DNA from: Helicobacter sp.
GTDB taxonomy: Bacteria > Campylobacterota > Campylobacteria > Campylobacterales > Helicobacteraceae
Assembly: GCA_014799985.1 (NCBI GenBank)
Contig: JAAVGZ010000089.1
Coordinates: forward strand, 35,165-68,686
Length of the DNA stretch: 33,522 nucleotides
Reading direction: 5' to 3'
The notes under the pieces were generated by a model. It did no database searches, had not been told where the DNA came from, and was given only the letters and a program-made list of their open reading frames with translations. Shown piece after piece: positions 1-33,522 of the stretch. Within the stretch, counting starts at the first letter, position 1; the number at the start of each line of letters is the position of its first letter. Both the position numbers and the translations under genes were made by a program.

Positions 1-176
1 ACAAAGCTCGCGAGGCTCGCGCTAAAATCGCATGCCTCTGTCGTGCAGCCCGGGGTGGAATCTCTGGGGTAAAAATAAACAACCACAAAAGAGCCAAGTA
101 GATTCTGCAAGCAGAGCTCTGTGCCATCGGCGCTAGGCAGGCAAAAAAGCGGCGCGGTGTCGCCTGTTGTCAGCAT
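1..176 (-). CDS. bcp: Peroxiredoxin, Bcp-type (thiol peroxidase), N-terminal part, runs off window edge
   Basis: Manual reverse translation from cat at 174-176: MLTTGDTAPLFCLPSADGTELCLQNLLGSFVVVYFYPRDSTPGCTTEACDFSASLASF; the FYPRDSTPGCTTEACDF motif is diagnostic of Bcp/PrxQ. Absent from ORF track because truncated. Confidence 0.9.
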   Translation of the reverse strand, partial: MLTTGDTAPLFCLPSADGTELCLQNLLGSFVVVYFYPRDSTPGCTTEACDFSASLASF

Positions 177-186
177 CGTGTTTCCT

Positions 187-648
187 TTAAACATAAAAAG
201 TCAGCAATACTAGCACAAGCAACAAGACGATGTCAAGGGCATATTTCTTTTTCGCCCACGCGATGAACGCGCCCTGCTCGGCGACATCATAGCTCGCAAT
301 CACGCGTTGACGCTTGTAGCGCCGAATCTCGTTGCATGCCATCACGGCGCCAACAAAGCTCATTATCATCGCATTCAGGCTATAATTTTGCTGCATAAAC
401 GCGAGAATGACGCCCGTGAAGACGGCAGAGGCGAGCAAGAAATTATACGCGGGCGTGAGCAGGCGAATGCGCCGCACGAGATGCGGAAACGAGCGCATTT
501 GGAACAAAAACAGAAGCGCTAGGGCAGGGGGGACGAAGAGCAAAAACGCGAAAATTTTGTGGTAGCCTAAGGTTTCTAACAAGATAGCTGCGGGCATTAA
601 TTCTCCATTAACAAAAATCAAATACCATTTGGTTTTTGGAAATCGCAT
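187..648 (-). CDS. Small multi-TM membrane protein of unknown function
   Basis: ORF 187..729; start MRFPKTKWYLIFVNGELMP at 648 preferred because it avoids overlap with divergent hemH; several hydrophobic segments. Confidence 0.7.
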   Translation of the reverse strand: MRFPKTKWYLIFVNGELMPAAILLETLGYHKIFAFLLFVPPALALLFLFQMRSFPHLVRRIRLLTPAYNFLLASAVFTGVILAFMQQNYSLNAMIMSFVGAVMACNEIRRYKRQRVIASYDVAEQGAFIAWAKKKYALDIVLLLVLVLLTFYV

Positions 649-685
649 TATACCGAAACTCTGTTGAATCCCTAGTTCCAAAGGA

Positions 686-1633
686 GTGGATATTAAAGCC
701 GTGCTGCTTCTTAATATGGGTGGTCCCAATCATCTTGATGACGTTCCGCTCTTTTTGTATAATATGTTCTGTGATAAAAACATACTCACGATTTCCAATC
801 CCATTCTGCGCTCTATTGTCGCGCGCTGCATAGTCGCCCTGCGTGTCAAGGAATCCACGCGCAACTATTCCCTGATTGGCGGCAAATCGCCCATTGTTGC
901 GCACACCAAGCGCTTGGTCGAGGCGCTTAGCAAGCAGGATTCCAAGACTCATTTTGACTTTGCGATGAGCTACACACCGCCGTTTATCCACGACATCATC
1001 GCGCGTTTTAAAACGGCAAATCTTGATGAACTCACGCTTTTTAGCCTGTATCCCCATTATTCGACAACAACAACCCTCACATCGTTAGAGTTGGTACAAA
1101 AAGCATGCAACGCATGCGCATATTATCCAAAGATTCACACAATCGACCGCTATTATAATGACGCATATTATAATGACGCCATCGTAGCGCGCATTCAAGA
1201 ATCTTTGGCAGCGCATTCTATGGATAGCCAAGAAGTTGTGCTGCTTTTTTCTGCACATGGACTGCCCGAAAAGGTCGTGCAAAAAGGCGACCCTTATGTC
1301 GAAGAAATCTTGCAAAATATTGCAATCTTGGGCGAAAAGCTCGAAGCAGAAGGAATCAGATTTAAAAAAATCATGCATGCATTCCAATCCCACATTGGAC
1401 CCGTGCGCTGGACAAAGCCTTTTATATCAGAAGTGCTCGATGAACTAAGCGGAGAATCGGTGCTTGTTTATCCCATTGCATTCAGCATTGACAATTCGGA
1501 AACAGACTATGAACTCTCGATTCAATACCGTCAATATGCAAAAGAGAAAAACATCAAAGCCTACGAAGTCTGTGCATGTCTTAACGACTCTCCTCTTTTT
1601 GTGCGGGCAATCTTGAATCTTATCCATTCTTAA
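686..1633 (+). CDS. hemH: Ferrochelatase
   Basis: VLLLNMGGPNHLDDV, LFSAHGLPEKVVQKGDPY, YPIAFSIDNSETDYE motifs; GTG start (only usable start after in-frame TGA at 665-667). Confidence 0.95.
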   Translation: MDIKAVLLLNMGGPNHLDDVPLFLYNMFCDKNILTISNPILRSIVARCIVALRVKESTRNYSLIGGKSPIVAHTKRLVEALSKQDSKTHFDFAMSYTPPFIHDIIARFKTANLDELTLFSLYPHYSTTTTLTSLELVQKACNACAYYPKIHTIDRYYNDAYYNDAIVARIQESLAAHSMDSQEVVLLFSAHGLPEKVVQKGDPYVEEILQNIAILGEKLEAEGIRFKKIMHAFQSHIGPVRWTKPFISEVLDELSGESVLVYPIAFSIDNSETDYELSIQYRQYAKEKNIKAYEVCACLNDSPLFVRAILNLIHS

Positions 1634-1646
1634 TTAAGGAGCAACA

Positions 1647-2246
1647 ATGCGTATTTGGCAAATCCTATTTATTTTGGCAGCATTTATGGTCAGTGCATGC
1701 GGCGAAAAGGAATCGGAAAACATCGTGTCTTTTGGCAGCGAAATGAGCACGACAGACATTGAGAAAATCAACAATCTTGACAAAGCATCGTATGCGGAGC
1801 TCGATGGGATTATTAAAGACAATAGCACCATCGACCCCGAGGGGAAATATCTCATGGTGATATTTGGAGTTAATGGCTGCCTCTATTGCGACCAACTCAA
1901 AAAAACGATTAGAGATTCCGAAGAGATTCGAGACAAGCTCAAACAAGATTTTGCGCCCTATTATGTTAATTTTAGCTACATTAAGCCCCATCAGTTCGTA
2001 ACTAATTTAACACCCAATCCGATTGTAACAACCGATTTGGTGCGGATTTATCGCGTGGGACCCACGCCAATGATTATCTTTGCCAACCAAAATGCACAAA
2101 CAATTTTCACGCACACAGGCGCGATTGACGAAAAACAACTTCTTGCCATGCTCGATTTTGTTGCGAGCCAAGAGTGGAAAGGGGCACAAGACGAAAAAGA
2201 AGTCAATGCGCGGCTTCTCAACTTTTTACAGGAGCGCCTGCAATGA
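1647..2246 (+). CDS. Thioredoxin-fold lipoprotein, DsbC/CcmG-like (HP0377-type)
   Basis: Lipobox-like signal (FMVSACGE), thioredoxin-type NGCLYCDQLKK, cis-Pro region VGPTPMIIF; lies between hemH and ccsBA as in H. pylori HP0376-HP0378. Confidence 0.85.
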   Translation: MRIWQILFILAAFMVSACGEKESENIVSFGSEMSTTDIEKINNLDKASYAELDGIIKDNSTIDPEGKYLMVIFGVNGCLYCDQLKKTIRDSEEIRDKLKQDFAPYYVNFSYIKPHQFVTNLTPNPIVTTDLVRIYRVGPTPMIIFANQNAQTIFTHTGAIDEKQLLAMLDFVASQEWKGAQDEKEVNARLLNFLQERLQ

Positions 2247-5074
2247 TAAGGATTCTAATTGCACAACTCGGTTCATTTTGGCTCACATATCTCTTGCTTT
2301 TTGCTTATGGCGCGGCATGCGCTGTCGCAACATTTATCGAAAATGATTATGGCACAGAATCGGCTAAAGTGGTGGTTTATTCAAGCAATTGGTTTGCGGT
2401 ATTGCATGCGTTTTTGCTCATTAATTTATTGCTCATTCTCTATCGATTCAGCCTCGCGAAACGTAAACGTTATTCGACCTTGCTCTTGCATGCCTCTTTT
2501 GTCATGATTCTGCTTGGCGCTGCGATGACGCGTTATGTTGGCTTTGAAGGAATGTTACATATTCGCGAAGGAGAATCCAACTCCGTCATGCAATCGAGCG
2601 AAAAATTTTTGCTCGTGCGTGCACTCAAGGGTGATGTGAACAAAGAGTTTTCCGCTGTCTATTATGACTTTCCGCTCCAAGTCTCCTATCTCTATTCCAA
2701 AGATTTTAACTATGACCTCGACATTGGTGGCGAGACCATCAATTTCTCGTATGGAGGCTTTGAACATAGCAGCAATCCTAAAGATAATCAATCGCGCCTC
2801 CTCATCAATCTTAGCTACAAAGGCAACAGCCAAACAATCGCTGTTCGCGATGGACAATTTAAACGTTTTTTGTTTGGCAACATACGTTTCATGGTTGGTT
2901 GGGGAACGCGCGACATCGAGCTACCATTTGCTATCAAACTTGAAGATTTTGAGCTCGAACGTTATCCCGGCTCCCATGCCCCTTCGTCTTATTCATCGCA
3001 TGTCGTTGTCGTTGATGACCAAAAAGGAATCACGATGCCCTATCATATCTATATGAATCACACTCTTGATTATGGCGGCTATCGCTTTTTTCAAACATCA
3101 TACGACCCCGATGAACTTGGAACACATCTTTCTGTCAATAACGACCCGGGCAAGATTCCAACATACATTGGCTATGCGATGCTCATTATCGCTTTTATCT
3201 GGATTCTTCTTGACCCAAAAGGACGATTTAAAAGGCTATCAAGCTTCGTCAAACGTCAAAATCCTGCCGTAACATGCGCGTTTCTGCTGCTCTGTTTCGC
3301 CCCTGTTGCGTTGCATGCAGAATCTGTGCCCCAACAAGGTCCCGAAGCGATTGTCATCGAAGACGAGCTCTTGCAAGACATGCGCGCGCAGGCAAGCACG
3401 CTCACAAAAGCCATTGTCTTTGGCGTGCGCACGCGTACAAAAGAGCATGCGAATCACTTCGCGCGCCTGCTTGTGCAAGACTTTGGCGGGCGCATTAAGC
3501 CAATGGACACTCTGGCGAGCGATTTTATCCACAAAATCACCAAACGAGATAGGTTTCTTGATATGGACAATATCCAACTCCTACTTGGAATGCTCGCCTA
3601 CCCCGAAGAATGGAAAGGCGTGAAGATGATTTATATCGGCACGCCCGCTCTCAAACAAATCTTGGGCTTGAATCCAAGCGAAAAATATGCCTCGTTTTAC
3701 GACATGTACCAAGATGGCTACTATAAACTTTTTAACCTCGTTGCGGAAGTCAATCTTAAAAAACCCGCCGAACGTGGCACGCTCGACAAAGACATCTTGG
3801 CTGTGAATGAACGTTTCGAGGCGATGTTCGCGATTCTAAGCGCCGAAATATTGCGCATTCTGCCCGTCTCGCCCGACAAAATGAATGCCAATGTCGCAGG
3901 CGACTCGACACTGCTTTCAAAATGGTACTCGCCTGTCGAGCTCGGGCTTTTTAGCGAAGAGGAGCGCAACAAAATCCTGCATATCGTGCGCGATTATTTC
4001 CGCGCGCTCGATGACCTCGTTGCGGGCGGGAGCGCGAGCGCGGCAGATTCCGCCTTGCAGCCGCTGTTTGACTACCAAAACGAACACGGCGCAGCGCTCC
4101 TGCCAAGCAGCGCGAAAATCAGCGCCGAGATTCTGCTGAACCGCTCCAATCCCTTTCAGATGCTGTGCTATCTCTACCTGCTGTTTGGCTTGCTCATGTT
4201 TGCGATGTGCTTCGTGCGAATCCTGCGCAACACGAAAGGCAGCCGCACAATCGACAGAATCCTGCTTGGCTGCATCGTGCTTGTGTTGGTATGCAACACG
4301 GCAGCACTTGGGCTACGCTGGTATGTCGGCGGGCACGCGCCGTGGAGCAACGCCTACGAATCGATGATTTACATCGCATGGGCAACGGCAATCTGCGGCG
4401 TGCTCTTGTTGCGCGGATTCTTGCTCGCGTTTTCGACAGCGTCCGTGATGGCTGGAATCGTGCTGTTTGTCGCGCATTTGGGCTTCATGGACCCCCAAAT
4501 TGGCAATCTCGTCCCCGTGCTCAAATCCTATTGGCTGAATATCCATGTCTCTATCATCACGGCGAGCTATGGCTTCCTCGCGCTCTCGTTCTTGCTTGGC
4601 GCGGTGATTCTGCTGCTCTTCTTGCTGCGCTCGCCCAAACGCGCGCAACTCGATGACTCGATTCAAACCCTTAGCGCCGTGAATGAATTGAGCCTCATTG
4701 TCGGGCTCGGAATGCTCACCGTTGGGACATTCTTGGGCGGAATCTGGGCGAACGAGAGCTGGGGGCGCTATTGGGGCTGGGATTCCAAAGAGACATGGTC
4801 GCTGATTTCGATTGTTACCTACACGCTCATTTTGCATGCGCGCTTCGTGCGCGGCGGCGATTCGCCCTATATCCTCGCCTCGCTTAGCGTTGTGGGATTC
4901 TATTCAATTCTTATGACCTATTTTGGCGTGAATTTCTATCTTTCGGGGCTGCATTCCTATGCCGCTGGCGACCCCGTGCCAATCCCTGCGTTTCTCTATT
5001 ACCTCGTGGGCGGCACAATCGCGCTCATCGTGTGCGCGGGATTCAAGAGCGACCTAAAGAGCGGCATTAGCTAA
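2243..5074 (+). CDS. ccsBA: Fused cytochrome c biogenesis protein CcsBA
   Basis: ATGA overlap with upstream stop; ResB-like N-terminal half plus CcsA-type WGRYWGWDSKETWSLIS near the C-terminus. Confidence 0.93.
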   Translation: MIRILIAQLGSFWLTYLLLFAYGAACAVATFIENDYGTESAKVVVYSSNWFAVLHAFLLINLLLILYRFSLAKRKRYSTLLLHASFVMILLGAAMTRYVGFEGMLHIREGESNSVMQSSEKFLLVRALKGDVNKEFSAVYYDFPLQVSYLYSKDFNYDLDIGGETINFSYGGFEHSSNPKDNQSRLLINLSYKGNSQTIAVRDGQFKRFLFGNIRFMVGWGTRDIELPFAIKLEDFELERYPGSHAPSSYSSHVVVVDDQKGITMPYHIYMNHTLDYGGYRFFQTSYDPDELGTHLSVNNDPGKIPTYIGYAMLIIAFIWILLDPKGRFKRLSSFVKRQNPAVTCAFLLLCFAPVALHAESVPQQGPEAIVIEDELLQDMRAQASTLTKAIVFGVRTRTKEHANHFARLLVQDFGGRIKPMDTLASDFIHKITKRDRFLDMDNIQLLLGMLAYPEEWKGVKMIYIGTPALKQILGLNPSEKYASFYDMYQDGYYKLFNLVAEVNLKKPAERGTLDKDILAVNERFEAMFAILSAEILRILPVSPDKMNANVAGDSTLLSKWYSPVELGLFSEEERNKILHIVRDYFRALDDLVAGGSASAADSALQPLFDYQNEHGAALLPSSAKISAEILLNRSNPFQMLCYLYLLFGLLMFAMCFVRILRNTKGSRTIDRILLGCIVLVLVCNTAALGLRWYVGGHAPWSNAYESMIYIAWATAICGVLLLRGFLLAFSTASVMAGIVLFVAHLGFMDPQIGNLVPVLKSYWLNIHVSIITASYGFLALSFLLGAVILLLFLLRSPKRAQLDDSIQTLSAVNELSLIVGLGMLTVGTFLGGIWANESWGRYWGWDSKETWSLISIVTYTLILHARFVRGGDSPYILASLSVVGFYSILMTYFGVNFYLSGLHSYAAGDPVPIPAFLYYLVGGTIALIVCAGFKSDLKSGIS

Positions 5075-6422
5075 GGCGCAACGCGCCCTTTTTGAACTCA
5101 TAGAGAATCACGCAGCATGCGATGACGCTCGATGCCACCATCGCGCATGGATAGCTCCACCAAACGCCGTCAATGCCCCAAAACTTGGGCAACGTGAGCA
5201 CGAACGGAATCGCAAACAACAGGCTCGAGCTAAGCGTAACGAGCAGCGCATGCCATGGGCGCTGAATGCTTTGCAACAGAATCGCACTACAAAGGCTCAT
5301 GCCAAGCAGCACGAATCCGAGATAGTAGATTCCGATTGCATGCGCGACATCGGCAGAAAGCATGGGGTCGCGCAGAATCTCGGCTTCGCTCACGAAAATG
5401 CTCACGAGCAGCGGCGCAAAGCTGTGTGAGAGCCCATACATCACGACTCCAAGCACGAGCGAAAACGCGAGCCCAAAGGAGAACACGGAGCGAATGCGCT
5501 GGGTGCAACCCGCGCCATAGTTGAAGCTCGCGATGGGCTGAATGCTTTGCGCGCTCGAGAGAATCACGGTAAAGACAACGATTCCTGTGTACATCAGAAT
5601 GCTATAAATCGCGATGCCGCGCTCGCCCGCGATTTCGCGCAACGCGTGGTTGAAGGCGAGCATCATGAGCGATGCGCTAATCTCTGCCACCGATTGTGGG
5701 ATTCCGTTTTTCGCCGAAACGAGGCACGCGCGAATGTTGAAATAGCGCAAGAAATAAATCTCGCCCTGCCGCAACACGAAGTGCCGCAGCAGCACGAAGA
5801 ATCCAATCGCGTTGCCGAGCACCGTGGCGAGCGCCGCGCCAAAGAGCCCCCAGCCCCAGAGGAAAATAAAAATATAATTGAGCACGATGTTCAGCAAAGA
5901 CGCGGCGATTGTCGCGAACATCGCGAGGTTGGGGCGCTTGTCGTTAATCGCGAAAATATCGAGCATGGGCTGCAACACGATGAAGATTCCGCCCAAGAAG
6001 ATGATTCCGATATACTCGACCACGAGCGGCTCGAGCACAGCTGACGCGCCGAGCAATCGCGCCATTTCGTAGCGAAAGAGGAACAGCACAACGCCAATAA
6101 TGCTGCCGCTTATGAGCGCAAAATAAAATATCGAGCTAAAAATCATGCGGGCGCGCTGTGGCTTGCCCTTGCCGATATAATACGAGCTCAAAGACGCGCC
6201 GCCAATGCTGAAAAGAAGCTCGTAGGCAATCATCACGGGAAACAGAGGCCACGCGATTCCGACAGCCGCGAGCGCGTTCGCGCCGACCATCTGCCCCACG
6301 AAGATGCCATCGATTGTCGCGTTGGTCGAGAGGGCAAGCATCGCGCAAACAGAGGGGATAAAATAGGTGAAAAAGAGACGGACGATGGACTGATTGCGCA
6401 AATCGATTTTGTTGGCTGCCAT
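5067..6422 (-). CDS. MATE family efflux transporter
   Basis: Start MAANKIDLRNQSIVRLFFTYFIPSVCAMLALSTNATIDGIFVGQMVGANALAAVGIAWP; about 12 TM segments, MATE N-terminal signature. Confidence 0.9.
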   Translation of the reverse strand: MAANKIDLRNQSIVRLFFTYFIPSVCAMLALSTNATIDGIFVGQMVGANALAAVGIAWPLFPVMIAYELLFSIGGASLSSYYIGKGKPQRARMIFSSIFYFALISGSIIGVVLFLFRYEMARLLGASAVLEPLVVEYIGIIFLGGIFIVLQPMLDIFAINDKRPNLAMFATIAASLLNIVLNYIFIFLWGWGLFGAALATVLGNAIGFFVLLRHFVLRQGEIYFLRYFNIRACLVSAKNGIPQSVAEISASLMMLAFNHALREIAGERGIAIYSILMYTGIVVFTVILSSAQSIQPIASFNYGAGCTQRIRSVFSFGLAFSLVLGVVMYGLSHSFAPLLVSIFVSEAEILRDPMLSADVAHAIGIYYLGFVLLGMSLCSAILLQSIQRPWHALLVTLSSSLLFAIPFVLTLPKFWGIDGVWWSYPCAMVASSVIACCVILYEFKKGALRLS

Positions 6423-6448
6423 AGGATTCCTCCAAAATAATGTAAAAT

Positions 6449-6454
6449 TATAAT
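6449..6454 (+). promoter_or_regulatory. Putative -10 element (TATAAT) for rluB operon
   Basis: TATAAT in the divergent rluB/MATE gap, about 30 nt upstream of the rluB ATG, which is preceded by AAAGGA. Confidence 0.5.
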
Positions 6455-6484
6455 GTGTCTGCACTAAAAATTCAAAGGAACACA

Positions 6485-7237
6485 ATGCGAATCAACCAAT
6501 ACATCGCCCACAACAGCACGTACTCGCGCCGCGAGGCAGATAGGCTCATCGAGCAGGGGCGCGTGCGCGTGAACAAAGCGCTTGCAAGCGCGGGGCAGCG
6601 CGTTACGCCAAAGGACAGAATCACGATTGATTCCAAGCCGCTCAAGCCAACCAAGCATTTTAGCGTGATTGCCTACCACAAGCCCAAAGGCGAGATTGTC
6701 AGCAAGCATGACGAGCACAATCGGCGCATTATTTTCGATTCTCTGCCAAGCGGGTTCGCGCATTTTCGCACGATTGGGCGGCTCGACTTCGCGAGCGAGG
6801 GGCTGCTTTTGCTGACAGACAGCGCGAAGGTCGCCGATGCGCTCACGCATAGCAACCTCACGCGCAGCTACTATCTCAAGCTTGGCGGCAAGCTCACGCC
6901 CGCGCTTTTTGAGGCAATGGAGCAGGGGCTACACCTAGACGATGCGCACAAGGGCGCGCACCACAAAAGCGAGATTGTGAGCATGGACTTTGCGCCGTTT
7001 GTGTCGTACAAGGTGCTTGGCGAATCGAAGAATTACGCGCGCATGCGCGTGCAGATAAGCGAAGGGCAAAACCGCGAGCTAAGGCGATTCTTCGCCGCAT
7101 TTTCTCTCGATGTGCTCGACTTGAAGCGCGTAGAGTTTGGCTTTGTGTCTCTTTCTTCACTTCAACCAACCAAATGGCGATTTTTAAACAAAGCCGAGTA
7201 TAATAAACTGCATCGATTTTTAGAGGGAATGGAATGA
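6485..7237 (+). CDS. rluB: RNA pseudouridine synthase, RsuA/RluB family
   Basis: S4 domain MRINQYIAHNSTYSRREADRLIEQGRVRVN; catalytic region TIGRLDFASEGLLLLTD; EGQNRELRRFF. Confidence 0.9.
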   Translation: MRINQYIAHNSTYSRREADRLIEQGRVRVNKALASAGQRVTPKDRITIDSKPLKPTKHFSVIAYHKPKGEIVSKHDEHNRRIIFDSLPSGFAHFRTIGRLDFASEGLLLLTDSAKVADALTHSNLTRSYYLKLGGKLTPALFEAMEQGLHLDDAHKGAHHKSEIVSMDFAPFVSYKVLGESKNYARMRVQISEGQNRELRRFFAAFSLDVLDLKRVEFGFVSLSSLQPTKWRFLNKAEYNKLHRFLEGME

Positions 7238-8595
7238 AAAAAATCCTATTGTCAGCGATTGTGTTTGTGATTGTGGCGTTTGGCAGCGTTGTGGCACTCA
7301 ATCCCGATAGTTTCGAGAGTAATCCGCCGCATATCGATGTTGCGGACGAAGTGTTTTGGAACTTCAAAGATTCTCTGCAAATCACGCTTAGCGATGAGAG
7401 CGGAATCCAAAATTATCAAGTCTATATGGTCTCGGGCAGCGAAAGCCGCCTTGTCGAGAGCACGAACCCACCAAACAGCCCAAAACATGTCGCGATTCAG
7501 ATTCCTGCGCCAAAAAATACGATGTTCTTGAGCGATGGCGGTGTCGAGATTCAAATCACCGCGACAGACAGCAGCTATTTTGGCTTTGGCAACACCGCCA
7601 AAAAGACGATTCGCACGACACTCGACACACAAAAGCCCTACATCGACATTCTCGCGCATTCCTATAAAATCGTGCGCGGAGGCAGCGCGTTTGTCGTTTT
7701 TCAGGCGCTCGATGACAACCTCGCGGCAATCACGCTCGAGGGTGGCAGGTGGCAGTTTAAGCCCGTGTATTTCGCCGATGGAGGCTACTATGCCGCGCTC
7801 GTGGCTTGGGACGTGCGCGACAACGACTTCAACGCACGCGTGATTGTCGAAGACAAGGCGGGAAATAGGAGCGTGATGCCCGTGCCATTTTATCGCGTCA
7901 AACGTGAATACAAAACATCGACCATTAAAATCGGCAACGATTTTATTGACGGCAAAATCACGAGCCTCATTAGCGAGATTAACCAAAACTCGCCCGAGAG
8001 CTTGGCAACGCCCGCTGACAAGTTCAGCTATATCAACAAAACCATTCGCGACAAAAATGTCGAGATTGTGAATCTCGTGGGGCAAAACTACAACCAAGCC
8101 ATGATTCTGCCCACCGATTTCGCGCTCTCGAAGTTCTATCCGCTGCGCAATGGCGCTGCTGTTGGGCGCTTTGGCGACCACCGCTATTTTTCGTATGAGA
8201 ACAACATCATCGGCGAGTCGTATCATTTAGGAATCGATTTTGCTAGCGTCAAGCAAGCACCCGTGATTCTAAGCAATGGGGGCGTTGTCGCGTTTGCTGG
8301 GTTCAACGGAATCTATGGCAACATGGTGATTATCGACCATGGGCTTGGGCTCATGAGCCTCTATGCGCACCTAAGCCGCATCGATGTGCATGAGGGGCAG
8401 CAATTGGAATCGGGGGCACAAATAGGAAACACGGGCTTAACGGGGCTTGTGTTGGGCGACCATCTGCATTTTGCCACGCTTGTTCAGGGAGTTGAGAGCA
8501 ACCCAACAGAATGGCTGGATTCTAAATGGATTAACGATAATCTATTTAATATCATTAAAGATGCGAAGGTACTCATCGAATCCCATTCCCGTTAG
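7234..8595 (+). CDS. M23 family metallopeptidase (LytM-type), periplasmic
   Basis: Signal anchor at N-terminus; YHLGIDFA, LMSLYAHLS, GDHLHFATL M23 motifs; directly upstream of minC. Confidence 0.9.
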   Translation: MKKILLSAIVFVIVAFGSVVALNPDSFESNPPHIDVADEVFWNFKDSLQITLSDESGIQNYQVYMVSGSESRLVESTNPPNSPKHVAIQIPAPKNTMFLSDGGVEIQITATDSSYFGFGNTAKKTIRTTLDTQKPYIDILAHSYKIVRGGSAFVVFQALDDNLAAITLEGGRWQFKPVYFADGGYYAALVAWDVRDNDFNARVIVEDKAGNRSVMPVPFYRVKREYKTSTIKIGNDFIDGKITSLISEINQNSPESLATPADKFSYINKTIRDKNVEIVNLVGQNYNQAMILPTDFALSKFYPLRNGAAVGRFGDHRYFSYENNIIGESYHLGIDFASVKQAPVILSNGGVVAFAGFNGIYGNMVIIDHGLGLMSLYAHLSRIDVHEGQQLESGAQIGNTGLTGLVLGDHLHFATLVQGVESNPTEWLDSKWINDNLFNIIKDAKVLIESHSR

Positions 8596-8608
8596 AGAGG
8601 AATTTAAA

Positions 8609-9178
8609 ATGGTCAAAGGTCGACAAAGCAATTTAAAGATATTTGAAATCGAGCCATGCGAGGAAAGTCGACTTATGGAATATATCAGCCGCAATTGCGT
8701 TTTGTTGCAGAATTTTTTGCTTCTACTTTCGCAAGAAATCACGCCAACACTTGTTGCCTTTCTCGAAGAACGTGGATTGTTGTTTATGGAATCCAAAACC
8801 CTCGAAAAGCTCAAACGTCCTGCCAAAAAGCAAGAATCTACCTCTATGATAGACGATGTGCTTGAGCACCAACCCGACTCAAAGACGACCCAAGCGCAGA
8901 TTCTCAATCGCATTATCCGCAGCGGCGAGGAGATTATATGCGAGGGCGATTTGATTGTCTATGGGCGTATCAACAGCGGGGCGCGCATTTATGCCAAAGG
9001 CAATCTCCAAATCTATGGCGAAGTTGACGGCGCTGTGGAATGCGAGGGCGAGTTTGTGTTGCTCACCAAAATCGGGCAGGGCAGCGTGCTCTTTGCGGGC
9101 GAGTTTCTCGACCCGAGTATGTTTGACGGCAACAAAAAGGCAACATTCAAAGACGGCAGAGTACTCGAGATTGTCTAA
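8609..9178 (+). CDS. minC: Septum site-determining protein MinC
   Basis: C-terminal beta-helix: IIRSGEEIICEGDLIVYGRINSGARIYAKGNLQIYGEVDGAVECEGEF; internal ATG at 8609 after GAGAGGAA. Confidence 0.9.
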   Translation: MVKGRQSNLKIFEIEPCEESRLMEYISRNCVLLQNFLLLLSQEITPTLVAFLEERGLLFMESKTLEKLKRPAKKQESTSMIDDVLEHQPDSKTTQAQILNRIIRSGEEIICEGDLIVYGRINSGARIYAKGNLQIYGEVDGAVECEGEFVLLTKIGQGSVLFAGEFLDPSMFDGNKKATFKDGRVLEIV

Positions 9179-9525
9179 ATTTTGAATTTTTGCGTGAGGC
9201 AAAGCGACACATTGCAATTATCAAAAATATGCGGCTTGATGATTTCAATCTCGGAACGATAGATAATCGGAAACAAATCTTTCAAGCCTTGCGTGAGAAA
9301 AACAACACCCTCTTCGAGCTTCTTAAATTGCTTGCGTTGGATTGTCGTTATCAAATAGTCTTTGACAAGAGAATAATCGATAAAAACATCGCTTTTGCAT
9401 TGATAATAAAGCGTGCAATTCACGACAACGCGTTGCGGTTTTTCGCGCTCGATTGGCAATAGTCCAATGATTGTATCAAACGTCAAATTGCGAACTTTGA
9501 CTGCCATTTCTTGTTTGATTTTCAT
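9175..9525 (-). CDS. folB: Dihydroneopterin aldolase family protein
   Basis: VKVRNLTFDTIIGLLPIEREKPQRVVVNCTLYY; DYSLVKDYLITTI pattern. Confidence 0.8.
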   Translation of the reverse strand: MKIKQEMAVKVRNLTFDTIIGLLPIEREKPQRVVVNCTLYYQCKSDVFIDYSLVKDYLITTIQRKQFKKLEEGVVFLTQGLKDLFPIIYRSEIEIIKPHIFDNCNVSLCLTQKFKI

Positions 9526-9533
9526 AGTCTCTC

Positions 9534-10193
9534 CTATACGATTTTTTGTTCTTTGCCTTGCAGGATTCGTTGGATATTTGGGAGATGTTTCCAGACAATC
9601 ACCACAGCGATGATGATAATCGGCGCATGGGATTCAATCTCTGGAATCGTGGGATTCAGAAAGGCATGGCTGACCAAAAACCCGCCCAAGCCCGCGAGAG
9701 ACGCGAGCGAAGAAATCTTGCTCCACTTGCCAACAACAAACCATGCCAAGAGCCCGAGCATTGCCTCAATCGGCAGCAAAACGAGCATCACGCCCACGCC
9801 TGTGGCGATTCCCTTGCCGCCGTCAAACTTCAGAAACGGGCTATAACAATGCCCAACCACGCTCAAAACGGCAATACTCCATTGCACATCTGCCCCCAAG
9901 TCGCATGCGCGCGCAGCGAGAATGACGCCCGCGCCCTTGAATGCGTCCAAAATGACCGTGAGCAGCGCAATCCTCTTCGCATGCGCGATGTTTTTTTGTT
10001 GCAACGCACGCAAGACATTCGTTGCGCCAATGCTGCCGCTGCCGACCTTGCGCAAATCGATTCCATAGAAAAGCCGCAGAATCACGAGCCCAAACGGAAT
10101 CCCGCCGACACAATAGGCGATGAGATAGAATTGGAAATTCTGATTCCCCAACAGCCACGAAGCCGTGTCGAGCAACCACCCAAGAAGATTCAT
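9534..10193 (-). CDS. plsY: Glycerol-3-phosphate acyltransferase PlsY
   Basis: GGIPFGLVILRLFYGIDLRKVGSGSIGATNVLRAL; GHCYSPFLKFDGGKGIATGVGV. Confidence 0.95.
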   Translation of the reverse strand: MNLLGWLLDTASWLLGNQNFQFYLIAYCVGGIPFGLVILRLFYGIDLRKVGSGSIGATNVLRALQQKNIAHAKRIALLTVILDAFKGAGVILAARACDLGADVQWSIAVLSVVGHCYSPFLKFDGGKGIATGVGVMLVLLPIEAMLGLLAWFVVGKWSKISSLASLAGLGGFLVSHAFLNPTIPEIESHAPIIIIAVVIVWKHLPNIQRILQGKEQKIV

Positions 10194-10567
10194 CGCTGCT
10201 CCTCGCTGTTAATCTCGATAATGGTATGCACATTGCCGCGTGGGTTGAAATCGGCGCGGACAAGGAGCTTCTTGGGCGCAAGCTTCTCCCACAGAAGCGC
10301 ATAGATTTCGTTGATGCTGTCCTCGTGGCTGATGTAGCGATTCCGAAACGAGTTAATGTAGAGCTTGAGCGCCTTGAGCTCGACAACGAAACGCGCGGGC
10401 GCATAGCTCACAAAGATGCTCGCATAGTCGGGGTAGCCGCTGCGCGGGCAGAGGCACGAGAACTCGGGCAATGTGATGTTGATTGTGTAGAATCGCTCAT
10501 GCTTGTTCTCCCACAGCTCGATGCTTTGCGGGTCGAAGTTGGAAATTTCTAGCTCACCATAGCGCAT
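10190..10567 (-). CDS. queF: preQ1 synthase (NADPH-dependent 7-cyano-7-deazaguanine reductase)
   Basis: EFSCLCPRSGYPDYA, VELKALKLYINSFRNRYISHED motifs. Confidence 0.95.
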   Translation of the reverse strand: MRYGELEISNFDPQSIELWENKHERFYTINITLPEFSCLCPRSGYPDYASIFVSYAPARFVVELKALKLYINSFRNRYISHEDSINEIYALLWEKLAPKKLLVRADFNPRGNVHTIIEINSEEQR

Positions 10568-10575
10568 AAAATAGC

Positions 10576-14009
<3,434 letters not shown>

Positions 14010-14015
14010 ATAGTA

Positions 14016-14042
14016 TGTCCTTTAATTTAAAGATTTCTTTTT
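14016..14042. other. AT-rich putative DNA unwinding element of oriC2
   Basis: Low-GC stretch TCCTTTAATTTAAAGATTTCTTTTTT directly beside a TAGTAGTAG run and DnaA-box-like sites in the dnaA-dnaN gap. Confidence 0.6.
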
Positions 14043-14051
14043 TAGTAGTAG
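14043..14051 (-). promoter_or_regulatory. DnaA-trio-like element (CTACTACTA on - strand)
   Basis: TAGTAGTAG on + strand, i.e. 3'-GATGATGAT-5' read from the boxes, then GGG and DnaA boxes; layout DUE - trio - GC - boxes. Confidence 0.6.
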
Positions 14052-14054
14052 GGG

Positions 14055-14154
14055 ACGTGAAAATGTGAAAAACCCTTCATTGATTGGGCACAGCCGCTCC
14101 ATCTATCGTGAAATACATGGGACAAATCGCCGATGTTGCGCCCTTCTGTTCACA
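14055..14154. promoter_or_regulatory. DnaA box cluster (oriC2), core TTCAC
   Basis: ACGTGAAAA (14055-14063), TGTGAAAA (14064-14071), CGTGAAAT (14107-14114), TTCACA (14149-14154). Confidence 0.6.
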
Positions 14155-14169
14155 GCCATTCAAAAGCGC

Positions 14170-14178
14170 ATTGTAGCA
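14170..14178 (-). promoter_or_regulatory. Extended -10 promoter, probably for dnaN
   Basis: Reverse strand TATGCTACAAT, same context as the dnaA and ssrA promoters; upstream of dnaN, at the 3' end of dnaA. Confidence 0.6.
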
Positions 14179-14186
14179 TATTTTTG

Positions 14187-15482
14187 TTAGTTTTTCAGCC
14201 GAATCTTGCTCTGCAGCTCTTCGAGCTTGAGCTTGAAATCCTTGTTGGTCTTAATCTCGGTTTCGATGGCTTTGTATGCTTTGCTCACGGAGCTATGGTC
14301 TTTCATGCCCAAGCCCTGCGCGATTGATGGCATCGAGTTGGGCGTGAGCAGGCGCGCGAGGTAGATGACGATTCTACGCGAAAGCACGATTTTCTTGCGC
14401 TTTGATTTGCTGCTAATCTCGGAGGGCTTGATGTTGAAATCGAGCGCCACGGTGTCGATGATTCTCTCTAACGTGATGTTTGTGCTTTCCTCGACAATGT
14501 GCTCCTTGAGCTGCTGCCGCGCAAACTCGAGCGTGATGTCCTGCCCGATGATGTTCGCGGCGACATTGAGTTGCAAGATGTTCCCGCCAATCTCGCGAAT
14601 GTTGTTGTTGATGTTTGTCGCGATGAACTCAATCACATCGTTGGTCAGAAAGATTTTATCACGTTGGCAGATGTTCTTGATAATGCGAATCTTCGTTTCG
14701 AGCTCGGGTTGCAGAATCTCGCACACAAGCCCCGAGAGAAATCGGCTCTTGAGCCGCTCATCGAGCTTGTCGATGTATTTTGGGTGCTTGTCTGATGTCA
14801 TCACAATCTGCTTTCTGTTGTTGTGCAGCTCCTCGAAGGTGTGGAAAAACTCTTCTTGCAGCATATCCTTGCCTTTGGAGGCGAAAAACTGAATGTCATC
14901 AATCAATAGATAGTCGTTCGAGCGGTATTTTTCTTTGAATCTATCCATCGTCTTGTTGCGCAGATGATGCACGAAGTCGTTCAAGAATTGCTCGCTTGTT
15001 ACATAATTCACGCTCTTGTTGTGGCTCACATAGTTGCCAATCGCGTTCAGCAGGTGCGTTTTGCCAAGCCCCGTGCCGCCATAAATCAGCAGCGGATTGA
15101 ACTTCGCCTGATGTTTGGCGACATTCGAGGCGGCGTTGTGCGCCATGCGGTTCGAGCCGCCGACAACGAAGTTTTCAAATGTACATGTGAAATCGAGAAT
15201 GCTCGTGCGCTTGACATTTTTTTGCTTCGGCGGCGACTTTTTTTGGGTCGCGAGGATAATCTCGACCGTTGTCGTGTTGCCGTTGCGCAGCTCGAAAAGA
15301 TGCGCGATTCGCTGCATGTATTTCGTGCGCACCCAGTTGGCGATGAGGATATTGGGCGCGCTGAACACGGCGTGGCTGCTTGAGCTCATCTCCTCGATGT
15401 ATTGCAGCTGCCTAAGGTAGTGCTCGTACTCGACTTCCGAGATTTCGTCTTTGAGTTGTTCCAAAATTTCTTTGCTTTGCAT
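14187..15482 (-). CDS. dnaA: Chromosomal replication initiator protein DnaA
   Basis: Start MQSKEILEQLKDEISEVEYEHYLRQL; NPLLIYGGTGLGKTHLLNAIGNY Walker A; YLLIDDIQFF; C-terminal GLGMKDHSSVSKAYK box-binding motif. Confidence 0.98.
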   Translation of the reverse strand: MQSKEILEQLKDEISEVEYEHYLRQLQYIEEMSSSSHAVFSAPNILIANWVRTKYMQRIAHLFELRNGNTTTVEIILATQKKSPPKQKNVKRTSILDFTCTFENFVVGGSNRMAHNAASNVAKHQAKFNPLLIYGGTGLGKTHLLNAIGNYVSHNKSVNYVTSEQFLNDFVHHLRNKTMDRFKEKYRSNDYLLIDDIQFFASKGKDMLQEEFFHTFEELHNNRKQIVMTSDKHPKYIDKLDERLKSRFLSGLVCEILQPELETKIRIIKNICQRDKIFLTNDVIEFIATNINNNIREIGGNILQLNVAANIIGQDITLEFARQQLKEHIVEESTNITLERIIDTVALDFNIKPSEISSKSKRKKIVLSRRIVIYLARLLTPNSMPSIAQGLGMKDHSSVSKAYKAIETEIKTNKDFKLKLEELQSKIRLKN

Positions 15483-15496
15483 GATGTCCTTTGAGA

Positions 15497-15613
15497 CGTG
15501 AATAACGCAATTCACAGATGTGAACAAATCGGCAGTTCAGCGCGCATTATAGCATATTTGGCTAGAATCTGCCGACAAACCATGTGAACAACAAGGGAAA
15601 AGGCTGTGAATAA
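15497..15613. promoter_or_regulatory. DnaA box cluster (oriC1) between dnaA and ruvC
   Basis: CGTGAATA (15497-15504), inverted pair TTCACA-ga-TGTGAA (15511-15524), TGTGAAC (15583-15589), TGTGAATAA (15605-15613). Confidence 0.6.
15546..15554 (-). promoter_or_regulatory. dnaA promoter, extended -10 TATGCTATAAT
   Basis: Reverse strand TATGCTATAATGCGC, about 60 nt upstream of the dnaA ATG and inside the box cluster. Confidence 0.7.
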
Positions 15614-16094
15614 TGCAGGAAATGTGATTCTCGGAATCGACCCGGGCAGTCGCAATTGCGGCTATTGCGTACTGCACGCAAAGCCACGTGCGCAAAGCAT
15701 TCTCGAGGCGGGGCTCATCAGGATTCATGAGCGAATCTTGCAACATCAGATTCTCGAGCTTTGCGAGGGAATCGAGCTCATCTTGCGCCAACATCGGATT
15801 GATTGTGTCGCGATTGAGGACATTTTCTATGCCTACAATCCCCAAACCGTGCTCAAGCTCGCCCAGTTTCGCGGCGCGCTGTCGCTCAAGATTTTGCAAG
15901 AAATTGGCAATTTCGCCGAATACACGCCGTTGCAGGTCAAAAAGGCGCTCACGGGCAATGGCAAGGCGAAAAAGGAGCAGGTTGCGTTCATGGTCAAGCG
16001 GATTCTTGGAATCAAGGGCGACATCAAGCCGCTTGATGTAACGGACGCCATCGCTGTGGCGCTCACGCATAGCCAGCGGCTGAAGTTGTGGTGA
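15606..16094 (+). CDS. ruvC: Holliday junction resolvase RuvC (GTG start)
   Basis: [56 protein letters not shown]. Confidence 0.96.
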
Positions 16095-16124
16095 GAGTCA
16101 TGAATTTTCGGAGAATTTACTATC

Positions 16125-16226
16125 GTCATTGCGAGCGAGCAGCGCGAGCGCGGCAACCAACCGTGTGCGAAGCTAGAATCATGGGGATTCTTTGCTTGTT
16201 GATTGCTTCGCTTTGCTCGCAATGAC
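16125..16226. repeat. REP/MITE-like inverted repeat copy A (about 102 bp)
   Basis: 12-bp perfect terminal inverted repeats GTCATTGCGAGC / GCTCGCAATGAC; subterminal GCAACCAAC/GTTGATTGC and central AGAATC/GATTCT complementarity. Confidence 0.85.
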
Positions 16227-16238
16227 AATTGGAATCTT

Positions 16239-16264
16239 GTCATGTTGAGCGTAGCGAAACATCT
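16239..16264. repeat. Second short repeat unit, TCATGTTGAGCGTAGCGAAACATCTC
   Basis: Closely resembles TATTGAGCGCTAGCGAAATATTTC at 21869-21893, also next to a GCAATGAC repeat. Confidence 0.55.
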
Positions 16265-16297
16265 CTTTGCGATTCCATTCTTCGTATATTTCGTCAA

Positions 16298-16371
16298 GGG
16301 GGACAGGGGGGCTACTTGCCATAGCAAGCACGAAGTGCTTGCGTGTCATGATAGTCTCCCCCCTATCCCCC
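16298..16371. repeat. Nested palindromic element with G/C-run arms
   Basis: Arms GGGGGACAGGGGGG (16298-16311) and CCCCCCTATCCCCC (16358-16371) match 13/14 inverted; inner hairpin GCAAGCAC-GAA-GTGCTTGC (16324-16342). Confidence 0.75.
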
Positions 16372-16390
16372 TAAAATCCCCCAAACCCCC
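16358..16390 (-). other. G-quadruplex motif on - strand
   Basis: Four C-runs of 6,5,5,5 on + strand: reverse strand GGGGGTTTGGGGGATTTTAGGGGGATAGGGGGG, loops 3, 6, 3. Confidence 0.7.
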
Positions 16391-16555
16391 TCACGCCTCT
16401 TAATTGTGCGTTGCACTTGCATATGTCATAGTCCACAGCGCATGCGTCAACGTTATGCCTACGGCTCGAACATTGCCGCTGTACACTGTGGTAGGGATAT
16501 ATTGCATCGGTGAGCAAAGGAAAATCAAAAATAGCAGACTCCAAAGCGGCGCTGT

Positions 16556-16574
16556 GCTATGGCTTCGCCATAGC
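16556..16574. repeat. Perfect hairpin GCTATGG-CTTCG-CCATAGC
   Basis: 7-bp perfect stem with 5-nt loop in non-coding gap. Confidence 0.6.
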
Positions 16575-16588
16575 TTTGCGCGCGCTTT

Positions 16589-16643
16589 TTCTGGGGATTC
16601 CTTGCTCGTTGATTGCTTCGAGGCTAGCGCCTCTCGCAATGAC
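16589..16643. repeat. REP/MITE-like repeat copy B (right half only)
   Basis: GGGGATTC..TTGCTCGTTGATTGCTTCG then GAGGCTAGCGCCTC stem and TCGCAATGAC end; left half missing. Confidence 0.65.
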
Positions 16644-16671
16644 AAAAATAGCGCATACAAAAATATCTATC

Positions 16672-16774
16672 GTCATTGCGAGCGAGCGGCGCGAGTGCGG
16701 CAACCAACCGTATACGAAGCTAGAATCATGAGGATTCTATGCTCGTTGATTGCTTCGCTCACGCTCGCAATGAC
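16672..16774. repeat. REP/MITE-like inverted repeat copy C (about 103 bp)
   Basis: Near-identical to copy A by eye (about ten differences), same GTCATTGCGAGC / GCTCGCAATGAC ends. Confidence 0.85.
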
Positions 16775-16920
16775 ACAAGAACATGTCATTTTTGCCTCGC
16801 AATGACGGATAGAAACTGCTTACAATGATAAATAGGCTTGACTCGCGATGATAAATAGAATCGGAGAAACGTTCGGGCAAGAATCGTCAGAAAGAGTTTT
16901 GCGGTTGTGTCGCGAGGTTA

Positions 16921-16939
16921 CAGCCCCGAAGCGGGGCTG
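16921..16939 (-). terminator. GC hairpin downstream of flagellin, possible terminator
   Basis: CAGCCCCG-CTT-CGGGGCTG on - strand just past the stop codon; lacks a clear U-tract, so it may instead be a repeat. Confidence 0.4.
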
Positions 16940-16949
16940 AAACGGGAGG

Positions 16950-18476
16950 TTAGTTCAAAAGCTGCATGATGTTTTGCTGAATCGCGTTAGACTGGCTAAG
17001 CGCATAGTTGCCGCTTTGGGCAAGGAGGTTCAGCTTGGTGAATGTCGAGCTCTCCTCGGCGAAGTCGGTCTCGCGGATTTGCGATTCTGCCGCTTTGACG
17101 TTGACTTGTGTAATCGTGATGTTGTTGAGCGTGCTTAGCATCTGTTGTTGCACAGAACCAAGGTCGGCACGAATGCTATCGAGCTGCTTAATCGCGCTCT
17201 CGGCGATGTTCATCACCGTCATCGCGCCGCGCAAGGTTGTTACGCCCGCGCTCATTCCCAGCGCATTGTCGCGTGTTGCCACAGCCTCGTTGGGGTTTGC
17301 GCCCATCGCCGAAGCCTTGTTAGCGTCCCAAGCGTTGAGCGTGCCGCGCAAGTTCACGCTTGTTTGCGCAACGGCTTGATTCGAATCAAAGCCAGTAAAT
17401 TGAATACCCGTACCCGTTATGCGAATGTCGCTCGCATCGAGCTTGGTGAGTGTAAGGCGACCGCCAAAGAAAGTGCCGTCTGCCACACCCATGATTGCAC
17501 TGAAGTCGATTGCGGTGCCCGCTGTGTCATAGGCTGAACCTGTTACTTGGATTCCGCGTCCATCGAGCGCGGTGAGGTGCAAGCGCCCGTGGTAGTCGAC
17601 CGAAGCCTGCACGCCTGTTTCCTCTTTGCGTGCGTTAATCGCGTTAATCAGCTTGCCGTCTCGGTCATTATCGACAATGTCGGTGAGCGCCCCGATATTC
17701 ACGCCGTTAATTGTGAGCCCGCAAATTGCCGCCGCTGCCATGACCGCGCCGCTTCCTGTGGTCTCGACCACGAAGCTCGCCTTGAGCCCGCCGAGCGCAT
17801 CGGAGTTTTTGTTGATGACTTCTGCCAAAGCGCCCACGCCTGTGCCCGCAGATGTCGAAATCACGACAGATTCGAGCACCACGCTCTTGTTGCCCTGCAC
17901 AGCATCGACTTGCAATGTAACGGTTCCTTGCGCTGTAACGACTTGCCCGGTCTCTACGCGCACATGCCCGATTTTATCGGAAGTGGTTGGACCAATGCTC
18001 GCTTTGATGCTTTGGTTAGAATACGCACCGACTTGAAATTCTTTGTTGGTGAATGTCCCTGACAAGAGCGCGAGCCCGTTGAAGCTCGTGGTTTGCCCGA
18101 TGTTGTCGAGCGAGCCGATGAGTCGCGTGATGTCTGCTTGAATCGCAGTCCTTGTTTTTGTGGTTTGCCCGTCTTGTGCTGCTTGCACAGCTTTGGTTTT
18201 GATGGTGTCGAGGATTTTAATCTGCTCGTCCATCGCCTTGTCGGCAATCTGGATAATCCCCATACCATCGTTGGTGTTGCGGATTGCTTGCCCGAGCGAG
18301 TTGGCTTGAGAACGCAAGCTGTCGGCAATCGCCATACCTGAAGCATCGTCTGCTGCTTTGTTGATTCGAAGCCCTGAACTCAATTTTTCCAAAGAATCCT
18401 TGAGTGCGTTTTGAGTAAATGTACCCTGCGCGCGTGAATTAAGCGCGTGAACGTTTGTGTTGATATTGAAAGGCAT
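16950..18476 (-). CDS. Flagellin
   Basis: [58 protein letters not shown]-terminal [41 protein letters not shown]. Confidence 0.96.
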
Positions 18477-18592
18477 AGTGTACCCCTAAGATTGAATTTT
18501 GGGGATGTCCTTATCGAGAGAGTGGCAGCTCATAGCAGTCATTGCGAGCTTGCGCAGTCAAAGTGGGTGTCCTTACCACATCTACATAAGCA

Positions 18593-18620
18593 ATATCGGC
18601 AGTGCACAAAAAAGTTAAAT
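18593..18620 (-). promoter_or_regulatory. Sigma-28 (FliA)-type promoter of flagellin gene
   Basis: Reverse strand TTTAACTTT-N10-GCCGATATT; GCCGATAT matches the sigma-28 -10; about 115 nt upstream of the flagellin ATG. Confidence 0.75.
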
Positions 18621-18698
18621 AGAAAAAGCGAGATTCTTGCAATTTTTTTGCTGCTTTTTTGACGTTGCCCTGCGGGAGGGGCTTGCAGGGCACAAAAT

Positions 18699-20420
18699 TT
18701 ATTGCGATGTACTATAATAGAGCTGTGCGAACTCCTTGCAGCTTTGCAGCAGCTCCTCATAGCTGCCCATTGCGATGATTTTGCCCTGTTGCACGAACGC
18801 GATTCTGTCTGCTAGCTCGATTGTCGAGAGCCTGTGCGCGATAATCAACGTGATTTTGTCGCGCATCACCTCCCTAAGCGTTTCCTTGAAGCTGCTTTCG
18901 GTCTTGTTGTCGAGCGCGCTCGTGGCTTCGTCTAGTATCAGCACGCTTGGGTTTTGGTAGAGCACGCGCGCAATGGCGATTCTCTGCCGCTGCCCGCCTG
19001 AAAGGTTCGTGCCCGATTCCTCGAGAAAAGTGTGAATCGTGTGCGGCAGCTTGCTGACAAACTCCCACGCATGCGCTGCCCTAAGCGCCTCTATCACGCG
19101 CGCCTCATCGATGTCTTCGCCATTTGCGAGCCCGCTATACGCGACATTGTAGGCGATGTTTTCGTTGAAAATCGCGATTTTTTGCGTAACAACGGCGATG
19201 TTCTGCCGCAGCGCGCGCATGTCAAACTCGCGCACATCGGTGTCATTGATGCGCACAGCGCCGCTGTCTGGGTCGTAGAATCGCAAGATGAGATTCGCAA
19301 TCGAGCTCTTGCCGCCCCCGCTGTTGCCAACAAGCGCGAGGCTCTGCCCACGTTTGAGCGCGAAGCTCACGCCGCGCAGCGCCTCAATCTCATCGTAGCG
19401 CAAGCACACGGAATCGAGCGCGAGATTCTCGATGTGCGCGATGGGCTTCGTGCCGTTTGACATCGCAGGTTCGCGATTCTTGAGCTCGAAAATGCGCTCG
19501 CCTGACGCAACGGCGATTTGGAATTTGTTGTGCAATTGGCTTAGGCGCTTGACGGGCTGATAGAGCAAAAACAAAGCCGCCATGAACGAGAAGAACTCGG
19601 GCGCGTCCATGTCGCCGTCAATCACCTGCACGCCGCCGATGAAAATCACGATTCCCGCCGCGATTCCGCCGAGCATTTCCATAATGGGCGAGGTCAGCTC
19701 GCTCGTGCGCGTTGAGCGCATGCCGAGCTTCAGCAGGCGCTCGTTTTCTTTCTCGAAGCGCTCCATCTCGAGCTTTTCCGAGCCATTCGCCTTGAGCATT
19801 TCGATGTTTCCAAACACCTCCGTGAGGCGCGAGATGACATCGGCGCTCTTCTCTTGTGTGCTTTTCGAGATTTTTTTCATCTTGCGCGCAAGCAGCGAGA
19901 GCGGCAAAAGCGCAGCGGGCAGCACAACGAGCCCATAGAAAGCGAGCTCGACATTTTTGTAGAATAGCAACACCAAGAGCCCAACGAGCGTCAGCGCCTC
20001 GCGCACAAACTCGGCGCAATAGTTCGAGAGCGCCGCCTGCACCTGCCCCGTGTCGTACATCACGCGCGCAAGCAGCTCGCCGCTTCGCTTTTGGTTGAAA
20101 AACGCGAGCTCGAAGGTCAGCATTTTGTGCAGCAAATCGTTGCGCAGCTTGAAAATCACGCGTTGCCCGATGTAGGCGATGAAATAGGATTGGATATACG
20201 CGCCAACGGATTTGAGCGCATAGACGCCGACAAGGAATAGGGGCAGAACATAGAGCAGCTCGCGGTCTTTTTGGATAAAGATTCCGTCCAAGACGGGCTC
20301 GACAAGATGTGCGATTCCGGCGGTGGACGCCGCAACGAGTATGCCGCCTAGCATTGCATAAAAAAAATAGAGCCAATTGCCGTTCAGGTAGGGCAAAAAA
20401 CGTTGGTAGAATTGTTTCAT
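18699..20420 (-). CDS. ABC exporter (MsbA-like, TM + ATPase)
   Basis: Start MKQFYQRFLPYLNGNW; Walker A GNSGGGKSS; LSGGQRQRIAIARVLYQNPSVLILDEATSALD; six-TM N-terminal domain. Confidence 0.93.
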   Translation of the reverse strand: MKQFYQRFLPYLNGNWLYFFYAMLGGILVAASTAGIAHLVEPVLDGIFIQKDRELLYVLPLFLVGVYALKSVGAYIQSYFIAYIGQRVIFKLRNDLLHKMLTFELAFFNQKRSGELLARVMYDTGQVQAALSNYCAEFVREALTLVGLLVLLFYKNVELAFYGLVVLPAALLPLSLLARKMKKISKSTQEKSADVISRLTEVFGNIEMLKANGSEKLEMERFEKENERLLKLGMRSTRTSELTSPIMEMLGGIAAGIVIFIGGVQVIDGDMDAPEFFSFMAALFLLYQPVKRLSQLHNKFQIAVASGERIFELKNREPAMSNGTKPIAHIENLALDSVCLRYDEIEALRGVSFALKRGQSLALVGNSGGGKSSIANLILRFYDPDSGAVRINDTDVREFDMRALRQNIAVVTQKIAIFNENIAYNVAYSGLANGEDIDEARVIEALRAAHAWEFVSKLPHTIHTFLEESGTNLSGGQRQRIAIARVLYQNPSVLILDEATSALDNKTESSFKETLREVMRDKITLIIAHRLSTIELADRIAFVQQGKIIAMGSYEELLQSCKEFAQLYYSTSQ

Positions 20421-20453
20421 GAAACAATTGTAATGCAAGAATCCTAATAGATT

Positions 20454-20900
20454 TTAATGCGTGCGTGAGCGGGTGTTCGCCGAATCGAGCGTGTAGGAAT
20501 AGAGGTTGGCGTTGTCGCGTAGCGACCAACCCAGCTCATGCCAAAAGAGATTGCCGATTTCGTTGGTTTTGAACGCAATCAGGTTGATGCCCGTTGCGCC
20601 CTCTTTGCGCAGCGCCTCAATGCTGTGCTCAACCATGTGCTTGCCGATGTTTTGGTGGCGGTAGTCTTTGTGTACACAGACATGGTAGAAATACGCGCAA
20701 CGTCCGTCATAGCCGCACAAGACGCTGCCGATGATTTGGTTGTCATGTTCGGCAATCGTGTTGGTGTGGGGATTGCGCTGCAAAAACTTGCGCACGCCCT
20801 CGAAGGAATCGTCAACATTATAAATATAGAATCCCTCGATGCTCTTCCACAATGCAAGCACAGAATCGTAATCTTCGAGTCGCATCACGCGATAGTGCAT
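20454..20900 (-). CDS. GNAT family N-acetyltransferase
   Basis: MHYRVMRLEDYDSVLALWKSIEGF; VHKDYRHQNIGKHMVEHSIEALRKEG; AAGGAG RBS upstream of ATG at 20900. Confidence 0.9.
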   Translation of the reverse strand: MHYRVMRLEDYDSVLALWKSIEGFYIYNVDDSFEGVRKFLQRNPHTNTIAEHDNQIIGSVLCGYDGRCAYFYHVCVHKDYRHQNIGKHMVEHSIEALRKEGATGINLIAFKTNEIGNLFWHELGWSLRDNANLYSYTLDSANTRSRTH

Positions 20901-20917
20901 CGTTTCTCCTTCAGGTT

Positions 20918-21288
20918 TGGTGGAGTCGTGGGGAATCGAACCCCAGTCCGAAAATCTGACCACTTAAACTTCTACATGCTTAGGCGTAGTTTAAAACTTT
21001 GTCGCTGCCCTTAAAACTAGCCAAAACAAAACAGCAACGCAACCTAGAATCTTTGCCCCAATGCTCGGCAACAAAAGGGCGCATCTAGCGGGCTATGACG
21101 ATTTGCATGGATAGCTAGAATCTCCAAGCAAATCGGCTCCGAAGAGTTGTTAAACTTACGCGACTTTTGCGTAAGCTGGAGCGTAGTTTGTATTGTTTGC
21201 GTTTACTTGACGCGGATAGTTTTGGGGTGTGTCCAGACCCACATGCCATTCAAGCTCACAAACTCCCGTCGAAAGCCAAGTCGACCCC
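20918..21288 (-). ncRNA. ssrA: tmRNA (SsrA), about 371 nt
   Basis: 5' GGGGTCGACTTGGCTTTCGACGGG; 3' TTTCGGACTGGGGTTCGATTCCCCACGACTCCACCA; internal tag reading frame ...GTA AAC GCA AAC AAT ACA AAC TAC GCT CCA GCT TAC GCA AAA GTC GCG TAA. Confidence 0.97.
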
Positions 21289-21304
21289 TTGAGCGTAAGC
21301 GCGG

Positions 21305-21333
21305 ATTGTAGCATGTTTTTGGGGGGTTGTCAA
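21305..21333 (-). promoter_or_regulatory. ssrA promoter, consensus sigma-70 type
   Basis: TTGACA - 17 nt - TACAAT with extended TGC; predicted start about 10 nt upstream of the mature 5' end. Confidence 0.9.
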
Positions 21334-21404
21334 GGGAGCGCCATTTACTTTGTTGCAGTTTATAAAAGGTAAAATTTCTTGTTTTATGGCAACAAGGAAT
21401 CATT

Positions 21405-21773
21405 ATGAAAAAGCTAGACCCAAAGGAACAATTCGATAGGAATCTTGAGAAATATCAAGCAGAGGACAGAAAATTCTACCAAAATCACTCGGCAGTCTCG
21501 AGACTTAAAAGCTTAATTTTGCCAATTTTATGTTTCAACCTCATTTTGTGGATTTTGTCTATCCTTTGTTATGAGACAACATTGTTGCAACGTGTCGGCA
21601 TGCTTGTCATTATCATCTTTGAAGCCCTATTTTGGCTTTGTTCTCTTAAGGAGAGCTGCTTTTATTATTATCGCACGGCGATTGCAAATTATTATTATCA
21701 ACTTTTCCTCTACTCTCTTTATGGAATCGCAACAATGATATTTGAAGTCATCTGCCCCATTTTCTATTCATAA
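21405..21773 (+). CDS. Hypothetical small membrane protein (orphan-like)
   Basis: 122 aa, charged N-terminus and two or more hydrophobic stretches; AAGGAATC upstream; AT-richer than neighbours; no family recognised. Confidence 0.7.
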   Translation: MKKLDPKEQFDRNLEKYQAEDRKFYQNHSAVSRLKSLILPILCFNLILWILSILCYETTLLQRVGMLVIIIFEALFWLCSLKESCFYYYRTAIANYYYQLFLYSLYGIATMIFEVICPIFYS

Positions 21774-21790
21774 AACCTGATACCTTATTG

Positions 21791-21852
21791 CGGAGGTGCG
21801 GTTTTAACCGCACATATAAAATCTAATGCGTGCGACTAAAGTCGCACCTCCG
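21791..21852. repeat. Nested double-hairpin palindrome (62 bp)
   Basis: Outer CGGAGGTGCG/CGCACCTCCG; two perfect 18-bp hairpins GTGCGGTTTTAACCGCAC (21796-21813) and GTGCGACTAAAGTCGCAC (21830-21847). Confidence 0.85.
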
Positions 21853-21907
21853 ATTTTGCAATTGTTCTATTGAGCGCTAGCGAAATATTTCATTAGATTC
21901 TTTACCT

Positions 21908-21942
21908 GTTGATTGCCACGAGGCTAAGCCTCTCGCAATGAC
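21908..21942. repeat. REP/MITE-like half element
   Basis: GTTGATTGCCACGAGGCTAAGCCTCTCGCAATGAC, same right end as copies A-C, with internal GAGGCT/AGCCTC stem. Confidence 0.7.
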
Positions 21943-21981
21943 AAGAAGAATCCCCTTATATGGATAGTGTCCTACCCATGA

Positions 21982-23721
21982 CTATTGCGGGCATGTTTTC
22001 CTTTCTAGCCACTCGCGCACGTCGCCGCTAAGATGTGGCGCAAGCAGCTCCCAAACGCGCGCGTGGTAGGAATCGAGCCATTCTTTTTGCGCTTCCGTGA
22101 GCATTGTGCGCACAATCAATCGTGGCTCAAAAGGGCAGAGGGTGAGCGGCACGAACTCCAAGAATCCCGCATGCGCGCTTGCTTTGGCGACAACGAGATT
22201 CTCGAGCCGAACGCCCCATTGCCCCTCGCGGTAGATTCCGGGCTCAATCGAGGTAACCATGCCCGCATGCACCCGCGTGCGCGGCGAGATAGGCGCGTTT
22301 AGCGAGAGACTCTGCGGACCTTCGTGCACATTCAAAAAATAGCCCACGCCATGCCCCGTGCCATGCGCATAATCGAGCCCATGCTGCCACAGCGGCGCGC
22401 GCGCAATGCTATCGAGCAGCGGCATGGCGATTTTGTCGGGGAATCGCGCCTGCGCAATCGCGATGTGCGCCTGCAAAACGAGCGTGTAGTCGCGCTTTTG
22501 CGCCTCGCTCGGGTTGCCCACAGGCACAACGCGCGTGATGTCGGTCGTGCCGTCCAGATATTGCGCGCCCGAATCGAGCAGCAAGAGGTTGTCGCCGAGC
22601 AGTTTTGCGCATGCGCCGCGCTTGGCTTGGTAGTGTGGCAGCGCGCCGTTTGCGCCAAAGCCCGCGATTGTCGCGAAGCTATTGCCGACATAGTGCTCCA
22701 TTTCCGCCCGAAATGCCGTGAGGTGCGTGTCGATGTCGCATTCATCGAGAATCTCGCCCAAAAGCGCGCCCTCGAGCCACGCAAAAAACCGACACAGCGC
22801 GATTCCATCGCGAATCATCGCGTCTTGAATCCGTGCGACAACCGCCTCGCTCTTGCATGCCTTTTGCAATGTGCTTGGTGCGAGCTCTTCGCGCAGCTTG
22901 TTGCCGTTTTGTTGCAGAATGCGCGCCGTGCGCGTGGTGATTCTATCGACAAGCACGCGCCTTTTTTTGAGCTTGGCGAGCTCTTTTTGTGCGTTTTTAT
23001 ATGGAAAGAGGCTAAAGCCATCGTTGCGCAGCTCTTTTTGCAAGGATTCCGATAAAGAATGGCGATGTAAAAAGAGTTGCGCCTTATTCGCAGAAATGAG
23101 CAAGAAGGCAGAGAAAACAGGATTGTATAAAATATCGCTGCCGCGCAGATTCGTTATCCACGCAATATCATCAAGGCTGCTGACAAAATGCCACTCCGCG
23201 CCCATCTGCCGCATTTTTGCGCGCACGTCGCGCAACTTTTGTGCTCTCGAGATGTCGAGATTGTGCGCATAGATTGCGTTCGCAACGCGCCTTGGGCGCT
23301 CTTTCCAGATGTTGCCAACGCAATCACAATCCACGAGCGAGGCGGGATTGAGCAGTGCGCAGAGCTCCTTGTAGGCGGCAAAAGGCAGAATCGCAAAGTC
23401 GATTCCGATTTTTCCGCTAAAGTTTGCGAGCTGCCGTTTATAGTTTTGTGTTGCGCTCTGCTTTTCGAGCACGACATCGCTTGGCAGCTGCCGCAACGCC
23501 TGCTCGAAATAGCGCCCATCTGTCCAAAGCCCCGCATAATCATGCGTAACCACGAGCGTGCCGGCGCTGCCGTCAAAGCCGCAGAGCCATTTGATTGCCT
23601 GATAGTGTTCGGGCAGATATTCGTTCAAATGCGGGTCAGAATTTAGAATCACGCAGACATCAAGATGATTTTCGCGCATGTTTTTTCGTAATAATCCAAG
23701 ACGTTTTTTATAGATTTCCAT
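21982..23721 (-). CDS. Xaa-Pro aminopeptidase (M24 family)
   Basis: MEIYKKRLGLLRKNMRENHLDVCVILNSDPHLNEYLPEHYQAIKWLCGFDGSAGTLVV; LLLDSGAQYLDGTTDITR; YAHGTGHGVGYFLNVHEGP. Confidence 0.93.
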   Translation of the reverse strand: MEIYKKRLGLLRKNMRENHLDVCVILNSDPHLNEYLPEHYQAIKWLCGFDGSAGTLVVTHDYAGLWTDGRYFEQALRQLPSDVVLEKQSATQNYKRQLANFSGKIGIDFAILPFAAYKELCALLNPASLVDCDCVGNIWKERPRRVANAIYAHNLDISRAQKLRDVRAKMRQMGAEWHFVSSLDDIAWITNLRGSDILYNPVFSAFLLISANKAQLFLHRHSLSESLQKELRNDGFSLFPYKNAQKELAKLKKRRVLVDRITTRTARILQQNGNKLREELAPSTLQKACKSEAVVARIQDAMIRDGIALCRFFAWLEGALLGEILDECDIDTHLTAFRAEMEHYVGNSFATIAGFGANGALPHYQAKRGACAKLLGDNLLLLDSGAQYLDGTTDITRVVPVGNPSEAQKRDYTLVLQAHIAIAQARFPDKIAMPLLDSIARAPLWQHGLDYAHGTGHGVGYFLNVHEGPQSLSLNAPISPRTRVHAGMVTSIEPGIYREGQWGVRLENLVVAKASAHAGFLEFVPLTLCPFEPRLIVRTMLTEAQKEWLDSYHARVWELLAPHLSGDVREWLERKTCPQ

Positions 23722-23731
23722 AGTGTTCCTT

Positions 23732-24031
23732 TTATTCAAAATCGAGAATCAAATAGCGAAACTTTAAGTCCTCGAGCTGTTTTTTTAGGTGTTTGTTCTC
23801 TTCGAGAAGCGCGTTTGCTTGCGTTTGAAGCTGCAAAATATCGCGGCTAATATAATAGATGTTGCTGCGGATATAGATTTTGGGCACAAAGAGTGCGAGC
23901 ACCAAAAATAAAACGCCAAAGATTGTAACGAGATTTTTAAGGCTAAGATTCGTACTTTCTTCGCGGTAGCGGTCGTATTCGTTGAGCAATTGTTCCTTTT
24001 CTTTGGGCTGAATCTCCACTTTCTCACTCAT
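23732..24031 (-). CDS. Single-TM coiled-coil protein directly after rsmH; FtsL-like candidate
   Basis: 99 aa: cytoplasmic charged segment, one TM (NLVTIFGVLFLVLALFVPKIYI), then heptad-rich QLQTQANALLEENKHLKKQLEDLK. Confidence 0.75.
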   Translation of the reverse strand: MSEKVEIQPKEKEQLLNEYDRYREESTNLSLKNLVTIFGVLFLVLALFVPKIYIRSNIYYISRDILQLQTQANALLEENKHLKKQLEDLKFRYLILDFE

Positions 24032-24942
24032 TGATTTTCCTTAGCATAGAATCGAAAGGCGCGCAGTTTCGCGCTGCGCGCGCGCGGATTGTTGGCGATT
24101 TCTTCGGCGCTTGGCACAATCGGCTTTTTGGTCAGAATCGTGCCTAGCGCGTGGTTGTTGCCGCATGTGCAGCGCGCCGCAAACGGCGGGCAGACGCAAG
24201 ATTTTGCGAAGTCTCTAAAGCTTTGTTTAATCATAGAATCTTCGAGCGAGTGGAACGCAATGATTGCGAGAATCTGCGTCTTGCCGCGTGCGCTCTCAAG
24301 CAATCGCGCAAGCTGCCCGAGCTCGTCATTGACCTCGATTCGCAGCGCCTGAAAGGCGAGCGTGGCGGGGTGCAGTGTCGCGTGGGGCATGTGTTGCGCA
24401 ATCAACTCGGATAGCTCACGTGCGGATTCGAAGGGCTTTTGCTTGCGCCGCTCGCAAAGTAGCGCGGCGAGCTTTTTGTGCTGCCGCACCTCGCCTCGCC
24501 TAAAAATGCGCTCGAGCTCGTCTTTGGGGTAGCGATTGACGATTTCTTTGGCGCTTAGAATCTGCTGTTGGTCCATGCGCATGTCGAGCGTTTCGGAGCG
24601 AAAGCCAAACCCGCGCGCGGAGGTGTCGAGATGATAGCTCGAGACGCCCAAGTCGGCGAGGATTCCAGCGACAGGTTTAGAATCGATAGAATCTAGCAGC
24701 GCGCCGATGTCGCCAAAGCAGCCCCAATGCGCGGTGAAGCGCCCGCCAAAACGCGCGAGGTTCGCGCATGCCATGCGCATCGTCTCGCTGTCGCGGTCGA
24801 TGCCGATGATTCGCACATGCGGATTTGTGGCAAGAATCGCCGCGCTGTGCCCGCCAAACCCCAATGTGCAGTCGATGACCACGCCTTGCAGATTCGCAAA
24901 TAGCGCGCAAACTTCGTTGCACAAAACGGGGATATGCGCCAT
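24028..24942 (-). CDS. rsmH: 16S rRNA m4C1402 methyltransferase RsmH (MraW)
   Basis: Start [14 protein letters not shown] at 24942; VVIDCTLGFGGHSAAIL; LADLGVSSYHLDTSARGFGFRSETLDMRMD; IIAFHSLEDSMIKQSF. Confidence 0.97.
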   Translation of the reverse strand: MAHIPVLCNEVCALFANLQGVVIDCTLGFGGHSAAILATNPHVRIIGIDRDSETMRMACANLARFGGRFTAHWGCFGDIGALLDSIDSKPVAGILADLGVSSYHLDTSARGFGFRSETLDMRMDQQQILSAKEIVNRYPKDELERIFRRGEVRQHKKLAALLCERRKQKPFESARELSELIAQHMPHATLHPATLAFQALRIEVNDELGQLARLLESARGKTQILAIIAFHSLEDSMIKQSFRDFAKSCVCPPFAARCTCGNNHALGTILTKKPIVPSAEEIANNPRARSAKLRAFRFYAKENQ

Positions 24943-26156
24943 CACAGCTCGAGTCGCGAAACGTTGCTTTTGACTGCCGCTTTTGCGATTGCGCCCGAGA
25001 CAAACTCGTTTAGGCGCGGGTCGAAGGCAGATGGAATCAGATAGTCCCTGCCAAAATGCAAGTCTTTGCCAAACATCGCGGAGAGTTCGGGCGGCACGTC
25101 GGAACGCGCGAGCTCGGCGAGTGAGTGTGCGGCGGCGAGCTTCATTTCCTCGTTGATGCACGAGGCGCGCACGCGCAAAGCGCCCTTGAAGATATAAGGG
25201 AATCCCAAGACATTGTTGATTTGGTTGGGATAATCGCTGCGCCCTGTCGCCATCAGAACATCGGCACGCGCGGCTTTCGCGACTTCGGGCATAATCTCTG
25301 GGACGGGGTTGCTCATCGCAAAAACCATCGGGTCTTTGTTCATCTCGGCGATGTCTTCGGGCTGAATCAGATTTGCGCGCGCGAGCCCGAGCAGCACATC
25401 AGCGCCCTTGAGCGCCTCTTTGAATGTCGTGAATTTTTCGTGGCTGATAAATTCTTTTTTGATGTCGTTGAGGTCGGTGCGCGTGTCGTTCACGAGCCCG
25501 CGCGAATCGAACATCAGAATCTCGCCCGCGCCAAGCTGCTTGTAGATTCTCGCGCATGAAATGGCTGCTGCGCCCGCGCCGATGACGACAATGCGGAGAT
25601 TGCTAATCTCTTTGTGCGTGAGCATTGCGGCGTTGATGAGCGCCGCAGCGGAGATGATTGCCGTTCCGTGTTGGTCGTCATGCATGACGGGAATGTCGAG
25701 CTCTTTAATCAGCCGCTCTTCGATATGAAAGCACGCCGGAGACGCGATGTCCTCGAGGTTGATTCCGCCAAAAGTCGGCGCAATCGCCTTCACAATCTCG
25801 ACAAATTTGTCGGGGTCTTTCTCGTCAATCTCGATGTCGAACGCGTCAATGTTGGCGAATTTCTTGAACAAAACCGACTTGCCCTCCATGACGGGCTTGC
25901 ACGCGAGCGCGCCGACATTGCCGAGCCCAAGGCATGCCGTGCCGTTGCTAATCACGGCGACAAGATGTCCTTTAGAGGTGTAGTCGAACGCGGCGAGCGG
26001 GTTTTTGCGGATTGTCTCGACAGGGACAGCCACGCCGGGCGTGTAGGCGAGCGAGAGGTCGCGCTCGTTCTCGAGCCCGCGGCGGGGCATGACTTGAATC
26101 TTGCCGCCTTGGTGGTAGCCCAAAGCTTCGGGGTAATGTTTGATGATTTCTTCCAT
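24942..26156 (-). CDS. NAD(P)-dependent malic enzyme
   Basis: [73 protein letters not shown]. Confidence 0.95.
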
Positions 26157-26950
26157 TATTGTTCCTTTATTTCTTGTGGTTGGTAATGCTGCATGTAGCA
26201 TGCATGCATTTCATCGCGCAAAGCCGTGAACCAATCGGGCGATTCTGCTTGTTGCGCGTCTTGCGAATCTGCGCTAGATTCTGCCCTCTTTTCTTTGGGG
26301 ACAAAGTCGCGCGCAGGCAATGTTACAAACAGCGACTCGCCGCCGCCAACAAGCGGCTTGCCGATGTCGAAGAATCGCCGCGTGTGCACGACAACGATGG
26401 GCTGATAGCGCAAATGGTGTTTTTCAATCAAGAGCTTTGCGCCGCTTTTGAAGGGCAAAAATTCCTCTTTGCCCGCGCTCCGCGTGCCTTCGGGGAATAT
26501 GGCAAGGATTCTGTTCTCGTCCAGCCGTTCTTTGGCGAGCTTGAAGAGCATCACGAGCGAGCGTTTGTCCTCGCGGTCGAGCAGAATCATCTTGGGCGCT
26601 TTGAGCGCATGCCCATAGAAAAAGAGGTCGCCGAGCTCCTTTTTGGCAACCCAGCACAAATCGCCGGGGTAGAATGCCTCGAGGAAAATCACATCGAGGT
26701 AGCTTTGGTGGTTGAGAACGATGACCTGCGCGCTCGTGTCAAACTCGCCCTCCAAGCGCACCTTGATGCGAAAGAGCGTCATGAACCATGTCCCACACCA
26801 GCGGCGAAAGCGGCGCTGCTGCGTGGGAATGAGATACATGAGTGCGATGATGAACGGCACAACGACAAAGGTATAGACATAGGACAAAATGCCCTTGATT
26901 TTTCTAATGTTCAACTTCTTCTCTCCTGACCCAGCCAATGCGTCCGTCAT
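26156..26950 (-). CDS. plsC: 1-acyl-sn-glycerol-3-phosphate acyltransferase
   Basis: VIVLNHQSYLDVIFLE (NHxxxxD) and AIFPEGTRSAGKEEFLPFKSGAKLL motifs. Confidence 0.93.
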   Translation of the reverse strand: MTDALAGSGEKKLNIRKIKGILSYVYTFVVVPFIIALMYLIPTQQRRFRRWCGTWFMTLFRIKVRLEGEFDTSAQVIVLNHQSYLDVIFLEAFYPGDLCWVAKKELGDLFFYGHALKAPKMILLDREDKRSLVMLFKLAKERLDENRILAIFPEGTRSAGKEEFLPFKSGAKLLIEKHHLRYQPIVVVHTRRFFDIGKPLVGGGESLFVTLPARDFVPKEKRAESSADSQDAQQAESPDWFTALRDEMHACYMQHYQPQEIKEQ

Positions 26951-28163
26951 TGGTTACGATTTTGTAAAATCCATTGCGCTTGTCGAGAATCTCGACAGAG
27001 AGCGGCGTTTCTTGGCGGATAATCACGGTGGAATTGAATGTCGGCAGAATCTTGACTTCGGCATTGGGCAGCAGCCGCGCCGTGTCGGTGATGAAAATAT
27101 CGACAATGAAATAGGCAATCACGAGCGCGATTCCACACAGGCACAGCCATGAGCGCGTGATGGCAAAGGCGAGCAGCAAGAACAGAATCGCGCCGCCGCC
27201 AACGCTTAGCTGAAAGAGGCTAATCGTGCGCTTGGGCTTGAGGTCGCTTTGGGTGCTCACGCGGTCATCGATGGGGATATTGGAAACGGAGATTCTGTGG
27301 AATTGGAAATCTTGCGTGCTGAAATAGTCAAACGCAATCGGCTCGACATCTTTGGGGATAATGACATAGTAAATAATCGCCGATTTCTCGGGGCTCATCA
27401 CGCCGCTTTCGTAGTTTTGGCGCGGGTAGCTGCCGATGCGCAAGTCTTGGATATTCGAGATTCCCGTGCTAATCGCGAACACGGCGAGGTTGTTTTGCGT
27501 GTCGTAGCTCGTGATTTTGTAATCATCGAGCGAGAAATCAGACGCGATGACATGGCTAAAAAGCGGGTTGCCGCTAAGCGTGATTGCCGTGCCATTTAGG
27601 GCGCTGATTTCTTGCGAAAGCTCGCCGCCTTGCACCTCGATTGCGACCTTGAGCTTGGGAATCGTGAAGTTTGCGCTTCTGATTTGCGCATAGAAGGTGT
27701 TGTTGAACGTGCCATCGCTGTTTTGCCGCCAAGGCGAATCATCGTTTAGGATTATCACGCTATTGTCGCCCGAAAATGTCGTCTCTATCGAGCCTTGCAG
27801 CTCGCCAAACACCACGAGCTTATACGACAAAGGCACGACCTCGCCGACATACAGCGAGCGCGAGAGCGGGTTGAGGTGCGAGAGATAGAGGCTGCGCGCG
27901 CCGTTTTGCTCGGTTGTGCTTGGCTGCTCGGGGAGCTCGGAGGGGTTGGCGAGGTTGGGCGTGGGCAGCTCCTCGAGGCTCTGCACAGGCGGTGGCGGGA
28001 CGACACCAAAGGAATCGCTTGGGTTGAGCTCTTCAAGCTCCATGCTGCCCTCGTTTTCGATGTTTTGGAAGATTTCTTCGCGCGCCTTTTGAATCTGCTC
28101 GGCTTGCGTGAGCGCGAGGAGAGGGGCAAACAGACACAAGAAAGAAAAAGCGATTCTTAGCAA
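26904..28163 (-). CDS. Signal-peptide protein with BatD-like region, TM segments and C-terminal SH3-like domain
   Basis: Signal peptide; LYVGEVVPLSYKLVVFGE resembles BatD; C-terminal LSVEILDKRNGFYKIVTNDGRIGWVRREEVEH typical of SH3b. Confidence 0.7.
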   Translation of the reverse strand: MLRIAFSFLCLFAPLLALTQAEQIQKAREEIFQNIENEGSMELEELNPSDSFGVVPPPPVQSLEELPTPNLANPSELPEQPSTTEQNGARSLYLSHLNPLSRSLYVGEVVPLSYKLVVFGELQGSIETTFSGDNSVIILNDDSPWRQNSDGTFNNTFYAQIRSANFTIPKLKVAIEVQGGELSQEISALNGTAITLSGNPLFSHVIASDFSLDDYKITSYDTQNNLAVFAISTGISNIQDLRIGSYPRQNYESGVMSPEKSAIIYYVIIPKDVEPIAFDYFSTQDFQFHRISVSNIPIDDRVSTQSDLKPKRTISLFQLSVGGGAILFLLLAFAITRSWLCLCGIALVIAYFIVDIFITDTARLLPNAEVKILPTFNSTVIIRQETPLSVEILDKRNGFYKIVTNDGRIGWVRREEVEH

Positions 28164-28804
28164 AGAAGATTCCTTAGGAGCGCTACGCCATCGGTGCTGC
28201 CAAGCAGGGATTCCATGGCGCGCTCGGGGTGGGGCATGAGCCCAAAGACATTCTTTGCCTCGTTGCAGATTCCGGCGATGTCGTGCATGGAGCCGTTTGG
28301 GTTGTCGTCATAGCAGAGCAGAATCTGGTCATTCTCGCGCAACGATTCGTAGTTTGGCGTGTAGTAGCAGCCATCGGCATGCGCAATCGGAATGCGCAAG
28401 CAAGCGCCCTTTGGCAGACCTTGCAAAAACGCGTTGTCGTTGCTTTGCACGCGAAGTGTGCTCATCTTGGACACGAAGCGCCCGCTGTGGTTGCGCATGA
28501 GCGCGCCTTGCAGCAAGCCGCTTTCGAGCAGAATCTGGAATCCATTGCAGATTCCAAGCACTCTGCCGCCCTTTTTGGCAAACTCTGCCACAGCGCCCAT
28601 AATCGGCGCGAAACGGGCAATCGCGCCGCAGCGCAGATAGTCGCCGTAGCTAAAGCCGCCGGGCAAGATGACGAGGTCTGTGCCTTTTGGCAGCGCGGAA
28701 TTGGCAAACCAAACAAAGCGAGGGCGCGCGCCGAGCATCGTGTAGGCATGGTGCATGTCCCATTCGCAATTTGTGCCCAAGAAGCGTACAATGGCGACAT
28801 TCAT
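28157..28804 (-). CDS. purQ: Phosphoribosylformylglycinamidine synthase subunit PurQ
   Basis: MNVAIVRFLGTNCEWDMHHAY; LPGGFSYGDYLRCGAIARFAP; GICNGFQILLESGLL; MPHPERA. Confidence 0.97.
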   Translation of the reverse strand: MNVAIVRFLGTNCEWDMHHAYTMLGARPRFVWFANSALPKGTDLVILPGGFSYGDYLRCGAIARFAPIMGAVAEFAKKGGRVLGICNGFQILLESGLLQGALMRNHSGRFVSKMSTLRVQSNDNAFLQGLPKGACLRIPIAHADGCYYTPNYESLRENDQILLCYDDNPNGSMHDIAGICNEAKNVFGLMPHPERAMESLLGSTDGVALLRNLLC

Positions 28805-29037
28805 AGTTCAATCTCGTAGTCTTCGATGATGTGGTTGGCGAGCAACACCTCGCATGCCTTTTGCGCCACCTCGCGCGCGCTCTGTTTGTCGGGCGCATCG
28901 ATGTCGAGCACGAAGAGCCTGCCCGCACGCACATTGCGCACAGAATCAAATGCAAGCGTGTGCAATGCGCCCAGAATCGTTTTGCCCTCTGAATCCAAAA
29001 CTCCGTCTTTAAAGGTAATGCAGACTTTTGCTTGCAT
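28801..29037 (-). CDS. purS: Phosphoribosylformylglycinamidine synthase subunit PurS
   Basis: MQAKVCITFKDGVLDSEGKTILGALHTLAFDSVRNVRAGRLFVLDID; adjacent to purQ. Confidence 0.95.
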   Translation of the reverse strand: MQAKVCITFKDGVLDSEGKTILGALHTLAFDSVRNVRAGRLFVLDIDAPDKQSAREVAQKACEVLLANHIIEDYEIEL

Positions 29038-29046
29038 GGTTGTCTC

Positions 29047-29745
29047 CTAAGAAAGTATGCGCGAAAGAACCTCTTCGTAAGCCATTTTGACATTGCCCAA
29101 ATCCTCGCGGAAGCGGTCTTTGTCGAGTTTTTCGTTGCTGTTTGAATCCCAGAAGCGGCAGCTATCGGGCGTGATTTCATCGGCGAGCAGAAGCGTGTTG
29201 GCTGAATCGAGCCCAAACTCGAGCTTGAAGTCAATTAGGCGCAGATTCCGCTTGGCAAAGAAAGGCACGAGGATTGCATTCACAGCGCGCGCCTGTTTGC
29301 GCAGTTGCGTCAGCAGGTCTGCATGTGGCACGCAGCCAAGCAGCAGCGCATGTTCATCGTTGATGAGCGGGTCGCCCAGCGAATCGTCTTTGTAATAGAA
29401 CTCGACAAGCTCGTTTAGAATCGTCCCTTCGCGCACGCCAAGCCGCTTGGTCAGCGAGCCTGTGGCGACATTGCGCACGACAACTTCGATGGGGATAATC
29501 CGCACGCGTTTGCACACAATCTCGTTTTCGCTGTGTTTGCGCACGAAATGCGTGGCGATGCCTTGCGATTGCAAAAGCTCAAAAAGCAGTGTCGTAATCG
29601 CGCAATTGAGCCTGCCTTTGCCTTCCTCGCTGCTCTTTTTTTGCGCGTTAAACGCCGTCAAATCGTCCTTGAAAAACGCGATGAGCTCATCATGATTGCT
29701 TGTTGCAAAAAGCTTTTTTCCTTTGCCTTCATAGAGGAGTTCCAT
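29047..29745 (-). CDS. purC: SAICAR synthase
   Basis: [68 protein letters not shown]. Confidence 0.97.
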
Positions 29746-29754
29746 GCTCTCTCC

Positions 29755-31044
29755 TTATTGAGAATCGGGCTTAATCACCGCCCATGATTTCAGCACATCA
29801 ACGGCGCTTTTGAGCTGAATGTCGTCCCAGAGCATGTTGTTTGTGATGTCGTTCTTGTTGCCCTCTTTCTTGGACGATGTGTCGATTTTCTCAAGCTCGC
29901 CCTCGAGATGTTGCTTGAGGTCGGATTCTTTGATGCTAAAGCCATTTTCTTCGCGCGGCGCGGCGCCGGGATAAATCAGCAAGTCGGGCGTGATTCCAAG
30001 CGCTTGAATCGTGCGCCCGCTTGGGAGATAGTAGCGCGCAATCGTGAGGCGCAAGCCCTCGTTTTTGTCGAGCGGCAACACGACCTGCACGCTGCCCTTG
30101 CCGAAGCTCTTTTCGCCCACAACGACAGCGCGCTTGTGGTCTTGGAGCGCGCCTGCGACAATCTCGCTCGCGCTCGCGCTGCCGCCGTTAATCAGCACGA
30201 CCATAGGCACAGATTCGTAAGCGCTATTTGCCGAAGCCTTGAACTCGATGTTCTCGCTCTCCTCGCGCCCCTTTTGCGAGACGATAATGCCCTCTTTTAG
30301 GAAAATGTCCGAGACTTCAACGGCTTGGTTGAGCAGCCCGCCCGGGTTGCTGCGCAAGTCGAGCACAATGCCCTTGAGCCATTTTGCCTTTTTGAGCTCC
30401 TCTTTGATGTTTTGGCTCACATTGCGGCTAAACGAGCTCACGCGGATATAGAGAATGTCCGTGCCTGCAATGCGCTTCGCCTTGACAGCCTCGACCTTGA
30501 TGACATCGCGCACGATGTCAAAGACGATGGGCTTTGGCTCGTTTTTGCGCACAATCGCGAGCTGCACCTTGCTGCCCGGCTCGCCGCGCATGAGGTCAAC
30601 GGCGTCATCGATTGCCATGTTGAGCGTGCTTTTGTCGTTGATTTTGAGGATAATATCGCCGCTTCTAAGCCCCGCCTTCTCGCCCGGCGTGCCGTCTATG
30701 GGCGAGATAATCGTGAGCGCGCCCTCTTTGAGCCCGATTGTGATTCCAACGCCGCCAAACTCGCCGCTTGTCTGCACCTTGAGCTCGTCAAACTTGCGCG
30801 CGTCCAAATAGGCGGAATGCGCGTCTAGGTTGCTCAACATGCCGTCAATAGCTTTGTTCACAATCTCGTTGAACGAAATCTCATCGACATAACGTTCTTC
30901 AATCATGCGCATGACATTGCGCAATTTGTTGTAGGCTTCGAGCCGCCCGGCGCTTGTTGCCTTGTCTTTTGTCGCATTGGTCTCGGCGCTTGCGAGCCCC
31001 ACACAACAGAAAACCATAAAAGCCATAATGATGTGTCGTGTCAT
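29755..31044 (-). CDS. ctpA: S41 family C-terminal processing peptidase (start could also be 31059)
   Basis: PDZ domain GVGITIGLKEGALTIISPIDGTPGEKAGLRSGDIILKIND; LDLRSNPGGLLNQAVEVSDIFL; NGGSASASEIVAGALQDHKRAVVVGEKSFGKGSVQ. Confidence 0.95.
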   Translation of the reverse strand: MTRHIIMAFMVFCCVGLASAETNATKDKATSAGRLEAYNKLRNVMRMIEERYVDEISFNEIVNKAIDGMLSNLDAHSAYLDARKFDELKVQTSGEFGGVGITIGLKEGALTIISPIDGTPGEKAGLRSGDIILKINDKSTLNMAIDDAVDLMRGEPGSKVQLAIVRKNEPKPIVFDIVRDVIKVEAVKAKRIAGTDILYIRVSSFSRNVSQNIKEELKKAKWLKGIVLDLRSNPGGLLNQAVEVSDIFLKEGIIVSQKGREESENIEFKASANSAYESVPMVVLINGGSASASEIVAGALQDHKRAVVVGEKSFGKGSVQVVLPLDKNEGLRLTIARYYLPSGRTIQALGITPDLLIYPGAAPREENGFSIKESDLKQHLEGELEKIDTSSKKEGNKNDITNNMLWDDIQLKSAVDVLKSWAVIKPDSQ

Positions 31045-31101
31045 TTTGTCCTCTTTCATAAAAATACGTACTATAACGCACAAAATAAAACAAGCTGCAT
31101 G

Positions 31102-31599
31102 CTATTGCTGGCGCAACAAGAGCAGCACCCGACTGGCAAAAAGCGCGATGAGCGCATAGAATGCCGCATAGAATGCCCACACAGATTGTTGATGTAACGC
31201 ATGGAAATTGCTGTTTGCAAGAAATTCTTCGCCTTGTTTTTGGATTTCGATGATTGCGGGTAGATAGTAAAGAACGAATAAAAGAATCGCGGCAATGGCG
31301 ATAGAGCCAAAAATCAAGAAACGTTTCTGCGAATGGATTGTGGCGCTAAGAATCTCATAGAGCGCAATCAGAATCGCGACAAACAGCAGCACATAGCTCG
31401 CGCGGACGAAGATTTCTGTCATAATCATGCCCGCTTGGAACGCATCGATTGCGCCCTCTGTGATGATGAGCGCATCGCGGAAAATCACGGGGGCGCTCAA
31501 AGCGCCAAGAGAAAGAATCACGCCGCATGCAAAGCCCAACATCAGGAGATAGAAAATCGTGAATGCCTGAAAGAGGGCGGTGGCAAGCTTAGGATTCAT
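31102..31599 (-). CDS. DUF4149-like membrane protein
   Basis: 165 aa with four hydrophobic segments; LMLGFACGVILSLGALSAPVIFRD pattern. Confidence 0.7.
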   Translation of the reverse strand: MNPKLATALFQAFTIFYLLMLGFACGVILSLGALSAPVIFRDALIITEGAIDAFQAGMIMTEIFVRASYVLLFVAILIALYEILSATIHSQKRFLIFGSIAIAAILLFVLYYLPAIIEIQKQGEEFLANSNFHALHQQSVWAFYAAFYALIALFASRVLLLLRQQ

Positions 31600-33454
31600 C
31601 GTTGCCCCCTTGTTGTTTTAGCGATGTGATGTAGCGCTCAAGCAGCGATTCTGTGTCGATTTGTAACATTTGCTCGATGTGCTCGACCTTGCCATGTGGC
31701 ACAAACGAATCGGGAATCTCGAACGAGATAATGCGCGCATGCGTGCCATGCGCGTTTTGCCACTCGCCAAGCGCGCTTGCGATGCCGCAAGGGACGACAT
31801 TGTCGCTCAAGACATACCATGTGTTGTGAGTTTGGGCGAGCGAGGCAAGCAGGGCGGAATCGAGCGGCTTGGCAAAGCGCAAATCAACAAGCGCGGGAAT
31901 CGGCATGCCCCTTTCGCGCAGCGCCTCGATGAGCCGATAGCCCCTACCCACGCCGTTGCCATAGCAAACAAGCGCCACAGGCACTTGCCCTTGAATAAGA
32001 ATCTCGCCTTTGCCCGCGACAATCTCGCCAAAGGGCAGCGCGGAATCATCGAGAATGAAACTCTTGCGCGGGTAGCGCACGGCAAGTGGTCCGCTATCAA
32101 AAGTTTGCGCAAAGCGCACCATCGCAGCGAGCATTTTGTTGCAAAACGGCGCGCAAAGCGTGAAGTTTGGGATAAGGCGCAGATAGCCCACGTCAAATAA
32201 GCCCTGATGTGTCTCGCCGTCTTCACCGACAATGCCCGCCCTATCGAGCATGAAGCGCACGGGAAGGTTGAGGATTCCGACATCATGCACGAGCTGGTCG
32301 AATCCGCGTTGCAAGAAGGTGGAATAGATTGCCACAAATGGGCGCAAGCCCTCTTTGGCGCACGCTGCCATCGAGGTAACGCCATGTGATTCGGCAATCG
32401 CGATGTCCCAAAAGCGGTCGGGGTAGGCGGCGATGAGCGCGTCTAGCCCCGTGCCGCTGGGCATTGCGGCGGTGATTCCGACCAAGCGGGAATCGTCATG
32501 CGCGAGCGAGAGCAGCGTTTGCGAAAAGACGCTCGTTGGCGACTTCGTGGCGCTCTTTGATTTTGCCTGCCCGTTTTGCAAGTCAAACGAGCTGACGCTA
32601 TGCCATGATTCTTGGTGTCCCTCGGCGATTTTGTAGCCCTTGCCCTTGAGCGTTTGGGCGTGAATCACGATGGGCTTTTGCATGTTTTTGGCGAGCGTGA
32701 GCGCGTCTATGATGGCTTGCAGGTTGTGCCCGTCAATGGGTCCAATATACTCGAGCCCGAGCTCCTCGAACAATAGCCCGGGCGTGATGAGTTTGAGCGA
32801 TTCTTCGAAGCGCTTTGCCATGTAGGTCGCGCCATCGGGCAGCTTGCGCAATATTGGCTCTATGCGCGACTTGAGCGACTGAAAAAACTCGCCCGCGATG
32901 GCTTGCGAGAGATAGCGGCTAATCGCGCCAATCGGGTGGGCGATGCTCATTTCGTTGTCGTTGAGCAGAATCACGAGCGGATATTTGCGGTCGCCAAGCT
33001 CGTTCAGCGCCTCGTAGCAGAGCCCCGATGACAGCGAGCCATCGCCAATCAGCACGACAGGGATTCTGTCCTCTTTGTGCAGCGCAATCGCCTTCGCCGC
33101 GCCCACAGCGAGCGAGAGCGAGGTCGAGCTATGCCCCGCGACAAAATAATCATAGGGGCTCTCTTTGGGGTTGGTGTAGCCGCTAATGCCCTGATATTGG
33201 CGCAATGTCTCGAAGTTTTCCCAGCGGTCGGTGAGCAGCTTGTGTGCGTAGGCTTGGTGCGAGACATCGAAGATGAATGGGTCATTGGGGCAGTCGAAGA
33301 CATAGTGCATGGCGACAATGAGCTCGGTTGCGCCGAGTGTCGAGCTCAAATGCCCGCCGTTTTGCGAGACGACATATAGGATTCTGTTGCGAATCTGCTC
33401 GCACAGAATCGCGAGTTCGTCTATGCTTTTTTGTTTTATCGTTGCGAGCTGCAT
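31589..33454 (-). CDS. dxs: 1-deoxy-D-xylulose-5-phosphate synthase
   Basis: GGHLSSTLGATELIVAMHYVFD; VIGDGSLSSGLCYEALNE; DRAGIVGEDGETHQGLFDVGYLR. Confidence 0.97.
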   Translation of the reverse strand: MQLATIKQKSIDELAILCEQIRNRILYVVSQNGGHLSSTLGATELIVAMHYVFDCPNDPFIFDVSHQAYAHKLLTDRWENFETLRQYQGISGYTNPKESPYDYFVAGHSSTSLSLAVGAAKAIALHKEDRIPVVLIGDGSLSSGLCYEALNELGDRKYPLVILLNDNEMSIAHPIGAISRYLSQAIAGEFFQSLKSRIEPILRKLPDGATYMAKRFEESLKLITPGLLFEELGLEYIGPIDGHNLQAIIDALTLAKNMQKPIVIHAQTLKGKGYKIAEGHQESWHSVSSFDLQNGQAKSKSATKSPTSVFSQTLLSLAHDDSRLVGITAAMPSGTGLDALIAAYPDRFWDIAIAESHGVTSMAACAKEGLRPFVAIYSTFLQRGFDQLVHDVGILNLPVRFMLDRAGIVGEDGETHQGLFDVGYLRLIPNFTLCAPFCNKMLAAMVRFAQTFDSGPLAVRYPRKSFILDDSALPFGEIVAGKGEILIQGQVPVALVCYGNGVGRGYRLIEALRERGMPIPALVDLRFAKPLDSALLASLAQTHNTWYVLSDNVVPCGIASALGEWQNAHGTHARIISFEIPDSFVPHGKVEHIEQMLQIDTESLLERYITSLKQQGGNDES

Positions 33455-33462
33455 GGACGCTA

Positions 33463-33522
33463 TCACGATGAACGTCCTTCGAGAATGGAGCGTTTGAGAT
33501 TCTCAAAGCGCGACATAATCGT
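33463..33522 (-). CDS. C-terminal end of upstream gene, possibly fliH
   Basis: Reverse translation TIMSRFENLKRSILEGRSS*; in H. pylori fliH lies directly upstream of dxs. Too short for firm identification. Confidence 0.45.
   Translation of the reverse strand, partial: TIMSRFENLKRSILEGRSS

Follow-up and report, generated by a model that had tools for sequence, protein, structure and literature searches.

A probable three-trio unwinding region (oriC2) between dnaA and dnaN in an uncultured Helicobacter-like lineage

Introduction

Replication origins of the kind considered here are already known from Helicobacter pylori (PMC8235120) and from Wolinella, Arcobacter and Sulfurimonas (PMC5043019). 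In H. pylori, oriC2 is composed of the boxes ts1 and ts2, a GC-rich spacer, a DnaA-trio and an AT-rich region; opening was lost when the trio was disrupted or reversed, but not when the GC-rich spacer was changed (PMC8235120). A comparison of four species found no conserved box pattern, and a single proximal box was footprinted in three of them; the predictions in the same study had pointed to a double proximal box (PMC5043019). The mapped AT-rich region of W. succinogenes spans 28 bp with 14% GC in a genome of 48% GC, and the gene order ruvC-dnaA-dnaN-gyrB is typical for the class, several Helicobacter species excepted (PMC5043019). The basal unwinding system (BUS) of Bacillus subtilis joins DnaA-boxes 6 and 7 to DnaA-trios (PMC6669920, PMC8287927, PMC10721633). 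Its trio rule calls for at least three trinucleotides with a conserved middle A (3'-GAT-5'), situated 0-16 bp from a box (PMC8287927). Trio-bound B. subtilis DnaA is represented by the structure 8btg, with N187, I190, I193, R202 and E228 as trio-contacting residues (PMC10721633).

The window, meaning the whole stretch of 33,522 nucleotides that was analysed, is part of an 85,266-bp contig (C48) of a draft assembly of 1.28 Mb in 93 contigs, 62% complete. Judged by DnaA identity, the named relatives nearest to it are assemblies of uncultured Helicobacter sp. (99% and 97%) and a Helicobacteraceae bacterium (69%). On the minus strand the initiator gene dnaA (14187-15482; ATG at 15480-15482, preceded by AAAGGA) is followed by the sliding clamp gene dnaN (12936-14009; ATG at 14007-14009), whose leader holds the unwinding region, and then by gyrB (10576-12927). 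The divergent ruvC (15606-16094, plus strand) lies upstream of dnaA, which gives the class-typical order ruvC-dnaA-dnaN-gyrB (PMC5043019). An initial annotation had proposed an oriC2 with a BUS in the dnaA-dnaN gap. Layout, shuffles, uniqueness and conservation support this proposal, and its layout agrees with that of the origins mapped by experiment in H. pylori, W. succinogenes and B. subtilis. We assign a probability of roughly 93% to the reading that the chromosome origin is bipartite and that this site, oriC2, is its unwinding half.

Architecture of the Two Intergenic Regions

The dnaA-dnaN intergenic region (14010-14186, minus strand) comprises 177 bp at 40% GC and reads, on the minus strand, TTTTTCACATTTTCACG-TCCC-CTACTACTA followed by AT-rich DNA. 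Its tandem pair consists of the distal box TTTTTCACA (14064-14072) and the unwinding-proximal box ATTTTCACG (14056-14064), both on the minus strand; the latter points at the unwinding region and is identical in the two closest relatives (G001 and G003). These had been described as two tandem TTCAC sites, and both are present, but they are not separate: the 9-mers overlap by one base and the cores stand 8 bp apart. At positions 2 and 3, the box sequences depart from TYATTCACN, the H. pylori consensus. The adjoining GC-rich spacer (14052-14055, minus strand), first given as CCC, is real, but reads TCCC (or GTCCC after the core). Its sequence is not conserved among relatives, which agrees with the tolerance of spacer changes in H. 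pylori (PMC8235120). Beyond it are three DnaA-trios, 5'-CTACTACTA with 3'-GATGATGAT on the complementary strand (14043-14051, minus strand). They form three strict CTA units 4 bp past the proximal box, with both boxes of the pair co-oriented beside them. The layout had been called complete, and every element is there, but the word is generous, as three trios are the minimum (PMC8287927).

The AT-rich part of the DNA unwinding element (14020-14042, minus strand) is marked by low GC content and duplex instability. GC content falls to 12% over the 25 bp of 14020-14044 in a contig of 52% GC, in line with the AT-rich stretch that had been noted beyond the trios. When nearest-neighbour energies were computed for 30-mers along the 85-kb contig, of about 85,000 positions a single other locus was at least as unstable as the 30-mer 14021-14050, which covers the AT stretch and most of the trios. 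The dnaN ribosome-binding site is located at 14018-14022 (minus strand). In most genomes of the survey described below, 32-57 nt separate the first trio from the dnaN ATG, and the unwinding region is therefore squeezed between the trios and the dnaN ribosome-binding site.

Two further TTCAC cores had been recorded in the gap, and they belong to a third box, TATTTCACG (14107-14115, minus strand), and a fourth, CTGTTCACA (14146-14154, plus strand). The fourth is oriented outward and resembles the outward distal oriC2 box of W. succinogenes; with the proximal boxes on the minus strand and this one on the plus strand, the arrangement agrees with the orientation rule for Campylobacterota (PMC5043019).

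The oriC1 half occupies the ruvC-dnaA gap (15480-15613), where five TTCAC-core boxes are found on mixed strands: TTATTCACG (15497-15505, minus), CAATTCACA (15508-15516, plus), two copies of TTGTTCACA (15519-15527 and 15583-15591, both minus) and TTATTCACA, which overlaps the ruvC start (minus). Five cores in this gap and four between dnaA and dnaN give TTCAC clusters in both, the bipartite pattern of Campylobacterota, and these are the two densest TTCAC clusters of the 85-kb contig. The ruvC-dnaA gap contains a mean of 4.0 TTCAC cores in 69 relatives, against 0.43 in shuffles. The initial annotation dealt with oriC2 and made no mention of oriC1.

Chance expectation was estimated from 20,000 dinucleotide shuffles of the dnaA-dnaN gap. 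Four or more TTCAC cores arose in 0.035% of them and the 8-bp tandem pair in 0.025%; a box together with CTACTACTA arose in none of the 20,000. The pattern TTCAC-N(0-16)-CTACTACTA has one match in the 1.28-Mb assembly, the oriC2 site itself, and read backwards it has no match across the assembly.

Cumulative GC skew along the 85-kb contig reaches its minimum at window position 12,025, some 2 kb away from the site. Inside the window the skew is weak and noisy, and for this genome, a draft in 93 contigs, the skew evidence is of contig scale only. A complete relative numbered from dnaA (G011) was sampled in twenty 20-kb blocks; skew is positive in the samples between 20 kb and 1.2 Mb and negative in those from 1.28 Mb to the end, and the sign therefore changes at dnaA. 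As far as these data reach, the skew is compatible with the proposed origin placement, for which the initial annotation had named it as a check.

Comparison with Described Origins

Among the closest known origins is H. pylori oriC2 (PMC8235120), with which the site shares a fused or overlapping double box, a short GC-rich spacer, CTACTACT trios, an AT stretch, the polarity of these elements and a bipartite arrangement with oriC1 upstream of dnaA. The differences are that dnaN directly follows dnaA here, as in most of the order, and lies elsewhere in pylori-type genomes; that three trios are present, whereas H. pylori has more; and that both boxes carry the TTCAC core, while ts1 of H. pylori reads TYATTCCWT. 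W. succinogenes oriC (PMC5043019) has the same ruvC-dnaA-dnaN arrangement and likewise places unwinding between dnaA and dnaN. Also shared are TTCAC cores, a trio, the outward distal box and some 25-28 bp of AT-rich DNA, with a GC content of 12-14% against about 50% for the genome. One proximal box was footprinted there, whereas two good cores 8 bp apart are found here. The B. subtilis BUS (PMC6669920, PMC8287927, PMC10721633) likewise runs from box to box, spacer, trios and AT-rich DNA between dnaA and dnaN with the same polarity; however, its box consensus has TTATCCACA in place of the TTCAC core, and it has six trios rather than three. C. jejuni oriC (PMC6052347) resembles the site in its dnaA-dnaN location, TTCAC cores and unwinding region, and differs in a degenerate trio, the lack of a GC spacer and a probably monopartite organization.

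Conservation Across the Order

In the two closest relatives (G001 and G003), the 30-base core from boxes to trios is identical at 30/30 positions and the remaining gap is 85% identical. A more distant genome (G002, 70% DnaA identity) retains 27/30 positions of the core in a gap whose remainder is 41% identical (71/172). The number of trio units is three in four members of the genus, and the mode across the order is five (35 of 85 automated calls). The initial annotation had named conservation of TAGTAGTAG and of the box spacing as a check on its proposal, and both are kept in congeners, with variation through the order.

For the order, the region downstream of dnaA was surveyed in 98 genomes, 81 of which have a dnaN homologue next (tblastn; loci L002-L099). 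A box plus trio was scored when at least four of the five core letters were present no more than 19 bp from a trio array in fixed polarity. By this measure the pair stands at the same place and with the same polarity in 72 of the 81 dnaA-dnaN gaps, compared with 7% of shuffles and 2/81 on the reverse strand. Because most of the nine gaps scored as trio-less contain, by eye, trios that are degenerate or interrupted, for example CTACTACGACTACTA, 72/81 is a lower bound. Trio-like repeats occur at the equivalent position in 18 of the 19 families having dnaA-dnaN gaps.

The survey also brought out the double box as a by-product that is modestly new. A perfect core and a second core of at least four out of five letters stand at a spacing of 8 in 43/81 gaps, against 0.2 in shuffles; every other spacing is found in 10 gaps at most. 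By family, the 8-bp double core is present in 15/19 under a strict criterion and in 19/19 under a loose one. Across the gaps compared, the signal speaks for a conserved double box, one of whose members may be weak. The importance of a weak second proximal box thereby becomes a testable question, on which conservation supports the double box.

A further by-product, also modestly new, concerns genomes in which dnaA and dnaN lie apart: the unit goes with dnaN in two genera and with dnaA in the pylori-type genus. It is found upstream of dnaN in five genomes of genus g10 (L160-L164) and in two g2 genomes, G058 and G017 (L165, L166). In the pylori-type genus g7 (compared loci L085, L087, L088, L095 and L168-L171) it is downstream of dnaA in 4/5 genomes, and dnaN has a plain promoter. 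The genes are 14 kb apart in G024 and 85 kb apart in G034, both complete genomes, and the two origin halves would therefore be equally far apart. The local GC-skew minimum of G034 (1,100,598) falls between dnaN (1,059,349) and dnaA (1,144,824); that of G024 (1,106,749) falls beyond both genes (dnaN 1,094,818, dnaA 1,080,640). Neither minimum singles out dnaA or dnaN as the marker of the origin. Such naturally split loci raise the testable question of whether oriC1 must adjoin oriC2. A literature search found no paper joining H. hepaticus, oriC and dnaN. A wider generalization can be put forward tentatively, although on balance we doubt it: that throughout the Campylobacterales a fixed composite TTCAC-N3-TTCAC platform, rather than a single box, seats a DnaA dimer and passes it to the trios, and that the pair, spacer, trios and AT stretch form a movable cassette able to leave dnaA and travel with dnaN, with halves 14 to 85 kb apart in one Helicobacter genus.

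Proposed Mechanism and Rival Explanations

The best solved-structure match of this DnaA is 8btg (E 2.6e-81). Aligned with it, the B. subtilis trio positions N187, I190, I193, R202 and E228 are occupied by N, V, L, K and E, respectively. Judged from this alignment, the trio-contacting chemistry is kept, with two residues unchanged and the others replaced conservatively. No match to HobA (PF12163) was obtained in the 62% complete draft, and control genomes were likewise without a match. The mechanism is most likely the same as in H. pylori and B. subtilis (PMC8235120, PMC6669920, PMC8287927, PMC10721633), and binding, oligomer growth, strand opening and looping are proposed here by analogy with experiments in those two organisms. 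Through domain IV, DnaA-ATP would bind the overlapping TTCAC boxes at 14056-14072. Protomers added next would extend from this duplex anchor over the 4-bp spacer to the single strand 3'-GATGATGAT-5' (complement of 14051-14043), held through the AAA+ domain. The adjoining A/T stretch (14020-14042) would then open and take the helicase, while the two outer oriC2 boxes and the oriC1 cluster upstream of dnaA would form a larger complex, probably looping over dnaA. On this reading, an uncultured Helicobacter-like lineage has its origin located to some 60 bp, and the BUS model gains a clean example with the minimal number of three trios.

The same letters might instead be read as regulatory. The TTCAC pair and its T/A-rich run could serve regulation alone, as a site in the dnaN leader for DnaA or an HP1021/Cj1509-type regulator, with the origin elsewhere or confined to oriC1. 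A promoter-like extended -10 upstream fits such a site, as does the presence within the distal box TTTTTCACA of TTTCACA, the Cj1509 box-1 sequence of C. jejuni (PMC6052347). Left unexplained, however, are the conserved trio array and its polarity, the fixed spacing between box and trio and the extreme duplex instability, and W. succinogenes, S. denitrificans and A. butzleri unwind at the equivalent place in vitro (PMC5043019). We consider a purely regulatory site very unlikely; a regulatory role and an origin role can coexist. Another possibility concerns the trios themselves: CTACTACTA is short, of low complexity and only three units long, so that it might be a triplet repeat arisen by chance, or belong to a -10-like element of dnaN, leaving the AT stretch and the boxes as the parts that matter. 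Yet CTACTACTA arises in 0.01% of gap shuffles and is invariant in four congeners, one of which has strongly diverged flanks. The 18 of 19 families with trio-like repeats and the blocked opening in H. pylori after trio disruption or reversal (PMC8235120) point the same way, and this alternative has scarcely any likelihood.

Candidate Promoters and Minor Observations

A candidate dnaN promoter with the extended -10 TATGCTACAATGC lies at 14168-14180 (minus strand), just past the dnaA stop and upstream of all oriC2 boxes. A near-identical extended -10, TATGCTATAATGC, is found between oriC1 boxes at 15544-15556 (minus strand). From their sequences the two look like twin promoters of dnaN and dnaA, each in a DnaA-box cluster, and DnaA could therefore control both genes. 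An extended -10 within 37 nt of the dnaA stop occurs in 22/81 gaps, compared with 2.5 in shuffles and 2 within the 45 nt that precede dnaN, a modestly new observation. Because this element stands near the dnaA stop, transcription of dnaN probably runs through the boxes and the unwinding region. A literature search on a dnaN promoter inside oriC returned nothing relevant.

Two minor observations can be added. Single Ns are scattered at about 1,500-1,800 of contig C48 (about -33,600 in window coordinates, hence beyond the window), and perhaps reflect unresolved strain variation of the draft genome. In the complete genome G079, the DnaA AAA+ domain has ten weak matches that resemble one another; they are dispersed, are mostly of equal length and probably represent a multi-copy insertion-element ATPase of the IstB/DnaC type.
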